Positions 1 to 64,000 of a stretch of 64,000 nt of DNA are shown here, one piece after another. Within the stretch, counting starts at the first letter, position 1, and each line of letters starts with the position of its first letter. The DNA lies in NCBI GenBank assembly GCA_030432255.1, contig JAUIHS010000009.1, forward strand, positions 1 through 64,000, read 5' to 3'. The DNA is from Phycisphaerae bacterium. Its GTDB lineage: Bacteria > Planctomycetota > Phycisphaerae > Phycisphaerales > UBA1924. The position numbers and the translations under genes are program-made. The notes below the pieces were generated by a model, which saw nothing but the letters and a program-made list of their open reading frames with translations, had not been told where the DNA came from and searched no databases.

Positions 1-138
1 GTTGTTGCCGGCGTGCCAGTGCTGTTCGTCACGACCGGTCCGTTTGGTCGAGTCTCAGACTCGATGGGTGAGGTTCACTTGATGCGTCAATCCTGCATCT
101 CTGAATCTGGCGTGGCTCAGGAGGCCGCCATGATCTGA
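1..138 (+). CDS. possible 3' end of an upstream gene (partial)
   Basis: Frame 1 is open from the window edge to a TGA at 136-138 and gives 45 residues. No family is recognisable and third-position composition is not strongly biased. The only support is the uninterrupted frame and its position before a hairpin that could end an upstream transcript. It may be non-coding. Confidence 0.25.
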   Translation, partial: VVAGVPVLFVTTGPFGRVSDSMGEVHLMRQSCISESGVAQEAAMI

Positions 139-218
139 CCAGAACGTGGACAGATCAGTCGTCGAGAGGACCTGCATGAACCCTCATGCATACACGGGTC
201 TGTCTCTCCACCCGGCGG

Positions 219-257
219 ACCACGCGCGTCTCAGACGTCCGTGGTTTTGTGCTTTTT
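219..257 (+). terminator. hairpin plus T-rich tract in the nusA leader
   Basis: ACCACG (219-224) pairs with CGTGGT (240-245), and GTCT (228-231) pairs with AGAC (233-236) inside a symmetrical 3x3 internal loop. TTTT and TTTTT tracts follow at 245-257. It lies about 80 nt before the nusA start. It could end an upstream transcript or act as an attenuator of the nusA-infB operon. NusA autoregulates its operon in E. coli, so attenuation is plausible but unproven. The remaining sequence between 139 and 335 shows no gene. Confidence 0.4.
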
Positions 258-335
258 CCCATACTGAATGTGCTCTCCACGACGAGACACGACAACCTGA
301 CACCTCCGACCCCCACGACCGGAGCGCTAGAGACA

Positions 336-1760
336 ATGAATCCGCAGGAAATGATGCGCATCCTAGACTCCATCGCACGTGACCGAAACGTCGATCGCGA
401 AGTCCTCATCACCGATCTCGAGCAGGCGATGATTTCCGCCGCGCGCAAGCATTACAACACGCTCGATACCAACGAGTTCAACTGTGAAATCGATCGACTC
501 ACCGGCGAACTGCGCCTCTTCAGGCACGAGGAACTCCTCGAACTGTCGCCCGAAGGACTCGGACGCATCGCCGCGCAGACCTTCAAGCAGGTCATGATCC
601 AGAAGTTCCGGGAAGACGAAAGACAGTCCCTCTACGACGAATACATCAAACGAGTCGGCGAAATCGTCACCGGTACCGCACAACGGTACGAAGGCGGTGC
701 TCTCGTCTGCACCGTCGATCGCGGCGAAGCCTTCATGCCTCGCTCCGAACAGATCCCCGGTGAACAGTTCCACCCCGGCGATCGAATCCGATGCCTCATC
801 CTCGACGTCCGAGATGTCGGCAGCCAGGTCAAGATCGTCCTCTCCCGAGCACACCCGGACTTCATCCGACGACTCTTCGAAGTCGAGGTCCCCGAAGTCT
901 CCGAACGGGTCATCGAAATCAAGGCCATGGCACGCGAACCCGGCTTCCGTACCAAGATCGCCGTCTCATCCATCGACTCCAAGGTCGATGCCGTCGGCGC
1001 ATGCGTCGGCGTTCGCGGCTCACGCATCAAGAACATCGTCGATGAACTCAACGGCGAAAAGATCGACATCGTGCGCTGGAACGAGTCAAGCCAGATCCTC
1101 ATCCAGAACGCCCTCAAGCCCGCCGAGGTCGCTGAGATCTCACTCTGCTTCGAACTCGGTCGGGCCACCGTCGTCGTCGAGGACACGCAACTCTCACTCG
1201 CCATCGGCAAACGCGGCCAGAACGTGCGCCTCGCTGCCCGACTCACCGGTTGGGACATCGACATCCTCACGCCCGACGAGTTCAACAAGGGCCTCGATAT
1301 CATGGCCGACACCCTCCGCCACGTCGAAGGTGTCTCGGAAGACAAACTCGACCGCCTCGCCGCGCTCGGCATGGTCAGTGTCTTTGATGTCGAAGAAGTT
1401 GGTGCGGATGTTGTCGGCCAGGAACTGGAACTGGACCAGGACACCGCGCTGAACATGGTCAAACTCGCCGGCGAAAAGGCCCGCGAAGTGGCCGAGCAGC
1501 AGGCGAAGGAAAAGGAAGAAGCCGAAGCCCGCCGGGCCGCGGAGGAATCCGCCGCTCGCGAACTGCTGGAAAAGGGTGCCGCCCCCGGCGAAGACGTCGA
1601 CCCGGACGTCCTGGCCGCCGCCATCCTCTCCGCAGGTCCCGGCCAGGCCGCTTCACCCACCCCGGCATCGGACGCCGCGCCCCAGGCAGAAACCTCCGAG
1701 GAGGACGAAGCACGTGCCGATGCCATCCTCGGTGGCGCTCCCAAGGACGAGAACTCGTAA
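336..1760 (+). CDS. nusA: transcription termination/antitermination factor NusA
   Basis: NusA binds RNA polymerase and nascent RNA to control pausing, termination and antitermination. The 474-residue product has the N-terminal polymerase-binding domain (about 1-105), an S1 domain (about 106-180), and two KH domains with the motifs GVRGSRIKNIVDEL and AIGKRGQNVRLAARLTGW. A helical C-terminal region is followed by an acidic, Ala/Glu-rich tail from about residue 385. The ATG at 336 was chosen because homologues start at MNPQEMMRIL; an upstream in-frame extension from 186 has no family similarity. It is first in a forward block with infB, ylxP-like and rbfA, the conserved order of the nusA-infB operon. 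Confidence 0.96.
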   Translation: MNPQEMMRILDSIARDRNVDREVLITDLEQAMISAARKHYNTLDTNEFNCEIDRLTGELRLFRHEELLELSPEGLGRIAAQTFKQVMIQKFREDERQSLYDEYIKRVGEIVTGTAQRYEGGALVCTVDRGEAFMPRSEQIPGEQFHPGDRIRCLILDVRDVGSQVKIVLSRAHPDFIRRLFEVEVPEVSERVIEIKAMAREPGFRTKIAVSSIDSKVDAVGACVGVRGSRIKNIVDELNGEKIDIVRWNESSQILIQNALKPAEVAEISLCFELGRATVVVEDTQLSLAIGKRGQNVRLAARLTGWDIDILTPDEFNKGLDIMADTLRHVEGVSEDKLDRLAALGMVSVFDVEEVGADVVGQELELDQDTALNMVKLAGEKAREVAEQQAKEKEEAEARRAAEESAARELLEKGAAPGEDVDPDVLAAAILSAGPGQAASPTPASDAAPQAETSEEDEARADAILGGAPKDENS

Positions 1761-1859
1761 CGCTTCATCATCACCGGCATTCAGCCGGCCGATCGCAGGA
1801 ATTGACGGCATGCGGCTCTGCAGGAGCCGCCACACAAGACACGGACCACGGAGACGACG

Positions 1860-4742
1860 TTGGCCAGGCGCGTATTTGAGCTTGCAAAGGACCTGGGCGT
1901 GAAGTCCAAGGCGATTCTGGAGAAATGCCAGGCGGAAGGTATCCCCGGCATCAATAACCACATGTCGAGCGTCTCGGTTGGACTCGAGGCGACGATCAAG
2001 GAGTGGTTCTCCGAGAAGAAGGCCGAGAGTGGCTCCACAGCCGTGGAAACCGCAGAGAAGGTCGATCTGAACAAGGTGCGCGTCAAGCGCGCACGAAAAA
2101 AGGCAACTCCCACCGGAACTTCGGACTCCGAGGCCGAGGCCGCGACCGCAGTCGCTGAGCCGGAAAAGGCAACGCCCGCCGAGGCCACGCCGCAGGAGAC
2201 GCCCGGCGACAATGACGGGAATGACGGGAATGACGGGGCCGAAACACCGGAATCGACAACCGTCGAGACGCCGCCCACACCCGTCGCGCGAAAGATCGAA
2301 GCACCGAAGGCAGAGGAAGAAGCCGAAGCCGACGCAACACCCGAAACATCCGAGCCGGAAACGGAATTGCAGCCCGCCGCGGCGGCCCCGGTCGATGCAC
2401 CGGCCACCGACACCGACACCGACGCCGACGCCGACGCCGACGCCGATGGTGCATCGGGTGAGGGTGACGCGAGCCCCGACATCGTCGGCGTTCCGAACGT
2501 CCCCACTCGACCCGATGTCGTGAAGCCCGTCGGGCGACAACTCAAAACCAAGACCCCCGCCAAGCTCAGCGGCCCCAAGGTCATCCGCGTCGAACAACCC
2601 GACGAAGTGCAGCAACGACGCCCGCGCCGCGAACAGCAGGGCGAGTTCATGCCGATGAACCGTGGCCCCCGAGGCGGCGCCGGAGTCGGTGGCCCCATGA
2701 TGCCGCCGACCGAAGACGACGGTCGCGGCTCCCGACGCAACAAGCGCCGCGGTGGCGGTGGCGGCGGTGATTCCCGTGGCGGCGGTGGTGGCGGCGGCGG
2801 CGGTGGCCGTGGCAGCCGACGCAACGATCGTGGCTGGAGCACCAAGGACCTCATCGAGCGCGAGGCACGCCTCTCCCGCTCCGATGGCTTCCTGCGCCAG
2901 CGACGTCGCAGCCAGAAGATGAAGGGGGACAAGTCCGAACGGCCGGCAACCCTCGCTGAGACCGGCGGCGAGGTGCGCATCACCACGCCGATCAGCATCA
3001 AGGACCTCTCCGCCGCGACCGGCGTGAAAGCCGCCGAGATCGTCAAGAAGCTCTTCCTCAAGGGCATCATGGCGAACGTGAACTCCGGCATTGAAGACGA
3101 TCAGGCACAGGAGGTCATGCTCGATTACAACATCGAGTTGATCCTCGAAGAGCCCCAGAGCGCCGAGGCCGCGGTCGTCGAGGAACACGCTCAGCGCGAG
3201 ACGGTTGACGAACGGTCCCGCAGTCCTGTCGTCACCATCCTCGGTCACGTGGACCACGGCAAGACGTCACTGCTCGACCGCATTCGCAAGGCCAACGTCG
3301 CATCGGGCGAAGCCGGCGGCATCACGCAGGCCACCAGCGCCTTCAGTGTGCCCGTCCACGTCGGTGACACCGACAAGACCGTCACCTTCCTCGATACGCC
3401 CGGCCACGAAGCATTCACCGAAATGCGCTCACGAGGCGCCAACATGACCGACCTCGTCGTGCTCGTCATCGCAGCCGACGACGGTGTCATGCCCCAGACC
3501 GTCGAGTCCATCGCGCACGCTCGCGCCGCCGGTGTTCCCATCGTCGTCGCGCTCAACAAGACCGACCTCGCTGCCGCCACCGACGCCAACATCCAGCGCA
3601 TCTTCGGACAGCTCGCAGAACAGGAAGTTCAGCCCTCGGAGTGGGGCGGCGACATCGAAGTCGTACGCACCAGCGCCGAAACCGGCGATGGAATCCAGGA
3701 CCTGCTTGAGGTCCTCGATTACCAGGCCCAGCTCCTCGAACTGAAGGCCGACTTCGGCGGCAGCGCCAGCGGCGTGATCGTCGAATCGCAGTTGCAGGAG
3801 GGTCGCGGCCCCGTCGCCAACATCCTCATTCAGCAGGGCCAGCTCTCGGTGGGTGACATCATCGTTGCCGGCCGTGCCTTCGGACGCGTCCGTGACATGG
3901 TCGATCACACCGGCGCCAGGATCAAGACGGCTCACCCGAGCATGCCGGTGCAGATCAGCGGCATGAACGAGCTGCCCGATGCCGGCGATCGATTCTTCGT
4001 GGTGCAGAACCTCAAGAACGCTTCCGAGGCCGCCGAACAGCGGCGCCAGTTCGAGCGCGAACGCGAACTGTCGAAACCCAAGATGACACTCGACACCATG
4101 TTCGCCGCCATGCAGGAAGCCGATGTCAAGGAACTCCGCGTCATCCTCAAGGCAGACGTGCAGGGCTCCGTCGATGTCATCCAGAACACGCTCGAGGAAA
4201 TCTCAACCGACGAGGTCAAGGTCCGCGTACTGCACGCCGCAGTCGGCGGTATCACCGAGTCCGATGTCACACTGGCGGCCGCCTCCGATGCCGTCATCCT
4301 CGGCTTCAACGTCATCGCCTCAGCGAAGGCCCGACGAATGGCCGAAGACAAGTCCATCGAGGTTCGCAGCTACCAGGTCATCTACGACATCGTGGACGAC
4401 ATGAAGAAGGCCGCCGAAGGCCTGCTGGAGCCGGAGATCCGCCAGGAGGTTCTTGGTCATGCCGAGGTCCGACAGGTCTTCCGTATCACCAAGGTGGGCT
4501 CCGTGGCCGGCTGCTATGTGACCGACGGTTCGATCGAACGCAACGCTCTCATCCGCGTGACGCGCGACGACATCGTTATCGAGAACGATCGAGTCCTCGA
4601 ACAGCTCAAACGCTTCAAGGACGATGCCAAGGAAGTCCGTTCCGGACAGGAATGCGGCATGAAGATCGTTGGCTACGACGACATCAAGGAAGGCGACGTC
4701 CTCGAGTGCTACCGGAAGGTTGAGGTCCGTCGTTCACTCTGA
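1860..4742 (+). CDS. infB: translation initiation factor IF-2
   Basis: IF-2 is the GTPase that places initiator fMet-tRNA on the 30S subunit and promotes subunit joining. The 960-residue protein starts with an IF2N-type domain ([20 protein letters not shown]). A long low-complexity acidic and Pro/Ala region follows, then a polyglycine/arginine patch encoded at about 2750-2820, and a second IF2N-like segment near residue 375. The G domain carries [12 protein letters not shown] (G1), [12 protein letters not shown] (G3) and NKTD (G4), followed by domains II-IV. The start is TTG at 1860, supported by a GGAG-like site just upstream and by the family N-terminus. The spacer after nusA is 99 nt. Confidence 0.96.
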
Positions 4743-4781
4743 CGCACGACATTTGCCCCCGTATGACGGGGCCATCAGATC

Positions 4782-5177
4782 ATGATCATTGCCACGCTTC
4801 AGTTCGAGCTGATCATCCAACACAGTGACTGCCTCAAGGACAAGCGGCGAGTCGTGAATTCCGTCAAGGAACGACTCCAGCGCAAATTCCGGGTTGCAGT
4901 CGCTGAGGTCGGCGCCCTCGATCATCACCGCATCGCCCTCCTCGGGCTCGCCGCGGTGACCAATTCAGCGCGCCATGGCAGCGAGATCATTGACCGCGTC
5001 ATTTCGGAACTCCGACGCGAGCGGGAAGCCGAACTCGGCGATCTCGCCCGCAACATCATCGCGGGAACCCCCGCCAGTCCGGACCCGACCGCAACCGATC
5101 CCGTCATCTCCCCCGAAGATGAGGCCGAACTGCTGCGCCAGGGGAGCGAGACTCTCAAAGCGGAGGATCCCTCATGA
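4782..5177 (+). CDS. DUF503/YlxP-like protein
   Basis: The 131-residue protein matches the DUF503 (YlxP) family: an N-terminal beta-strand segment, then CLKDKRRVVNSVKERLQRKF and a central VAEVGALDHH region. The family is commonly found between infB and rbfA, as here, and is thought to bind RNA or ribosomes, but its biochemical role is not settled. The charged C-terminal tail from about residue 95 is variable. It lies 39 nt after infB, and its stop overlaps the rbfA start by 4 nt (ATGA), which suggests translational coupling. Confidence 0.85.
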   Translation: MIIATLQFELIIQHSDCLKDKRRVVNSVKERLQRKFRVAVAEVGALDHHRIALLGLAAVTNSARHGSEIIDRVISELRREREAELGDLARNIIAGTPASPDPTATDPVISPEDEAELLRQGSETLKAEDPS

Positions 5178-5584
5178 CCCGACGCACAGACCAGGTCTCG
5201 TCGGTGCTGCATCGCGCGATCCAGACCGTGATCGAACACGATCTCACCGACCCCCGCCTCAGCGGCGCGCTGATCACCGTCACCGGGGTCAAGGTCACCG
5301 CCGACCTCCTGACCGCCGTCGTCACCGTCACCGTGACACCGGAGAAGAAGGAAGGCATCGTCATCCACGGGCTGACGTCCGCATCCCGTCACATCCGGCG
5401 ACGCGCCGGCGACATGATCGACATGCGCAAGCTGCCCGACCTCGTCTTCAAGGTCGACAAGGGTCGTAAGCGCGAGGCCGAGGTCATGCGCGTGCTCAGC
5501 GAACTCGCGGAAGAACGCGAAGACCAGGCATCACCATCAACAGAGACACCTACGGAACCTGTGGAGGACACCCGTGAGCACTGA
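5174..5584 (+). CDS. rbfA: 30S ribosome-binding factor RbfA
   Basis: RbfA binds the immature 30S subunit and assists late 16S rRNA 5'-end maturation. The 136-residue product shows the family pattern: RTDQVSSVLHRAIQTVIEHD at the N-terminus, DPRLSGALITVTGVKVTADL for the KH-like core, and ASRHIRRRAGDMIDMRKLPD. A charged tail follows residue 110. It starts inside the DUF503 stop codon, and its own stop overlaps the next gene by 11 nt, so all are probably co-translated in the nusA operon. Confidence 0.94.
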   Translation: MTRRTDQVSSVLHRAIQTVIEHDLTDPRLSGALITVTGVKVTADLLTAVVTVTVTPEKKEGIVIHGLTSASRHIRRRAGDMIDMRKLPDLVFKVDKGRKREAEVMRVLSELAEEREDQASPSTETPTEPVEDTREH

Positions 5585-6314
5585 CCAGGCGAAGGCCCTC
5601 AACGCCCTGCTGAAGAAGATCAAGGGTACGACGCTGCTCGATGAGCCGGAGCGCTCGCCGATGGACGAGTTTGTCTTCACGTTCCTGCTGTGGGACAGCA
5701 CAACGCCCCGGGCCACCCGCGCCTTCGACCGCCTGATGAGTCATGTGGTCGATGTCAATGAACTCCGCGTCTGCCGACCGCCCGAACTCGTCGCCGTGAT
5801 CGGGACCGACTATCCCCGGGCCGAAGAGAGACTGATTCTGCTCTGCGATGCCCTGCATCAGATCTACCTCCGTGAACACGAGGTGTCACTCGACAATGCC
5901 ATGGCACTCGGCAAACGCGATGGCCGGAAGTACTTCGATACCATCGAATCACTCCCGCAGTTCGTCGCCGCTCGCGTCATGCTCCGCTGCATGGGCGCAC
6001 ACGCCGTGCCCCTCGATGAGCGACTCCTGACACTCCTCACCGATGCCGATGTCTTCCCGGAACCACTCGACTTCGACAAGGCCGTGACCTTCCTCGAGCG
6101 ACACGTCAAGGCCGCCGACTCCGCCGACGTCCACGCCCTGCTCCAGGCGTGGTCAGAGGAAAATGCCACCCGCTCCGGCAAGGCCGCCACGAAGAAGAAG
6201 ACGCGCAAGACCTCACGCAAGAAGACCAGCCGGAAGACCACCAAGAAGGGCACCTCCCGGGCCTCCACCGGAGAGAAGTCTCGCAAGAAGACCTCCCGCA
6301 CCGCGAAGAAGTGA
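5574..6314 (+). CDS. endonuclease III-like (HhH-GPD superfamily) protein with lysine-rich tail
   Basis: The 246-residue protein begins with GTG at 5574, preceded by a GGAGG site within the end of rbfA. Residues about 25-190 follow the helical pattern of endonuclease III-type glycosylases: an FVFTFLLWDSTTPRATRAFD helix, an IESLPQFVAARV segment where the helix-hairpin-helix would lie, and VPLDERLL where the catalytic Asp region would lie. The catalytic Lys of bifunctional enzymes and the C-terminal 4Fe-4S cysteines are absent. From about residue 200 the chain is almost only Lys, Arg, Thr and Ser with repeated KKTSRK-type units, like an H1-like DNA-binding tail. It may be a non-catalytic nucleic-acid-binding protein. 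Assignment to the superfamily is by pattern only. Confidence 0.6.
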   Translation: MSTDQAKALNALLKKIKGTTLLDEPERSPMDEFVFTFLLWDSTTPRATRAFDRLMSHVVDVNELRVCRPPELVAVIGTDYPRAEERLILLCDALHQIYLREHEVSLDNAMALGKRDGRKYFDTIESLPQFVAARVMLRCMGAHAVPLDERLLTLLTDADVFPEPLDFDKAVTFLERHVKAADSADVHALLQAWSEENATRSGKAATKKKTRKTSRKKTSRKTTKKGTSRASTGEKSRKKTSRTAKK

Positions 6315-6418
6315 GTGAGCCTCCGACGCACCCCCCCCGCCCCACCGCAACCCGGACACGACCTCGCCCCTATGATCCAGCGACGTCTCACATCGCACCC
6401 CCGCCCTGTGGAGATCGG

Positions 6419-9400
6419 ATGACGCCGCGCCCCGACGCACCCAGACCATCTGTTCGAGGTCTCGCCACCTGCCTCGCATGCCTCGGAGCACTGCTCGCCG
6501 CCGCGTGCGCCCATGCCGTTCCCGCCCCACCGCCGCCCGGCATCCAGCCCGCCGCCGTGTCGCCCCAGCAACACCCCCGCGCACAACTCACACTCCTCGA
6601 AGTCGTCGATCTCTTCGAGGCCGCCGACCAGGGCGAAAACACCACCGAATCCGAGAGCGCCGCCCAACCCTCCGATGCCGCCCGACTCGAAGCCATGCGC
6701 TCCTACCAGGAGGGAAGGCTCCACGCCCTCGAAGGCGACCTCGGTGAGGCCGAACGCTGCTTCCGCAGAACCACGCGACTCGATCCCACTTCCGTCGCCG
6801 GCTGGCGGGAACTCGGCGAACTGCTGCTCCAGGCCGGGAACCCCACCGCACTCTCCGCATTCCATAACGTCCTCGATCGAAGCCCCAATGACACCCGCGC
6901 GCTCATCGTGATCAGCCGACACGCCATGCAACGCCGCGACTTCGATCGAGCCGCGACACTCCTCACCCGACTCATTCGCAGTAACGCGGCACGCGAAGAC
7001 GCCGCACTCCCCTACCTCATTCACGCCCGTGCCGGTGAAGTCCTCGCAACACTCGGTTACGACCGCGCCGCACTGGAAGCCCTTCAGATCGCCGCGGCAC
7101 TCCCGGACCGCTTCGAAGAGACCACCCGGTTCACCGATGAACTTCGCCTCCTCTATCGCGCGCGACCGGACCTCTGGAGACTCGTCGGCGACGCGGCTCT
7201 GCGCCTCGACGACCCAGAGCGCGCCGCCGATGCCTACGACCAGGCCGTCCGATTCCCGACGCTGAACCCAATAGCGCTCGTCAGCCGCCAGACCTATGTC
7301 GCCATGCTGCTCGACATGCCCGATCGTGCCGCCCGGAGCATCGCCGCTCTGCTCGAACGAAACCAGGGAGGCGTCCCCGCGGAACTCCTCGAACTCATCC
7401 GATACGTCGCTCAGCAGAAGCCGGACGACACGACACTCCGCGCGGCAATCGATGACGTCTACCAGTCACTGCCTCCTGAACGCCGGCGCCTCGTCGCCGG
7501 TTCGCAGGCCCGCGCCACCGCAGCCGCAGCCCACAACGAAGCGACTGGAATTCTCCGCTCGCACCTGCTTGAAGCACCGCAGGACACAGCGACGCTGCTG
7601 GCGCTCTTCGACATCATCCCCGGAACATCCGAACGCGTCGCCGTTGTCCGCGACCTCATCCTCGCTCACCCGACCGAGTTCACCCGCTTCTCCCAGCATC
7701 TGATCGCCGGCGCCGATTCGGCCCGCACCGTCGTGGATGCCATCGAAGACATCGCTGAAGCAGACGAAGCAACCCGCCTGCTGCTCGCCACCGCGCTCGA
7801 ACTCTCAGGCGACCCGCGCGCAGCAGCACGATGTCTCGCGGATATCAAGCCCACCGACCCGATACTCCAGGCAACCACCACAGCAGCGCGTTCCGCTCTC
7901 CTCTTCCGGCTGGGCCAGTTGGAACAGGCACAACGACTCCTCGCGCAGGACTGCTTCAACACCCCGACCGGCCTGCTGATTCAGGCCGAGGCCCACGAAG
8001 CCATGTTCAACGCCGGAGCCGCGCGGGCGTCCGCCGAAGCGGCCCTGGATGCACTTCGGCCCGAAGAGACGTTGCTGGTCGCCGAAGCCCATCGCCGCGC
8101 GGGCGCAAACGCACGGCGACTCGACCAGACGAGCGATGCCATCCGTCACTATGAGGCCGCCGCCGAGTTGGCGCCCTGGGCCGAGGAATCGCTGGTGGGG
8201 CTCTTCAGCATCTACTCAACGTCAGGTGATCAACCCGATGAAGCACAGCGCATCGATGTCATCCGACGCGCCCGGGAAGCCGTTCCCGACGGCCGCGTCA
8301 TCCAGTCCTTCCGAATCCGCGAAGCCATCTCAAGGCGACAGTTCGATATCGCCGAACGACTGATCAATGGACTGCTGAAGACGACGCCACATGACCCGGA
8401 ATCCGTGGCAACCCTGCGCCAGATCTGGATCGCCTCCGGAGAACTGGAATCGGCACGGTCCTGGCTCCAGGAGCGAGCCGATCGCTATCCCGGTGTCACC
8501 GTCTACCCCATCGAACTCGCAACCGTGCTCCTCGAAGAGGATCGAGTCGCAGAGGCACGCAGCCTCCTCGCCGCGACCCTCGACACCTTCCCCGGCAGCC
8601 CCGATGTCTCACGAAGCCTCGAACACGTGCTGCGGACACGCCTCGGCGATGACGTCGCGGCCAACAGGTACGCGTGGAAGCGCATCGCCCTCCTGCCGCA
8701 GACGACGTCAGTCACGATCGAAATGATCGAACTGCAAGCCAGAGACGAGCAATACAGGGAAGCCATTGCACTGCTCAGGGACCTCGCTGATGCGAGCTTC
8801 ACCGAGACAGATCGAACGCGACTCGCCAACACCCTCATCGAGATCGGTCGACCCATCCTGTCGATGGGGCGCAGCCGTATCAGTGAGCCGCTGGTCCAGT
8901 TCTTCCTCTCGGCAACCGAGGCCTGTCCGGACCTCCCACTCGCCACGCACACGATCGGCATCCTGCTCGCATGCAAGAGCGGAGCCCCGCTCGAAGAGAT
9001 CGTTCATGCAACGGATCGCCTCGGCCACTTCAGTGGCGAAGAACTCGATCGACCACTCGGTGCCGCAGTCTCAGAACTTGTCGATGCACAACGCATGCCG
9101 GACGCCATGGTGCTCTCGTCCATCATCGCAGATTCACACCATGACATGAGTGAGGCGTTCCTTGTGCGCTGGCTCTACCTCGCCGACTCGGCAGGGTCCC
9201 GCGAGGATGTCGAGGAGGCACTTGCCACCATCGAGAGTCGGACCGACCTCGAAGGCTTCTTCAGGCGAGCACTCATCAACCAGAAGGACTACGGCCTCGC
9301 AGATCAGATCCAGGGCTTCGCAGCACGACTCAGCGCGCCCGGCCACGATGAACGCGCCATCGCGCTCTACCGCATCGCACTTGAGATCGATCCGGATCAC

Positions 9401-10069
9401 GCCATGTGCCTCAATAACCTCGGGTACCGCTTCCTGGAACGCGGCGAACGCCTCGGTGAAGCCGAACGACTCATCGCCCGCGCCTTCGCCCTCGACCCCG
9501 AGCAGGCCTCCATCACCGACTCACTCGGATGGGTCCGCTACAAGCGCGGCCGCCTCCATGATGACGAAGACGGCAAGATCAAGGGAGCGATCACCCTCCT
9601 TGAAGCGTCATTCCAGATCGCCATGAGGTCCCACCGGTCACGGATGTCGTCGCCCGGCGATGGGCCCACGCTCGCGGTTGTCGGAGACCACCTCGGTGAT
9701 GCACTCTGGGCGGGCGACCGCCGCGAAGAGGCAGTCGTCAAGTGGGAAGAAGCACTCGTATACGCACAGGAGTCCATCGACTGGGCCCAGATCGAACTCG
9801 TGAAACTCGACCCACGCCGTGATGTCGCGACCTCGGAGGCCCTGACCGAACTGCTCCGCGAGATGCAGAGCGTGCACCGCAGCACCCGAGCCAAGATCGA
9901 AGCCGCCGATGCCGGAAGCGAACCCGAGATCGCGCCCATCGTCGGTGAGGGCGACGGAGACGGGCCGGTCACACCCGAGGGCGAACCTCGGAACATCACC
10001 CCGCCGCCCGCCGACGCCGGTATCATGGTGCCGTCGCAATCCCGGCATATCCGACACATGAGCACCTGA
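6419..10069 (+). CDS. large TPR-repeat lipoprotein
   Basis: The protein of 1216 residues starts at ATG 6419 after a GTGGAG site. An in-frame extension to 6149 overlaps the preceding gene and has no signal peptide, so it was rejected. Residues 11-30 form a lipoprotein signal with lipobox LAAAC and Cys30. The rest is alpha-helical with many degenerate tetratricopeptide repeats, clearest near residues 100-200 (EGRLHALEGDLGEAERCFRR) and 970-1050 (ALEIDPDHAMCLNNLGYRFL). The C-terminus is Pro/Gly-rich. It is probably an envelope-anchored scaffold; no enzyme motif is visible. The closing TPR block resembles that of UPF-type TPR lipoproteins, but no specific function can be given. Confidence 0.85.
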   Translation: MTPRPDAPRPSVRGLATCLACLGALLAAACAHAVPAPPPPGIQPAAVSPQQHPRAQLTLLEVVDLFEAADQGENTTESESAAQPSDAARLEAMRSYQEGRLHALEGDLGEAERCFRRTTRLDPTSVAGWRELGELLLQAGNPTALSAFHNVLDRSPNDTRALIVISRHAMQRRDFDRAATLLTRLIRSNAAREDAALPYLIHARAGEVLATLGYDRAALEALQIAAALPDRFEETTRFTDELRLLYRARPDLWRLVGDAALRLDDPERAADAYDQAVRFPTLNPIALVSRQTYVAMLLDMPDRAARSIAALLERNQGGVPAELLELIRYVAQQKPDDTTLRAAIDDVYQSLPPERRRLVAGSQARATAAAAHNEATGILRSHLLEAPQDTATLLALFDIIPGTSERVAVVRDLILAHPTEFTRFSQHLIAGADSARTVVDAIEDIAEADEATRLLLATALELSGDPRAAARCLADIKPTDPILQATTTAARSALLFRLGQLEQAQRLLAQDCFNTPTGLLIQAEAHEAMFNAGAARASAEAALDALRPEETLLVAEAHRRAGANARRLDQTSDAIRHYEAAAELAPWAEESLVGLFSIYSTSGDQPDEAQRIDVIRRAREAVPDGRVIQSFRIREAISRRQFDIAERLINGLLKTTPHDPESVATLRQIWIASGELESARSWLQERADRYPGVTVYPIELATVLLEEDRVAEARSLLAATLDTFPGSPDVSRSLEHVLRTRLGDDVAANRYAWKRIALLPQTTSVTIEMIELQARDEQYREAIALLRDLADASFTETDRTRLANTLIEIGRPILSMGRSRISEPLVQFFLSATEACPDLPLATHTIGILLACKSGAPLEEIVHATDRLGHFSGEELDRPLGAAVSELVDAQRMPDAMVLSSIIADSHHDMSEAFLVRWLYLADSAGSREDVEEALATIESRTDLEGFFRRALINQKDYGLADQIQGFAARLSAPGHDERAIALYRIALEIDPDHAMCLNNLGYRFLERGERLGEAERLIARAFALDPEQASITDSLGWVRYKRGRLHDDEDGKIKGAITLLEASFQIAMRSHRSRMSSPGDGPTLAVVGDHLGDALWAGDRREEAVVKWEEALVYAQESIDWAQIELVKLDPRRDVATSEALTELLREMQSVHRSTRAKIEAADAGSEPEIAPIVGEGDGDGPVTPEGEPRNITPPPADAGIMVPSQSRHIRHMST

Positions 10070-10152
10070 GCCGGCTCGCTCCCGGCTCCGATCCCCAGGC
10101 GCAGCGGTCCCATACCGGGCCCCCGAGCGCTGTTCCCAAGCGGAGGCATCCC

Positions 10153-10902
10153 ATGGCCGGTCACAGCAAGTGGGCCAATATCAAGCACAAGAAAGCTCGC
10201 GTCGACGCCAAACGCGGCAAGGCTTGGAGCAAGTGCTCCAAGGCGATCATGGTCGCCGCGAAAGAAGGCGGCGGTGATCCCGCGGCGAACCTGAAACTTC
10301 GCTACGCGATCGAAGAAGCCAAGGCCGTGAACATGCCGAAGGACACCATCGAGCGCGCCGTCAAGAAGGGCGCCGGTGAACTGGGCGGAGCGGACTTCGA
10401 ATCCATCCGGTACGAGGGTTACGGCGCAGGGGGCGTCGCCATCATCGTCGATGCGCTCACCGACAACCGCAATCGCACCGCTCCCGAAATGCGTGAGATC
10501 TTCAAGAAAGCGGGAGGCAACCTCGGAGCATCCGGCTGCGTGTCATACAACTTCGAAGCCAAGGGCCTGATACTGATTGAGGAGGACAAGACCTCCGAAG
10601 AACAGATCATGGAACTGGCCATCGAAGCCGGCGCGGAAGACGTCGCCCATGACGAAGGCGCCTGGTCCGTCACCACCGACCCATCCGACTTCCTCTCCGT
10701 GAAGGAAGCCATCGACAACGCCGGCATCGAGACCGCCTCAGCCGAACTGACGATGATCCCGAACCAGATGCAGGAGATCGTCGGTGAAGATGTCGCCAAG
10801 GTCATCCGCCTGATCGACAACCTCGAAGACAACGACGACGTCCAGAAGGTCTACTCCAACCTCCAGGCATCCGACGAAGATCTCGAAGCCGCCCAGGCCT
10901 GA
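10153..10902 (+). CDS. yebC: YebC/TACO1 family protein
   Basis: A full-length 249-residue YebC family protein. It begins with the invariant MAGHSKWANIKHKKARVDAK and contains the conserved FESIRYEGYGAGGVAIIVDA and NRTAPEMREIFKKAGGNLG segments. YebC homologues act as transcription regulators or as factors that help ribosomes translate proline stretches. An AGCGGAGG Shine-Dalgarno sequence ends at about 10148, at normal spacing. It follows the TPR gene by 83 nt and is convergent with the comEA-like gene (24 nt gap). Confidence 0.95.
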   Translation: MAGHSKWANIKHKKARVDAKRGKAWSKCSKAIMVAAKEGGGDPAANLKLRYAIEEAKAVNMPKDTIERAVKKGAGELGGADFESIRYEGYGAGGVAIIVDALTDNRNRTAPEMREIFKKAGGNLGASGCVSYNFEAKGLILIEEDKTSEEQIMELAIEAGAEDVAHDEGAWSVTTDPSDFLSVKEAIDNAGIETASAELTMIPNQMQEIVGEDVAKVIRLIDNLEDNDDVQKVYSNLQASDEDLEAAQA

Positions 10903-10926
10903 TCGGATCCGTCGCCAAAGTTGAAC

Positions 10927-11280
10927 TCAAGGCTCGTGGGACACACGAACCCACGGGCTGATCCGCGCAATCGTGCGCGGACCGATCCCGTGCACATCGT
11001 CGAGATCATCGATACGCCTGAACCTGCCCCGGCGATCGCGCCACTCGATAATCGCACCCGCACGCGACGGGCCAATGCCAGGCAGAACTTCCAGTTCCGC
11101 AGCCGTCGCCGTGTTGACGTCAATCCGCATGTCCGGCCACGAAACCTCGGAACGCATGGCCGACCGCATCGATGCGATACACAGCGCACATGCAAGTGCG
11201 AGCAGGAGGCATCCCGCAATCCGCCCCGCGGCGGACCGGCCCCAGTCCTCAGCCTGACCTGATAAATCCCCGGATCGCAT
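10927..11280 (-). CDS. ComEA-like helix-hairpin-helix DNA-binding protein
   Basis: The 117-residue protein has one N-terminal transmembrane segment (about residues 20-38, AGCLLLALACALCIASM). A ComEA-type double helix-hairpin-helix domain follows: IDVNTATAAELEVLPGIGPS, then GAIIEWRDRRGRF, then HGIGPRTIARI. ComEA receptors are membrane-anchored and bind DNA during natural transformation, but many bacteria use such single-domain proteins for other or unknown roles. It starts 4 nt after the stop of the GH10-like gene, so the two probably share a transcript. Confidence 0.82.
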   Translation of the reverse strand: MRSGDLSGQAEDWGRSAAGRIAGCLLLALACALCIASMRSAMRSEVSWPDMRIDVNTATAAELEVLPGIGPSRAGAIIEWRDRRGRFRRIDDLDDVHGIGPRTIARISPWVRVSHEP

Positions 11281-11283
11281 GGC

Positions 11284-12933
11284 TCATTCCGTCACAGGCG
11301 TGGCAGCCGGTGCCCCTGTGTCCTCCACCGGCGGCAATGTCGTCGGACTTCGCTGACTGAAGTACGCCCCGCTGACATCTGCCAGTCGCCGGAGCGATGC
11401 CTTGGCCCGACCATCCGCGGTGATCAGCCCACCATGAGGCATCTCCGGATTTGCCGTGGTGTCAAAAAGCGCCTGCCAGCACACGGAAGCCACGGGAAAC
11501 TTCGAAAGCGCGATGGACATCGCTTCCGTCATCCACCGTGCCTGCACCGCCTGGTTCCAGGGTCGATGCCAGAAGCCCCCATCCACAAACGACTCATCCC
11601 CTTCATCCTCCCGACGCCGACCCGGGACCGGTGAGTGCGGTGCACCGATCGCCGTGATGTGCAGCGGTAACCCGAGGCCCGCATACTGATCGATGATGTC
11701 GGAAAGCTGCGCCATGTCGCGCGTCGAACGACCCATCTCGCCCTGACCCATCTGGAGGCGAAGCGCAATGCCGTCAATGTTGATACCCGTCTCACGCACC
11801 ATCTCAGCGTAGAACATCGCAGGCACGGCTCCACGCTGATGCGTGCCGTGCTCACCGAAGGGCTGATCGATCTCCACCACGACCTCCGCACCCGGATGCA
11901 GTTTCTTCGTCAGCAACGCAGCGAGCCGCGTGAGATCGAGCATCTGCTCCAGCGAGAACCCGAAGTGCTGGTTGATGTTCACACCGGAAACGATCGTCCA
12001 ACGCGAAACGGTCTTGCGATACCGCGTCACCACGCGCTTCACGTGCTCGTACGCGAACTCGCGGAACGAGTCGTAGTCATGCTGCCAGATGTACAGCCAC
12101 TTCGGAATCGAGCGCGCCGAGAAGTCGAGGATCGGGCCGGCCGCGACACGCTTCTTCCCAACCCGGATGGCCCACTCAATCCACCGGTCGGACAGGTTGA
12201 AGCGATACTTGCCTTCTTCACGCTCGATGTCACGCCAACGCATCGGGCAGTGAATGAACTCAAAATGCCGCGCCACGATCGCCTGCAACGGTTCAGAGAA
12301 CTGATCAACGTGTACCGTGCAACCCAGCGCCGCCGGCAACGGAGGCTGCTCCATGAGATCCACACCATCAAGCGTGTCATCGTCGTCGCTCTCAGGTGAC
12401 GCCGTGCCCACCACCGTGAAGCGACGGTTCAGATCACGTTCCGCGGCCTCAAGCGCCAACTTCTCGCTGGCTTCGATCGCAAGTTCGAGAGCGCGATGGG
12501 CAAGCCTGGCCTGCTCCACGTCGAATCCCCCACCCTCACGCGAACCACTGATGAGAGACTGTGTAAAGAGATCACGCGCTTCATCGAAGCCCTGCATGAC
12601 CGGATCCGTTGTCGGCAGATCAGTCAGCCCCCATGCCTCCAACTTGTTCAGGATCATCATGATCCGGTGACGCGCCAACTCAAGGTTGAGCAGGTACGGC
12701 TCATCCCGCGGAGGGAGAAGGCATGTCTGAAGCGTCAGCAGACCAGGCGCGCCGGCATCAACCTGCAGCGCGATCGCCACCGCATCGGTGGTCTTGCGCG
12801 GGCAGACGATCATGCCCTCCTCAAAACACACCGTCGCAGGGACCGCGTACCCCTCTTTGCAGATGAGGTGCGCGTGCCTGAGCGGCCACTCGCGGGCAGG
12901 ACCCGCATCATCGAAAACAGCAAATCTGATCAT
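11284..12933 (-). CDS. GH10 (endo-1,4-beta-xylanase)-like protein lacking both catalytic glutamates
   Basis: The 549-residue protein starts at ATG 12933; the frame extends upstream to 13074 into the purC promoter and was rejected. The N-terminal 170 residues are of unknown type. From about residue 200 the chain follows the GH10 TIM-barrel pattern, including the HCPMRWRDIEREEGKYRFN strand/helix motif, HVKRVVTRYRKTVSRWTIV, INIDGIALRLQ and a C-terminal WQALFDTTANPEMPHGGLI. The acid/base glutamate of the family WDVVNE motif is replaced (WTIVSG, Gly317), and the nucleophile of ITEL is replaced (ITAI, Ala428). No signal peptide is visible. It is therefore probably a cytoplasmic non-hydrolytic GH10-fold protein. 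It leads a two-gene unit with the comEA-like gene and is divergent from purC. Confidence 0.75.
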   Translation of the reverse strand: MIRFAVFDDAGPAREWPLRHAHLICKEGYAVPATVCFEEGMIVCPRKTTDAVAIALQVDAGAPGLLTLQTCLLPPRDEPYLLNLELARHRIMMILNKLEAWGLTDLPTTDPVMQGFDEARDLFTQSLISGSREGGGFDVEQARLAHRALELAIEASEKLALEAAERDLNRRFTVVGTASPESDDDDTLDGVDLMEQPPLPAALGCTVHVDQFSEPLQAIVARHFEFIHCPMRWRDIEREEGKYRFNLSDRWIEWAIRVGKKRVAAGPILDFSARSIPKWLYIWQHDYDSFREFAYEHVKRVVTRYRKTVSRWTIVSGVNINQHFGFSLEQMLDLTRLAALLTKKLHPGAEVVVEIDQPFGEHGTHQRGAVPAMFYAEMVRETGINIDGIALRLQMGQGEMGRSTRDMAQLSDIIDQYAGLGLPLHITAIGAPHSPVPGRRREDEGDESFVDGGFWHRPWNQAVQARWMTEAMSIALSKFPVASVCWQALFDTTANPEMPHGGLITADGRAKASLRRLADVSGAYFSQRSPTTLPPVEDTGAPAATPVTE

Positions 12934-13037
12934 GCAATCACAGTGCGGGAGGGAATGGAGCCGAACGGAAGACCTGATTCTATCGAAACTTCGGAGAACG
13001 CACCCTCCCACACTTCGGTTTGAATCAGTCCGATTGG

Positions 13038-13043
13038 TATCCT
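13038..13043 (+). promoter_or_regulatory. -10-like box of purC (leaderless)
   Basis: TATCCT ends 7 nt before the purC ATG at 13051, and no Shine-Dalgarno sequence is present. A transcript would start at or next to the start codon. The matching -35 region is weak (TTCGGT about 18 nt upstream). Confidence 0.5.
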
Positions 13044-13050
13044 GACCCGC

Positions 13051-13971
13051 ATGAGCACCATCGTCGAAACACATCTACCGCTCGAGGGCCGTCGTCAGGG
13101 CAAAGTTCGGGATATCTACGAACTGCCCGGCAACAGACTACTCATCGTTGCGAGCGATCGGATTTCCGCCTTCGACGTCGTCCTGCCGACGCCGATGCCG
13201 GGCAAGGGCCAGATGCTCACCGACATCTCCACGCAGTGGTTCCGACACATCGAGTCCCTCGGACTCTGCAAAACGCACCTGCTCTCCCTCGATCCCGCCG
13301 AGATCCCCGGACTCTCCCAACAGGAGGCCGCCGACCTCGAGGGACGGATCATGATCTCCCGGCGCTGCCGCGTCGTGCCCGTCGAGTGTGTCGTCCGTGG
13401 CTACATCGAGGGTTCCGGGTGGAAGGAGTATCAGCGCGATGGTTCGGTCTGCGGCATCGCAATGCCCGAAGGACTCCGCCGCGGCGATGCACTACCGGAA
13501 CCGATCTTCACACCGGCGACGAAGGCGGAGATCGGCGAGCACGACGAGAACATTGATTTTGATCGCGCGTGTGACATCGCGGGCGTCGACACGATGAGTC
13601 GGCTGCGCGATCTGAGTCTCACGATCTACAACGCCGGCGTCGAATACGCGCGCGAGCGCGGCATCATCCTCGCTGACACGAAGTTCGAGTTCGGTTTCCC
13701 GGTCGACGCCGACGGCAACGACACCGGTGAAGCGCCGATCCTGATTGATGAGGTGCTGACGCCGGACTCATCACGCTACTGGGACGTCAATACCTGGACG
13801 CCGGGACAGGAGCAGCAGAGCTTCGACAAACAGTTCGTGCGCGAGTACCTGCTGAAGCTTGTCGCCGCCGGACAGTGGGACAAGACGGCCCCGGGACCGG
13901 AACTGCCCGACGAAGTGATCAAGGGAACGCTCGAACGATACCGAGACGTGCGCAAGCGGTTGTTTGGGTAA
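13051..13971 (+). CDS. purC: phosphoribosylaminoimidazole-succinocarboxamide synthase (SAICAR synthetase)
   Basis: PurC joins CAIR and aspartate with ATP to form SAICAR in purine synthesis. The 306-residue protein is of the longer eukaryote/bacterial form: GRRQGKVRDIYELPGNRLLI at the N-terminus, ASDRISAFDVVLPTPMPGKG, VPVECVVRGYIEGSGWKEYQ, FTPATKAEIGEHDENIDF and a C-terminal LIDEVLTPDSSRYW that contributes to the active site. All expected family blocks are present. It stands alone, divergent from the GH10-like gene, and is followed by palindromic element A. Confidence 0.96.
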   Translation: MSTIVETHLPLEGRRQGKVRDIYELPGNRLLIVASDRISAFDVVLPTPMPGKGQMLTDISTQWFRHIESLGLCKTHLLSLDPAEIPGLSQQEAADLEGRIMISRRCRVVPVECVVRGYIEGSGWKEYQRDGSVCGIAMPEGLRRGDALPEPIFTPATKAEIGEHDENIDFDRACDIAGVDTMSRLRDLSLTIYNAGVEYARERGIILADTKFEFGFPVDADGNDTGEAPILIDEVLTPDSSRYWDVNTWTPGQEQQSFDKQFVREYLLKLVAAGQWDKTAPGPELPDEVIKGTLERYRDVRKRLFG

Positions 13972-14002
13972 GCTCGGGATACGGGACACGGGAGCCGGGA
14001 GC

Positions 14003-14180
14003 CGGGTTGGATTGCCTTCGGCAGACATCATCAGGAGCTCCCGCTCCGCCGCTCTCATCTATTGAGTTATGTTCAGTTCGAAAGAGATTGCGAACAACCG
14101 CTCGAACGGGAGTGTGGTTGTCACTGCCAAACGCTGGAGCGGAAGCTCCTCAGGTTCTCTGCCAAAGGCAATCCAACCCG
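14003..14180. repeat. palindromic repeat element A
   Basis: The arms 14003-14052 and 14131-14180 are inverted copies with about 80 percent identity. Each runs from CGGGTTGGATTGCCT through a TTCGGC-like core to GGAGCT(T/C)CCGCTCC. Outside the arms lie G-rich tandem units on the left (CGGGAGC type, 13982-14006) and their degenerate complement on the right (to about 14209). The 78-nt spacer has no gene. It sits between the converging purC and coiled-coil genes, so as RNA it could form a long hairpin that ends both transcripts. The core matches elements B and C. Confidence 0.75.
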
Positions 14181-14211
14181 TGCCCCGATTCCCGACTCCC
14201 GATCCCCGAGC

Positions 14212-15039
14212 TCACTTTCTCTCCACAATCGACTGCGGCTTCAACTCCCAGACGAACTCGGCGAAGGGGCCGATGAAGGGCGGGGTGTTGAGGAGGCCTT
14301 CCTCGGTCCGCTCAGGGTTCAGGTTGGGCTCCACGGCGAAAAGAGCACGCAGGTTCCAGTGCGTCGTCTCGGGCTTGTCCGCCACGCGGCGGAGATAGCG
14401 CGCAGACATTTCGGCGCGGACCGTATCGCCCCACGCGCCTCCGGTATCGGGATTGAGCACCTGGAATTCGAGCACCATGTCGCGACCGTTGGAGTCCTTG
14501 ACGGCTTCCACAGCGAGGACCTCGATTTCCCACTCGACCGTGCGGCGGTAGCTCGTCGACATCTTGCGGGCCCAGAGACGCACCTCGCGCGTGCGCTGCT
14601 GACGCTCTGAATCGGTTCGCGGCGTGTCATCGCCGAACTCCTCCGCGTACGAGGCGACCAGGGCAGCGAGCATCGAGTCCGGACAGGCGAAGGGATCCTC
14701 GGGAAGCGGCTCTTCCGGGGCGCTGCTGGCAGGACCCGACGTCGCATCGGGCGACTCGCCGCTGCGCAGCGCAGCATTCTCCTTCAAAAGGCGCTGCACC
14801 TCTTCACCCATGCGAGCCATCTGCGCCCGAAAGGCCTCGGTGAGTTCCGCAGTCTTCGTCTCGTGCGCCTCCCGCTCCGTCTCAAGTTGCGCCTCCAACT
14901 GCGCGATGCGCTCACGCAACTGATCATTCTCGCGGCGAAGATCATTGAGACTCTGTCCCGACTGCGCCCGAGCGACGCCGGCAGCGGCGAGGAGAGCGAT
15001 GAGCAGGGTGAGACACGGCCAGATTCGTGGAGTTGTCAT
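14212..15039 (-). CDS. secreted or periplasmic coiled-coil protein, unknown function
   Basis: The 275-residue protein starts at ATG 15039 with a signal peptide (residues about 1-24, LTLLIALLAAAGVARAQ). A heptad-rich coiled coil follows at about residues 28-80 (LNDLRRENDQLRERIAQLEA), then a Pro/Ser linker, and a C-terminal domain of mixed sequence (about 115-275, RTVEWEIEVLAVEAVKDSNG). No family is recognised. The start is backed by the signal peptide and by a TACACT box 6 nt upstream; the frame extends further to 15174 without support. Confidence 0.75.
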   Translation of the reverse strand: MTTPRIWPCLTLLIALLAAAGVARAQSGQSLNDLRRENDQLRERIAQLEAQLETEREAHETKTAELTEAFRAQMARMGEEVQRLLKENAALRSGESPDATSGPASSAPEEPLPEDPFACPDSMLAALVASYAEEFGDDTPRTDSERQQRTREVRLWARKMSTSYRRTVEWEIEVLAVEAVKDSNGRDMVLEFQVLNPDTGGAWGDTVRAEMSARYLRRVADKPETTHWNLRALFAVEPNLNPERTEEGLLNTPPFIGPFAEFVWELKPQSIVERK

Positions 15040-15045
15040 CGGGGT

Positions 15046-15051
15046 AGTGTA
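15046..15051 (-). promoter_or_regulatory. -10-like box of the coiled-coil gene (leaderless)
   Basis: On the reverse strand TACACT is followed by 6 nt and then the ATG at 15039. There is no Shine-Dalgarno sequence, so the mRNA is probably leaderless. Confidence 0.45.
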
Positions 15052-15196
15052 GGGATGGGGCATGGGAGGTGGGGTACCAGCCATCGGGAGCCGCGGCGAT
15101 GTTCCACCGGGTTCCTCCCCTCCAGACCATGGCCCAAGCCACCTGGCCCGCGACTCCGCTTCTCTCGTGATCACCCAAAAATAACCAATACAAATC

Positions 15197-15225
15197 TTGC
15201 CTTATCGCCAGATTGTTCGTATCAT
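15197..15225 (+). promoter_or_regulatory. sigma70-type promoter overlapped by an inverted repeat
   Basis: TTGCCT (15197-15202) and TATCAT (15220-15225) are spaced by 17 nt in a locally AT-rich patch. GTTCGT (15215-15220) and ACGAAC (15233-15238) form a dyad centred just downstream of the -10 box, a likely operator position. It serves the gene at 15275, which may encode an HTH protein, so autoregulation is possible. Confidence 0.6.
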
Positions 15226-15274
15226 GATCGTCACGAACACAATCCACTCAAACGCTGTCCGCGGAGGCCACACC

Positions 15275-15781
15275 ATGATCGCACTCAACGACCCGCAGCG
15301 CACTCGCCTCTTCGCCGAACTCTTCGAGTCCGACACACCCATCCACGACATCGTCGACCAGTACAGCATCCCGCTCGACGAACTCCTCGACTGGGTCGAA
15401 TCGCCCGACATCCAGAAACGCATCCAGCGATTCCTCGCACTCGCGGCACTCCGCGCCAAGACCGCACTCGCCGCGACCCGTTCCGCCGCCATCGCCACCC
15501 TCAACCGCGCCACCACCGTCGGCGACATCGCCGAATCCACGCGCAAGGCCGCCGCCCAACTCCTCAGAACCCGAGCCGAAACCCTCGACCCCCCGGACCC
15601 CGTCCCGCTCCCGGACCCAATCCCGGACGACACACCCGCGCCCCTCGAAGTGCGCACCAACCAATCGGATCCGCCCACGCCCAGCGCCTCGCACCTCGCG
15701 CCCCACACCAACCAGTTCCGCTCTGACCGCCTTGCCAATCGAAAATCCAGACCCCGCTACAAGAAACGCAAGGCATCCTGA
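15275..15781 (+). CDS. putative helix-turn-helix protein, unknown function
   Basis: The 168-residue protein starts at ATG 15275 after a GCGGAGG ribosome site. Residues about 21-45 (TPIHDIVDQYSIPLDELLDW) have the length and pattern of a helix-turn-helix, followed by an Ala-rich helix (about 50-105). A Pro/Asp-rich linker leads to a basic tail (NRKSRPRYKKRKAS). The pattern recalls small DNA-binding proteins such as phage terminase small subunits, but no family is certain. The coding strand is extremely C-rich. A strong promoter with an overlapping dyad lies upstream. Confidence 0.65.
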   Translation: MIALNDPQRTRLFAELFESDTPIHDIVDQYSIPLDELLDWVESPDIQKRIQRFLALAALRAKTALAATRSAAIATLNRATTVGDIAESTRKAAAQLLRTRAETLDPPDPVPLPDPIPDDTPAPLEVRTNQSDPPTPSASHLAPHTNQFRSDRLANRKSRPRYKKRKAS

Positions 15782-15910
15782 ATACCAAACACCTTGACCC
15801 CTCACCGCCCCCAAGCGCGGCGCCGCGATCTGACGGTCATTCGCACCCATGGGGCTTGATGCTATGGTACGGTTGGCCGCGCGATCGATGCCATCTCTGC
15901 ACCGAGAATC

Positions 15911-16900
15911 ATGATGCTGCTCAGCGGCGGCAATGACCGCCCCAGGAAACCCGAAGACCTCATCGACAGCCGACTCATGGCGCGGCTCGATCGAATTGAC
16001 GTGCGCTCGCGGCGTATCTTTGCAGGACGAATGCAGGGTGAGCGGCGTTCCAAGGCCCGCGGGCAGTCGGTCGAGTTCGAAGACTTTCGCGACTACGTTC
16101 CCGGTGACGACCTGCGCTTCATCGACTGGAATGTTTATGCCCGACTCGATCGACTCATCATCAAGATCTTTCTCGAAGAGGAAGACCTCGCGATGCATCT
16201 CGTGGTGGATGCCTCCACCAGTATGGATGCCGGAAAGCCCTCCAAGCTGACGTTCGCGGCACGCCTCGCCATGGCGCTCGCCTATGTCGGGCTGGTGAAC
16301 CAGAACCGCGTGGCGGTGAGTGTCATGGGATTGCCAGGTCAGAACGGACTATTGCACCTGGGCGATCGCCGGGGGCGCCGGCATGTGCATCGCGTAGGCC
16401 AGTTCCTGCTGGAATCGATGTGGTCGGAGGAGGTCGTGCGAGCGCGTGCCGCGACAGGCGCCCCGGGGCCGGGCGGCGACTTCACGGGCGCATTGACATC
16501 GATCGCAAGGCGTCGCTCAGGCAAGGGCGTGATGGTCCTGCTCTCCGACATGCTGGCGCCGGAGGGCTACGAGACGGGGCTGCGGAACCTCGCGGCGACA
16601 GGCGGCTACGACATCTGGGTGCTGCAGACGCTCAGCCCCTCGGAGATCGATCCGGCGCTGGACGTCGAAGCGGGCCTGACCGGAGACCTGCGCATCCTCG
16701 ATGCCGAAACGGGCCGCGCAACTGAGATCACAATGACAAACGCCCTGATCGCGAAGTACCGCAAGCGACTGAAGACGTGGTGCGATGAAATCAATGCGTA
16801 CTGCCTGGCCCGCGAAATGAATCACCTGCTGATCCGGTCCGATGCAGACCTGGACCGAGTCATCGTGGACACACTGCGCCGGCGAGGGATGGTGGGGTAG
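15911..16900 (+). CDS. DUF58 domain protein (vWA-like)
   Basis: The 329-residue protein carries the DUF58 signature near residues 55-80 (VEFEDFRDYVPGDDLRFIDW), which includes the family YxPGDxxRxIxW motif. A von Willebrand A-like fold follows with HLVVDASTSMDAG (MIDAS-type DxSxS). DUF58 proteins usually sit beside MoxR AAA ATPases and act in envelope assembly or stress systems. No MoxR gene is in this window. The start may be ATG 15911 or ATG 15914. Confidence 0.88.
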   Translation: MMLLSGGNDRPRKPEDLIDSRLMARLDRIDVRSRRIFAGRMQGERRSKARGQSVEFEDFRDYVPGDDLRFIDWNVYARLDRLIIKIFLEEEDLAMHLVVDASTSMDAGKPSKLTFAARLAMALAYVGLVNQNRVAVSVMGLPGQNGLLHLGDRRGRRHVHRVGQFLLESMWSEEVVRARAATGAPGPGGDFTGALTSIARRRSGKGVMVLLSDMLAPEGYETGLRNLAATGGYDIWVLQTLSPSEIDPALDVEAGLTGDLRILDAETGRATEITMTNALIAKYRKRLKTWCDEINAYCLAREMNHLLIRSDADLDRVIVDTLRRRGMVG

Positions 16901-16933
16901 GCGAGGGAATGGGGAACAGGGATGAGGGATGGA

Positions 16934-16967
16934 GCCTTCGGCAGAGTATCTGGGGAGCTTCCGCTTC
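16934..16967 (+). repeat. single arm of the palindromic family (element C)
   Basis: GCCTTCGGCAGAG at 16934 and GGAGCTTCCGCTT at 16954-16966 match the core of elements A and B. G-rich tandem sequence (16903-16930) precedes it, directly after the DUF58 stop. No inverted partner is visible, so this looks like a half element between two converging genes. Confidence 0.6.
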
Positions 16968-16991
16968 AGGTCGCGAGAGTCTGGATTGGAG

Positions 16992-17180
16992 TCATTTCCT
17001 TTGCTGCTTTCTCAGGCGGCGGTCGATCGCACCGAGAATGCCGTAAAGCGTGACTGCCCCTCCGACGACGATCGTGGATGAGATGATGAGTGGGAGTCCA
17101 GTGAGGCGGCTGACCCACGCGACAAGCGCCCCGAGGACCGTGAAGATGATGATGAACATGATCAGTTCGATGATGTTCAT
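16992..17180 (-). CDS. small membrane protein, unknown function
   Basis: The 62-residue protein has two predicted transmembrane helices (about 3-25 and 32-50) and a basic end (RRLRKQQRK), consistent with a cytoplasmic C-terminus. No family is recognised. It lies downstream of the TPR-YggX gene on the same strand with a short repeat-containing spacer (17181-17226). Confidence 0.6.
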   Translation of the reverse strand: MNIIELIMFIIIFTVLGALVAWVSRLTGLPLIISSTIVVGGAVTLYGILGAIDRRLRKQQRK

Positions 17181-17198
17181 TCGATGATCCCGTCAATC

Positions 17199-17231
17199 CA
17201 GCCACCAGCTACCAGCCACCAACCACCTACC
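17199..17231. repeat. CCAGCCACCAGCTACC tandem repeat
   Basis: Imperfect 7-10 nt units of the CCAGCCACCA type run up to and include the TPR-YggX stop codon (17227-17229). The same unit forms the outer arms of the element around the S23-like gene at 46.1-46.6 kb. Confidence 0.6.
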
Positions 17232-17844
17232 GCCCCAGCTTCTCCAGCAGTTCATCAGTCAGGCCGAGGTACTCGTACATGTAGCGGTCGTACGTGGCTG
17301 AGTCTTCTTCACGGGACAGGTCGAGGCGGAGTTCGTTGATAACCTTGGTGCCCTGGCCGATCCAGTCGTTCCACGTTTCGCGCGAGATGTGTTCGCGGAT
17401 CCACTCGCCGATCGCACCCTTGAAGGGTGGGTCCTCCATCTGGGTGCCGGGCCGGCCCGACTGCTGGCAGATGAAGCTGCCTTCGGGGATGGTCTCCTCG
17501 GGCGCGTCCGTGACTTCGGGAGGAGCTTCACCGATCGCTTCAAAGAGTTCGGCCATGGCGCGCTTGGGCATCAGGTCGCCCTTCACGGTCGCAACCTCGT
17601 AGCCCGTGCGCAGCATGCTCAGGGCGTCGCCGCGGCGGTCGACCTGGATGAGGCTGGCAGCGCCCAGTTGGTACGCCTTGCTCATATCGGGGTTGGCCGT
17701 GATGCAGCGCTGAAAAGCGGCAGCGGCGTCGTCGTGACGTCCGGCCTGTGCGTAGGCGGAGCCGAGCGAGAAGTGTGCCATCTCGTTGTCAGGGTCGGCC
17801 TGGGCCATGTTTTCAAACTGCGCGATTCTCTGATCGAGGTCCAT
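17227..17844 (-). CDS. TPR protein fused to an Fe(2+)-trafficking (YggX) domain
   Basis: The 205-residue protein starts at ATG 17844 behind a GGAGAA site; an upstream extension to 17922 runs through a repeat and was rejected. Residues about 1-75 contain two TPR-like units (DNEMAHFSLGSAYAQAGRHD). Residues about 120-205 match YggX, including IREHISRETWNDWIGQGTKV and the INELRLDLS stretch, with one Cys near the start of the domain (FICQQSGRPG), as in YggX. YggX proteins protect Fe-S clusters and are linked to iron trafficking; they are normally stand-alone proteins of about 90 residues. It is divergent from the zincin gene, with element B between them. Confidence 0.82.
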   Translation of the reverse strand: MDLDQRIAQFENMAQADPDNEMAHFSLGSAYAQAGRHDDAAAAFQRCITANPDMSKAYQLGAASLIQVDRRGDALSMLRTGYEVATVKGDLMPKRAMAELFEAIGEAPPEVTDAPEETIPEGSFICQQSGRPGTQMEDPPFKGAIGEWIREHISRETWNDWIGQGTKVINELRLDLSREEDSATYDRYMYEYLGLTDELLEKLGR

Positions 17845-17896
17845 GTTTTCTCCGTGGGTGGCATGGGGTGGAATGGACATCATAGGGCAGGACGAA

Positions 17897-18086
17897 GGCA
17901 TCGGGCACCCGGCATCCGGCATCCGGGTTTGTGCGCCTTCGGCGTGAGACTTGTAGAGCTACCGCTCCTTGACTGTCTGCCGAGACGAAATTGAACCCTG
18001 AGCATTCACCAGCGGAGCGGAAGCTCCTCCAGATTCTCCGCCGAAGGCGCACAACCCCGGGTGCCGGATGCCCAATGCCCGATGCC
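17897..18086. repeat. palindromic repeat element B
   Basis: Arms 17897-17974 and 18008-18086 are long inverted copies. The outer 30 nt consist of GGCATC/CCGG tandem units, followed by TTGTGCGCCTTCGGCG and ending with the GGAGCTTCCGCTCC core. The spacer is only about 33 nt. It fills most of the 267-nt region between the divergent TPR-YggX and zincin genes, and the right arm ends 14 nt before the zincin -10-like box. It shares core and plan with element A. Confidence 0.8.
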
Positions 18087-18099
18087 TACACATCTGTCC

Positions 18100-18105
18100 T
18101 ATGCT
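18100..18105 (+). promoter_or_regulatory. -10-like box of the zincin gene (leaderless)
   Basis: TATGCT is followed by 6 nt and then ATG at 18112. There is no Shine-Dalgarno sequence. Any -35 sequence would lie at the end of palindromic element B. Confidence 0.5.
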
Positions 18106-18111
18106 GTCGTC

Positions 18112-18528
18112 ATGACGGACGCCGAGCGAGACCGATTTGACGCCCTGTTCGAAGAGGTGCTCGAGAGCGTGCCGGAGCGGATCGCAGCCATGCTCGACGA
18201 GGTCCCCGTGATCCTCGAGGACCGCCCGGAGGAGCGGCTGCTGGTGGAACTGGCTCGGGACCTCGGTGAGTCGGAGCCGCTCGACCCGACCGGTCTGGCG
18301 GGGCTGCACACCGGAGTGCCGCTGACGGAGCGGTCGGTGGAGCATCCGGACCTGCTGCCGTCAGAGATCCGCCTCTTCAGGGAGGGGATCCTCGAAATCG
18401 CGGGTGGCTGGGAGCAGCCGGATGCGGAGGATGTGATCTACGAGGAGATCGCGATCACACTGCTGCACGAGATCGGGCACCACTTCGGGCTGGATGAGGA
18501 GGACCTCGCGGCACTGGGGTACGATTGA
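18112..18528 (+). CDS. metallopeptidase family (zincin-like) protein
   Basis: The 138-residue protein matches the small bacterial zincin-like family with the motif LLHEIGHHFGLDEEDL. His119, Glu120 and His123 form HExxH, followed by the family LDEEDL. An acidic N-terminal region has LFEEVLESVPERI. The family is predicted to be cytosolic and its substrate is unknown. The start at 18112 fits family length and a leaderless promoter; the frame extends to 18061 inside element B. Confidence 0.85.
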   Translation: MTDAERDRFDALFEEVLESVPERIAAMLDEVPVILEDRPEERLLVELARDLGESEPLDPTGLAGLHTGVPLTERSVEHPDLLPSEIRLFREGILEIAGGWEQPDAEDVIYEEIAITLLHEIGHHFGLDEEDLAALGYD

Positions 18529-18686
18529 GTGGCAGGCACTGAGGCAACCGGGGCGAAATTGAGGGGGATTGTGGCCGAATCAAGGTTGTTGAGGGGGCGT
18601 GGGATGTGTCATGTCCGACTGGCGGAAGGCGCATGAGTGAGGGACGGGGCACCGGGTGTCGCGTCTGTCTATGGAGGTATTCAAAT

Positions 18687-20471
18687 ATGCGAATTGTGAT
18701 GAGTGGGCTCGCCGCGACGCTGTGCCTTGCGACTGGTGTCGATGCAGCGACGGTGGGTTATGTCGAGTTCGAGGGCGGCGTGGTTGAGCGTCAGATGGTG
18801 TCTTCGCTCTTCATGAGTGATGACATGGCGCCGACGCTGCGTGATGTCACAGCGACGTTCGATGAGGTTGCGGGCCGCGGTCTGGACGGGCTTGTGATCC
18901 GTCTGAAGGATCTTGCGCTGACGCGCGGCCAGATCGAGGAGATCGGTCGCTCGATGGATCGCATCCGCGAGGCGGGCACGCCGATTCACGTCTTCACCGA
19001 GATCTACGGTCCGGGCGAGTTGCTGTTCGCATCACACGCGGACGAGGTGATCGTGCAGGCGGGTGGAGCGGTGACGCTTCCGGGCATGTACATGCAGGAG
19101 ATGTTCCTTGCCGATGCACTCCGCTGGGTGGGAATTGAGCCGGACTTCATCCAGATCGGCGACTACAAGGGCGCCAGCGAGATGATGGCCAACGCCGAGC
19201 CGAGCAAGGCGTGGGATCAGAACATCAACCAGTTGCTGGACTCGATGTACGCGAACATGAAGGGGACCATCGCGGACGGTCGGAACATGTCCGAGCGTCA
19301 GCTTGAGGCGGCGATGGAGACGTGCTTCCTCGCGTCACCCGAGACGGCAATGAAGCACGGGCTTGTTGACGCCGCGATTGACCGCCTTGACCTCAATGAG
19401 CACCTTGAAGATCGCTACGGCGACTTCGACTGGGACCGCAGTATTGAACTCGGACCCGGCTCGAGTGGCCCGGACTTCGCGAACATGGGTCTCTTCGAGA
19501 CCTTCTCCACACTGATGGAAATGTTCAGTTCCGGCCCGGCTTCACTGAAGCCGCAGCGCGACACGATCGCGGTGGTGCACATTGATGGTGCGATCGTCGA
19601 TGGTGAGTCCTCCAACGGCAGCCTGCTGGGCGGTGCGACGGTGGGTTCTCTTACGATTCGCAAGGCGCTCAAGGACCTCGAGACCGACAATCATGTCAAG
19701 GGCGTGATCGTGCGCATCAACTCTCCGGGTGGCAGCGCCATTGCATCCGAATCCATCTGGCGCGGCCTGCGTCGGATCGCAGAGGACAAGCCGGTGTGGA
19801 TCAGCGTGGGCGACATGGCCGCGAGTGGCGGCTACTACATCGCGGTCGCCGGTGAGAAGATCTATGTCAATGACACCTCGATCGTCGGATCGATCGGTGT
19901 CGTCGGCGGAAAACTGGCGATGCGGGGCCTGTACGAGAAACTGCACATCAATGTCGTGTCCCGCACCCGAGGTCCGCGGGCCGGCGTGATGAGTCCACTC
20001 GATGAGTGGACGGCGACCGAGAGCGCCATGGTGCGTGACAAGATGACTGAGACCTACGACCTGTTCGTGGAACGGGTCAAGGCCGGACGCCGCGGCATCA
20101 GCATCGACAAGACCGCCGAGGGGCGTCTGTTCACGGGCGACAAGGCGATCGCACTGAACATGGCCGACAAGGTCGGTGGCATTGATGACGCCATCGATGA
20201 CCTCGCGGCGGACCTTGGGCTCACGAACTACGACGTGATGGACTTCCCGGGTCCCATGTCCTTCGAGGAGATGCTCAGCAGCATGTTCCCGTTCGCGGCG
20301 GTCCAGAGCGGGAACGCCCCGAATACGCGACTGTCCGAACTTGCGATGCTGCTTCGTGAAGTCGTCGGCCCGGAAGCGTGGCCTGCGGTGCAGGACAATC
20401 TCAACGCGCTGATGCAGATGCGGAGTGAACCCGTGCTGCTGACGTCGCCGCGAGCCCTGATCATCCCGTGA
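18687..20471 (+). CDS. sppA: signal peptide peptidase SppA, long (67K) form
   Basis: The 594-residue protein has a signal/anchor sequence (MRIVMSGLAATLCLATGVDA) and two ClpP-like SppA domains. The predicted catalytic pair is Lys161 (QIGDYKGASE) in the first domain and Ser380 (DMAASGGYY) in the second, as in E. coli SppA, with the conserved INSPGGSAIASE strand before it. SppA degrades cleaved signal peptides in the membrane. TATGGAGG supports ATG 18687. A strong intrinsic terminator lies 49 nt downstream. Confidence 0.93.
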   Translation: MRIVMSGLAATLCLATGVDAATVGYVEFEGGVVERQMVSSLFMSDDMAPTLRDVTATFDEVAGRGLDGLVIRLKDLALTRGQIEEIGRSMDRIREAGTPIHVFTEIYGPGELLFASHADEVIVQAGGAVTLPGMYMQEMFLADALRWVGIEPDFIQIGDYKGASEMMANAEPSKAWDQNINQLLDSMYANMKGTIADGRNMSERQLEAAMETCFLASPETAMKHGLVDAAIDRLDLNEHLEDRYGDFDWDRSIELGPGSSGPDFANMGLFETFSTLMEMFSSGPASLKPQRDTIAVVHIDGAIVDGESSNGSLLGGATVGSLTIRKALKDLETDNHVKGVIVRINSPGGSAIASESIWRGLRRIAEDKPVWISVGDMAASGGYYIAVAGEKIYVNDTSIVGSIGVVGGKLAMRGLYEKLHINVVSRTRGPRAGVMSPLDEWTATESAMVRDKMTETYDLFVERVKAGRRGISIDKTAEGRLFTGDKAIALNMADKVGGIDDAIDDLAADLGLTNYDVMDFPGPMSFEEMLSSMFPFAAVQSGNAPNTRLSELAMLLREVVGPEAWPAVQDNLNALMQMRSEPVLLTSPRALIIP

Positions 20472-20519
20472 TTCCTGAGACTCGCTGATTGCCCTCGCAT
20501 GGGGCATCAATGACTGACG

Positions 20520-20555
20520 GCCGCGACGTTTCGAGAGAAGCGTCGCGGCTTTCGT
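20520..20555 (+). terminator. intrinsic terminator after sppA
   Basis: A 13-bp stem (20520-20532 with 20537-20549, including one G-T pair) closes a GAGA tetraloop and is followed by TTTCGT. Confidence 0.8.
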
Positions 20556-20634
20556 GCGCGACCGCTCCGCCTGCGTGATAGACTTCGAATTCCAAGCCCC
20601 TCACCAACGGGCGGTCGCTGACCGCTCCGGCCGG

Positions 20635-23600
20635 ATGCGCATGCGCGAGACCCAGGAATCAGACCGGACGACTGCACCGTGTGGCCCTGACGCCAGCGCC
20701 CTGCTGCCGGCGCGCAGCGCCATCGGGGCTGCGGGGTCATCGACGGCACTGCTGGCCTCCGACCTTGCGGAGCGGACGGGCGGTCTTGTGCTGCTGGTCG
20801 TCGCGCACCTCGATGATGCGGATGAGGCGGCGGACGACATCAATGCGGCGGGTGGGCGGGCGATCCGGCTGCCGGCGCTGGAGGTGATGCCGGGCGAATC
20901 GGGCGTGTCTCTGGAACTGTTGGTGGAGCGCTTGAATGTCACGACGGCGCTGACCCGCGGGTCGATGCCGCGACCTGCGGTGCTGGTCGCTCCGATCCAG
21001 GGGTTGATGCAACTGGCACCGAGTCCGGAGAGTTACGCGGCGCTGGTACGGACGCTCACGGTTGGAGACGAGGTGCCGGTGGACGAACTCGTGCGCTGGC
21101 TGGATGGGGCGGGGTATCAGCGGCTGGAGTCGATCGAAGAGCCTGGGGACTTCGCAGTTCGCGGCGGGATCATTGATGTCTTTCCGCCCGGTGCGACTTC
21201 GCGGATGTCCGGCGATGCAAGTGCCACCGATGCATTTCCGATCCGGCTGGATTTCTTCGGCGACGAACTGGAGAGCATCACCGAGATCGACATCCAGACG
21301 ATGGGGTCGGACCGGCGCCTCCAGTCGGTGGAGATCACGGGTGCGAATCTCGATGCCATCCTGACGGACGCTGACCTGGCGAGCGTGATTCCGCTGCTGC
21401 CGCATGCGGACACACTCACGGTCATCAGTGAGGTGCTGGAAGTCACGGAGCAGGGTCGCGGCTACTACGAGCGTGTCACCGCGCCGGAGACGATCCAGGG
21501 TCCGCCGGCGGTCTTCAAGCAACTCCATCAGCACACGCGGGACGTGATCGAGATCAACCAGTTCTCGCGTGGCACCGACGACCATGTGGTGCAGCTTCCG
21601 GTGGAGGTACTTCCGGAGTTCAGCAGGGATGCCGCGGAAGCGATCGTCGAACTGGGAGAGTTGTCGAAGACGCACCGGGTCCACGTGTGCTGTCAGAACG
21701 AGGGTGAACTGAGCCGGTTCGGTGAGCTTCGCGAGGAGTTTGCGCCGGAGGCTGAGGTGGAGTCGTCGGTGCGCTACCTGCATCGCGGCTTCATCTGGGG
21801 TGAGGATGATCGCCCGCTGGCGCTGGTCCCCTACCACGAGTTGCTGCACCGGTTTCAGACTCGGCGGCGGATCCGCCGGCTGCGGGCGTCGAAGGCTTCC
21901 GAGCAGTTCCTGGAGCTTGAGGTCGGTGACTACGTGGTGCATGCGGACCACGGGATCGCGAAGTTCTCGGGATTGCGGACGATGCAGCCGCGGGCGCCGA
22001 AGGCGACGGCGCAATCGGAGGCGGAGCGCAAGCTGAAGGGCCGGAAGGAGAAGAAGCGGGCGCCGGAGGAGTACCTCACGCTCGAATTCTCCGGCAATGC
22101 GAAGCTGCACGTACCTGTTTCGCAGATTGACCGGGTACAGAAGTATGTGGGTGGATTCCGGGGCAAGCCGCCGTTGTCATCCCTGGGCGGGAAGCGCTGG
22201 AAGAAGCAGAAGGAGGAAGTGCGCGAGGCGGTCCGCGACTTCGCGGCGGAGTTGATCCGCATCCAGGCGGCGCGTGAGCACCTTCCGGGGACGCGCTATC
22301 CGCAGGACACCAAGTGGCAGAAGGAGTTCGAGGCTGAGTTTCCGTACGAGGAGACGGATGACCAGTTGGCGGCGCTGGCGGAGATCAAGAAGGACCTGTG
22401 CACCGAGCGGCCGATGGATCGGCTGCTGTGCGGCGACGTGGGTTACGGCAAGACGGAGCTTGCGATTCGCGCGGCCTTCAAGGTGGCGGAGTTCGGCCGG
22501 CAGATTGCGATCCTGGTACCGACGACGATCCTCGCTGAACAGCACGAGGAGACGTTTCGGCAACGGTTTGCGGACTATCCCTTCCGGGTTGCTTCCCTTT
22601 CGCGTTTCAAGACGCGGAAGGAGCAGAATGACGTGCTGGCGGCGACGCGGAAGGGTGCGGTCGACATCCTGATCGGCACCCATCGCCTGTTGTCGAAGGA
22701 CGTGAAGTTCGCGGATCTCGGCCTGGTGGTCATCGACGAGGAGCAGCGCTTCGGCGTGGAGCACAAGCAGAAGCTGCTTGAACTGCGCATGACGGTGGAC
22801 GTTCTGACGCTGAGTGCGACACCGATTCCGCGTACGCTGCACATGTCCATGCTTGGCCTGCGTGACATCAGTTCGCTGTCGACACCGCCGCTGGACCGTC
22901 GGGCCGTGGTGACGGAAGTGATTCCGTACAACGAGAAGCGCATCAAGCAGGCGATCGAGCGCGAGATGGCGCGGGACGGGCAGGTCTTTTTCGTGCACAA
23001 CCGCGTGCACAACATCCAGTCCATCGCGGATGACATCCAGCGGCTCGTGCCTGATGCACAGATCCTGATCGGTCACGGCCAGATGACGCCCGCCGAACTG
23101 GAGAGCGTCATGTCGAAGTTCGTGCATCGGCGGGCGGATGTCCTCGTGGCGACGACGATCATTGAGTCCGGGATTGATATCCCGACCGCGAACACCATGT
23201 TCATCAACGGTGCGGACATGTTCGGCCTCGCGAGTCTGCACCAGTTGCGGGGCCGGGTGGGCCGTTACAAGCACCGGGCGTACTGCTACCTGCTGCTGCC
23301 TCAGAACCGACAGGTATCGGAAGTCGCGACGCGACGCCTTCGCGCGGTGGAGGAGTTCTCAATGCTGGGGGCGGGTTTCAAGATCGCGATGCGCGACCTG
23401 GAGATCCGTGGTGCGGGCAACCTGCTTGGCCCGGAGCAGTCGGGGCACATCTCGGCGGTGGGATATGACATGTATTGTCGTCTTCTGGAACAGGAGGCGC
23501 GTCACCTTCGCAACGAGGTGACGACGACGCCCAGCGACACGACGGTCGAACTCGGGGTCACCGGCCTGCTGCCGAAGAGCTATATTCCGTCGGATGTGCG

Positions 23601-23973
23601 GCGCCTGGAGGCGTATCGGCGCATCGCCACGGCGGCGAGCATCGAGGATCTGGACCAGGTGGAAGAAGACATCCGGCAGGCATATGGCGAACCATCGAAG
23701 TCGGTGGAGACGCTCTTTGAGCTTGCGCGGATTCGTGTCGGCGCTGCTGTGGCGGGGATCCGAGCGGTGTCGCTGCACGAGCAGGACATTATCTTTCGTT
23801 GCGAGCGTCCCGAGGAGGTCGAGGCGATCTTCACGGATGCGAAGGGTACCGTCCGCACCTTGAAGGGCGATCCGTCGCAGGCGTTGCGCGAGGTGTACTA
23901 TCGCCCGCCGGCCAACTTCCTTGACACACCCTCGACGCTGCTGACGGTGCTGCGTCGTCGACTGGCCCCATAA
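20635..23973 (+). CDS. mfd: transcription-repair coupling factor Mfd
   Basis: Mfd displaces stalled RNA polymerase at DNA lesions and recruits UvrA. About 1112 residues: an N-terminal UvrB-homology module (RGGIIDVFPPG), a CarD-like polymerase-interaction domain (LEVGDYVVHADHGIAKFSG), then an SF2 translocase with Walker A GDVGYGKTE, DEEQRFG and TLSATPIPRTLHMSM, helicase motifs VATTIIESGIDIPTANTM and QLRGRVGR, and a C-terminal TRCF domain. ATG 20635 or 20641 could start it, and the frame opens at GTG 20554. No Shine-Dalgarno sequence helps the choice. Confidence 0.95.
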   Translation: MRMRETQESDRTTAPCGPDASALLPARSAIGAAGSSTALLASDLAERTGGLVLLVVAHLDDADEAADDINAAGGRAIRLPALEVMPGESGVSLELLVERLNVTTALTRGSMPRPAVLVAPIQGLMQLAPSPESYAALVRTLTVGDEVPVDELVRWLDGAGYQRLESIEEPGDFAVRGGIIDVFPPGATSRMSGDASATDAFPIRLDFFGDELESITEIDIQTMGSDRRLQSVEITGANLDAILTDADLASVIPLLPHADTLTVISEVLEVTEQGRGYYERVTAPETIQGPPAVFKQLHQHTRDVIEINQFSRGTDDHVVQLPVEVLPEFSRDAAEAIVELGELSKTHRVHVCCQNEGELSRFGELREEFAPEAEVESSVRYLHRGFIWGEDDRPLALVPYHELLHRFQTRRRIRRLRASKASEQFLELEVGDYVVHADHGIAKFSGLRTMQPRAPKATAQSEAERKLKGRKEKKRAPEEYLTLEFSGNAKLHVPVSQIDRVQKYVGGFRGKPPLSSLGGKRWKKQKEEVREAVRDFAAELIRIQAAREHLPGTRYPQDTKWQKEFEAEFPYEETDDQLAALAEIKKDLCTERPMDRLLCGDVGYGKTELAIRAAFKVAEFGRQIAILVPTTILAEQHEETFRQRFADYPFRVASLSRFKTRKEQNDVLAATRKGAVDILIGTHRLLSKDVKFADLGLVVIDEEQRFGVEHKQKLLELRMTVDVLTLSATPIPRTLHMSMLGLRDISSLSTPPLDRRAVVTEVIPYNEKRIKQAIEREMARDGQVFFVHNRVHNIQSIADDIQRLVPDAQILIGHGQMTPAELESVMSKFVHRRADVLVATTIIESGIDIPTANTMFINGADMFGLASLHQLRGRVGRYKHRAYCYLLLPQNRQVSEVATRRLRAVEEFSMLGAGFKIAMRDLEIRGAGNLLGPEQSGHISAVGYDMYCRLLEQEARHLRNEVTTTPSDTTVELGVTGLLPKSYIPSDVRRLEAYRRIATAASIEDLDQVEEDIRQAYGEPSKSVETLFELARIRVGAAVAGIRAVSLHEQDIIFRCERPEEVEAIFTDAKGTVRTLKGDPSQALREVYYRPPANFLDTPSTLLTVLRRRLAP

Positions 23974-24103
23974 CCCGCCGTCCCCACCCCGTACTGGTCA
24001 GTGCTCGATTGAGATTCGTGCCCAGCCGGTGGGTTGATCGAAGTTGGGCACGGTTGGCGTCGACGTTTGCTGTTGAGAGACAGTCCTCACCAGGAGATCA
24101 GAC

Positions 24104-24529
24104 ATGAACGCCGACCAGATCGAACGCATCCAGTCCAGCTTCAACGCTCTCGCGCCACAGGCGGATGAACTCGTGAATCGCTTCTACACGAAGCTCTTCT
24201 CGGATCATCCCGAGGTGCGCCCCATGTTCCCGGATGACATGGCTGAGCAGAAGAAGAAGCTTGCCGGCTCCATCGGACTGGTGGTGAAGAACGTTGCACG
24301 TTTCGAGCAGATCGCCCCGGCCCTGCGCGAGATGGGCGCTCGTCATGTCGAGTACGGCACCCAGCCGGAGCACTATCCGGTGGTGCGGGATACGCTCCTG
24401 AGCGTCATGTCCGAGATGGCCGGTTCGCTCTGGAACGATGATCTTCAGGCTGACTGGACGGCGGCGCTGAATGCGGTCGCCGCGACCATGATCGAAGGCG
24501 CGGAGCAATTGCAGCGGAAGGCGGCGTGA
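24104..24529 (+). CDS. single-domain globin
   Basis: The 141-residue protein is a bacterial globin of the flavohaemoglobin-like/neuroglobin-like type without a reductase domain. FYTKLFSDHPEVRPMF is the family B-C-D region and His81 (ARHVEYG) is the likely proximal haem ligand. Possible roles are oxygen or nitric oxide binding. ATG 24104 is preceded by CAGGAG. It stands alone between mfd and the convergent hutF-like gene. Confidence 0.88.
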   Translation: MNADQIERIQSSFNALAPQADELVNRFYTKLFSDHPEVRPMFPDDMAEQKKKLAGSIGLVVKNVARFEQIAPALREMGARHVEYGTQPEHYPVVRDTLLSVMSEMAGSLWNDDLQADWTAALNAVAATMIEGAEQLQRKAA

Positions 24530-24619
24530 GTAGAGCAGGCATCAGCGTGCGGCACTGAGCAATCGGATCCGGTTGCTCTGGTGAACTCGCAACTGATCCC
24601 TCGTCCGTCGTCCCTTCTT

Positions 24620-25891
24620 CTATCTCCACTCTCCGCCGACGCAGGTTTCGGCGATGGCGGTGTCTCGTGCGCCGCAGATGATCGCGGCGGCGAGCGACTC
24701 TTCGTCTGCGCCTGCGAGTGACGGGTCGTTGAGATTGACCGTGCAGAAGTCTGCGAGCATGCCGGGTTTGATGCGGCCGGCATCCAGGCCCAGCGAGCGG
24801 GCGCCGTTTATTGTCGCGGCGGCGACCAGCCATGGGGCGATTGCGCCGGTCTCGTCAATGCAGACGCCACGTTTCTGGAGGTTGAGTCTCTGTGCGTACT
24901 CCAGCCAGCGCATCTCTTCGAGCATGCTGATGCGTGCGTTGGAGTCTGAGCCGAGGCAGACGTGGCCGCCCTGCTCCACCATGGCCGGGAGATCGGCGAT
25001 TCCGTCGCCGAGGTTTGCTTCGGTGAGTGGGCAGATGCAGATGTTGGCGCCGGCGTCGATGAAGCGGTGCATGTCGTCGGGGGCGGTGTGCGTGCAGTGG
25101 ACGCCGGTGAGGCGAGCGTCGGGAGTGATGGCGTCAAAGAGCGCGGCCATTGGTGTGCGGCCGTAAGCGGCGATGGACTGTTCGATCTCGGCGACCTGCT
25201 CCTCGATGTGCAGGTGGAAGACGAGACCACGACGGTGGGCCTCTGCATGCAGGGCTGCGAGGTCATTCAGCGGAACGGCGCGGATGGAGTGAGCGACGAC
25301 ACCGAGGCGCTGTTGCTCGCCGTCGACCAGTCTCTCAAGCCGATCCATCTGTCGCCAGTAGTCATCAACGCTGGCGCACCTGAAGCGGCGCTGTCCACCC
25401 TGCAATGGCTGGCCGATGGCGCCGGTGTTGTAGTACGCCATGAGCAGGACGATCCGGATGCCTGCATCGCGGGCGGCGTCGAGGATCACTTCGTCGAAGA
25501 TGAAGCCGGACTCGGAGTCATCATGGTGCAGATAGTGGAATTCCCCCACCGTTGTCATGCCGCAGTCGAGCATCTCCCCGAAGGCATGGCGTGAGATCTC
25601 ATACATCATGTCGGGCGTCATGGAATCAACGAGTTCGTACATCGCCTCGCGCCAACTCCAGAATGAACCATCGCGCTGCGGGAAGGTCTCGCCGAGGCCG
25701 CGAAGCCCGCGCTGGAAGGCGTGTGAGTGCGCGTTGACGAATCCGGGCAGAAGGGCGCGATTGTCGAGGCGTCTGGGATCGCTTCCGAGTCCGTGACCCA
25801 CTTCGGCGATCCGGCTGCCTTCGAGTCGCACCTGGATACCACGCTCGAATGCGTGGCCGGTCCATGTGAGTTCCGCTTCGAGGAGAGACAT
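24620..25891 (-). CDS. hutF: formimidoylglutamate deiminase-like amidohydrolase (HutF type)
   Basis: The 423-residue protein is a metal-dependent amidohydrolase with the HutF pattern: LLPGFVNAHSHAFQRGLRGL (HxH metal motif), VGEFHYLHHD, HLHIEEQVAEIEQS and LGSDSNARISMLEEMRWLEY. HutF removes ammonia from formimidoylglutamate in one branch of histidine degradation. No other hut genes are in view, so the substrate is not certain. Its start lies 8 nt after the stop of the upstream argE-like gene, so the two form an operon. Confidence 0.85.
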   Translation of the reverse strand: MSLLEAELTWTGHAFERGIQVRLEGSRIAEVGHGLGSDPRRLDNRALLPGFVNAHSHAFQRGLRGLGETFPQRDGSFWSWREAMYELVDSMTPDMMYEISRHAFGEMLDCGMTTVGEFHYLHHDDSESGFIFDEVILDAARDAGIRIVLLMAYYNTGAIGQPLQGGQRRFRCASVDDYWRQMDRLERLVDGEQQRLGVVAHSIRAVPLNDLAALHAEAHRRGLVFHLHIEEQVAEIEQSIAAYGRTPMAALFDAITPDARLTGVHCTHTAPDDMHRFIDAGANICICPLTEANLGDGIADLPAMVEQGGHVCLGSDSNARISMLEEMRWLEYAQRLNLQKRGVCIDETGAIAPWLVAAATINGARSLGLDAGRIKPGMLADFCTVNLNDPSLAGADEESLAAAIICGARDTAIAETCVGGEWR

Positions 25892-25898
25892 GCGGGCC

Positions 25899-27041
25899 TC
25901 AATTCATGCAGAAGTGATGAATGAATCGGTTGAGCATGGGCTCAGCCTGTTCGAGTTGACTGAGTTCGATGTGTTCGTCGGGCTTGTGAGCCACCGCCAT
26001 GTCGCCGGGCCCCCAGAGCACGCAGTGCATGCCGAGGTCGCGCGTCATCACGCCGCCGTCGGAGGCGAAGGAGACGCCGCGTGACTCGCTCTGCCCGGTG
26101 ATGTCGCACGCCACGCGATGCAGTTCCGTATCTTCGGCGAGGAGCATGGGTGGATTGTCGTTGATGATCTCCATCGCGATGTCACCGGCTGCGAGTTCTT
26201 CGAGTCGGCCGACGATGGGATCGGACACCATGCCGGGCAGCAGGCGAAGACCGACATCGATCGTGCAGCGATCAGGTACGACGTTGACGGCGGATCCGCC
26301 GCGGATGCATGCGACGTTCAGGACGGGACAGGGCACGGCATGGAAGTGCGGACTGGCGTCGTTCCGCTCCTGTTCCAGTTCCCGACGGAGTGCGGCGAGT
26401 GCGGCGATGAGGTCGGCCGCCGGTTCGATGGCATTGCGTCCGAGTTGCGGCGTGCCGCTGTGGGCCGCCTGTCCGGCGATGGTGTAGCGCACCTTGAGGT
26501 GCCCCTTGTGCATGCGGACCACGCCGAGGCGGGTCGGCTCGCCGACAATCGTTGCTCGCGGCAGTTGAGTTGCCGGCCCCAGTTTCTTCGCCAGGGCCTG
26601 CATGCCGAGGGAGCCGGTCTCCTCGTTGGGTGTGAGGACGAGCGCGAGGGGATGGGTCATTGTTCCCGCGGCGGCGGCGGCGCGCATGGCACATGTGGCG
26701 AGGGCGATGAAGCCCTTCATGTCGGTCGTGCCGCGACCGTACATGGCGTTGTCCCGGACGACGGGAGTGAAGGGGCGGGATGTCCATTCGGGTTCGGTGG
26801 CGGGGACGACATCGACGTGTCCACTGAGTGTCAGTCCGGTGCGTGCGGCGTTGAGTTCGGGTCCGGCGACGGCGATGAGGGCGAGGTCATCGGGTTGGCC
26901 GCAGGTGTGGAGTGTGGTGCGTACATCGTTGCCGAGGGCATTCCCGATGCGCTCGAGGATGGCACGGGTCGATGATCCGCTGATCGTATCGAAGCTGACG
27001 AGTTCGCGGAGGAGGCTTTCTGGTGTGATCGTCGGGGCCAT
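25899..27041 (-). CDS. argE: acetylornithine deacetylase-like M20 peptidase
   Basis: The 380-residue protein matches the ArgE/DapE/CPG2 group. LTLSGHVDVVPA and YGRGTTDMKGFIA give the metal-binding His and Asp, TPNEETGSLGMQ the catalytic Glu pair, and a dimerisation domain is present (KVRYTIAGQAAHSG). It most resembles ArgE, which releases acetate from N-acetylornithine. Its pairing with a HutF-like deiminase suggests it could instead act on another N-acyl amino acid such as N-formylglutamate. The start was taken at ATG 27041; the frame extends into rpmB. Confidence 0.85.
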   Translation of the reverse strand: MAPTITPESLLRELVSFDTISGSSTRAILERIGNALGNDVRTTLHTCGQPDDLALIAVAGPELNAARTGLTLSGHVDVVPATEPEWTSRPFTPVVRDNAMYGRGTTDMKGFIALATCAMRAAAAAGTMTHPLALVLTPNEETGSLGMQALAKKLGPATQLPRATIVGEPTRLGVVRMHKGHLKVRYTIAGQAAHSGTPQLGRNAIEPAADLIAALAALRRELEQERNDASPHFHAVPCPVLNVACIRGGSAVNVVPDRCTIDVGLRLLPGMVSDPIVGRLEELAAGDIAMEIINDNPPMLLAEDTELHRVACDITGQSESRGVSFASDGGVMTRDLGMHCVLWGPGDMAVAHKPDEHIELSQLEQAEPMLNRFIHHFCMN

Positions 27042-27049
27042 TGCCTGTG

Positions 27050-27055
27050 ATGATA
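27050..27055 (-). promoter_or_regulatory. -10-like box of argE-hutF
   Basis: TATCAT on the reverse strand ends 8 nt before the argE ATG. No Shine-Dalgarno sequence is seen, so a leader of 0-2 nt is likely. Confidence 0.4.
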
Positions 27056-27065
27056 TCTCACCAAT

Positions 27066-27093
27066 GAAAAGTCCACGCTCGAAGGCGTGGACT
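27066..27093 (-). terminator. intrinsic terminator of rpmB
   Basis: On the reverse strand AGTCCACGC and GCGTGGACT form a 9-bp stem with a 6-nt loop, followed by TTTTCATT. It lies 28 nt after the rpmB stop. Confidence 0.8.
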
Positions 27094-27121
27094 CGGGTGG
27101 TTGCTTGATGTCGGTACGGGC

Positions 27122-27400
27122 TCAGGCGTTGCCGGCGGCCTTCTGCTGCGCGGTGTAGCCGTACTTGCGCTTGAGGGGCTTGACGACCAAACCGCACTTG
27201 ATGGCCTTGGTGGAGACCTTCACGCGAACGGGCTTGCCGTCGATGATGGCGGTGACCTTCTGGAGGTTGGCCTTGAACTTGCGGCGGGACTTCCCGGAGA
27301 CATGCAGACCGAAGCCGCCCTTGCTGATGGCAGCACCGCTGCGGGACACGCGGTTCCCGAAGGTTGTCTTCTTACCCGTGAAATAGCATTCGTTGGCCAC
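27122..27400 (-). CDS. rpmB: 50S ribosomal protein bL28
   Basis: The 92-residue protein is a complete bL28: ANECYFTGKKTTFGNRVSRS, then SGKSRRKFKANLQKVTAIID and TKAIKCGLVVKP. The start is GTG at 27400, fixed by the family N-terminus and a GAGGAGA ribosome site; the frame continues upstream to 27496 without support. It is a single-gene unit with its own promoter and terminator. Confidence 0.95.
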   Translation of the reverse strand: MANECYFTGKKTTFGNRVSRSGAAISKGGFGLHVSGKSRRKFKANLQKVTAIIDGKPVRVKVSTKAIKCGLVVKPLKRKYGYTAQQKAAGNA

Positions 27401-27428
27401 AATTCGTCTCCTCAGTGAAGGGCCGGGG

Positions 27429-27457
27429 ATTCTACAGACATCGTGGCGATCCGGCAA
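27429..27457 (-). promoter_or_regulatory. sigma70-type promoter of rpmB
   Basis: On the reverse strand TTGCCG (27457-27452) and TAGAAT (27434-27429) are spaced by exactly 17 nt. Transcription would start near 27422, giving a leader of about 22 nt that contains the GAGGAGA site. Confidence 0.7.
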
Positions 27458-27565
27458 GTGATCGGGAACCGGGTAGCCGGGCGAATCTGTTCGCAATATG
27501 ATCGTGCATCGTATCGTTCCGCGTCGATCTCAGCGGGATCCATCGCCACTCCCTGAGCCACCCGC

Positions 27566-27571
27566 TACCCT
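27566..27571 (+). promoter_or_regulatory. -10-like box of cysS (leaderless)
   Basis: TACCCT is followed by 7 nt and then ATG at 27579. No Shine-Dalgarno or clear -35 sequence is seen. Confidence 0.4.
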
Positions 27572-27578
27572 GTCCGCC

Positions 27579-29159
27579 ATGTCCACCCTTCGACTCCACA
27601 ACACGCTTGCGGGTACTGAGGAGGTCTTCCGGCCGCTGGAGCCTGGTCGGGTCTCGTTCTATACCTGTGGCCCGACGGTTTACGACTTCACGCACATCGG
27701 GAACTTCCGCTCGTTCCTGGCCGCGGACCTCCTCCGTCGCTGGCTGGAGTCGCCGTTGTGCCAGCAGGCGGATCCATCGGGTGAGCCTGTCGATGCGTGG
27801 GGGTATGACGTGACTCACGTGATGAACATCACGGATGTGGGCCACATGACGGATGACGACACAGCGGACGGTGGTGGCGAGGACAAGATGGACGCGGCCC
27901 GCAAGCGTCTGCTCGAGGACAAGAAGTCGGGTCGGCTGCCGGAGGGCGCTGCGACGTCACTTGATCCGAATGATCCGTGGGACATCGCGGGCTTCTATGC
28001 GGATGCCTTCATGGAAGACGGGCGCACATTGGGTGTGCGGGTGGTTGAGGAGGCGGGTGAAGATGCGTCATTGATGCCTCGACCGACCCAGCGCATCCGC
28101 GCGATGCTGGAGATGATTCATCGGCTGCTTGATTCGGGGCATGCGTATATTGCATCGGATGGTGTGGCGTATTTTGATACGCAGTCGTTCCCGCCGTATG
28201 GGCGGCTGTCGGGGAATACGCCGGACGCCATCCGCTCGGGTGCTGGTGGGCGCGTGGATGAGAGCGTGCAGGCGATCAAGAGGCATCCGGCTGACTTCAT
28301 GCTCTGGAAGCCGGATCCCACGCATCGCATGCGCTGGAACCCTTCGGATGAACTGGGGAAGGACTCTCCACTTGGCGAGGGGTATCCGGGCTGGCACCTG
28401 GAGTGCTCAGCGATGGCGCTGGAGCGCCTGGGTGCGCGGATCGATCTGCATTCGGGTGGTGAAGACAACATCTTTCCGCATCACGAGTGCGAGATTGCGC
28501 AGTCTTGCTGTGCCAATTCGACGGACATTTTCTCGCGGTTCTGGTTCCATCCGCGGTTCCTCCAGGTCGAGGGAAAGAAGATGTCGAAATCGCTGGGGAA
28601 CTTCTTCACGGTGCGCGATCTCACGAGCCGCGGGTTTTCGCCCGCCGCGATCCGCCTGGAACTCATACGGATGCATTACCGGTCGAATGCGAACTTCACG
28701 GAGCAGGGGCTGCGTGATGCCCAGCGGAACATCGACCGTTGGCGGGCGTTCCGCGAGCGCGGCCGCGCTTCGCGCGAGGCGGGCGAGCGTGATGTAGAAG
28801 CGGTTCGCGCCTTCACGGATGCCATGAATGACGACCTGAACATCGGCGGTGCGTTGGGATCGTTGAATTCGTGGATGAACCGTACTCCGGATCCGTCGCA
28901 GGCGGATGCCGAATTCATGGACGTCCTGGAGGGGGTCCTCGGCGTGCTGGATCTGGCGGATGTGGAAGTCTCCGGGAGTGCGGAGGGTGGGGATGAAGAT
29001 GCCCGGATTGATGACCTGGTTCGTCGTCGGACCGAGGCGCGGGCCTCGAAGGACTGGCCGGAGGCGGACCGCATCCGTGACGAGTTGAACGCCCTGAACG
29101 TCGTTGTCGAAGACACACCTGAGGGTCCCAAGTGGTCCCGCCGCGCATCGCTTTCCTGA
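27579..29159 (+). CDS. cysS: cysteinyl-tRNA synthetase
   Basis: CysRS charges tRNA-Cys. The 526-residue protein has the class I signature FYTCGPTVYDFTHIGNFRSF (a HIGN variant of HIGH), the zinc-site residues of the family (GWHLECSAMA, HHECEIAQS) and KMSKSLGNF. It is some 60 residues longer than typical forms because of insertions at about 60-75 and 95-135. The start was chosen at MSTLRLHNTL. It begins a forward unit with tmk, a small ORF and an FKBP gene. Confidence 0.95.
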   Translation: MSTLRLHNTLAGTEEVFRPLEPGRVSFYTCGPTVYDFTHIGNFRSFLAADLLRRWLESPLCQQADPSGEPVDAWGYDVTHVMNITDVGHMTDDDTADGGGEDKMDAARKRLLEDKKSGRLPEGAATSLDPNDPWDIAGFYADAFMEDGRTLGVRVVEEAGEDASLMPRPTQRIRAMLEMIHRLLDSGHAYIASDGVAYFDTQSFPPYGRLSGNTPDAIRSGAGGRVDESVQAIKRHPADFMLWKPDPTHRMRWNPSDELGKDSPLGEGYPGWHLECSAMALERLGARIDLHSGGEDNIFPHHECEIAQSCCANSTDIFSRFWFHPRFLQVEGKKMSKSLGNFFTVRDLTSRGFSPAAIRLELIRMHYRSNANFTEQGLRDAQRNIDRWRAFRERGRASREAGERDVEAVRAFTDAMNDDLNIGGALGSLNSWMNRTPDPSQADAEFMDVLEGVLGVLDLADVEVSGSAEGGDEDARIDDLVRRRTEARASKDWPEADRIRDELNALNVVVEDTPEGPKWSRRASLS

Positions 29160-29193
29160 CCTCCATTCACCTCTCTTCGCTGAGTTGCCTCCC

Positions 29194-29859
29194 GTGTCCG
29201 ATTCCGTCCAGCACATTGCATCTCTTGACTGGCTCAACCATCTTCGGGGGAAGTTCATCGTCTTTGACGGCCCGGATGGATCGGGGAAGACGACGCAGTT
29301 CCGCCGTTTCTGTGATGGTGCGCGGGGGGCGGGGTTGACGGTGTGCGAGGTGCGTGAGCCGGGCGGTACGGCGGTGAGTGAGCGCATCCGCGAGATCCTG
29401 CTGGATGCGTCGCTCGAAGAGATGTGTGTGCGGTGCGAGTTGATGCTGTACATGGCGAGTCGGGCGCAGCTTGTCGAGGAGCGCATCCGGCCGGCGCTGG
29501 AGCGCGGCGAACTGGTGGCTGCTGACCGGTATGTCTCGAGCACGCTGGCGTACCAGGGGGCGGCGGGCGGTCACCCGATCGACGAGATCCGCGCGGTTGC
29601 GCAGGCGGCGTGCGGGGAGGTGTGGCCGCACCTGTACGTGATCTTCGATGTTGATCAGAAGACGGCCGCGGGTCGTCTGAACCCGTTGCTGGACCGGATG
29701 GAGCAGAAGGGCGTGGAGTTTCACAGGAAGGTCCGCGAGGGGTATCTGCAGCAGGCGCGGGACGATCCGGATCATTACGCGGTGATTGACGGCACACAGG
29801 ACACTGGTGGTGTGACGCGTGCGCTCTTCGATGTACTGCGTGAGCGCTTCGTGTCATGA
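29194..29859 (+). CDS. tmk: thymidylate kinase
   Basis: Tmk phosphorylates dTMP to dTDP. The 221-residue protein has a P-loop GPDGSGKTTQFRRF, the VREPGGTAVSERIREILLD motif and the DRYVSSTLAYQG motif of the family. The GTG at 29194 was chosen because the extension to 29104 overlaps the end of cysS; the true start could also be slightly later. It lies 34 nt after cysS and overlaps the next ORF by 4 nt. Confidence 0.93.
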   Translation: MSDSVQHIASLDWLNHLRGKFIVFDGPDGSGKTTQFRRFCDGARGAGLTVCEVREPGGTAVSERIREILLDASLEEMCVRCELMLYMASRAQLVEERIRPALERGELVAADRYVSSTLAYQGAAGGHPIDEIRAVAQAACGEVWPHLYVIFDVDQKTAAGRLNPLLDRMEQKGVEFHRKVREGYLQQARDDPDHYAVIDGTQDTGGVTRALFDVLRERFVS

Positions 29860-30086
29860 TCTCGGAGCGGCTTCGGGCGGCGCTGGGTGCGACGGCGATC
29901 GTCGAATGCGAAGGTGAAGACGTGGTGGTGCGGGTGGACGACGTGGACCGTCGCTATCGGGATGCGATCAAGTCTGGGGCGCGGCCGCTCGCCTCCCCCA
30001 CTGATGAGGGATCCCGGCGGGTAGGCGTCCTGCGGGATGCGTCCGAGAATGGTCTGCTCGTGCGCATCTGGTCGCCGTTGGTCTGA
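29856..30086 (+). CDS. small protein of unknown function
   Basis: A 76-residue protein whose ATG overlaps the tmk stop (ATGA), which suggests translational coupling. It has no recognisable motif. It shows a charged alternating pattern (VDDVDRRYRDAIKSGARPL) and no membrane segment. Support is mainly the overlap and its place in the cysS-tmk-FKBP unit. Confidence 0.55.
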   Translation: MISERLRAALGATAIVECEGEDVVVRVDDVDRRYRDAIKSGARPLASPTDEGSRRVGVLRDASENGLLVRIWSPLV

Positions 30087-30131
30087 CTATCGGGCGGAAG
30101 CGGCCCAGCGACTCTGCAGAGGCGGGGGCGC

Positions 30132-30620
30132 ATGGTCGATCCAGATGACGTGGTGAAGTCCCCGGAGACCAACAAGGTCCGCAAGCTGATCGTGCTGATC
30201 GTTGTGATCGCCGGTTTCATGATTGTCGGACGTGCGCTGCAGGTGAACATCGCGGTGGGTGACTGGGCCGGCGGGCTCAAGGTGCGTGACATTCGGAAGG
30301 GCAGCGGGCTTGAGGCGAAGGCGGGGTACCTGGTCCGCGTTCACTATCGCGGCATGCTTCCAGACGGCACGGAGATCCTCAACACGCGTTCGCGCACGTC
30401 TCATCAGTGGCGGGTGGGTGACGGAACGGTGATCGCGGGGATTGATCGCGCGGTCGTGGGGATGCGTCCGGGCGGAGTTCGCCGGGCGAAGATTCCGTAC
30501 ACGCTGCACTACGGCCAGTTCGGGTACGGCGACAAAGTGCCGCCTTATACGACGCTGACGTTTGAGATTGAGATGCTTGATGTGGCGACGGGTCCGTGGA
30601 TCAAGTCGCCGCATGATTGA
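30132..30620 (+). CDS. FKBP-type peptidyl-prolyl isomerase, membrane-anchored
   Basis: The 162-residue protein has one N-terminal transmembrane helix (about 18-36, KLIVLIVVIAGFMIVGRA) and a C-terminal FKBP domain: YLVRVHYRGMLPDGTEI, DGTVIAGIDRAVVGMRPGGV and a final TLTFEIEMLDV strand. It probably faces the periplasm and catalyses prolyl isomerisation of exported proteins. It ends 45 nt before the 62-G homopolymer. Confidence 0.9.
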   Translation: MVDPDDVVKSPETNKVRKLIVLIVVIAGFMIVGRALQVNIAVGDWAGGLKVRDIRKGSGLEAKAGYLVRVHYRGMLPDGTEILNTRSRTSHQWRVGDGTVIAGIDRAVVGMRPGGVRRAKIPYTLHYGQFGYGDKVPPYTTLTFEIEMLDVATGPWIKSPHD

Positions 30621-30728
<108 letters not shown>

Positions 30729-30734
30729 GTTGCG

Positions 30735-32024
30735 TTACGCGATCACGCTTGTCAGTTCGGAGAGGGGCACATCCTCTCGTTGATCGCCGGCGACGAGATT
30801 CTTGACGGTGGCGTGGGTTGCGGACTCGATGATGATGGCGAAGCGTGCGTGGCAGGCGTCGGCGTCGCCGAGGAGTTTGCCGAGTTTGCGGGTGGCCTTG
30901 AAGGTGCGGCGGGCGTGGAGGCCGGCTTCGCGCAGGGATGCGAGGACGCCCGGGAGCGCGGCTTCGGCCTCTTCATTGCCTGACGGAACGACGAAGGCAT
31001 CGGGGCGGGTCGGCATGGGTTGGCTGAGTCGTTCGAGGAGATCGGCGCCGGCGGGAAGGAGGCCATCGTCGGCGAGGACGAGTGAGAGGACGACGTCGCC
31101 CATGCCGAAGCCGACGGCGGGCGTCGGGGGTCCGCCGAAGAGTTCGACGAGGTTGTCGTAGCGACCACCGCCTGCAACGGCGCGCTCGCCGGCGACCATG
31201 ACTTCGAAGACCGTGCCGGTGTAGTAGGCGAGGCCGCGAACGATGGAGAGATCGACGCGCCGCCAGTCGGCGAGGCCCATGGCATCGAGTCGGGCGATGA
31301 CGCCCATCAGGTGTGCTTCGTGATCGCTGGCGGGTTCACCCTGTCCCTGTTCGAGTCTGGTCTGCGTCTGCCGGAGTTGTTCATCGAGGCGCTGGGCATC
31401 GAGGCCGATGGCGGCGGCTTCGCGCTGGAAGTCCTCGGCGCTCATCCTGGCCTTCTTGTCGAGGAGCGCGAGCGCGGCGTCAAGGTGATCGTCGGCGACG
31501 CCAGTGTCCGTGAGGAGGCCGGCGACGATGTGGCGATTGCTGATGTGGACGGCGATGCGATCAGCGTTCATGCCGAAGGCGCGGAAGAGGTCGATGGCAC
31601 ATGCGATGACATCGGCATCGGCATCCGGGGACGGGTCACCGATGACGTCGACATTCCACTGCATGAACTCGCGGAGTCGGCCGCGTTGCGGTCGTTCAGC
31701 GCGGAAGAAGGTCGGTGTGCAGAACCAGCGGGTCGGGGAGGGGAGTTGTCGGGCTCGGCTCGCGTACATGCGTGCGAGTGACGGGGTGAATTCGGGGCGC
31801 AGTGCGTACCGATCATCGCCACCCGGGCGGGTGAAGGAGAAGAGCTGCGACACGATTTCTTCACCGGACTTGATGGTGTAGAGGTCGAGGTGCTCGAACG
31901 TGGGCCCATCGATCTCGTCAAAGCCGTGGAGCAGCGAGACACGGCGCCACGCCTCGGTCATGAGACGTCGCTGGAGCAGGTCTTCCGGGTAGAAATCGCG
32001 GGTTCCCTTGGGGTTGCGGTGCAT
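30735..32024 (-). CDS. hisS: histidyl-tRNA synthetase
   Basis: HisRS charges tRNA-His. The 429-residue class II enzyme shows RNPKGTRDFYPEDLLQRRL, motif 2 (TFFRAERPQRGRLREFMQWN), the histidine-binding AYYTGTVFE segment, motif 3 (GGGRYDNLVELFGG with GFGMGDVVL) and a C-terminal anticodon-binding domain. The start was set to ATG 32024 rather than GTG 32030 because TAGGCT lies exactly 6 nt before the ATG, the spacing seen at other leaderless genes here. Confidence 0.94.
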   Translation of the reverse strand: MHRNPKGTRDFYPEDLLQRRLMTEAWRRVSLLHGFDEIDGPTFEHLDLYTIKSGEEIVSQLFSFTRPGGDDRYALRPEFTPSLARMYASRARQLPSPTRWFCTPTFFRAERPQRGRLREFMQWNVDVIGDPSPDADADVIACAIDLFRAFGMNADRIAVHISNRHIVAGLLTDTGVADDHLDAALALLDKKARMSAEDFQREAAAIGLDAQRLDEQLRQTQTRLEQGQGEPASDHEAHLMGVIARLDAMGLADWRRVDLSIVRGLAYYTGTVFEVMVAGERAVAGGGRYDNLVELFGGPPTPAVGFGMGDVVLSLVLADDGLLPAGADLLERLSQPMPTRPDAFVVPSGNEEAEAALPGVLASLREAGLHARRTFKATRKLGKLLGDADACHARFAIIIESATHATVKNLVAGDQREDVPLSELTSVIA

Positions 32025-32030
32025 GGGCAC

Positions 32031-32036
32031 AGCCTA
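32031..32036 (-). promoter_or_regulatory. -10-like box of hisS (leaderless)
   Basis: On the reverse strand TAGGCT is followed by 6 nt and then ATG at 32024. No Shine-Dalgarno sequence is present. Confidence 0.45.
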
Positions 32037-32126
32037 CACATGATGCGGGTGTTCGTCGCCCGGGGCGGGGCGGGTTTTCGAAGTTGGCGCCTGCCGTGAG
32101 CGGAGATCAGGCGTCTGCGAACGTGC

Positions 32127-32132
32127 TACAGT
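32127..32132 (+). promoter_or_regulatory. -10-like box of the redox operon (leaderless)
   Basis: TACAGT is followed by 6 nt and then ATG at 32139. The -35 region is not convincing. Confidence 0.45.
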
Positions 32133-32138
32133 CTGGAC

Positions 32139-34565
32139 ATGAGAATCGGATACCGAGTAACGATGGCGTCACTGCTCGCCCTGGCGACTGCATTGGCTGC
32201 TCAGACCGTTGATGAGGAGGCCGCCGACATGACTGCGCATGCACCCAACCGCCTTGCCGGTGAGGCGAGTCCGTATCTCCGGCAGCATGCGGAGAACCCG
32301 GTCGACTGGCACCCGTGGGGTGAGGAGGCGTTCGAGGCGGCACGGGAGCGAGGTGTGCCCATCTTCCTGTCCATCGGCTATTCCACCTGCTACTGGTGTC
32401 ACGTGATGGAGCGTGAGTCATTCGAGGATGAAGAGACGGCGGCCCTGATGAATGAGCTCTTCGTCTGCATCAAGGTGGATCGCGAGGAGCGCCCGGATGT
32501 CGATGACATCTACATCACGGCGACGCAGATCGCGAACCAGGGGCGGGCCGGGTGGCCGCTGTCCATCTGGCTGACCCCTCCGGGTGCCGAGGGGGCGGAC
32601 GATCCCGGTCTGAAACCGTTCGTGTGCGCCACGTACCTCCAGCGCGACCAGTTCCGCGATGCCTGCCGCAATATCAACCACTACTGGACGACGCAGCGCG
32701 AAGGCATCCTGGATCAGGCGAACCGCCTTTCAACCATTCTCGGTGAGCACTACAAGGTCGAGGCGAACCCCGCTCCGGTGGGCCCTGACGATGTGGGAGC
32801 GGCTGTCGCGTTCCTCATGGAGCGCATGTATGACGAGGTGAACGGCGGCTTCGGTGAGGCTCCGAAGTTCCCGCAACCCGTGTTCCTCGAGTTCCTGCTC
32901 GATGCCGTTGAGCATCTCAACGACGATGGGTACACGATGCGGGTTGACGAAGCGATTCGGCACACGCTCGATCGCATGGCACTGGGGGGGACGTACGACC
33001 AGGTCGGCGGTGGATTCCATCGCTACAGCGTGGACAAGCGCTGGCTCGTACCGCACTTCGAGAAGATGCTGTACGACAACGCCCAACTCGCGCGGCTCTA
33101 TGGGCGGGCCGCGACGCGTTACGACGACCGCTTCTTCGAGCGCGTGGCGCGGGACATCCTGATGTACGTCGCCAGGGAGATGACCGATCACGAGACGGGG
33201 GCCTTCTACTCGGCGCAGGATGCCGAGGTTCAGCAGCGCGAAGGGCTCAACTACCTGTGGACGCCCGAGCAGTTCAGGGAAGTGCTCGGCGAGGAGGATG
33301 CGAAGTTCGCCGCGGCCCTCTACGGCGTCAACCAGGGCACGAACTTCCGGGATCCGCATCATCCGGATGAAGAGTCCAACGTGCTCTACATGATCGGGCG
33401 TCCCGAGGCGTTCGGCGAGGATCTCGGCATGTCGGGCGAGGAGGTCGAGGCTCGCGAACGGCGCATCGACGAAGCGTTGTACGCGGCTCGTCAGCAGCGT
33501 CCACAGCCGGCCCTCGATGACAAGGTGCTGACGGCGTGGAACGGCATGATGATCGCGGCACTCGCTGATTGTGCGCGTCACCTGGATGACGAGGTGTATC
33601 TCGACCGGGCGCGTCGTGCCGCCAACTACCTGCTTACGGCTCATCGTGACGAGAGTGGTGATCTGATCCGGACCGGGTCGGGATCGCACGCCGTCCCGGG
33701 CTATCTCGAAGACTACGCGATGTTCGTCGATGGACTCCTCGCGCTGCACCTTGCTGCGACTGCCTCGGATGCCACGGAATTGAAATGGCTTGATGCGGCG
33801 AAGTCGCTTGCGGACCGTGCGGAGGTGCTGTTCGCTGATCCGCAGGTTCCGGGCGTGTACTACGACACTCGCGCCGGGCAGGGTGACCTCATCGTGCGGA
33901 CTCGCGGCCAGCATGATGGCGCCATTCCGGCGGCGAACTCCATGATGATCAGCAACTGGATGACGTTGCACGAGATCACAGGCGATCGTCGTTACCTGCG
34001 TCGCGCGGTGGATCAGGTTGGGGCGATGAGTCGGACCATCGGGAACCGGGAGTGGCCGATCTCGGCGTTGCAGTCGACGCGTGGGTTGCACCGCCTGCTG
34101 CAGATGGACGAGTCGCTCGTTGAGGAGTTCGCCTCGACCAGCGAGCGCTCGGAGCAGGATCTTCCGGTCGAGATCTACTCGGACCGGGATCGGGTCACGG
34201 TCACCCGGGAAGCGCCGGGGGAGGTTCGCATCCAGATGCGCATTGACGAGGCGTACCACATCAACGCGCACGACCCGGGCGTGGAATTGATGGTGCCGCT
34301 GTCGGTCGACATCACAGGGGGGACGGGTGTGCGTGCGGTTGTCGAGTACCCGGAGGGTGCGTTGCTTGAAGCGTCCGGCGTGCCACAGGAAATGAAAGAC
34401 CTGCGTGTGCACGAGGGGCGTGTCGAGTTGACGATCCGGCTGGAGCGTACGGATGAAGCATGGTCCGGTCGGCCCCTGATCACGGTGACGTACCAGGCAT
34501 GCACGAACGAGATGTGCCTGGCGCCGATGACCGTGGAACTGGATGTCGCCGTCGACGGGGAGTGA
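32139..34565 (+). CDS. thioredoxin-domain (YyaL/DUF255) protein with C-terminal DsbD-alpha-like domain
   Basis: The 808-residue protein has an N-terminal signal-like segment ([15 protein letters not shown]). A DUF255 thioredoxin-like domain follows with [18 protein letters not shown] and a Cys84-x-x-Cys87 pair (STCYWCHVM). A six-hairpin glycosidase-like middle region continues to about residue 640 ([20 protein letters not shown]). The C-terminal 120 residues ([20 protein letters not shown], ending in [14 protein letters not shown]) resemble the N-terminal domain of DsbD. This links a thioredoxin-like domain to a second possible disulfide-handling site. It opens the operon with four membrane genes. 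Confidence 0.85.
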
Positions 34566-34569
34566 TGCG

Positions 34570-34803
34570 ATGCTGGTCGCAACGTGGATTGTGAATCTCA
34601 TCCTGCTGTACCTGCTGGCGGGCCTGATCGTGGCGAGTTTCTATGTCTGGCGCGGCGTGGGCCTGGTTGACCCGGCAGCGCGGGGGACATCGCCGGGATT
34701 TCGGCTGCTCATCATTCCCGGATGCGCTGCGTTGTGGCCGGTTGTCCTGATGCAGTGGATCCGCGCCGAACCGTTGCCTCCTGAGGATGAGGGGCCAGCA
34801 TGA
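34570..34803 (+). CDS. small two-helix membrane protein
   Basis: The 77-residue protein starts at ATG 34570, 4 nt after the upstream stop and 7 nt after a GGGGAG sequence. Two transmembrane helices (about 3-27 and 41-60) flank the YVWRGVGLVDPAARGTSPGF loop. The tail is acidic. No family is recognised. Its stop overlaps the next start (ATGA). It could be an accessory subunit of the redox protein encoded two genes downstream. Confidence 0.75.
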   Translation: MLVATWIVNLILLYLLAGLIVASFYVWRGVGLVDPAARGTSPGFRLLIIPGCAALWPVVLMQWIRAEPLPPEDEGPA

Positions 34804-34892
34804 TCCGACCGATACGTCGCCAGCACCTCAAGATGTGGCTGATCCTGACCCCGATGATCATTGCGGTCATCGTGATCGCGTGGACGCGCTGA
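34800..34892 (+). CDS. 30-residue single-helix membrane microprotein
   Basis: ATG 34800 overlaps the stop of the previous gene and gives MIRPIRRQHLKMWLILTPMI followed by IAVIVIAWTR and TGA (34890-34892). A basic N-terminus and one transmembrane helix (about 12-28) fit an inner-membrane microprotein with the N-terminus inside. The 4-nt overlap and the tight spacing to the Rieske gene (21 nt) support translation. It could be a small subunit of the complex encoded by the operon. Confidence 0.65.
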   Translation: MIRPIRRQHLKMWLILTPMIIAVIVIAWTR

Positions 34893-34913
34893 CGAGGGCA
34901 TGGAGGTTCGCTG

Positions 34914-35966
34914 TTGACCGCACACTACACGAGCATCGGCTGGAACCGGCACAAGCGCATCTACGATGCGATCTGTGCAGCGGGAATCGTGCTCTTCCTC
35001 GTGACCTTCGTGCTGATCGGGATGGCGAGTGGTTCGGAGACGCCTGATCCGATGGTGCTTCTGATTCGGGCGTTCGGCGGGTGCACGATCGTGCTGCTGC
35101 ATGTGATCCTGGTCATCGGCCCACTTGCGCGTCTCGATGAGCGCTTCCTGCCGCTGCTGTACAACCGTCGTCACCTGGGCGTGATGACATTCTGTGTCGC
35201 GCTGCTGCATGGTGGTCTCGTGGTGCTGTACTACCACGGGTTCTCAGACATCAACCCGCTGGTTTCACTGCTGCTGCACTCGGCGGGGACGGGAGTTCCC
35301 TTCGAACTCTTCGGGGTTGTTGCGTTCATCGTGCTCTTCCTGATGGCGGCGACGAGTCACGACTACTGGCTCCGCAATCTCTCCCCCCCACTGTGGAAAC
35401 TGCTCCACATGTCGGTGTACGTCGCCTACCTGCTGGTGGTCCTGCACGTGGCGTTCGGCCCGCTCCAGGAAGCGAGAGGCGTGCTGCCGTGGCTTCTGCT
35501 CAGCGCGGGCGTGGGTGTCGTTGCCGGCCTGCACCTGGTGGCGGGCATGCGTGAATCACGCCGCGATGGCAACCGCGCAATCCCGCGCGAAGGGCGCGAG
35601 TGGATCGACTGCGGCGATGTGGATGACATTCCGATGAACCGTGCGAAACCGGTGTGCATTCGCGGCATGGAGCGCATTGCACTCTTCCGTCACCAAGGGG
35701 GCTTCAGCGCGGTGTCGAACATCTGTGCGCATCAGAACGGCCCGCTCAGCGAGGGGGAAGTGATCGACGGCTGCATCACGTGCCCGTGGCACGGCTATCA
35801 GTATCGACCGGAGGATGGGCAGTCGCCGCCGCCGTACACGGAGATGATCGAGACATTCGAGGTGCGAGTCGAGGGCAGGCGGGTGCTCGTGAACCCGCGG
35901 CCGCACCCGCCGGGCACACCCGTCGCGCCGGCGGCGTGCCCGACACGGCCGGAGGGTACGGAATGA
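34914..35966 (+). CDS. ferric-reductase-like membrane domain fused to a Rieske [2Fe-2S] domain
   Basis: The 350-residue protein has six predicted transmembrane helices in residues about 18-210. His63, His99, His165 and His178 lie in helices, suited to bind b-type haem as in ferric reductase-like/YedZ (MsrQ) domains. Residues about 225-335 form a Rieske domain: Cys271-x-His273 and Cys290-x-x-His293 (CAHQNGPL, CITCPWHGYQY). This suggests electron transfer between haem and a [2Fe-2S] cluster at the membrane. The start is TTG 34914, set by TGGAGG 8 nt upstream. It overlaps the next gene by 4 nt. Confidence 0.85.
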   Translation: MTAHYTSIGWNRHKRIYDAICAAGIVLFLVTFVLIGMASGSETPDPMVLLIRAFGGCTIVLLHVILVIGPLARLDERFLPLLYNRRHLGVMTFCVALLHGGLVVLYYHGFSDINPLVSLLLHSAGTGVPFELFGVVAFIVLFLMAATSHDYWLRNLSPPLWKLLHMSVYVAYLLVVLHVAFGPLQEARGVLPWLLLSAGVGVVAGLHLVAGMRESRRDGNRAIPREGREWIDCGDVDDIPMNRAKPVCIRGMERIALFRHQGGFSAVSNICAHQNGPLSEGEVIDGCITCPWHGYQYRPEDGQSPPPYTEMIETFEVRVEGRRVLVNPRPHPPGTPVAPAACPTRPEGTE

Positions 35967-36673
35967 GCGACGTCGAGGTGTATGTCGGCTATCGTCCGAT
36001 GCCGGGACGCGTCCGTGCACTTATGCGCTTCGTGGTTCCGACGCTGCTGTGGCTGATGTGTGCCGCGGGTGCGGCGATCGGATGGTCGAATGCGCGCACG
36101 TGGGGCACTGGTGAGTGGGGAAGCGAGGCGGTGACAGTCGAGGGGTTGCTGCGGTATGAGCCGTATGCCTGCATCGAGACATCCGAAGGACCGGTCTTCG
36201 TCGTGGAAGCAGGCAAGACGGGCGTGCGTGAGAGTTTGAGACAGCATGCCGGGCGGAACATCGCAGCGACGGGGACCGTGTTGTCACGGGATGGGCATCG
36301 GATGCTTGAACTGCTACCGGGCGATCCGGGCATCGAGGTGCTGGGTGCGACACCGGACGCGCAGGCGTCGATGGACGGTGGACCCGCCACGCTTGTCGGC
36401 GAGATCGTGGATTACAAGTGTTTTCTGGGTGCGATGAAGCCCGGCCGGGGCTTGGCGCACAAGTCATGCGCGGCGTTGTGCATTCGCTCCGGCATTCCGC
36501 CGGTGCTCGTGACGCTGGATGGTGCGCACGTTGTCCTGGCGGGTCCGAGTGGTGAGGCGTGGCATATGTCGGCGGTCCCGTATGTCGGGCGGCGTGTGGA
36601 GTTGACGGGCGACGTGCGTGTGACGGGTGACCTTCGCGTGCTGCGCGTGGGGTCGGTGCGCGTGGTGAGGTAG
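35963..36673 (+). CDS. membrane-anchored Cys-motif protein, unknown function
   Basis: The 236-residue protein starts inside the stop of the Rieske gene (ATGA). It has one transmembrane helix (about 22-40) and an extracytoplasmic part. The segment from residue 151 has DYKCFLGAMKPGRGLAHKSC and a further ALCIRSGIPP, so Cys153, His166, Cys169 and Cys173 could bind a metal or form disulfides. I do not recognise a named family. It ends the redox operon; a tandem repeat and a GC hairpin follow. Confidence 0.75.
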   Translation: MSDVEVYVGYRPMPGRVRALMRFVVPTLLWLMCAAGAAIGWSNARTWGTGEWGSEAVTVEGLLRYEPYACIETSEGPVFVVEAGKTGVRESLRQHAGRNIAATGTVLSRDGHRMLELLPGDPGIEVLGATPDAQASMDGGPATLVGEIVDYKCFLGAMKPGRGLAHKSCAALCIRSGIPPVLVTLDGAHVVLAGPSGEAWHMSAVPYVGRRVELTGDVRVTGDLRVLRVGSVRVVR

Positions 36674-36699
36674 GGGGAAGGGGTTGGGGGTTGGGGGTG
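36674..36699. repeat. G-rich GGGGTTG tandem repeat
   Basis: Imperfect GGGGTTG-type units begin immediately after the stop of the Cys-motif gene. Placement matches other G-rich tandem tracts next to gene ends in this window. Confidence 0.55.
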
Positions 36700-36713
36700 C
36701 CCGTGGACGAAAC

Positions 36714-36741
36714 CGCCCCGCGCCTGTTGGGGCGCGGGGCG
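36714..36741. terminator. GC-rich hairpin between converging genes
   Basis: CGCCCCGCGCC and GGCGCGGGGCG form a perfect 11-bp stem with a 6-nt loop, 40 nt after the forward stop and 43 nt after the reverse stop. There is no good U tract; the reverse side has GTTTCG. It probably works as a bidirectional terminator. Confidence 0.6.
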
Positions 36742-36784
36742 TGGCTTCCCGGCGGACCGGGCTACTGAGAGACTGGTGGGTTCG

Positions 36785-39700
36785 TCACGGAGTCGGACAC
36801 ATGAAATTCCATGTACCGAGGACGAGTTCCAGGTCTGTCTGATTGACTTCACCGTTCATATCGAGGTCGCCGAGTGTTCCCATGGGAACGGGTGAGCCCC
36901 AGTTTGCGAGTACAAGATTGAGGTCGGTGAAGTTGATGAAGCCGTCCATGTCCACATCGCCCTCGAAGGGTCGGGAGGGGTTGGAGTGCATGAGTGCGAC
37001 GGGGCCGAATTCGAAGGGGAGGCTTCCAGCGGGCTGGTAGACGCTCAGGTCGATGCCGCAGGCGCGGCCGACGTTGACGAGCCAGTTCGGTCCGTTGCCG
37101 CCGAGGAAGATCTCGCCGTTCCGACCGGGTCCCATTGACAGATTGATGGAGGTGGAGAAGTACATGGGGTTGAGACCGGGGGGCGGCGCCGGATTGGTCG
37201 AACCCGGGAACTGGATGGAGTAGTACACCACGCGATCGGCGATCAGTTCCGCGGTGTCGGTCGTCCGGTCGTACCGACCGAGACCCCAGATCGTCGTGAA
37301 GCGGGTGACCGGCGAGCCGAGACCGAGGGCCCAACTGCGCGAGATCAGCATGAGGTAGTTGCCGTCCGCGTCAATCGCAATGCGTTCGATGAACGTACCG
37401 CCCGAGTCGCCGGGGATCAGGCCACCGTCGTCCAGTTCCAGGTCAACGAGGAGTTCCTCGACGGGTGACGTGCCGCCGCGGGCCGCTGCGGGATCGATGC
37501 GAATGATCCTGTCGCCGCCGGGAACCACGACGCGTCCTTCGGGGTCGACGACGCCGCGCTCGAAGCTGGAGTAGCTGAAGTCTTCGTAGAGCACGCTCGG
37601 ATCAGCGGTGCCGGCGGGCATCTCCCAGATGGTCGCGGCACCGGTGTTGCTTTGGCCGAGCCAGTAGAGGACGTCATCAGCGGCGCTGAAAGCGACGGTT
37701 GAGAACGTGCCGGGCAGTCCCCCACCACCGCCGCCTTCGCCGCGTTCGCCGCCGCCTTCACCACTGTTGAAGTCGTAGACTTCGAAGTCGAGGGTGATGG
37801 GATTGAAGCGGTAGGCTGCGAGGCCGGAGACGTAGATGTCGCCGTTGGGTGCGGACGTCATGGTGGTGTTGATTTCCGCACCGAGGCAGAAGAAGGACTC
37901 CGGGACGGTTTCGCCCTGACGGATCATCCAGAGGCCTCGTGCGCTTGAGAGTCCGACGAGGTAGGGTTCGGCGGGGATTTCGGGAACGAGGATCATGGTG
38001 ACGCCGCTGCGCAGGCTGTCGCAGCCGGCCTCACCGCCGCTGATGAAGGAGTCGGCGGAGCACTCGGCAGTTGCGGGGTCCACCTGTACGAGCAGCCTGA
38101 CGACAATCTGTCCGTTGGGCGGAATGTCACCGGACCACCCGAAGGTCCCGGCGCCGCTGTCATACCAGGCGTTGGCATCGGTGGGCGCCACGAAGGGCGG
38201 ATCACCGACTGGAAGGAGGCCCGCGGGAATATCACCGGAGACGCTCAGACCGGTCTGCACCTCGTTGGTGTTGTTGTCGAGCGTCGCCTGGATCTCGAAG
38301 ACACCACCCTTGCGCACGGCGCCGAAGATCTGACCGGCGTAGATCTCGGGCAGGCCGGATGCCGGGCCGGTGACGCCGGGCGTGGGGATGATCTCGAAGG
38401 TTGAACTCACTTCACGGAAGATCGGGAAGAGGAGTCCCGGGTCGCTGGCGACCGTGGGGCCGCAGCCGATACGCAGGTCGAAGTAGTCGATGCCGACCTG
38501 CTCGCTGAAGAAGTCGAAGCAGTCATCGGCGAGCAGTTCGAATTCGAAGTGGCGCGTCTGACCGGGATCGAAATCGCCGCGCCAGTCGATGGATGACCCG
38601 CTCATCATGGCGGTGCCACCACCGTCGTCGATGACGGCATCGATGGAGCCGCCGACGGGGTAGATGTTGGTGCGAATGGTGGGTCGGTACTCGGCGGTGG
38701 GATTGGTCATGCTGACGCGGAAGCGGATCCGGTCTGACTTGTGCACGGGGTCATTCGGAAGGCTCGTCGTCGTGACGAGGATGTCCATCGGACCCTGGAA
38801 TTCGGGTTCAACCGTGGATGTCACCTGGTCGACGCCGTTGAGCGGGAACGTCTCATCGGAGTCGATCGAGTAGAGGCCGGTGGTGATCTGGGTGCTTGAG
38901 CAGAAGGCCAGCACATCGAGTTGCACCATGCCGGACTCGCCGGCAGCGAGGTCGCCGAGGTTCCAGGTCACCTGTCCGCCGCTGATGTCACCGCCGTCGC
39001 TGGCGCCCTGGAAGACGGCGCCATTGGGGACGGAGCACCGCACGACGACGTTGCTGGCGTCGGCGACCCGGGCCGCGGCGTTGGAGTAGTTGAGCTGGTA
39101 GGTGTAGGCCTGACCGGCGTAGACGATGTTGGGACCGGAGATCGAGATGGCGAGTTGAGGGACGGGCTGCGGGCAGAGATTGGGGACGCAGCTGATGCCC
39201 TGGAACCAGCTCATGCCGCCGGCGGCGGTGCAGTCGCCCTGCGTGAGCGTCATGCAGCTTCCGTCGGGGAAGCAGCAGGCGCCGGTGGGATCGGCGGGGT
39301 TGCAGTTCGCCACAGCGCAGTCCACGCCGGGGGTCCATGCCGTTCCGCTCATGGCGATGCAGTCCGCCTGTGTGACGGCGGGCATGCAGGAGCCGTCAGC
39401 GAAGCAGCAGGCGCCGACCACCGGCACACCGGTGCAGGCGCAGTCGTCGAGGGTGAAGACCCGGTCAATGACTTCAGGTCCCTGCGAGGGCTGGTGGTAG
39501 ACCTCGACGTCGAAGACTGGGGAACCGCTCATGTTGCGCACGCGGACCACGCGGCCGGAGGCCGCTTCATCGAGATTCAGCAGGGCGCCCGGTGCGATGT
39601 TGGAACCGAAGGTGCCATCGCACAGGCTGATGACGTTGTAGTCCGTCACCGAGATGTCGTTGGTGTCGTGCTGCACCAGGGCGCACGTGCCGGAAGGTGC

Positions 39701-40282
39701 AAACGTGACGGCTGCGACAGGCGAGTTGAAGTCGAAGGGGTCGAAGGTGTGGACACCGCTGTCGAGATCGACCCAGAGGATGCGCTGCATCTCGGTCGAT
39801 GCCAGGGTGCGCGTGGAGGCGACGTAGCAGATGCGTCGCGGCGACACGACGGGCATGTCATACCAGCCGCGCTGCGCGATCTGCCCGGGGATCGCGACAC
39901 CCTCGATGATGGGCGTGAAGTTGCCGACACCCATGGGGGGCACGTTGTAGAGGTAGATGTCCGTGTTCTGCCCGTCCACGGCCCACGTGAAGAGGAACTC
40001 GCGGCTGGGGGAGAGGCGGACGTTCGAGTACGCCGAAGAGGGCATACCCGCGGGGGGTGCGATGGTGTGGACTTCGGGGTTGCCCATCGGGTCGAGCAGC
40101 ACGACCCGGATGTTGGTGCCGTCATAGGAGGCACCAAAGAGAGTGTCGATCTGGGGGATGATGAAGTTGCCCTCGATGCTGCATGCCGCGGCGTTGCCCG
40201 CCGGCATGGTGAGGGTTGCCAGAGCCGCGACCGTCGCGATTGTCGATCGCGCGAAGCGGCGGAATACATCACTGATTCTCAT
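36785..40282 (-). CDS. large secreted protein with propeller-like, Cys-rich and dockerin-like repeats
   Basis: The 1165-residue protein starts at ATG 40282 after AGGAGAAAGGA. A signal peptide (residues about 1-33) is followed by a propeller-like region to about 290, then two cysteine-rich repeats of GACCFADGSCMPAVTQADC type (about 290-370) and a DUF11-like Ig fold (SGPNIVYAGQAYTYQLNYSN). A second propeller-like region carries a short glycine run. The C-terminal 70 residues hold two dockerin-like EF-hand repeats (DVDMDGFINFTDLNLVL, DLDMNGEVNQTDLELVL). The protein should be exported and calcium-binding; its partner is unknown. Confidence 0.8.
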   Translation of the reverse strand: MRISDVFRRFARSTIATVAALATLTMPAGNAAACSIEGNFIIPQIDTLFGASYDGTNIRVVLLDPMGNPEVHTIAPPAGMPSSAYSNVRLSPSREFLFTWAVDGQNTDIYLYNVPPMGVGNFTPIIEGVAIPGQIAQRGWYDMPVVSPRRICYVASTRTLASTEMQRILWVDLDSGVHTFDPFDFNSPVAAVTFAPSGTCALVQHDTNDISVTDYNVISLCDGTFGSNIAPGALLNLDEAASGRVVRVRNMSGSPVFDVEVYHQPSQGPEVIDRVFTLDDCACTGVPVVGACCFADGSCMPAVTQADCIAMSGTAWTPGVDCAVANCNPADPTGACCFPDGSCMTLTQGDCTAAGGMSWFQGISCVPNLCPQPVPQLAISISGPNIVYAGQAYTYQLNYSNAAARVADASNVVVRCSVPNGAVFQGASDGGDISGGQVTWNLGDLAAGESGMVQLDVLAFCSSTQITTGLYSIDSDETFPLNGVDQVTSTVEPEFQGPMDILVTTTSLPNDPVHKSDRIRFRVSMTNPTAEYRPTIRTNIYPVGGSIDAVIDDGGGTAMMSGSSIDWRGDFDPGQTRHFEFELLADDCFDFFSEQVGIDYFDLRIGCGPTVASDPGLLFPIFREVSSTFEIIPTPGVTGPASGLPEIYAGQIFGAVRKGGVFEIQATLDNNTNEVQTGLSVSGDIPAGLLPVGDPPFVAPTDANAWYDSGAGTFGWSGDIPPNGQIVVRLLVQVDPATAECSADSFISGGEAGCDSLRSGVTMILVPEIPAEPYLVGLSSARGLWMIRQGETVPESFFCLGAEINTTMTSAPNGDIYVSGLAAYRFNPITLDFEVYDFNSGEGGGERGEGGGGGGLPGTFSTVAFSAADDVLYWLGQSNTGAATIWEMPAGTADPSVLYEDFSYSSFERGVVDPEGRVVVPGGDRIIRIDPAAARGGTSPVEELLVDLELDDGGLIPGDSGGTFIERIAIDADGNYLMLISRSWALGLGSPVTRFTTIWGLGRYDRTTDTAELIADRVVYYSIQFPGSTNPAPPPGLNPMYFSTSINLSMGPGRNGEIFLGGNGPNWLVNVGRACGIDLSVYQPAGSLPFEFGPVALMHSNPSRPFEGDVDMDGFINFTDLNLVLANWGSPVPMGTLGDLDMNGEVNQTDLELVLGTWNFMCPTP

Positions 40283-40485
40283 GGTCAGTCCTTTCTCCTG
40301 TCCTGTTCTCTCAGTGGGCCGCGAAACGCCAGAACCGCGGCCTCAAATCTCACCAGCGCGACATGCGGGGGGTCGGCGCAAAGAAATCGCCCGATTCTTC
40401 GGGTCAGGGATCCGGGTCTCGCTGTGTAGACTGAAGAAGCTTGTCCCTCCCAACCGACTTCGGAGGGGACTGAGGAGATTGGCGC

Positions 40486-43179
40486 ATGCTCACGCCGCAG
40501 CAATACCAGACGGCTCGCGAACTCTTCGCCCGGGCCCGGGAGGCCCCATCGGCGGCTCGCGATTCGGTTATCCGGGAGTGCCTTGACCCCGTCGTTCGCG
40601 ACGAGGTCCGGAGCCTGCTTGCCCTGGATGACGAGGAGACGGACTTCCTTGACCGCCCGGTGCTCAAGGACGCCGCGAGGGGAGCGGCGGTAGCGATGCT
40701 ATCGGACGATGACGGCAGTCTTGTGGGGTCCACAATCGATGGGTTCATGATCCGCGATGTGATTGCGAGCGGCGGCATGGGGACGGTCTATCGGGCGCAG
40801 CAGTCGAATCCCCGGCGCGAGGTGGCGCTCAAGCTTCTCCGGTATGGCATCACGTCGACGCAGGCTCAGCGTCGGTTTGACTATGAGACGCAGATCCTGG
40901 CGCGGCTCCGGCATCCCAACATCGCGCAGATCTACGACTCCGGCATGTGGGACTCGGGCTCGTGTCGGATTCCATGGTTCGCGATGGAGTATGTCCGGAA
41001 CAGTCGGACCATCATCGACTATGCGAAGGATGCGGTGCTCGATCGGCGCGAGCGGCTGCGGCTGTTCATGACCGTGTGCGATGCGATCAACCATGGTCAC
41101 CAGAAGGGCGTGATCCATCGCGACCTGAAGCCGGCGAACATTCTCGTGGAGGATTCGGCCGGTCAGCCCGTGGCGAAGGTCATCGACTTCGGGGTTGCGA
41201 AGTCCACGGATGCCGAGGTGGCGATGACGACGATGCACACGCATATCGGGCAGCTCATCGGCACGTTGCCGTACATGAGTCCGGAGCAGTGTTCCGGAGA
41301 GCCGGACCGGGTGGACGTGCGAAGTGACGTGTATGCGCTGGGGGTGATCCTCTATGAACTGCTTGCGGGCGAGCATCCGTTTGACCTGCACGACAAGCCG
41401 CTCGCGGAGGCAGCCCGAGTCATCCAGAGTGTTCAGCCATCGAAACCGTCAACGCATCGGCCCGAACTCCGCGGCGATCTTGAGACGATCATTCTCAAGG
41501 CCATTGAGAAGGATCGCGACGATCGTTACCAGGGCGTGAGCCTGCTGCGCGCGGACATTCAGCGTTTCCTGGAGAACCAGCCGATCGAAGCGACGCCCCC
41601 CACGATTCGTCGCCAGCTCACGCTCTTTGCGCGTCGACACCGGCCATTCGTGGCGGCGGCGGCGATGGTGGCGGTGACGATGGTCGCGGCGGTTGCGGTG
41701 AGCACGAGTTTCGGCTTCACGGCGCAGGCGGAAGCGGAGGCTCGGCGCACGGAGCAGCAGCGTGCGGAGGACATCAATCGCTTCCTGCGCGACATGCTGC
41801 TCCAGTCCTCGCCGGACTTCGGTGCTGGTCCGGACCTGACGGTGGGTGACATGCTTGACCGGGCGGCGAAGGAGATTTCGGATCGCATCGAGGACCCGCT
41901 GGTCGAGGCGGGGATCCATGTGACTGTCGCGGAGGCGTACGACGCGCTGGGCCGTTTTGACGAGGGTCTGGAGCACGCGATGGTGGCTCACAACATTCAC
42001 CGGGCGCTGCTAGCCCCATCGGATCGTCCGTTCATTGAATCGCTGGCTGCGGTGGCGCGGGCGCAGTTTCGGGTTGGTCGCATCGAGGAATCGGAGGTCA
42101 TGTTGCGGGAAACGCTTGTTCTTGCGGACCGGCACCTGGCGCCGCATGACTCGATCACGCGGAACGCCATGAGCGTACTCGCGATGTCGCTGGCGCAGCG
42201 CGGGTTCTTTGATGAGGCGGAGTCCCTCTATGATCGGGCGATCGCGTTGCAGCTTATTGCGACCGAGGAGGATGATCCGGAAACGCTCACGCTGATGAAT
42301 GCGTACGGCGTATTCCTGCATCACGCGGGCGCCATTGATGAGTCTGAAGAGGTGCTCCGCGAGGTTCTGGACAAGCGGACTGCGATCCTGGGGCCGGACC
42401 ACGCCCAGACGCTCACGTCGATGAACAACCTGGGCAACCTGCTTCGCAGCAACGGCCGGATGACCGAAGCGCTGGAGTATCTCGAAGCGACCGTCGAAGC
42501 GCGGCGGCGCGTCCTTCCGTCGGGCCATCCGGAAACGCTCACCGCGATGAACAACCTGGGCATCGTCTACAAGCGCCTTGGACGGCTGGACGAGGCACTC
42601 GTGCTGGCGCGCGACGTTCATGCCGCGCGCGCCGCCACGTTGGGCGAGGGGCACCCGCGCACGCTGACAGCCGCTCACAATCTCGCGCGCACACTTCAGG
42701 CGCAGAACAAGATGGCCGAGGCGGAGGCGACCTTCCGCGAGATCCTTCGTCTTTCGGACCTGCAACCCGGCCCCCGAAGCCCGCGTACGCTCACGACGGC
42801 CGGCGATCTGGCGGTCGTGCTGGGGTTGCGCGAGGATGGTGTCGAGGAAGCCGTCGCGATTCTCCAGCGGACGTACCTTGAAGCGATCGAGATTCTGCCG
42901 CCGGATCACTGGCACATCGCCAAGTACCAGACGCTCCTCGCGGTGGCGATGAGCAAACTGGGCGGTACGGAGGAAGAGGTGGAGTCGCACCTCAGGCAGG
43001 CGGAGACGATGATGCTCGAAGCGGAGGCGCGCCTCCAGACTCTCGTCGGACCGACGCATCCGCAGACGCGGTACACGCGCCAGAAACTCGCTTTGCTCTA
43101 TGCCGAGAAACTGAACGAACCTGAGAAGGCGGAGCCGTTCTGGGACAAGCCCCCGTCAGAGCCGGGCGGCGGCGAATGA
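40486..43179 (+). CDS. serine/threonine protein kinase with TPR repeats
   Basis: The 897-residue protein has an N-terminal segment typical of planctomycete kinases (about 1-80), then a Hanks-type kinase domain from about 88. It shows ASGGMGTVYRAQ, the catalytic HRDLKPANILV (His211, Asp213), DFGVAKS and YMSPEQCSG. One transmembrane helix lies at about 388-408. The C-terminal half is a run of TPR units of about 42 residues (HAQTLTSMNNLGNLLRSNGR repeated). It is likely a membrane signalling kinase with a TPR partner-binding region. GAGGAG precedes ATG 40486. Its last 24 nt overlap the end of alaS. Confidence 0.92.
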   Translation: MLTPQQYQTARELFARAREAPSAARDSVIRECLDPVVRDEVRSLLALDDEETDFLDRPVLKDAARGAAVAMLSDDDGSLVGSTIDGFMIRDVIASGGMGTVYRAQQSNPRREVALKLLRYGITSTQAQRRFDYETQILARLRHPNIAQIYDSGMWDSGSCRIPWFAMEYVRNSRTIIDYAKDAVLDRRERLRLFMTVCDAINHGHQKGVIHRDLKPANILVEDSAGQPVAKVIDFGVAKSTDAEVAMTTMHTHIGQLIGTLPYMSPEQCSGEPDRVDVRSDVYALGVILYELLAGEHPFDLHDKPLAEAARVIQSVQPSKPSTHRPELRGDLETIILKAIEKDRDDRYQGVSLLRADIQRFLENQPIEATPPTIRRQLTLFARRHRPFVAAAAMVAVTMVAAVAVSTSFGFTAQAEAEARRTEQQRAEDINRFLRDMLLQSSPDFGAGPDLTVGDMLDRAAKEISDRIEDPLVEAGIHVTVAEAYDALGRFDEGLEHAMVAHNIHRALLAPSDRPFIESLAAVARAQFRVGRIEESEVMLRETLVLADRHLAPHDSITRNAMSVLAMSLAQRGFFDEAESLYDRAIALQLIATEEDDPETLTLMNAYGVFLHHAGAIDESEEVLREVLDKRTAILGPDHAQTLTSMNNLGNLLRSNGRMTEALEYLEATVEARRRVLPSGHPETLTAMNNLGIVYKRLGRLDEALVLARDVHAARAATLGEGHPRTLTAAHNLARTLQAQNKMAEAEATFREILRLSDLQPGPRSPRTLTTAGDLAVVLGLREDGVEEAVAILQRTYLEAIEILPPDHWHIAKYQTLLAVAMSKLGGTEEEVESHLRQAETMMLEAEARLQTLVGPTHPQTRYTRQKLALLYAEKLNEPEKAEPFWDKPPSEPGGGE

Positions 43180-46038
43180 CCTGGCGGTCTCGATGGCCTC
43201 GGGGACTTTCGTCGGTTCCGTTCCGCCACCTTGAGCGGATTCGGGACGGCCGCCGCCCTTCCCGCCGCAGATTGCGGAGACTTCGCGCACCCAGTCTCCG
43301 GCCTTGAGGCCCGACGACACGAGCGCCGAAGGCACATTGGCGACGATGCTGACCTTGCCTTCGTCATCGTCAGCGGAGAAGAGCATCAGGGCCGCTTCTT
43401 CGTGTCTGGACCGGATGGCATCCAGCGCGGCCATGAGCGCACCGCGATCAGAGCCTGCGGGGATGGCAGCGACGATGACCGAGCCGGTGGCCTCGTCGGC
43501 GACGGCTCGTGCGGCCTCGACGGCGGATTCGCGTCCGGCCTTCGCCGCCTGCTTGCGGAGTCCCTTCACGCGTTCGTTGAGGCGTTCGAGCATGCCTCGA
43601 AGCTTGGCCTTGAGGGCAAGTGGGATCTCGGCCTGATCGAGTGCTTCCTGGATGGCACGCGCTTCTTCGGGGAGGTCGTCATCGCTGAAGTTGCCGGCCG
43701 CTCGGATGCGTGCCTGCAATTCGTTGCCGAGCACATGGGCGGCGCGGGCCGCATCCCGGGTCAGGGCCTGGAGTCGGCGAACTCCGGCGGAGACGCTTTC
43801 CTCGGCCACGATGGCGAAGGCTTCCGCCTCACCGGTGCGCGTCAGGTGCGTGCCGCCACAGAATTCGATCGAGAGTTCGCGCCAGCGCGTCTCTTCGGGC
43901 GCATCGAGCAACCGCTCGACGGGTGCGCCGATGGAGACGACTCGGACCGGGTCGGGGTACGTCTCACCGAAGACGGCGCGGAGGCCGTTCACGCGCTTGG
44001 CATCCTCCAGTGATGCGACGCTGGCGAAGACCTCAAGGTCCTTCGCAACGGCTGCGCTCACGTGTTCCTGGATGGCGTTAAGTTGATCGGGGGTCAGCGG
44101 CGCGGTGTGGCTGAAGTCGAAGCGCAGGCGCTCGGGGACCACGAGGGAGCCCTTCTGGTCGATGTGATCACCCAGCGACTGACGGAGAGCGTGGTTGAGC
44201 AGGTGTGTCGCGGTGTGGTTGGCTGCGATCTCGGTGCGGCGTTTCGCATCAAGGCGCAGTTCCACGGTGTCGCCGACGCGGATCTCACCCTTGCGGATGC
44301 GTCCGATGTGCAGGACGTAGCCGCCGCAGTTCTGTACGTCCTCGACGATGAACTCGCCGCCGTCGTGATTGTCCTGCACGCTGCCGCGGCGCTCGCGGCT
44401 GACATTGAGTCGGCCGGCATCGGCGACCTGTCCGCCCATTTCCGCGTAGAAGTTGGTTCGATCGAGGATGACACCGAAGCGATCGGTGGGCCGGGTGTGT
44501 GAGGCGAGGATGTGTTCGTCGAAGTCGGTCCCGTTCCAGATGGCGACGACATGACCCGAGATGCGTCGACCGTGGAACTTGTCGAGATCGTCAGTGGGTT
44601 TCGCACCCAGTTTCTGAAGGTCGGCGATGCCCTCGGTGCCGAGTTGCATCGCGGCGGCGCCGGACGCTTTTCCAGCTTCGCGCGAGCGGCGGCGCGCGCC
44701 TTCCATCAGGGTGGTGAAGCCTTCGCTGTCGACGGCCATGCCGCGTTCCTCGGCCATGAGCATGGTGAGATCGATCGGGAATCCGTAGGTATCGTGCAAC
44801 TGGAAGGCATCTTCGGCCGAGATGGCCTTCGGTTCGGTGGCGGCCCCGCGTTCGGCGGCCTTGTCGAAGAGGGCGAGTCCCTGCTTGAGGGTCCGACCGA
44901 AGGCGTCCTCTTCGTCGCGGATGATGCGCACGACGCGTTCCGGGTCCTTGGTGAGTTCGGGGAATGCTTCACCCATCATGGAGATCACGGTGGGCACGAG
45001 TTCGTGCAGGAACGTTCCATCAACGCCCAGCGTCTGTCGCCCGTAGCGCACAGCGCGTCGGAGGATGCGGCGCAGGACATAGCCCCGTCCATCGTTGGAG
45101 GGTTCGGCGCCGTCGGTGATCGCGAAGGTCAGCGTGCGGATGTGATCGGCGAGCACGCGGTAGGCGACGTCCTCGGGTTTGTCGAGGACACCGGTGTAGG
45201 GCGCGGCGTTGCACACTTCGCGGATGCGCTCGAAGAGTGGCGTAAAGACATCGGTGTCGTAGTTCGAAGTCTTGCCCTGAAGGATTCGCGTGATGCGTTC
45301 GAGGCCCATGCCGGTATCGACATGCTTGGCGGGAAGCGGACGCAGGCCATCGGGCTGGCGATCGAACTGGATGAAGACGAGGTTCCACACCTCGATGACA
45401 TCGGGGCTGTCCTGATTGACGAGTTGATAGCCGGGGACGGCGGCGCGTTCGTCGTCGGAGCGACCGTCGTAGTGGATTTCCGAGCAGGGGCCGCAGGGCC
45501 CCGTGTCGCCCATCTCCCAGAAGTTGTCCTTGGTATTCCCGGGGATGATTCGGCTGGCGGGGAGGAACCGGCTCCAGAGGTCGTACGCTTCACGATCCGG
45601 ATCGAGCCCGAGATCGGGATCACCCTGGAAGTACGTCGCGTAGAGGCGTTCGGGGTCGAGTCCCCAGACATCGGTCAGCAGTTCCCACGCCCACTGCACG
45701 GACTCGGTCTTGAAGTAGTCCCCGAACGACCAGTTGCCGAGCATTTCGAAGAAGGTGTGGTGGTAGGTGTCCTTGCCGACGTCATCGAGGTCGTTGTGCT
45801 TGCCGCCGGCGCGGATGCACTTCTGGCTGTTGGCCGCCCGCTTCAGGCCCGCAAGCGGACTGCGCGGATCGACACTTCCGAGGAAGAGCGGCTTGTACTG
45901 GTTCATCCCGGCGTTGGTGAAGAGCAACGTGGGATCGTCATGCGGCACCACGGGAGACGACGGCACAAAATCATGCGACGCCCGTTCCTGGAAGAACGTG
46001 ATGAACTGCTCGCGAATCTGGTTGGCGGTGAGGGGCAT
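43156..46038 (-). CDS. alaS: alanyl-tRNA synthetase
   Basis: AlaRS charges tRNA-Ala and edits mischarged Ser or Gly. The 960-residue protein shows the class II core (FFQERASHDFVPSSPVVPHD, GKHNDLDDVGKDTYHHTFFE), the editing domain zinc motifs HTATHLL and CGGTHLTRTG, and a C-terminal C-Ala domain ending in CGGKGGGRPESAQGGG. It is about 80 residues longer than the E. coli protein, mainly through linkers. The start is ATG 46038, with an AGGA site. It converges with, and overlaps, the kinase gene. Confidence 0.95.
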   Translation of the reverse strand: MPLTANQIREQFITFFQERASHDFVPSSPVVPHDDPTLLFTNAGMNQYKPLFLGSVDPRSPLAGLKRAANSQKCIRAGGKHNDLDDVGKDTYHHTFFEMLGNWSFGDYFKTESVQWAWELLTDVWGLDPERLYATYFQGDPDLGLDPDREAYDLWSRFLPASRIIPGNTKDNFWEMGDTGPCGPCSEIHYDGRSDDERAAVPGYQLVNQDSPDVIEVWNLVFIQFDRQPDGLRPLPAKHVDTGMGLERITRILQGKTSNYDTDVFTPLFERIREVCNAAPYTGVLDKPEDVAYRVLADHIRTLTFAITDGAEPSNDGRGYVLRRILRRAVRYGRQTLGVDGTFLHELVPTVISMMGEAFPELTKDPERVVRIIRDEEDAFGRTLKQGLALFDKAAERGAATEPKAISAEDAFQLHDTYGFPIDLTMLMAEERGMAVDSEGFTTLMEGARRRSREAGKASGAAAMQLGTEGIADLQKLGAKPTDDLDKFHGRRISGHVVAIWNGTDFDEHILASHTRPTDRFGVILDRTNFYAEMGGQVADAGRLNVSRERRGSVQDNHDGGEFIVEDVQNCGGYVLHIGRIRKGEIRVGDTVELRLDAKRRTEIAANHTATHLLNHALRQSLGDHIDQKGSLVVPERLRFDFSHTAPLTPDQLNAIQEHVSAAVAKDLEVFASVASLEDAKRVNGLRAVFGETYPDPVRVVSIGAPVERLLDAPEETRWRELSIEFCGGTHLTRTGEAEAFAIVAEESVSAGVRRLQALTRDAARAAHVLGNELQARIRAAGNFSDDDLPEEARAIQEALDQAEIPLALKAKLRGMLERLNERVKGLRKQAAKAGRESAVEAARAVADEATGSVIVAAIPAGSDRGALMAALDAIRSRHEEAALMLFSADDDEGKVSIVANVPSALVSSGLKAGDWVREVSAICGGKGGGRPESAQGGGTEPTKVPEAIETARSFAAARL

Positions 46039-46073
46039 GGGGTGTGGTCCTGGGACGGGGGGATGGGGAGCGG

Positions 46074-46079
46074 ATTATA
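46074..46079 (-). promoter_or_regulatory. -10 box TATAAT upstream of alaS
   Basis: A perfect TATAAT on the reverse strand, 35 nt before the alaS ATG. The -35 position (about 46097-46102) falls in the G-rich outer arm of the IVS-like element and reads GCCACC, which is not a -35 sequence. Confidence 0.5.
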
Positions 46080-46568
46080 AGAGGTGGCTGGTGGCGGGTG
46101 GCTGGTAGCGGGGTCCATTTGCCGGATCTGTGCAGTCCGCGTAGCCTCCGGGTACTTCCGGAGGAGAGACATGGCTCAGGTTCGACGATTTCAGGATCTC
46201 ATCGCGTGGCAGCGGGCCATCGAGGTCGCTCAGACCACCTATCGCGTCACACGCGCCTTCCCGATTGACGAACGATTCGGCCTCACGAACCAGATGCGGC
46301 GGGCAGCGGTGTCCGTATCAGCAAACATTGCTGAAGGCTATGGCCGGGGCAGTGCCGGTGACTTCCTGCGCTTCCTCAGAATCGCTCGCGGCTCGTTGAA
46401 TGAACTTGAGTCGCTCGCTCATGTCGCCAGCCTGGAAGGTTTTCTTGGACCAAGGCAGTCCGACGTCCTGCAGAATGCCATCGCGGGTTGCGGCAGGCCA
46501 CTCGCGGGCCTCATCCGCAGGGCAAACTCGAACCCAGCCACCAGCCACCCGTAACCAGCCACCCGTTA
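46078..46568. mobile_element. IVS-like element: inverted-repeat-flanked four-helix-bundle gene
   Basis: GGTGGCTGGT-type tandem units (46081-46112) reappear inverted at 46532-46567. Inside them a weaker inverted match continues: a TTTGCC, GGAT, CCGC pattern at about 46116-46131 and 46514-46527. The enclosed gene is of the 23S rRNA intervening-sequence (S23) type. Similar inverted-repeat-flanked ORFs form the IVS of Leptospira and Coxiella 23S rRNA, but here the element lies between alaS and a FAH gene. The arms reach the alaS -10 box on one side and the FAH stop codon on the other. Mobility is inferred. Confidence 0.6.
46171..46554 (+). CDS. four-helix-bundle protein (23S rRNA IVS / S23 family)
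   Basis: The 127-residue protein starts at ATG 46171 after a strong CCGGAGGAG site. It has the family pattern: FQDLIAWQRAIEVAQTTYRV, FPIDERFGLTNQMRRAAVSV, SANIAEGYGR and FLRFLRIARGSLNELESLAH. Relatives are encoded in 23S rRNA intervening sequences and, as Avd, in diversity-generating retroelements, where they bind nucleic acid. Its last residues (NPATSHP) and stop are encoded by the repeat arm itself. No reverse transcriptase is near. Confidence 0.88.
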   Translation: MAQVRRFQDLIAWQRAIEVAQTTYRVTRAFPIDERFGLTNQMRRAAVSVSANIAEGYGRGSAGDFLRFLRIARGSLNELESLAHVASLEGFLGPRQSDVLQNAIAGCGRPLAGLIRRANSNPATSHP

Positions 46569-47279
46569 CTCCTCCTCCACCTCATTCACCAGAACACCCA
46601 CGCCCTCGATTTCGACTTCGATGCGGTCGCCTTCGCTCAGCCAGATCTCGGGGTCGCGTGACATGCCGACGCCGCTGGGGGTGCCCGTCAGGATCACCGT
46701 GCCTGCCGGGAGGGTGGCGCCGCGGCTCAGTTCCGCGATCAGGTATTCGATGGGGAAGATCATGCGGGCTGTCGTGTCGCGCTGCATCACTTCGCCGTTC
46801 AGGCGGGTTTCGAGCAGGAGGGACTGCGGGTCCTCGATGTCGTCGGCGCGAGCCACCCATGGGCCGAGGGGGCAGAAGGTGTCGAATGACTTGCCGCGGC
46901 AGAACTGCCCCCCACTCCCCTTCTTCTGCCACCAGCGTGCCGAGACATCGTTGGCGGCGCAGTAACCGAGTACGCATCCCATGGCCTCGGTCTCCGAGAC
47001 GTCGCGTGCGGGTCGGCCGAGGATGACGGCGAGTTCGCCTTCGAAGTCGACCTGTGGGCGGTCCTGGCAGATGGACGGAATCATAATGCGATCACCGCTG
47101 AAGCACAGCGCGGATGGACTCTTGGTGAAGACCATCGGGCGTTCCGGCACGGGTGCTCCCTGCTCGTGCGCGTGTGCCGCGTAGTTCCTGCCGATGCCGA
47201 GGATGTACACCAGTGGCAGGACATCATCGTTGTCCAGTTTCACGCCCACCGTGTAGCCATGTCGCACGAGTTCGAACAT
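46566..47279 (-). CDS. fumarylacetoacetate hydrolase family protein
   Basis: The 237-residue protein matches the FAH superfamily: ILGIGRNYAAHAHEQG, the metal-binding VDFEGELAVILGR, the NDVSARWWQ segment and LTGTPSGVGMS. The family includes oxaloacetate decarboxylases, acylpyruvate hydrolases and catechol meta-cleavage enzymes; the substrate cannot be told from sequence. It starts 13 nt after the priA stop with GGGAG upstream, so it is probably transcribed with priA. Confidence 0.9.
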   Translation of the reverse strand: MFELVRHGYTVGVKLDNDDVLPLVYILGIGRNYAAHAHEQGAPVPERPMVFTKSPSALCFSGDRIMIPSICQDRPQVDFEGELAVILGRPARDVSETEAMGCVLGYCAANDVSARWWQKKGSGGQFCRGKSFDTFCPLGPWVARADDIEDPQSLLLETRLNGEVMQRDTTARMIFPIEYLIAELSRGATLPAGTVILTGTPSGVGMSRDPEIWLSEGDRIEVEIEGVGVLVNEVEEE

Positions 47280-47292
47280 CGCATGCTCCCAT

Positions 47293-49674
47293 TCACATCA
47301 ATGAAACTGGATCCACATCAATGGCGGTGTGCCGGTCCGAGCGCGCCACGTCCAAGTTCCTGAGTGTCGTCAGTGCCCGCTGCAATGGTCCTGCGCTCGG
47401 TGCGAGCAGTTCCACTGAGACGCGTGTCTGCCCGGCGATGCGCCCGATCGGGCACGCCATCGGGCCGCGCACATCGAGGTGCGCTTCGTTCAGTTGACGC
47501 AACGACTCCGCGATGCGCCGGGACCGACCGAAGGCCGCCTCGGGGTCCTCATCGCGGCACACGATCCGCACCATCCGTGAGACCGGCGGCAGCCCCGCTG
47601 ACTGACGGCCCTCCAGTTCACGCTCTGCGAAGCCGACGAAGTCGTGCTTCGCGGCACAGACGATCGCCCGCTCCATGGGGTTCATCGTCTGCACGATCAC
47701 GCGGGCCGATGCGGACGACGCACTCCGACCGGCGCGACCCGCCACCTGGCTGACCAACTGGAACGTGCGCTCCGCGGCACGGAAATCGGGCAGGTGAATC
47801 GCAGTGTCCGCATTCACGACGCCGATCAGGCGCACATCGGGGAAGTCGAGCCCCTTGGCGATCATCTGGGTGCCCATGAGCAGGCGGACGTCGCCGCGGC
47901 GGAATGCTTCGAGTGCGTGGAAGTAGTCTCGGGCGGTGCGCATGGTGTCGCCGTCGAGTCGCAGCATGGTGTCACCGCTGATGAGTTGCGGGAACTTTCC
48001 AGCGAGTTCCTCTTCGAGGCGTTGTGTGCCGAAGCCGAGGCTCATCAATTTGCGATCGCACACGGGGCAGAGCGAGGGGAGCCGCTGTCGGGAGAGGCAG
48101 TGGTGACACTGGACGAACTTGACCTGTCGACCATCGGGCGATTCCAGCCGCGCGCGATGGTGTACCAGCGCGACATCGCACTGATCACATTGCAGGAACC
48201 AGCCACACGATGACGAGGCGCAGGCGATGTAGCCGGCGTAGCCTCGACGATTGAGCAGCAGCATGACCTGGCCGCCCTCGTCGAGTGTCCGTCCGATGGC
48301 GACTGAGAGGCGTGGTCCGAGTGTGTCGCGCATGCGGACGAGATCCGGGCGTGCGCGTCGTTCTTCGGCGAGATCCACGACCTCGACGCGGGGCATGACG
48401 CCGCCTCCGACGCGCTGCGTCAGTTCGATCAGGCCAAAACGCCCGCGTCGGGCATTGTGCCACGACTCCAGCGAAGGCGTCGCCGATCCAAGCAGGACGG
48501 GGCAGCCTTCGAGTTGGCCCCGCTTCAGTGCGACATCGCGCGCGTGGTAGCGTGGCAACTGGTCCTGCTTGTAGGACGAGTCGTGTTCTTCGTCGACGAC
48601 GATCAGGCCAAGGGGCGCGGACTCGGGGAAGGGTGCGAAGATTGCGGATCGGGCCCCGATGGCGATGCGGGCTTCACCGGTCGCGAGGCGAGTCCATTGT
48701 TGATGTCGCTGGGATGCCGTGAGTCCGGAGTGCAGGACAGCCACGAGGTCGGTCATCCGGCGCGTGGCGCCCTGATCCGATGCGACGTCCTCGTGACGCT
48801 GAAAGCGCTTGAGGAATCGCCCGGCAGTCTGAGGGGTGAGACTGATTTCGGGCACGAGGACGACCGCCGACCCGCCCCGTGCCAGAACGGCCTCGAGGAC
48901 ATGGAGGTACACCTCCGTCTTGCCGGAGCCTGTCACGCCCCGCAGCAGGTGCGGACGGAACTCGCCGAGGTCACGGACGACCGCTGCGACCGCGCTCGCC
49001 TGATCGGGCGTGAGCGTCGGCCTGACATCTTCTTCGAGCGGGATGTCAAAAAGCGGAGCCCGCACGGTCACCCGCTCCACTTCGTTGAGCAGCCCGGCCC
49101 GGATCAGCCGGTTGACGGGTGCGATGGACTTCAGGCCGAGACGATCCACGAGCGCTCGCGGCTCGATCGGGAAGACACCGTCTCCCAGGGCCAGGAGTCC
49201 CTCCCACGCCTTCGATGCGGTGGGTGTGAGTTTCTCCGTCGGCTCGATGGGCTGCCCCTCGGCGTCGAGCGCCCGCTCCAGGTAGCGACGCCGGACGCGG
49301 CCGGTGCCTTTCTTGACCGCGGCGGGCACCATGGTGCCGAGGACCATGCCGACGGGGCAGCAGTAATAGGCGGCCATCCATTGGGCGAGCCTGACGAGGC
49401 CGGGGGGTGTGCGGACGCCGACCCGCTTTGTGAGCACCTTGATGCGAGCCGGATCGAAATCGACTGAGTCGACGATCTCGACGACGTGGCCTTCGGCGGG
49501 TCGGTCGCCGCGACCCAGCGGCGCGACCACGCGTTCTCCGACGGCGAGGTCGGCCATGGCGGGCGGGACGGCATATGTGAGTCCCTCGGGGGCATCGATC
49601 CCGGTCTCGAGGAGCACGCGGGCGTAGAGGCCGGAGACCTCGTCGGAGCCGGATGGGAACAGCAGATCGTTCAC
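47293..49674 (-). CDS. priA: primosomal protein N' (replication restart helicase PriA)
   Basis: PriA reloads the replisome at stalled forks. The 793-residue protein has an N-terminal DNA-binding domain (RVLLETGIDAPEGLTYAVPP), Walker A GVTGSGKTEVYL, DEEHD box, and helicase motifs LLLNRRGYAGY and GTQMIAKGLDFP. The paired zinc-binding Cys motifs CGWFLQCDQC, CHHC and CPVC are also present. The start is GTG 49674. A consensus-like promoter ends 6 nt upstream, so the transcript is probably leaderless. Confidence 0.94.
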   Translation of the reverse strand: MNDLLFPSGSDEVSGLYARVLLETGIDAPEGLTYAVPPAMADLAVGERVVAPLGRGDRPAEGHVVEIVDSVDFDPARIKVLTKRVGVRTPPGLVRLAQWMAAYYCCPVGMVLGTMVPAAVKKGTGRVRRRYLERALDAEGQPIEPTEKLTPTASKAWEGLLALGDGVFPIEPRALVDRLGLKSIAPVNRLIRAGLLNEVERVTVRAPLFDIPLEEDVRPTLTPDQASAVAAVVRDLGEFRPHLLRGVTGSGKTEVYLHVLEAVLARGGSAVVLVPEISLTPQTAGRFLKRFQRHEDVASDQGATRRMTDLVAVLHSGLTASQRHQQWTRLATGEARIAIGARSAIFAPFPESAPLGLIVVDEEHDSSYKQDQLPRYHARDVALKRGQLEGCPVLLGSATPSLESWHNARRGRFGLIELTQRVGGGVMPRVEVVDLAEERRARPDLVRMRDTLGPRLSVAIGRTLDEGGQVMLLLNRRGYAGYIACASSSCGWFLQCDQCDVALVHHRARLESPDGRQVKFVQCHHCLSRQRLPSLCPVCDRKLMSLGFGTQRLEEELAGKFPQLISGDTMLRLDGDTMRTARDYFHALEAFRRGDVRLLMGTQMIAKGLDFPDVRLIGVVNADTAIHLPDFRAAERTFQLVSQVAGRAGRSASSASARVIVQTMNPMERAIVCAAKHDFVGFAERELEGRQSAGLPPVSRMVRIVCRDEDPEAAFGRSRRIAESLRQLNEAHLDVRGPMACPIGRIAGQTRVSVELLAPSAGPLQRALTTLRNLDVARSDRHTAIDVDPVSLM

Positions 49675-49680
49675 CCAGTC

Positions 49681-49709
49681 ATATTAGGAATCTGAAAGGT
49701 AATCGTCAA
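49681..49709 (-). promoter_or_regulatory. sigma70-type promoter of priA (leaderless)
   Basis: On the reverse strand TTGACG (49709-49704) and TAATAT (49686-49681) are spaced by 17 nt, and the -10 box ends 6 nt before the GTG at 49674. Transcription should begin at about the start codon. Confidence 0.75.
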
Positions 49710-49844
49710 AGCGCGGGGTCGGTGGGTTCGCCGCTCTTAAAACCGAGGCGGCGAGGGTCCGAGCGGCTTGGCGGTGGCGTCCGGCGCGCAGCGGGAGCGC
49801 CGAAAATGGGACGCTGGTGGTTATTCCGGGGAACCGCCCTCCGG

Positions 49845-49873
49845 TTGCGTCACCAAAAGACCATCGGTATGTT
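49845..49873 (+). promoter_or_regulatory. possible promoter of the secretin gene
   Basis: TTGCGT (49845-49850) and TATGTT (49868-49873) are spaced by 17 nt. The whole 340-nt gap 49675-50014 has no convincing ORF, apart from these sites and the priA promoter. A start here would leave a leader of about 135 nt. Confidence 0.35.
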
Positions 49874-50014
49874 CCGGCTTCACAGATCGGTGAGGGCAAG
49901 GCAACCGTACTCCCGAATCAGACGTACGGGTCCGTCGTCCACTTCACCGGTCGGTCATGCGTGTGATGTACCGCCATTGGGCTGGTGCAATATTCAATTG
50001 TCTGGAGAAAGCGA

Positions 50015-53000
50015 ATGCTCAGAGTGAACTTCCGACGCCCCGGCCTGATCGGTTATTCGGCCGCGTTGGCTCTGGCTTGCGTCGTCGGCGTTTCCCCGGT
50101 TCAGGCCCAGGATGATCCTGCTTCGACCGAACGCGCTTCTGCGCTGCTGGACGAAGGCCTCGCCGTCGAAGCCAAGTCCATGCTTGAGTCCCTGAGTCGA
50201 TTCGCGGCGTCCGACGAGGAACGCGCGCAGATCCTGGAGCTCATCGGGCAGGCTGACCGTCGCATCATGAAGATGTCCGACCCGGAAGTCAGCCTTCAGA
50301 CCAGCGCCCTGCTGCTGCACGAGGGTGACATCCGTCGTGCGGAGCGGCATGCTCTGAGTGCTTCCCGAAGCGACCGTGCGACACCTGAAGATCAGCGTCG
50401 CGCGATGGACCTTCTGATCAAGATCGCCCAGACCAAGGGCGAACTGACCGAGTGGGTACAGCCGACTCTGGAGCAGGCCACCGAACACTGGGAGCACAAC
50501 CGCTTTGCCGAATGCAAGGCGTGCCTCGCGAGCATCCTCCGTTCCGGTGCGGCGCTGACCACCGAGCAGCGCATGACGCTCGATGAGTACCAGGGCCGCA
50601 TCGTGGCACTTGAAGCTCAGATGGGTCAGAGCTACGACATGGCTTTCGTCCCCGGCCAGGTTCTTCGGGCCGCCGGCGCGATCGTCGCCAGCACCGTTCC
50701 TGCCAGTTCGACGACCCCGGCCCCCGCGCCCGCAGCGGCGAAGATCGTCACCACCGCGACGACGGGTGTGCAGGATGGGTTTGATGCCGCGGCGGACGAA
50801 GCAGCCCGCGCGACTGCGGACTCTCTTCTTTCCGAAGCGGATGCCCTGTACCGGTCGAGCGAGATGCAGTCGGCCTTGAACACGTATCGCGAGCTTCGCG
50901 ACGAGTTTTCTGACGTCCTGACGGGTGACGAGATGCGTCTCGTGCAGGATCGCATCCGCGAGTGCAATGCGCGGCTGGGTGATTCTGGCACAGGCATTCT
51001 CGCGGATGAGACCCGGATCCGTGACATGATGCAGGATCAGGCCAACGCTGAGGTTGCCAACCTGATGGAGAAGGCCAACCAGCTGCTGGCAGCAGGCAGC
51101 TTCACTGATGCCCGGGCCCAGGCATCGCAGGCCCGCTTCACCTGGAACCAGGCGAACCGCGAGGGTCTGCTTTCCGAGGCTCAGTATCGCGCCAAGGACC
51201 GCGAGATCGCATCGCTGCTCGAACAGATCAACACGCGTGAGGAGGCGGCCCAGATCGATGCGATCGAGAAGGCCCGCCGTGATCGCGAAGCGGAGGCGAA
51301 GGCCGCGGCTGAGCGTGCCACCTCGGCCCGCGATGAGAAGATCCGCGAGAACCTGGTTCGTATCCGTGCCCTTCAGATGGAGCAGAAGTACGACGAGGCG
51401 TTGCAGGCTGTGCAGCAGATCCTCTTCCTCGACGCGACGCATCCGGCAGCGCTGCTGCTGAAGGACGTGCTTCGCGACGTCATCCACTATCGCGAGTGGG
51501 AGCGTCTGAACAAGGAGCGCCCGAAGACCTTCACGAACGAATCCATCAAGATGTTCGAGAGCACTCTCATTCCGGATCAGCTCATGAGCTACCCCTCGGA
51601 CTGGCCGGCGATCACGGAGAAGCGGAGCGGCGTGATCTCCTTCACGGAGACGGAAGCGGACCGCGAAGTCCTCGCGACCCTTGACCGCATCCGCATCCCG
51701 GCGAACTTCACGGACGCGGCTCTTTCGGACGTCCTGGACTACATCGCGACGGTCACCAACCTGAACCACGACGTCGACTGGGCCTCGCTGGAGGACCTCG
51801 GCATCGAGCGTGATGAGCGTGTGACGCTTGAGCTTCGCGAAGTGCCGGCCCGCGTCGTGCTTGACCGCGTGCTTGAGAAGGTCAGCCTTGACGACTACAC
51901 CAAGGCGAGTTGGGCGGTCAACGACGGCATCCTCGTCGTGGCGTCGGACCAGGCTCTTCGCAAGAACACCTTCATCGTCATCTACGACATCCGCGACCTG
52001 CTCTTCCAGATTCCGGACTACGGCAACGTTCCGACGCTCGACCTCGACTCGATCCTCGACCAGGGTCAGCAGGGCGGCGGCGGCGGCGGCGGCTCGAGCT
52101 TCTTCGAAGACGAAGGTGACCAGGACCCCGGCTCGGGTCTCGACGAGCAGGAGCTCATGGACAAGATCCTCGAGATCATCCAGACCAACGTCGACTGGGA
52201 CGGCTGGCGTGACAACGGTGGCGAGACCGGCATTGTTCAGGAGCTCAACGGCAACCTGATCATCACCAACACCGCGACCAACCACCGCCAGATCCAGGGT
52301 CTGCTGAACCAGCTCCGTGAAATCCGCTCGATCCAGGTGAATGTCGAGACGCGCTTCCTGATCGTGAACCAGGACTGGTTCGAGAAGATCGGTTTCGACA
52401 TCGACGTCATCTTCAACGCCGACAACAACCAGTTCGAGGCGGCGTCTGATCAGCTCAGTTCCTTCGGCATCGGCGCCCTCGCCAACGAAGGTTCCCCGTT
52501 GCTCCCGAGCGATCTGATCGCGACCCGGACCGGTGAAGTGGTCTCCTACAACATCACTGACGGGAGCACGACCCCGCCGACCTTCGACTTCTCCTCGGTG
52601 CCCTTCAGCGTGGTCGCTCCCGATCCGCTGTCGATGATTCCCGTGCAGCAGGGCAGCGACAGCCTGACGGAGACGCTGATCTCCGGTGCGTTCGCGACGG
52701 AAGTGCTGGCACTCAACCCCGCACTCGGTGTGGCCGGCACGTTCCTCGATGACGTCCAGGTGGACTTCCTCGTCGAGGCGACGCAGGCCGATCGGCGCAA
52801 CGTCAGCCTCACGGCACCTCGCCTGACCTTCACCAACGGCCGGGCGGCCAACGTCTCGGTCGTTCGCCAGACGGCGTTTGTCTCCGACCTGACGCCCGTC
52901 GTCGGTACCGGATCTGTGGCCTTCGACCCTGAGGTCGACGTGGTCAACTCCGGTTTCTCCCTGCTGGTTCGCGGCGTCGTCTCTGCCGACCGTCGCTACG

Positions 53001-53413
53001 TCACCCTGACCATCCAGACCGGTATCTCGCAGCTTGAAGAGTTCGCGACCGGGCAGGTCTTCGCGACCGCGGCGGGCACGGGCGACAACGGCGCGGCCTC
53101 CGAGCCGGTGCCGGGTACGTTCCAGCTTCCGGTGGTGAGCGTGACGCAGATCAATACGGGTGCCACGATCCCGGACAAGGGCACGATGCTCATCGGTGGT
53201 CAGCGCCTGACGACGGAGATCGAAGTCGAGACCGGCGTTCCGGTGCTCAGCAAGATCCCGATCCTCAACCGCTTCTTCACGAACCGGATCGAGTCGAAGG
53301 AAGAATCGACGCTCCTGATCCTGGTGAAGCCCACGATCATCATCCAGCGTGAGGCGGAAGATACGGCCTTCCCGGGCCTGCTCGACTCCGTCGAGAACCC
53401 CTTCCTCCGCTGA
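50015..53413 (+). CDS. secretin-family outer membrane protein with long TPR/coiled-coil N-terminus
   Basis: The 1132-residue protein has a signal peptide (about 1-32, ending PVQAQ), then about 450 residues of helical repeats and coiled coil (EAQYRAKDREIASLLEQINT). An N0/STN-like segment follows (IRIPANFTDAALSDVLDYIA), with a glycine run (about 690-700), an N1-type repeat and the secretin core. The core ends with PVLSKIPILNRFF and LLILVKPTIII, both hallmarks of GspD/PilQ-type secretins. It should form a multimeric outer-membrane pore. No other type II secretion or pilus gene is in the window. GGAGA precedes ATG 50015. A strong terminator follows. Confidence 0.9.
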   Translation: MLRVNFRRPGLIGYSAALALACVVGVSPVQAQDDPASTERASALLDEGLAVEAKSMLESLSRFAASDEERAQILELIGQADRRIMKMSDPEVSLQTSALLLHEGDIRRAERHALSASRSDRATPEDQRRAMDLLIKIAQTKGELTEWVQPTLEQATEHWEHNRFAECKACLASILRSGAALTTEQRMTLDEYQGRIVALEAQMGQSYDMAFVPGQVLRAAGAIVASTVPASSTTPAPAPAAAKIVTTATTGVQDGFDAAADEAARATADSLLSEADALYRSSEMQSALNTYRELRDEFSDVLTGDEMRLVQDRIRECNARLGDSGTGILADETRIRDMMQDQANAEVANLMEKANQLLAAGSFTDARAQASQARFTWNQANREGLLSEAQYRAKDREIASLLEQINTREEAAQIDAIEKARRDREAEAKAAAERATSARDEKIRENLVRIRALQMEQKYDEALQAVQQILFLDATHPAALLLKDVLRDVIHYREWERLNKERPKTFTNESIKMFESTLIPDQLMSYPSDWPAITEKRSGVISFTETEADREVLATLDRIRIPANFTDAALSDVLDYIATVTNLNHDVDWASLEDLGIERDERVTLELREVPARVVLDRVLEKVSLDDYTKASWAVNDGILVVASDQALRKNTFIVIYDIRDLLFQIPDYGNVPTLDLDSILDQGQQGGGGGGGSSFFEDEGDQDPGSGLDEQELMDKILEIIQTNVDWDGWRDNGGETGIVQELNGNLIITNTATNHRQIQGLLNQLREIRSIQVNVETRFLIVNQDWFEKIGFDIDVIFNADNNQFEAASDQLSSFGIGALANEGSPLLPSDLIATRTGEVVSYNITDGSTTPPTFDFSSVPFSVVAPDPLSMIPVQQGSDSLTETLISGAFATEVLALNPALGVAGTFLDDVQVDFLVEATQADRRNVSLTAPRLTFTNGRAANVSVVRQTAFVSDLTPVVGTGSVAFDPEVDVVNSGFSLLVRGVVSADRRYVTLTIQTGISQLEEFATGQVFATAAGTGDNGAASEPVPGTFQLPVVSVTQINTGATIPDKGTMLIGGQRLTTEIEVETGVPVLSKIPILNRFFTNRIESKEESTLLILVKPTIIIQREAEDTAFPGLLDSVENPFLR

Positions 53414-53436
53414 TCTTTCCCACGATTTTTGAACAG

Positions 53437-53463
53437 GGAGCCCCACTTCGGGGCTCCTTTTCT
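53437..53463 (+). terminator. intrinsic terminator of the secretin gene
   Basis: GGAGCCCC (53437-53444) and GGGGCTCC (53450-53457) form an 8-bp stem with a 5-nt loop, followed by TTTTCT. It begins 24 nt after the stop. Confidence 0.9.
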
Positions 53464-53481
53464 GTGCGCCGCCCCCCCTGC

Positions 53482-53511
53482 TTGCCACGGGCTCTGCAAA
53501 GTGTGTAGCAT
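53482..53511 (+). promoter_or_regulatory. promoter of the STAS/anti-sigma pair
   Basis: TTGCCA (53482-53487) and TAGCAT (53506-53511) are spaced by 18 nt, with TGTG before the -10 box. It lies between the secretin terminator and the STAS gene. Confidence 0.55.
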
Positions 53512-53556
53512 TCCCAAGTCGCCCGTTCCGGTTTCGTGAATGACAGGAGTTCGCAC

Positions 53557-53916
53557 ATGCCCCGAGCAGATTCCCGCCTCCGCATCAACCAGCAGGATGG
53601 CATCACGCTCATCGAGTTCGTCGACCGGAACATCCTCGACGAAGCGAACATCCAGCAGATCGGTGAGGAGATCGGGGAGCTGATCGACGCCGCGGTGCCA
53701 CCCCAGATCCTCATCAGCTTCTCCAACGTTGATCACCTGTCCTCCGCGGCACTGGGCACGCTCATCACCATTCACAACCGCGTGAAGTCGAAGTCCGGCA
53801 AGCTCAGGCTCGCGAACATCGATCCGCAGATCCTCGAGGTCTTCGTGATCACGAAGCTCAACACGCTCTTCGAGATCCACGACTCGACCGACAGCGCGAT
53901 CGCAAGCTTCAAGTAA
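53557..53916 (+). CDS. STAS-domain anti-sigma factor antagonist
   Basis: The 119-residue protein is a SpoIIAA/RsbV-like STAS domain: DGITLIEFVDRNILDEANIQ, then ISFSNVDHLSSAALGTLITI with the conserved Ser targeted by the partner kinase in this family, and a C-terminal FVITKLNTLFEIHD helix. The start at ATG 53557 follows CAGGAG. It is 3 nt before the kinase gene, the usual partner pair. Confidence 0.9.
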   Translation: MPRADSRLRINQQDGITLIEFVDRNILDEANIQQIGEEIGELIDAAVPPQILISFSNVDHLSSAALGTLITIHNRVKSKSGKLRLANIDPQILEVFVITKLNTLFEIHDSTDSAIASFK

Positions 53917-53919
53917 CGC

Positions 53920-54348
53920 ATGAGCCGTGGCGACACAGACCCCGCCCGCTCCGTCAGCGCGCAGCTGTCGGATGTTCCCGACGAGATTCGTGACTTCGAG
54001 GATCGGTTCGTGGAGGCTGCCGGCAAGGCCGGCTACGAGCAGGCCTCATGCTTTGCGCTGCGTCTTGCCATGGAGGAGGCCACGCGCAACGCTTTCCGAC
54101 ATGGTCACGCAGATCTTCCTGATGAGCCCATCGATGTCGCCTACGACATCACACCCGAGATCGTCACCATCACCGTGCGCGATCATGGACCGGGTTTCGA
54201 CCCGACCGAGTTGCCTGATCCCACGGCGCCGGAGAATCTCGCCCGGCCACACGGTCGCGGCGTCATGCTGATCCGGGCGTACATGACGGATGTGCGATTC
54301 AACGACACAGGCAACGAGGTCACGATGACGTACAGGAAGCCGGATTAG
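53920..54348 (+). CDS. anti-sigma regulatory factor (RsbW-like serine kinase)
   Basis: The 142-residue protein is a HATPase_c domain of the RsbW/SpoIIAB type. The N-box is LRLAMEEATRNAFRHGH, the G1-box VRDHGPGFDP and the G2-box HGRGVMLIRAY. It should phosphorylate the adjacent STAS protein and may hold a sigma factor or other partner; no sigma factor gene is visible. Such pairs also occur in partner-switching control of other outputs. Confidence 0.9.
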   Translation: MSRGDTDPARSVSAQLSDVPDEIRDFEDRFVEAAGKAGYEQASCFALRLAMEEATRNAFRHGHADLPDEPIDVAYDITPEIVTITVRDHGPGFDPTELPDPTAPENLARPHGRGVMLIRAYMTDVRFNDTGNEVTMTYRKPD

Positions 54349-54391
54349 ATAGATCCGGCACCCGGCATCGGGCAACCGGCATCCGTCCATC
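54349..54391. repeat. CCGGCAYCC tandem repeat
   Basis: Imperfect units such as CCGGCACCCGGCATCGGGC follow the RsbW-like stop and match the outer arms of element B. They fill the gap to the end of asnB. Confidence 0.55.
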
Positions 54392-56497
54392 CTACGCAAT
54401 CGTCTTCGACCAGATTGACAGTGTCAGCAGGGCGAAGAGGCGCTGGCTGTGGTCGCGGCGTTCTTCCATGTGCTCGTCGATGATCGCGCGAACGGCGTCC
54501 ATGCGCAGGCCGAGGGCCTGCTCGACGACGGGACCGAAGGGATCGTTGCTTCCGAGGTGGTCTTCGAGCAGAGCGCGCATGCCGCCGTAGTCGGTGCGGA
54601 ACCACTCCCCGACGGGAATCGCGAACCCCATCTTGGGACGGTCCAGCAACTCGGCCGGGATATGCTGTTGAGCGACCTGCTTCAGGAGGCCCTTGCGCTC
54701 ACCGTCCGGCATGAGCACATTCGGCGGGAGGTGTGTGACCACTTCGCGCAGGTCCCGGCTCAGGAAGGGACATCGCACCTCGAGGCCGCAGATCATGGAC
54801 GCCGTATCCACCTTCCGCAGGAGGTCTTCGGGGAGGTAGGCATCGAGATCGAACTGGCGCGCCATGGCGGCGCCGCCGAAGCGGGAAGCGAGGCTGAGCC
54901 GCCCGGAGGTGCGGGCGGCAATGCGGCGGAGGTCCGGAGTCGGGAAGATGGAGATGAGGTCTGTGTAGCCCTTGTTCTTCGCCGCGACACCGAGGCGTGC
55001 GAGACGGTCGGACATGGATTTCGGATCGCTCCGATCGAAGATCTGTTCGGGGAGGAGCCATGCGTTGCGGACACCGGGCTGCAACCAGCGCGCGGCGCGG
55101 TAGCGATCATATCCGTAGAAGAGTTCATCTCCCCCATCGCCGGAGAGTGCGACCTTCACGTGCTTGCGGACGGCCTGGCTGACCCAGTAGGTCGGGAGAA
55201 TGGAACTGTCCGCGAAGGGCAGGCCAAGGGCCTCGACCAGGAAGACGAGATCGGCAGCGGGGTCCATCGCGGCATCAAGAGTCACGTGCTCGGTTCCGAT
55301 GTGGTCGGCCACCTGTCGAGCGAACTGGGACTCGTCATAGCGCTCGTCGGGCATCCGCACGCACATCGTGAGGAGCCGGGAGGAGGACCCCAGTGCCCTC
55401 TGCGCGTAGTGTGCGATGAGCGATGAGTCGATGCCGCCGGACAGGAAGCAGCCGACGGGCACGTCCGCCTCCAGCCGTGCCAGCACTGCGTGCTCGATGA
55501 GCGCATCGATGTCATCTGCGACGCTCCGCAGGCGTTTCCGGGCGTCCTTCTTCGTGAGGTAGCGGCGATAGAGCAGCCAGGGCGGCACCGGGGCCAGCAG
55601 CACGAGGGCAACGATCAGGATGGCGGCGGCGACCAGCAGGGTCGCAAGAACCACGGCAAAGACAAAGATGAACGCCATGATTCCGAGCAGAACGATCGCA
55701 CCCGGGAAGTGCCCTCCATCCGCCACGGACAGGCGAGGTGCCTCGGTGGCACGAGCGCCGCGGGGAACCACTCGGATGAGTTCCCGAGGCGTTTCTTCGC
55801 CGTAGCCGAGGGCCAGCCAGTCCACGAGTTCATCCTCGTCGAGGCGATGAAGCCGGGGGTCCGCCGGGGCGGCGAGTCGGCAGGCGTCGAGCACTGCGGG
55901 GGCTGTGCTTGCGAAGACCATCAGTTCCGGTGACGGCCGGGCGATGTAGAGGGGCTTCTGCCCGTAGTGGTCGCGACCGAGGATGACTTCTGCCCGCCTG
56001 CGATCCCAGAGGGCGAATGCGTACATGCCGTCGACCTGTTCGGCCAGCCAGGTCGACCGGAATGCTTTCCAGCCGGCCTTGTCGGTCCGGGCGTGTGCCA
56101 TGGTGCTCCGGTAGCCGTGGAGCAGGACCTCGGTGTCGCTGTGATCGGTCGTGAATTCGTGCCCCTCGGCTTCGAGTGTCGCGCGAAGATCGCGGTGGTT
56201 GTAGATACAACCGTTGAAGACGATGGCCAGCAGGTCATTCTCATCGGGGCCGGTGCTGACCATGGGCTGCTGCCCGGTTGCCGGATCGATGATGGCGAGG
56301 CGTCGGTGGACGAATGCAATCTCGACGATGGAGCCGTCGTCGCGTGTGACCACATCTCGGAATCGGCCCTCGCCATCGGGTCCCCGGCGGGCCAGGTGCG
56401 CATCCATCGCGTCCAGCCACGCCTCGGGGATCTCGTCGTACTCGCCTGCCGGCTCTCGCGGCGGCGTGATGCGCAGGATCCCACCAAGCCCGCACAT
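54392..56497 (-). CDS. asnB: asparagine synthetase (glutamine-hydrolysing) with a hydrophobic segment between its domains
   Basis: AsnB makes asparagine from aspartate with glutamine and ATP. The 701-residue protein has a class II glutaminase domain with Cys2 (MCGLGGILRI) and NGCIYNHRDLR, and a synthetase domain with the ATP-pyrophosphatase loop FLSGGIDSSL (353-359) and ALSGDGGDELFYGYDRYRAA. Between them, residues about 266-304 are strongly hydrophobic (FIFVFAVVLATLLVAAAILI), long enough for one or two membrane helices; soluble AsnB proteins have no such segment. The start abuts the phzF stop. It is the last gene of an aspS-phzF-asnB unit. Confidence 0.9.
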   Translation of the reverse strand: MCGLGGILRITPPREPAGEYDEIPEAWLDAMDAHLARRGPDGEGRFRDVVTRDDGSIVEIAFVHRRLAIIDPATGQQPMVSTGPDENDLLAIVFNGCIYNHRDLRATLEAEGHEFTTDHSDTEVLLHGYRSTMAHARTDKAGWKAFRSTWLAEQVDGMYAFALWDRRRAEVILGRDHYGQKPLYIARPSPELMVFASTAPAVLDACRLAAPADPRLHRLDEDELVDWLALGYGEETPRELIRVVPRGARATEAPRLSVADGGHFPGAIVLLGIMAFIFVFAVVLATLLVAAAILIVALVLLAPVPPWLLYRRYLTKKDARKRLRSVADDIDALIEHAVLARLEADVPVGCFLSGGIDSSLIAHYAQRALGSSSRLLTMCVRMPDERYDESQFARQVADHIGTEHVTLDAAMDPAADLVFLVEALGLPFADSSILPTYWVSQAVRKHVKVALSGDGGDELFYGYDRYRAARWLQPGVRNAWLLPEQIFDRSDPKSMSDRLARLGVAAKNKGYTDLISIFPTPDLRRIAARTSGRLSLASRFGGAAMARQFDLDAYLPEDLLRKVDTASMICGLEVRCPFLSRDLREVVTHLPPNVLMPDGERKGLLKQVAQQHIPAELLDRPKMGFAIPVGEWFRTDYGGMRALLEDHLGSNDPFGPVVEQALGLRMDAVRAIIDEHMEERRDHSQRLFALLTLSIWSKTIA

Positions 56498-57304
56498 TCA
56501 GATGTGGATCCAGCCGTCGAGGAATGTCACCGCTTCTCCGAGAAGCCGGACGCGGTCGCCTCGGACCTGGCAGCCGACTGCCCCGCCGCGTTGGGAGAGT
56601 TGCCGGGCGCGGAGGTCGTTTCTTCCCAGTCGCTCGGCCCAGTAGGGCGCGAGCATGCAGTGGGCGGAGCCGGTGACGGGATCCTCATCGATGCCGCAAT
56701 ATGGTGCGAAGAAGCGTGAGACGAAGTCGACTTCGTCGCCGGGTGCTGTGATGAGGAGGCAGCCGCCGGGGATGTCCTCGCGAATGCGGCTGAGGTCGGG
56801 CGTCGCCGCTCGGACATGCGCCTCGGACTCCAGCACGATCATGCGCCGAAGGTGTTCCATGGTTGAGCAGCGCACTTCGACGGGCGTGGTGCCGAGGGCT
56901 TCGACGGCGGCGGGGTCGTCGACGGGCACGGTCGGTCCGGCGGGGAAGTCCATAGCGTAACCGGCGTCGGCTCGTTCGACGGTGAGAATGCCGGAGCGGG
57001 TCTGGAACCCGACATCCGGGCTGGCGTGATCGAGGTGGGCGAAGAGGGTGTGTGCGGAGGCAAGGGTCGCGTGGCCGCAGAGATCGACCTCGCACCCGGG
57101 CGTGAACCAGCGCAGGTGGTAGTCCGCCTCGGCCTGGGGTGTGGCCTTGAGGAAGGCGGTCTCGGAGTAGGCATTCTCAATGGCGATGGACTGCAGAAGA
57201 TCGTCGGGCAGCCAGTCATCGAGGAGGACGACCGCGGCGGGGTTGCCGCGAAAGACCTCGCTCGCAAACGCATCGACCTGGAACTGCCGGAGTCGTTGTC
57301 TCAT
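56498..57304 (-). CDS. PhzF family isomerase-like protein
   Basis: The 268-residue protein shows the PhzF pattern: FQVDAFASEVFRGNPAAVVL, then ENAYSETAFL with catalytic Glu48, a CGHATLASAH segment, and a C-terminal DPVTGSAHCMLAPYWAERLG. PhzF of phenazine biosynthesis isomerises DHHA; most family members have other, unknown substrates. It overlaps aspS by 4 nt and is followed directly by asnB. Confidence 0.9.
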   Translation of the reverse strand: MRQRLRQFQVDAFASEVFRGNPAAVVLLDDWLPDDLLQSIAIENAYSETAFLKATPQAEADYHLRWFTPGCEVDLCGHATLASAHTLFAHLDHASPDVGFQTRSGILTVERADAGYAMDFPAGPTVPVDDPAAVEALGTTPVEVRCSTMEHLRRMIVLESEAHVRAATPDLSRIREDIPGGCLLITAPGDEVDFVSRFFAPYCGIDEDPVTGSAHCMLAPYWAERLGRNDLRARQLSQRGGAVGCQVRGDRVRLLGEAVTFLDGWIHI

Positions 57305-59115
57305 GACTCCGGATTGTAGGTGCTCGCCACGAAGAGTTCCTGCAGTTGTTCATCGGAGACGGAGCCGGGGGACTCGCACATGAGATCCTGTCCGGACTGT
57401 GTCTTGGGGAAAGCGATGACGTCGCGGATGTTGTCGGACCCGGCGATCTGCATGACGAGTCGGTCGAGGCCGAAGGCGATCCCGCCCATGGGAGGTGCGC
57501 CGAAGCGCAGGGCTTCGAGGAGGAAGCTGAACTTCTCGCGGGCTTCTTCCCTGCTGATGCCGAGCAGTTGGAAGACCTTGTTCTGCACTTCCTGCTGATG
57601 GATACGAATGGATCCACCACCGATCTCCGAACCGTTGCAGACGACGTCATACCCGGCGGAGACGATTCCTTCGATGGTGTCGCGATCGTCGGGATCGGCG
57701 GCGAGGAACTTCTCGAGCTGATCGGGGTTCGGCGCCGTGAAGGGGTGGTGCATGGCGTAGAACCGCTTTGACTCTTCGTCGTACTCGAACATGGGGAAGT
57801 CGACGACCCAGAGGAAGGCCCAGCGGTCTTCGTCGATGACGTTGAGATCGCGGGCGAGCTTCTGACGCAATTCGCCGAGCGCCTTGGAGCAGACTGCATA
57901 GGAGTCGGCGCCGAAGAGGACCATGTCGCCGGGTTCGAGGCCGAGTCGGCTGACGAGTTCATCAGCGATGGGTTCGATGAATCGTGCGATGCCGGTTTCG
58001 AGGCCCTTGTCGGTGTACTTCACGACGGGCACACCGCCCGCGCCGAACTGCTTGACGAACTCGGTGTAGCCGTCGGTCATTTTGCGCGTGAGCTTCTCGA
58101 CGCCGCCGGGCACACGGATCGCCTTGACCACACCCTTGCGCTTTTCGAGGGCGCCGGTGAAGACCTTGAAATCGGTCTTGGCCGCGAGGTCGGAGATATC
58201 GACGAGTTCGAGATCGTAGCGAAGGTCGGGTCGGTCGCTTCCGTAGCGATCCATGGCGTCCTGGTAGGTCATGACGGGTAGTTGGGGGACGTCGTAGCCC
58301 TTGGTTTCCTTCCAGAGACGGCGCACGAACCCCTCGATGATCTGCATGACGTCTTCGCGTGTGACGAAGGACATTTCGAGATCGATCTGGCTGAACTCGG
58401 GTTGGCGGTCGGCGCGGAGATCCTCGTCGCGGAAGCACTTGCAGATCTGGAGGTATCGGTCGCAGCCGGAGACCATGAGGATCTGCTTGAAGAGTTGCGG
58501 GCTCTGGGGGAGCGCGAACCACTCGCCGGGATTCATGCGCGAAGGCAGGATGAAGTCGCGTGCGCCTTCCGGCGTGCTTCGGCAGAGGATGGGCGTCTCG
58601 ATTTCGAGGAATCCGTGCTCATCGAAGTAGTCGCGTGCGATCTTGGTGACGCGATGGCGGCTGCGCAGAAGGCGTTGCATGGCCGGGCGACGGAGGTCGA
58701 GGTAGCGATACTTGAGGCGCAGTTCCTCGTTGGGGAGCGATGATGGATCGCTGGGCTGGAAGGGTGGGGTGTCGGTCTTGGCGAGGATTTCGAGGCGTTC
58801 GGCCACGACTTCAATCTCACCGGTGTTGAGCTTCGGATTGGGGCCACCATCGCGAATGCGTACCTTGCCGGAGAGCGCGATCACATCCTCGGTGCGCAGC
58901 TTGTCGGCGGCATCGAGGAGTGTCTGATCGGCATCTTCGCGGTCGAAGACGACCTGTGTGAGACCGTCGCGGTCGCGGAGGTCGATGAAGATCAGCCCGG
59001 TCCCGTGGTCGCGATAGGAATTGACCCAGCCGGCGAGGACGACCTGGTCCCCGACGTGCTCCGGACGAAGCTGGCCGCAGGTGTGGGTTCTACGATAGGC
59101 GCTGTCAGTGCTCAT
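57301..59115 (-). CDS. aspS: aspartyl-tRNA synthetase
   Basis: AspRS charges tRNA-Asp. The 604-residue protein is the long bacterial form: an OB-fold (GDQVVLAGWVNSYRDHGTGL), the catalytic FLEIETPILCRSTPEGARDF, motif 2 (KCFRDEDLRADRQPEFSQID), the GAD insertion (MVLFGADSYAVCSKAL) and motif 3 (GIAFGLDRLVMQIAGSDNIR). The start is ATG 59115. It heads a reverse unit with phzF and asnB, so aspartate-using genes are neighbours. Confidence 0.95.
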   Translation of the reverse strand: MSTDSAYRRTHTCGQLRPEHVGDQVVLAGWVNSYRDHGTGLIFIDLRDRDGLTQVVFDREDADQTLLDAADKLRTEDVIALSGKVRIRDGGPNPKLNTGEIEVVAERLEILAKTDTPPFQPSDPSSLPNEELRLKYRYLDLRRPAMQRLLRSRHRVTKIARDYFDEHGFLEIETPILCRSTPEGARDFILPSRMNPGEWFALPQSPQLFKQILMVSGCDRYLQICKCFRDEDLRADRQPEFSQIDLEMSFVTREDVMQIIEGFVRRLWKETKGYDVPQLPVMTYQDAMDRYGSDRPDLRYDLELVDISDLAAKTDFKVFTGALEKRKGVVKAIRVPGGVEKLTRKMTDGYTEFVKQFGAGGVPVVKYTDKGLETGIARFIEPIADELVSRLGLEPGDMVLFGADSYAVCSKALGELRQKLARDLNVIDEDRWAFLWVVDFPMFEYDEESKRFYAMHHPFTAPNPDQLEKFLAADPDDRDTIEGIVSAGYDVVCNGSEIGGGSIRIHQQEVQNKVFQLLGISREEAREKFSFLLEALRFGAPPMGGIAFGLDRLVMQIAGSDNIRDVIAFPKTQSGQDLMCESPGSVSDEQLQELFVASTYNPES

Positions 59116-59276
59116 GGCATTTCCGGTTCATCGGTCTTGTACGGCGGAACAGGGCGGCTGGGATTGGCCGGCCGCGGCGAGCCGGGCAGTATAACGGGCA
59201 AGTCGGGTTCGCCTGCCCTGTGGTCGGGGTCAATTTGGTGAAGGACCCTGTCAAACTCCTTGACAACGGATCGGCG

Positions 59277-60488
59277 ATGGGTTGCGATGCGGCGGTGAAC
59301 GCAGCACAGGGTCATCCAGGCCTTCTCTTCACGGCCTTCGAGCCGAGCGGCGATGACCACGCTTCCGCCGTGATCGCGGAACTGAAGCGTCGTCACCCGG
59401 ACCTGCCCATTTATGCGTGGGGTGGTCGGAAGATGAAGGCGGCGGGTGCGGAGCTGGTTGCCGAGACGGGCCATGACGCCGTGGTTGGCGTTCCGGGGTG
59501 GGACAAGATCAAGGAGCACCTGCGGATCAACCGCGAGATCCGGGACTGGATCCGGGCGAATGACGTGAAGGTGCACATCCCGGTGGACTCGCCGGCGGCC
59601 AACTTCCCGATCTGCAAGATCGCCAAGCGGGCGGGGCTGAAGGTCGTGCATCTGGTGGCGCCGCAACTCTGGGCGTGGGGCCCATGGCGCATCGGGAAGC
59701 TTCGTCGGTGCACGGATCTTGTGCTCTGCCTGCTCCCCTTCGAGGAGACATGGTTCCGGGAGAAGGGCGTCGAGGCGACCTTCATCGGGCACCCGCTTTT
59801 TGATGAGCCGATTGATACGGATGCGCTGCAGCGCGAGGCGGAAGACCTGCCGCGCCCGACGGGTGGCGGCCTGCGTCTGGCGATCCTTCCGGGCTCTCGT
59901 CCGGCGGAGCTTCGGCGAAACTTCCCGCTGTTGTTCCGGAGTTTCCTGGCGCTGCGTGAGTCGCATCCGGGGCTCGTGGGTGTGGTCGGCGCCACGACGC
60001 AGGAGGCGGTCGACGACATGCGGGCGCGGGCTGCTGAGCATGGCGAGTGGCCGGCGGACCTGCATGTGGTGATTGGTGAGACGGACCTGGTCGCGGCATG
60101 GTGCGACCTCGCGCTGGTGGTGTCGGGTACGGTGACGCTGCAACTCACGCGTCAGGCCAAGCCGATGGTGATCGTCTACAAGACCAACGAACTGACGTAC
60201 AAGTGGGTTGGCCGGTGGGTGTTGACGACTGATGTCTTCGCGCTGCCGAACCTGATCGCGGGTCGTCGGATTGTGCCGGAGTTGATCCCCTACTTCACGG
60301 GCACGGAGCGGCTGCTGGAGACGGTGAACGGTGTCCTGACTGACCCTCAGGCACTGGAACAGCAGCGTGCTGATCTGCAGGACATCTGCGAACAGTTTGC
60401 GGGGCACAATGCGGCGCGGGGTGCGGCGGACGCCATCGAGCGTGTGGCGGGTCTGTGTTCGCGTCCTGAGTTGTGCGGCGCCGGCTGA
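59277..60488 (+). CDS. lpxB: lipid-A-disaccharide synthase
   Basis: LpxB joins UDP-2,3-diacylglucosamine and lipid X in lipid A synthesis. The 403-residue protein has LFTAFEPSGDDHASAVIAEL (family GEPSGD region), WGGRKMKAAGAELV, VHIPVDSPAANFPI, LVAPQLWAWG, ILPGSRPAELRRNFPLLF and VVSGTVTLQLTRQAKPMVIVY. ATG 59277 places the motif at the usual distance from the start; the frame opens at GTG 59220. It supports a lipopolysaccharide-bearing outer membrane. It stands alone, divergent from aspS. Confidence 0.92.
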   Translation: MGCDAAVNAAQGHPGLLFTAFEPSGDDHASAVIAELKRRHPDLPIYAWGGRKMKAAGAELVAETGHDAVVGVPGWDKIKEHLRINREIRDWIRANDVKVHIPVDSPAANFPICKIAKRAGLKVVHLVAPQLWAWGPWRIGKLRRCTDLVLCLLPFEETWFREKGVEATFIGHPLFDEPIDTDALQREAEDLPRPTGGGLRLAILPGSRPAELRRNFPLLFRSFLALRESHPGLVGVVGATTQEAVDDMRARAAEHGEWPADLHVVIGETDLVAAWCDLALVVSGTVTLQLTRQAKPMVIVYKTNELTYKWVGRWVLTTDVFALPNLIAGRRIVPELIPYFTGTERLLETVNGVLTDPQALEQQRADLQDICEQFAGHNAARGAADAIERVAGLCSRPELCGAG

Positions 60489-60524
60489 GCGCGGCCCTGA
60501 TTGGAAACTGGATGTCCAAAGACA

Positions 60525-60556
60525 AACCCAGGGACTCTCGTCCCTGGGTTGTTGAT
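60525..60556. terminator. bidirectional terminator hairpin
   Basis: AACCCAGGGAC (60525-60535) and GTCCCTGGGTT (60540-60550) form a perfect 11-bp stem with a 4-nt loop. It lies between the converging lpxB and AGCS genes, with short T-rich ends on both sides. Confidence 0.75.
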
Positions 60557-60576
60557 TCACTCAGATGTTCGGCGTG

Positions 60577-62328
60577 TTACTCGACGTCTTTGCCTTCGAC
60601 GACATCGACGATGTCGGGAGCGGCATGTGAGTCAAGTTCACCGCGCTTGAGCTTGCCCATGTAGGTGTGATAGGCGCCCATGGCCTGATACCCGAAGATC
60701 AGCATGATCGGGATGTTGGCCCAGAGCATGACGCCTGTACCGAGCGCTGTCAGGGCATCCAGTTCCGCATCCGTCTTCACGAATGGCAGGGTGGCGGCCA
60801 CGATCGCGAGGCAGTAGAGGAGTTTGTAAGGCAGGACCGCCTTGTCGGTGAAGAGGTAGACGATGCCCTGCTCTCCGTAATACGACCAGGAGATCATGGT
60901 TGAGATTGCGAAGAGCCACGCCGCGGCGACCACGAGGTAGGTTCCGAGTCCGGGTATCACCCGGTTGAATGCGTGACTGGTCAGACTGGCGCTGGGGTAG
61001 TTCGCATAGATGCCCTTATCCACGGCGACGGGCGTTGCCTCGGACTCAATCGGGGACCACTTGATGTGCTGCACCCCCTGATCGTCTGTCTCGACTTCAC
61101 CGGTGAGTTGCTTGAGGTTGGTGCCCTGCTTCTCGTCGGCATCCGACTCGACGATGATGAAGAGGGTGTCGCCGTCATTCCAGTCGGTCGCGTACTTCAG
61201 TGCCGCGGGGTCCTTGGCGGGAAGGGTATCGCTCTCGACAGTCCATTTCACATCGCCATCATCATCAGTGGTCTGAACGATTGTCGGCGTTGCTTCGAAG
61301 TGCGCCTCGGGGCCTCGGTTCCAGGCGCCGCTCACGAGAATCACGACGGCGGTGAGCGTACAGACGACGATGGTGTCGATGAAGGGTTCGAGCCCGGCGA
61401 CGACGCCCTCTCGGACGGGTTCGTCAGTCTTGGCCGCGGAGTGAGCGATCGGCGACGAGCCCTGGCCTGCTTCGCTGGAGAAGAGCGCCCGCTTCATGCC
61501 CCATGCGAGTGCGAGGCCGAAAGTGCCACCCAGGAAGGCTCCCTGGGCTTCTTCGGGGTTGAAAGCGCTCTTGAAGATGAGGGCGAAGACATCGGGGACG
61601 TCCGCGATCTTGACGAGAATGACCACGATCGCGGCGAGCAGGTAGGTCACGCACATGAACGGAACCAGTCGACCGGCGACGGCACCGATGCGCTTGATGC
61701 CACCGATGATGACGGCCCCGACGACCACGCAGAGGACGATGCCGACGGCGACGCGCGGCACGCCGAAGTTGCTCTGGGTGGCATCGGCCACGCTCCACGC
61801 CTGGAACATGTTGCCGCCGGTCAGGGTTGAGATCAGCAGCGTGATGCAGAAGATGCCACCGATGATCGCGCCGATGGGCTTCAGCCCCGGGCTCCACTTG
61901 CTCATGCCCTCACGAACCACCCACATCGGCCCGCCGTGCGGGTTGTCGGGATCGTTCGTGTTGCGGTACATCATGGCGAGGGTGACTTCGGTCATCTTGA
62001 GGGCCATGCCGACGAGGCCGACGACCCACATCCAGAAGACGGCACCGGGGCCACCCACTGCGACGGCGACAGCCACGCCGCCGATGTTGCCAAGCCCGAC
62101 GGTCGCGGAAAGCGCGGCGGAGAGGGCCTGGAAGTGGTTGATGGCGCCGGGGTCATCCTTGTCGTCGTACTTGCCTCGCACGACTGCTGTGCCGTGCGTC
62201 AGTGCGCGGTACTGGCCGAAGAAACTCCAGATGGTGAAGAGCAGTCCGACCGCGAGCACGGTATACAGGACCCACTCCGCCCAGATCACGCCGTTGATGG
62301 CGTTGATGACATTCCACACCGCGTCCAT
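60577..62328 (-). CDS. sodium:alanine symporter family (AGCS) transporter with a soluble insertion
   Basis: The 583-residue membrane protein begins at ATG 62328 after a CGGAGG site. It has the AGCS pattern: ALSATVGLGNIGGVAVAVAV, GMALKMTEVTLAMMYR, GGPMWVVREGM, MKRALFSSEAGQGSSPIAHS and STMISWSYYGEQGIVYLF. It should co-transport a small amino acid with sodium. Residues about 338-445, between two helices, are a hydrophilic, acidic domain absent from typical AGCS proteins. The upstream extension to 62514 crosses the divergent promoter region and was rejected. Confidence 0.93.
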   Translation of the reverse strand: MDAVWNVINAINGVIWAEWVLYTVLAVGLLFTIWSFFGQYRALTHGTAVVRGKYDDKDDPGAINHFQALSAALSATVGLGNIGGVAVAVAVGGPGAVFWMWVVGLVGMALKMTEVTLAMMYRNTNDPDNPHGGPMWVVREGMSKWSPGLKPIGAIIGGIFCITLLISTLTGGNMFQAWSVADATQSNFGVPRVAVGIVLCVVVGAVIIGGIKRIGAVAGRLVPFMCVTYLLAAIVVILVKIADVPDVFALIFKSAFNPEEAQGAFLGGTFGLALAWGMKRALFSSEAGQGSSPIAHSAAKTDEPVREGVVAGLEPFIDTIVVCTLTAVVILVSGAWNRGPEAHFEATPTIVQTTDDDGDVKWTVESDTLPAKDPAALKYATDWNDGDTLFIIVESDADEKQGTNLKQLTGEVETDDQGVQHIKWSPIESEATPVAVDKGIYANYPSASLTSHAFNRVIPGLGTYLVVAAAWLFAISTMISWSYYGEQGIVYLFTDKAVLPYKLLYCLAIVAATLPFVKTDAELDALTALGTGVMLWANIPIMLIFGYQAMGAYHTYMGKLKRGELDSHAAPDIVDVVEGKDVE

Positions 62329-62516
62329 AAAAGTGCCTCCGATGGGGGGGTGCACCGGGCGAGTCGGGTTGGGGTCGGCGCCCGATATCAGATGCCGAAC
62401 GTAACGTGTGAACTGGTTGGAGTCAAAGGGTGCCGGACCCTTGTTCGATGCCCTCAAGCAGCCCGTACGTTTGATGAGAGGCATCTTGAGGCGTCGACGC
62501 CCCGCAAGCGGCATGG

Positions 62517-62522
62517 TCTAAT
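62517..62522 (+). promoter_or_regulatory. -10-like box of the gene at 62529 (leaderless)
   Basis: TCTAAT is followed by 6 nt and then ATG at 62529. There is no Shine-Dalgarno sequence. The spacing matches other genes in the window. Confidence 0.4.
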
Positions 62523-62528
62523 GTCACG

Positions 62529-63572
62529 ATGCCGAGAGTGACCATTGACCACACGATTGAGCGTCGCGAGACGAGTGGGTTTGCGTTTCCGCTGGGTGTC
62601 TACCCGGTGGAGCCGCTGGCTCCGGTCTCGGGTTTTGTTTCGGAGTTTGAGGCCGCGGACTCCGGCGACACCTTCGGGTTCCAGGGTGACATGGCGGAGG
62701 ACTGGGAGGAGTGGCCCGATCGGTTCATGTTCGACGTGGCGATCACTTCGACGCGTCTGCGTTCGCTGGCGCGTCTGCTCTTCACGCTGCTGCCGGGGCG
62801 GGTGTATCCCATTCTGGACATCATCGGCACCGACGCTTACCGGGAGATCGATCCCTTCATCGCGTATGAACTGGTGGGTATCGAGCGTTTTTACGATGCG
62901 TTGCGGATGTACGGCGACTGGCTTTTCGAGGACGGGCTGGTGGGGTTCGGGGCCATGTCGGTGGACCCGTTCATCTACATCTTCATCGATGAGCACAAGC
63001 TGGTCACCATCCGTTCCCAGCTTGACATCAAGGAGCGCATCGAGCGGATGCTCGCGGCTTTCGAGTTGAGCGAGGTTGCTGAGATCCGGGGGCCGGACGC
63101 GGCGGAGCACGAGCATCGCTCTGTGCTCTACACGCCGATTGACGAACCGGAGTACCTGTCGGGTGAGGACATTCTCCATCGGCTGCGATATTCGTGGCGT
63201 CTCCAGTTGAACATTGATGCGTCGGTCAATGTTGACGACTCGGGCAAGGACCTGGGCGTCACGGCGTGGCGGTGTCTGACGCGGTGCCTGAAGGATGAGG
63301 ATGGCCCGGACATCTATGCCGACCTGCTGCTGACGGCGGACTGTCTGGATACGGCCGAGACGCTGGTCACGGAAGCGATCGTGGCACAGGCGCCGGATGG
63401 CGAGCACTGGCTGGAGATCGAGGTGCTGGCATCGGAGCGCGTGACGCCGGAGCGTTTCGCTGAACTGCTTCAGCAGGACCCGAAGGGCATCGACATGGAG
63501 AGTTCCCGCATCCACTCGCTGCGCTGGGTGCAGGGAAGCGAGGAAGAGGGGGCGGAGGAGGAGAAGGGGTGA
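62529..63572 (+). CDS. unknown protein, 347 residues
   Basis: I do not recognise a family. The protein is acidic, without signal peptide or clear membrane helix. It contains LARLLFTLLPGRVYPILDII, ELVGIERFYDALRMYGDWLF, FIYIFIDEHKLVTIRSQLDI and a Glu-rich C-terminus (GSEEEGAEEEKG). The segment SVDPFIYIFIDEH looks like a buried beta strand. Base use is like that of its neighbours. It is divergent from the AGCS gene, and a GGGGTGC tandem follows its stop. Confidence 0.75.
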   Translation: MPRVTIDHTIERRETSGFAFPLGVYPVEPLAPVSGFVSEFEAADSGDTFGFQGDMAEDWEEWPDRFMFDVAITSTRLRSLARLLFTLLPGRVYPILDIIGTDAYREIDPFIAYELVGIERFYDALRMYGDWLFEDGLVGFGAMSVDPFIYIFIDEHKLVTIRSQLDIKERIERMLAAFELSEVAEIRGPDAAEHEHRSVLYTPIDEPEYLSGEDILHRLRYSWRLQLNIDASVNVDDSGKDLGVTAWRCLTRCLKDEDGPDIYADLLLTADCLDTAETLVTEAIVAQAPDGEHWLEIEVLASERVTPERFAELLQQDPKGIDMESSRIHSLRWVQGSEEEGAEEEKG

Positions 63573-63597
63573 GCGGGGTGCGGGGTGCGGGGTGCGA
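63573..63597. repeat. GGGGTGC tandem repeat
   Basis: About three GGGGTGC units directly follow the stop of the unknown protein gene. They resemble the heptamers at 30.6 kb and lie between two converging genes. Confidence 0.6.
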
Positions 63598-63605
63598 GTT
63601 TGGCT

Positions 63606-64000
63606 TCAGCCGAATGCGGCTTCCCGATCCTCTTCGGTATCGGGTGCCAGTCTTGAGATGATTCTCGTGCCGACGGAGTCGCCCCAGACATTGACGCTGG
63701 TGCGGCACATGTCGAGGAAGCGATCGACGCCGAGGATGATGGCGATGGCGCCGGCGGGGAGGAGGACGACGCCTTCCATGCCCTTGAGGCTGGTGTTGAC
63801 CGCTCCGATGATGATCATGATGGTCGCGATGGAACCACCCGGGACACCGGCGGCGCCGACGGCGGCAAGTGTGGCCGTCAGGACGATGACGAGGTACTGG
63901 GTGAATCCCAGGTCCGTCCCGAAGAGTTGGAAGAGGAAGATGACCGCGATGCCCTGATACAGCGCGGTGCCGTCCATGTTGACGGTGGCGCCGAGGGGGA
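63606..64000 (-). CDS. sodium:dicarboxylate symporter (DAACS), C-terminal part
   Basis: The gene runs off the right edge. The visible residues read PLGATVNMDGTALYQG, then FLFQLFGTDLGFTQYLVIVL, GAAGVPGGSIATIMIII and DRFLDMCRTSVNVWGD. These are the hairpin-2 and helix 7-8 region of GltP/DctA-like transporters, including the NMDGT sodium and substrate motif. It should import glutamate, aspartate or C4-dicarboxylates with sodium or protons. Only 129 whole C-terminal residues are in view. Confidence 0.92.
   Translation of the reverse strand, partial: PLGATVNMDGTALYQGIAVIFLFQLFGTDLGFTQYLVIVLTATLAAVGAAGVPGGSIATIMIIIGAVNTSLKGMEGVVLLPAGAIAIILGVDRFLDMCRTSVNVWGDSVGTRIISRLAPDTEEDREAAFG

Follow-up and report, generated by a model that had tools for sequence, protein, structure and literature searches.

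The closest described counterparts of the unit analyzed here are the intervening sequences (IVSs) of 23S rRNA genes in Leptospira and Coxiella, in which inverted terminal arms likewise enclose a single ORF of the same gene family (PF05635), in a segment of similar size. The Coxiella IVS measures 428 nt, with tandem heptamers next to the S23p start and a 28-bp terminal stem, and the stem of 23S IVSs is cut by RNase III (PMC4990558). Genes of PF05635 are common, but their annotation goes no further than "four helix bundle protein" or "S23 ribosomal protein", and the question of their role dates back to the first description of the 23S intervening sequences. The encoded protein (IVP) is homologous to Avd (PMC10053308), its distant relative from the diversity-generating retroelements. 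Heptameric repeats are also known in other settings: G-rich heptamers are reported as a general feature of genomes such as those of Xanthomonas and Nostoc, with 70 cases of inverted heptamer pairs in Xcc (PMC4692102), and TAACTGA repeats occur in Beggiatoaceae (PMC4679880). These too are intergenic 7-nt tandem arrays, often in inverted pairs in Xanthomonas, yet the two studies describe one main repeat per genome, whereas the arms reported below are specific to each locus and matched around a gene; the main text of neither paper links the heptamers to an IVP gene. The REPIN/RAYT systems (PMC2817692, PMC3116915, PMC8049555) resemble the present case in their dispersed small hairpins, in that the rare copies with a gene have repeats of the same type at their flanks, and in the proposed relation between non-autonomous and autonomous forms. 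RAYT, however, is a tyrosine transposase on conserved REP ends, whereas IVP has no known catalytic site and its arms are not conserved in sequence. No prior description of IVP genes joined to heptamer arms outside rRNA was found in the open-access literature, which is not proof of absence.

The window, a stretch of 64,000 nt from a Phycisphaerae bacterium, holds a PF05635 gene between two protein genes, with the following features:

43156 to 46038, minus strand: alaS, the left neighbor (profile matches; context only)
46074 to 46079, minus strand: putative −10 box of alaS, TATAAT (consensus match only), which the left arm abuts
46078 to 46114, plus strand: 5' arm in gene sense, a G-rich array of tandem heptamers, (GGTGGCT)n and its variants, paired in the minimum-energy fold
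46146 to 46168, plus strand: local hairpin CCTCCGG..CCGGAGG, read from the sequence and seen in the fold
46171 to 46554, plus strand: IVP gene, 127 aa, four helix bundle of PF05635 / TIGR02436 (profile matches; solved relatives)
46532 to 46568, plus strand: 3' arm, a C-rich inverted heptamer array that contains the stop codons of two genes
46566 to 47279, minus strand: FAA hydrolase family gene, the right neighbor (profile match; context only)

The sequence-only reading had described an S23-like gene enclosed by inverted tandem arms together with a weaker inner inverted match, and both are borne out. The arms, of 37 nt each, are 84% complementary and 417 nt apart, rank first among 47 inverted pairs in the 1.25 kb searched, and reach a local inverted score of 47 against a median of 17 for the shuffled flanks of the whole locus set; alignment gives the inner match as TTTGCC / GGCAAA. 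The arms are composed of tandem heptamers, GGTGGCT on the left and AGCCACC on the right, with an additional period-14 component because alternate heptamer units differ. When positions 46078 to 46568 are folded as RNA, the arms pair together at −231 kcal/mol (z = −5.3), a value equaled by none of 100 shuffles; as in a 23S IVS, terminal inverted repeats thus close a long stem around an ORF. The last codons and stop of the IVP gene (46552 to 46554) are indeed written by the right arm, as had been claimed, and the stop of the convergent FAA-hydrolase gene (46566 to 46568, minus strand) also falls within it. The preferred start is the ATG at 46171, preceded by the Shine-Dalgarno sequence GGAGGAGAG (46160 to 46168), which is overlapped by the local hairpin, a perfect 7 bp. 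An alternative ORF of 156 aa, starting at a GTG, extends into the left arm and was set aside in favor of this better ATG. The sequence CTTCCGGAGG is also found upstream of the gene at L002, and in part at L001 and L003. The unit lies between alaS and the FAA-hydrolase gene rather than in a 23S rRNA gene, as the sequence-only reading had stated, and neither rRNA nor any other Rfam family was found in the window.

The protein matches PF05635 across the domain (E 6e-32, 110.4 bits against a cut-off of 33.8) as well as TIGR02436 (E 9e-31, 106.3 bits against a cut-off of 24). Five chains are present in each of its solved relatives, 2gsc (3e-22) and 2rld, which agrees with Avd being a pentamer. The match to NCBIfam DivGenRetAVD (5e-5, score 23.4) is below the cut-off of 80, and the unit has no reverse transcriptase, TR or VR, its neighbors being alaS and the FAA hydrolase gene, so that it differs from a diversity-generating retroelement. 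No catalytic domain, recombinase or transposase was detected in the unit, whose ORF matches PF05635-type families only. The reading of IVP as a defense gene was ruled out, as PADLOC gave no match, and all IVP homologues in the plasmid search were below 60% identity. Six Mesorhizobium orthologues give 7 comparable pairs, in which differences at the three codon positions number 74, 37 and 206, with 208 synonymous against 66 replacement codon differences; in this one set, the IVP gene is under purifying selection.

The generality of this architecture was surveyed at 153 PF05635 loci: 33 from the genome of the window and its order, 40 more from that order (20 high-scoring and 20 low-scoring members), and 80 from species of many phyla, picked on protein similarity alone. 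The sequence-only reading had made its element model depend on inverted arms in other family members, and such arms, sought within 250 nt of the gene at a threshold score of 28, are present at 131 of the 153 loci (score at least 28); the 22 loci under the threshold (about 14%) may include decayed or distant arms. The median local inverted score between the upstream flank and the reverse complement of the downstream flank is 41 to 42, compared to medians of 17 to 20 both for direct comparison and for arms exchanged between loci, and of 17 after shuffling of the flanks; these three controls rule out a chance origin. That the two arms of a locus evolve together is supported mainly by the background score of swapped arms: the repeat differs from locus to locus, yet the arms match within each. 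Restriction of the arms to a high-scoring subfamily was likewise ruled out, since 17 of the 20 low-scoring members are armed, and a known RNA family was rejected, as 20 related loci gave no Rfam match.

The dimensions of the units are also regular. Around the 80 diverse loci, 87 period-7 arrays lie within 0 to 100 nt of the IVP gene, compared to about 1.7 per 100 nt at 600 to 3000 nt, an enrichment of roughly 50-fold at the gene ends, and period 8 is the only other clearly enriched period. The arms are 371 to 489 nt apart (5th to 95th percentile), with median spacings of 19 nt from the 5' arm to the start codon and 8 nt from the stop codon to the 3' arm; the start codon is within 20 nt of the arm in 56 of 119 units, and the 5' arm is G-rich at 123 of the 131 armed loci. 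The element is thus built of two inverted arrays of 7- or 8-nt repeats around one IVP gene, with about 400 nt between the arms. Each of the four PF05635 genes in the genome of the window has inverted-sense heptamer arrays nearby, each with a different heptamer, and two of these loci (L002 and L003) score low in the strict arm-pairing test. In Rhizobiaceae, the arms at L136 have a period of 8 (AGGGCAGT), i.e., the common heptamer AGGCAGT plus one G; periods 7 and 8 may be interconvertible. Two PF05635 genes of a single genome (G041; L061 and L311), 80% identical to each other, have no recognizable arms and represent a different way of life inside the family.

Neighboring genes are unrelated between loci, and the units occur in both strand orientations relative to them. 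Their insertion points lie between protein genes and frequently at a stop codon; the distance from the arm to the upstream stop is a partly circular measure, as the arms often hold stops, a bias that is avoided only by comparison with empty sites. Such a site without the unit had been sought in relatives of the window's genome, and the FAA hydrolase–alaS junction indeed shows a spacer of 41 to 135 nt, with neither IVP nor repeats, in six relatives, which belong to other genera and are too distant to judge the insertion point or a target duplication. TATA-like sequences upstream of alaS are also present in several relatives lacking the unit. In genome G009, which has no FAA hydrolase gene at the site, an arm-only hairpin adjoins alaS, and its heptamer, GGGCAAT, is that of an IVP unit in that genome.

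Closer comparisons are afforded by the Rhizobiales. The junction between nuoC and nuoD (genes named from sequence, without a search) carries a unit-sized insert in 16 of 26 genomes, is empty in 8, and holds an arm-only hairpin in one and another insert in one; where it is occupied, the first three letters of the arm often serve as the NuoC stop codon. A second junction, upstream of a 3-hydroxyisobutyrate-dehydrogenase-like gene (likewise named from sequence), is occupied in 8 genomes and contiguous in 8. Some genomes carry a unit at one of the two junctions only, in each combination; G095, for example, is occupied at nuoC–nuoD and empty at the second junction, and G094 shows the reverse. At these two junctions, the whole unit is an element that is gained and lost. 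Arm-only or decayed hairpins are seen at L330 (nuoC–nuoD, G110) and L359 (second site, G097), at junctions with IVP units elsewhere in Rhizobiales. The heptamers of the nuoC–nuoD units vary by genus (GTGAGTA, GGCAATA, GTGAATG), and the two arms of each unit match, while the IVP proteins are 50 to 95% identical and the flanking DNA 77 to 96%. The differing heptamers reflect either turnover of the arms in place or repeated insertion at one spot, and the presence of units here in Rhizobium, Mesorhizobium and Bosea alike is as compatible with long inheritance as with repeated insertion. No clear case of target duplication was seen at either junction. In Moorena, two units (L085 and L104) share 92% identity along 367 nt, and beyond this stretch repeats are the only collinear homology between the loci; L104 has a C-rich 5' arm, its arms being in the opposite sense to those of L085, as though the gene had been flipped between its arms. 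The best match of an IVP copy lies within its own genome for 7 of 55 copies, copies of one genome being usually no closer than those in other genera, and no recent within-genome burst of IVP copies was seen.

The window unit likely belongs to the gene-carrying members of a class of hairpin elements that resemble the 23S IVSs and also insert outside rRNA, and is a compact element whose mobility is seen as gain and loss. The insertions in 23S rRNA probably mark just one of the places reached by a much wider class of small elements; the present units differ from them in lying between protein genes and in having arms that differ per locus. The sequence-only reading had proposed a small element able to spread by itself. 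Its first half is upheld by the presence and absence of whole units at the two Rhizobiales junctions, whereas independent spread is not supported: the unit encodes no recombinase, same-genome best matches are few, no clear target duplication was seen, and certain copies have stayed at one site.

Since the pairing is conserved, a folded transcript or a DNA cruciform would seem to matter. The strand bias, with a G-rich 5' arm that frequently lies next to the start codon, suggests that the arm acts in RNA or in IVP translation; the IVP protein is a plausible candidate for the stem-binding partner. By analogy with the 23S IVS, the transcript would fold into a long stem to be trimmed by RNase III or another nuclease, and such trimming would explain how the insert is tolerated in operons and rRNA. 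IVP, as an Avd-like oligomer, might bind its own stem or the heptamer DNA, and could promote copying or insertion with the help of a host enzyme, either a reverse transcriptase or the replication machinery. Slippage and copying between the arms would keep them alike.

The same bias of the 5' arm and its closeness to the start codon would also be expected of a resident regulatory module, in which the hairpin and an autoregulated IVP control the neighboring genes and are inherited mostly vertically, the pattern of presence and absence being due to losses. The 3' arm would then sequester the 5' arm, in or beside which the ribosome-binding site often lies, and IVP would bind the stem. The purifying selection on the gene, the long persistence of units between nuoC and nuoD, and, for the window unit, the putative alaS promoter box beside its arm are all in line with such a module. 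It is nevertheless considered unlikely, as the neighbors are unrelated from locus to locus and the units lie in both orientations to them, close relatives have empty sites at two independent places, and the 92% identical Moorena units have unrelated flanks.

Besides the gene-carrying units, the genome of the window contains many arrays and hairpins without IVP. An 850-kb sample of this genome, to which these counts refer, has 92 period-7 arrays, compared to 1 to 13 for the other periods from 4 to 15 except 14; twenty inverted pairs occur within 700 nt, and 25 arrays have a partner, compared to 2 in the reversed control. Several arm-only hairpins have the common core GGAGCTTCCGCTCC ... GGAGCGGAAGCTCC, flanked by GCCTTCGGC / GCCGAAGGC. 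Two of them lie in the window:

13975 to 14209, no strand assigned: arm-only hairpin lacking IVP, its arms made of CGGGANN heptamers, with a conserved core of the GGAGCTCCCGCTCC/GGAGCGGAAGCTCC type
17897 to 18086, no strand assigned: arm-only hairpin lacking IVP, its arms made of GGCATCC heptamers, with a core of the GGAGCTCCCGCTCC/GGAGCGGAAGCTCC type

A 13-mer of the core, GGAGCGGAAGCTC, has 38 exact copies in this genome and 0 to 3 in each of 60 relatives; of 33 copies inspected, 28 are near a period-7 or period-8 array and 18 have matching inverted arms. Half of the core also lies between the 5' arm and the gene of the IVP unit L001. Together, the 38 copies and this half-core indicate that the lineage has amplified heptamer-armed hairpins, to which one IVP unit is related. 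By analogy with REPINs and RAYT genes, the arm-only hairpins may be non-autonomous derivatives of the gene-carrying units.

The abundance of arrays lacking IVP, here and in Xanthomonas and Nostoc (PMC4692102), could alternatively mean that the arrays expand by themselves, through slippage and hairpin copying, and lodge near many genes, IVP being merely a frequent neighbor or a captured one. Genomes without IVP have few arrays in 100-kb samples, and several IVP-positive genomes also have few; two of the latter (G028 and G057) have few or none in such a sample, yet most of their IVP genes have matched arms. With the peak of arrays at the gene ends and the standard unit length of about 400 nt, this makes the role of passive cargo for IVP very improbable. 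Least probable of all is the action in trans of a known, unlinked transposase (e.g., Y1/RAYT or IS-type) on the hairpin ends, since, in spite of the REP/RAYT-like picture of many dispersed hairpins with few gene-carrying copies (PMC2817692, PMC3116915), no HUH/Y1 transposase gene flanked by REPs was found in the unit, the conserved termini of ISs and MITEs are lacking, no target-site duplication was seen at the second Rhizobiales junction, and swapped-arm scores at background show termini unlike the ends that one transposase recognizes.

If the reading as a gained and lost hairpin element is extended, a wide bacterial class of mobile elements can be envisaged, with heptamer or octamer hairpin arms, a four-helix-bundle nucleic-acid-binding protein and no recognized recombinase, employing for example RNA- or replication-templated copying; the 23S IVSs and the dispersed heptamer hairpins would be its special cases. 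This broader proposal is put forward tentatively, its chances being placed somewhat below even. The finding itself offers one architecture for PF05635 genes across many phyla, predicts an RNA bound by the protein, suggests a reason for the fragmented 23S rRNAs of some bacteria, and brings together, as one kind of element, the heptamer repeats described separately in Xanthomonas, cyanobacteria and Coxiella. Matched arms vary naturally and so form a ready test set for pairing and processing.

Two further arrays in the window are of note. At positions 30621 to 30727, GGGGAGC heptamers pass into a long tract of G, which may reflect expansion of the array or an assembly artifact. A single CCAGCCA array at 17198 to 17234 has the heptamer of the IVP arms at 46.1 and 46.5 kb, and this repeat has 39 exact 16-mer matches in the genome, compared to 1 in the reversed control.
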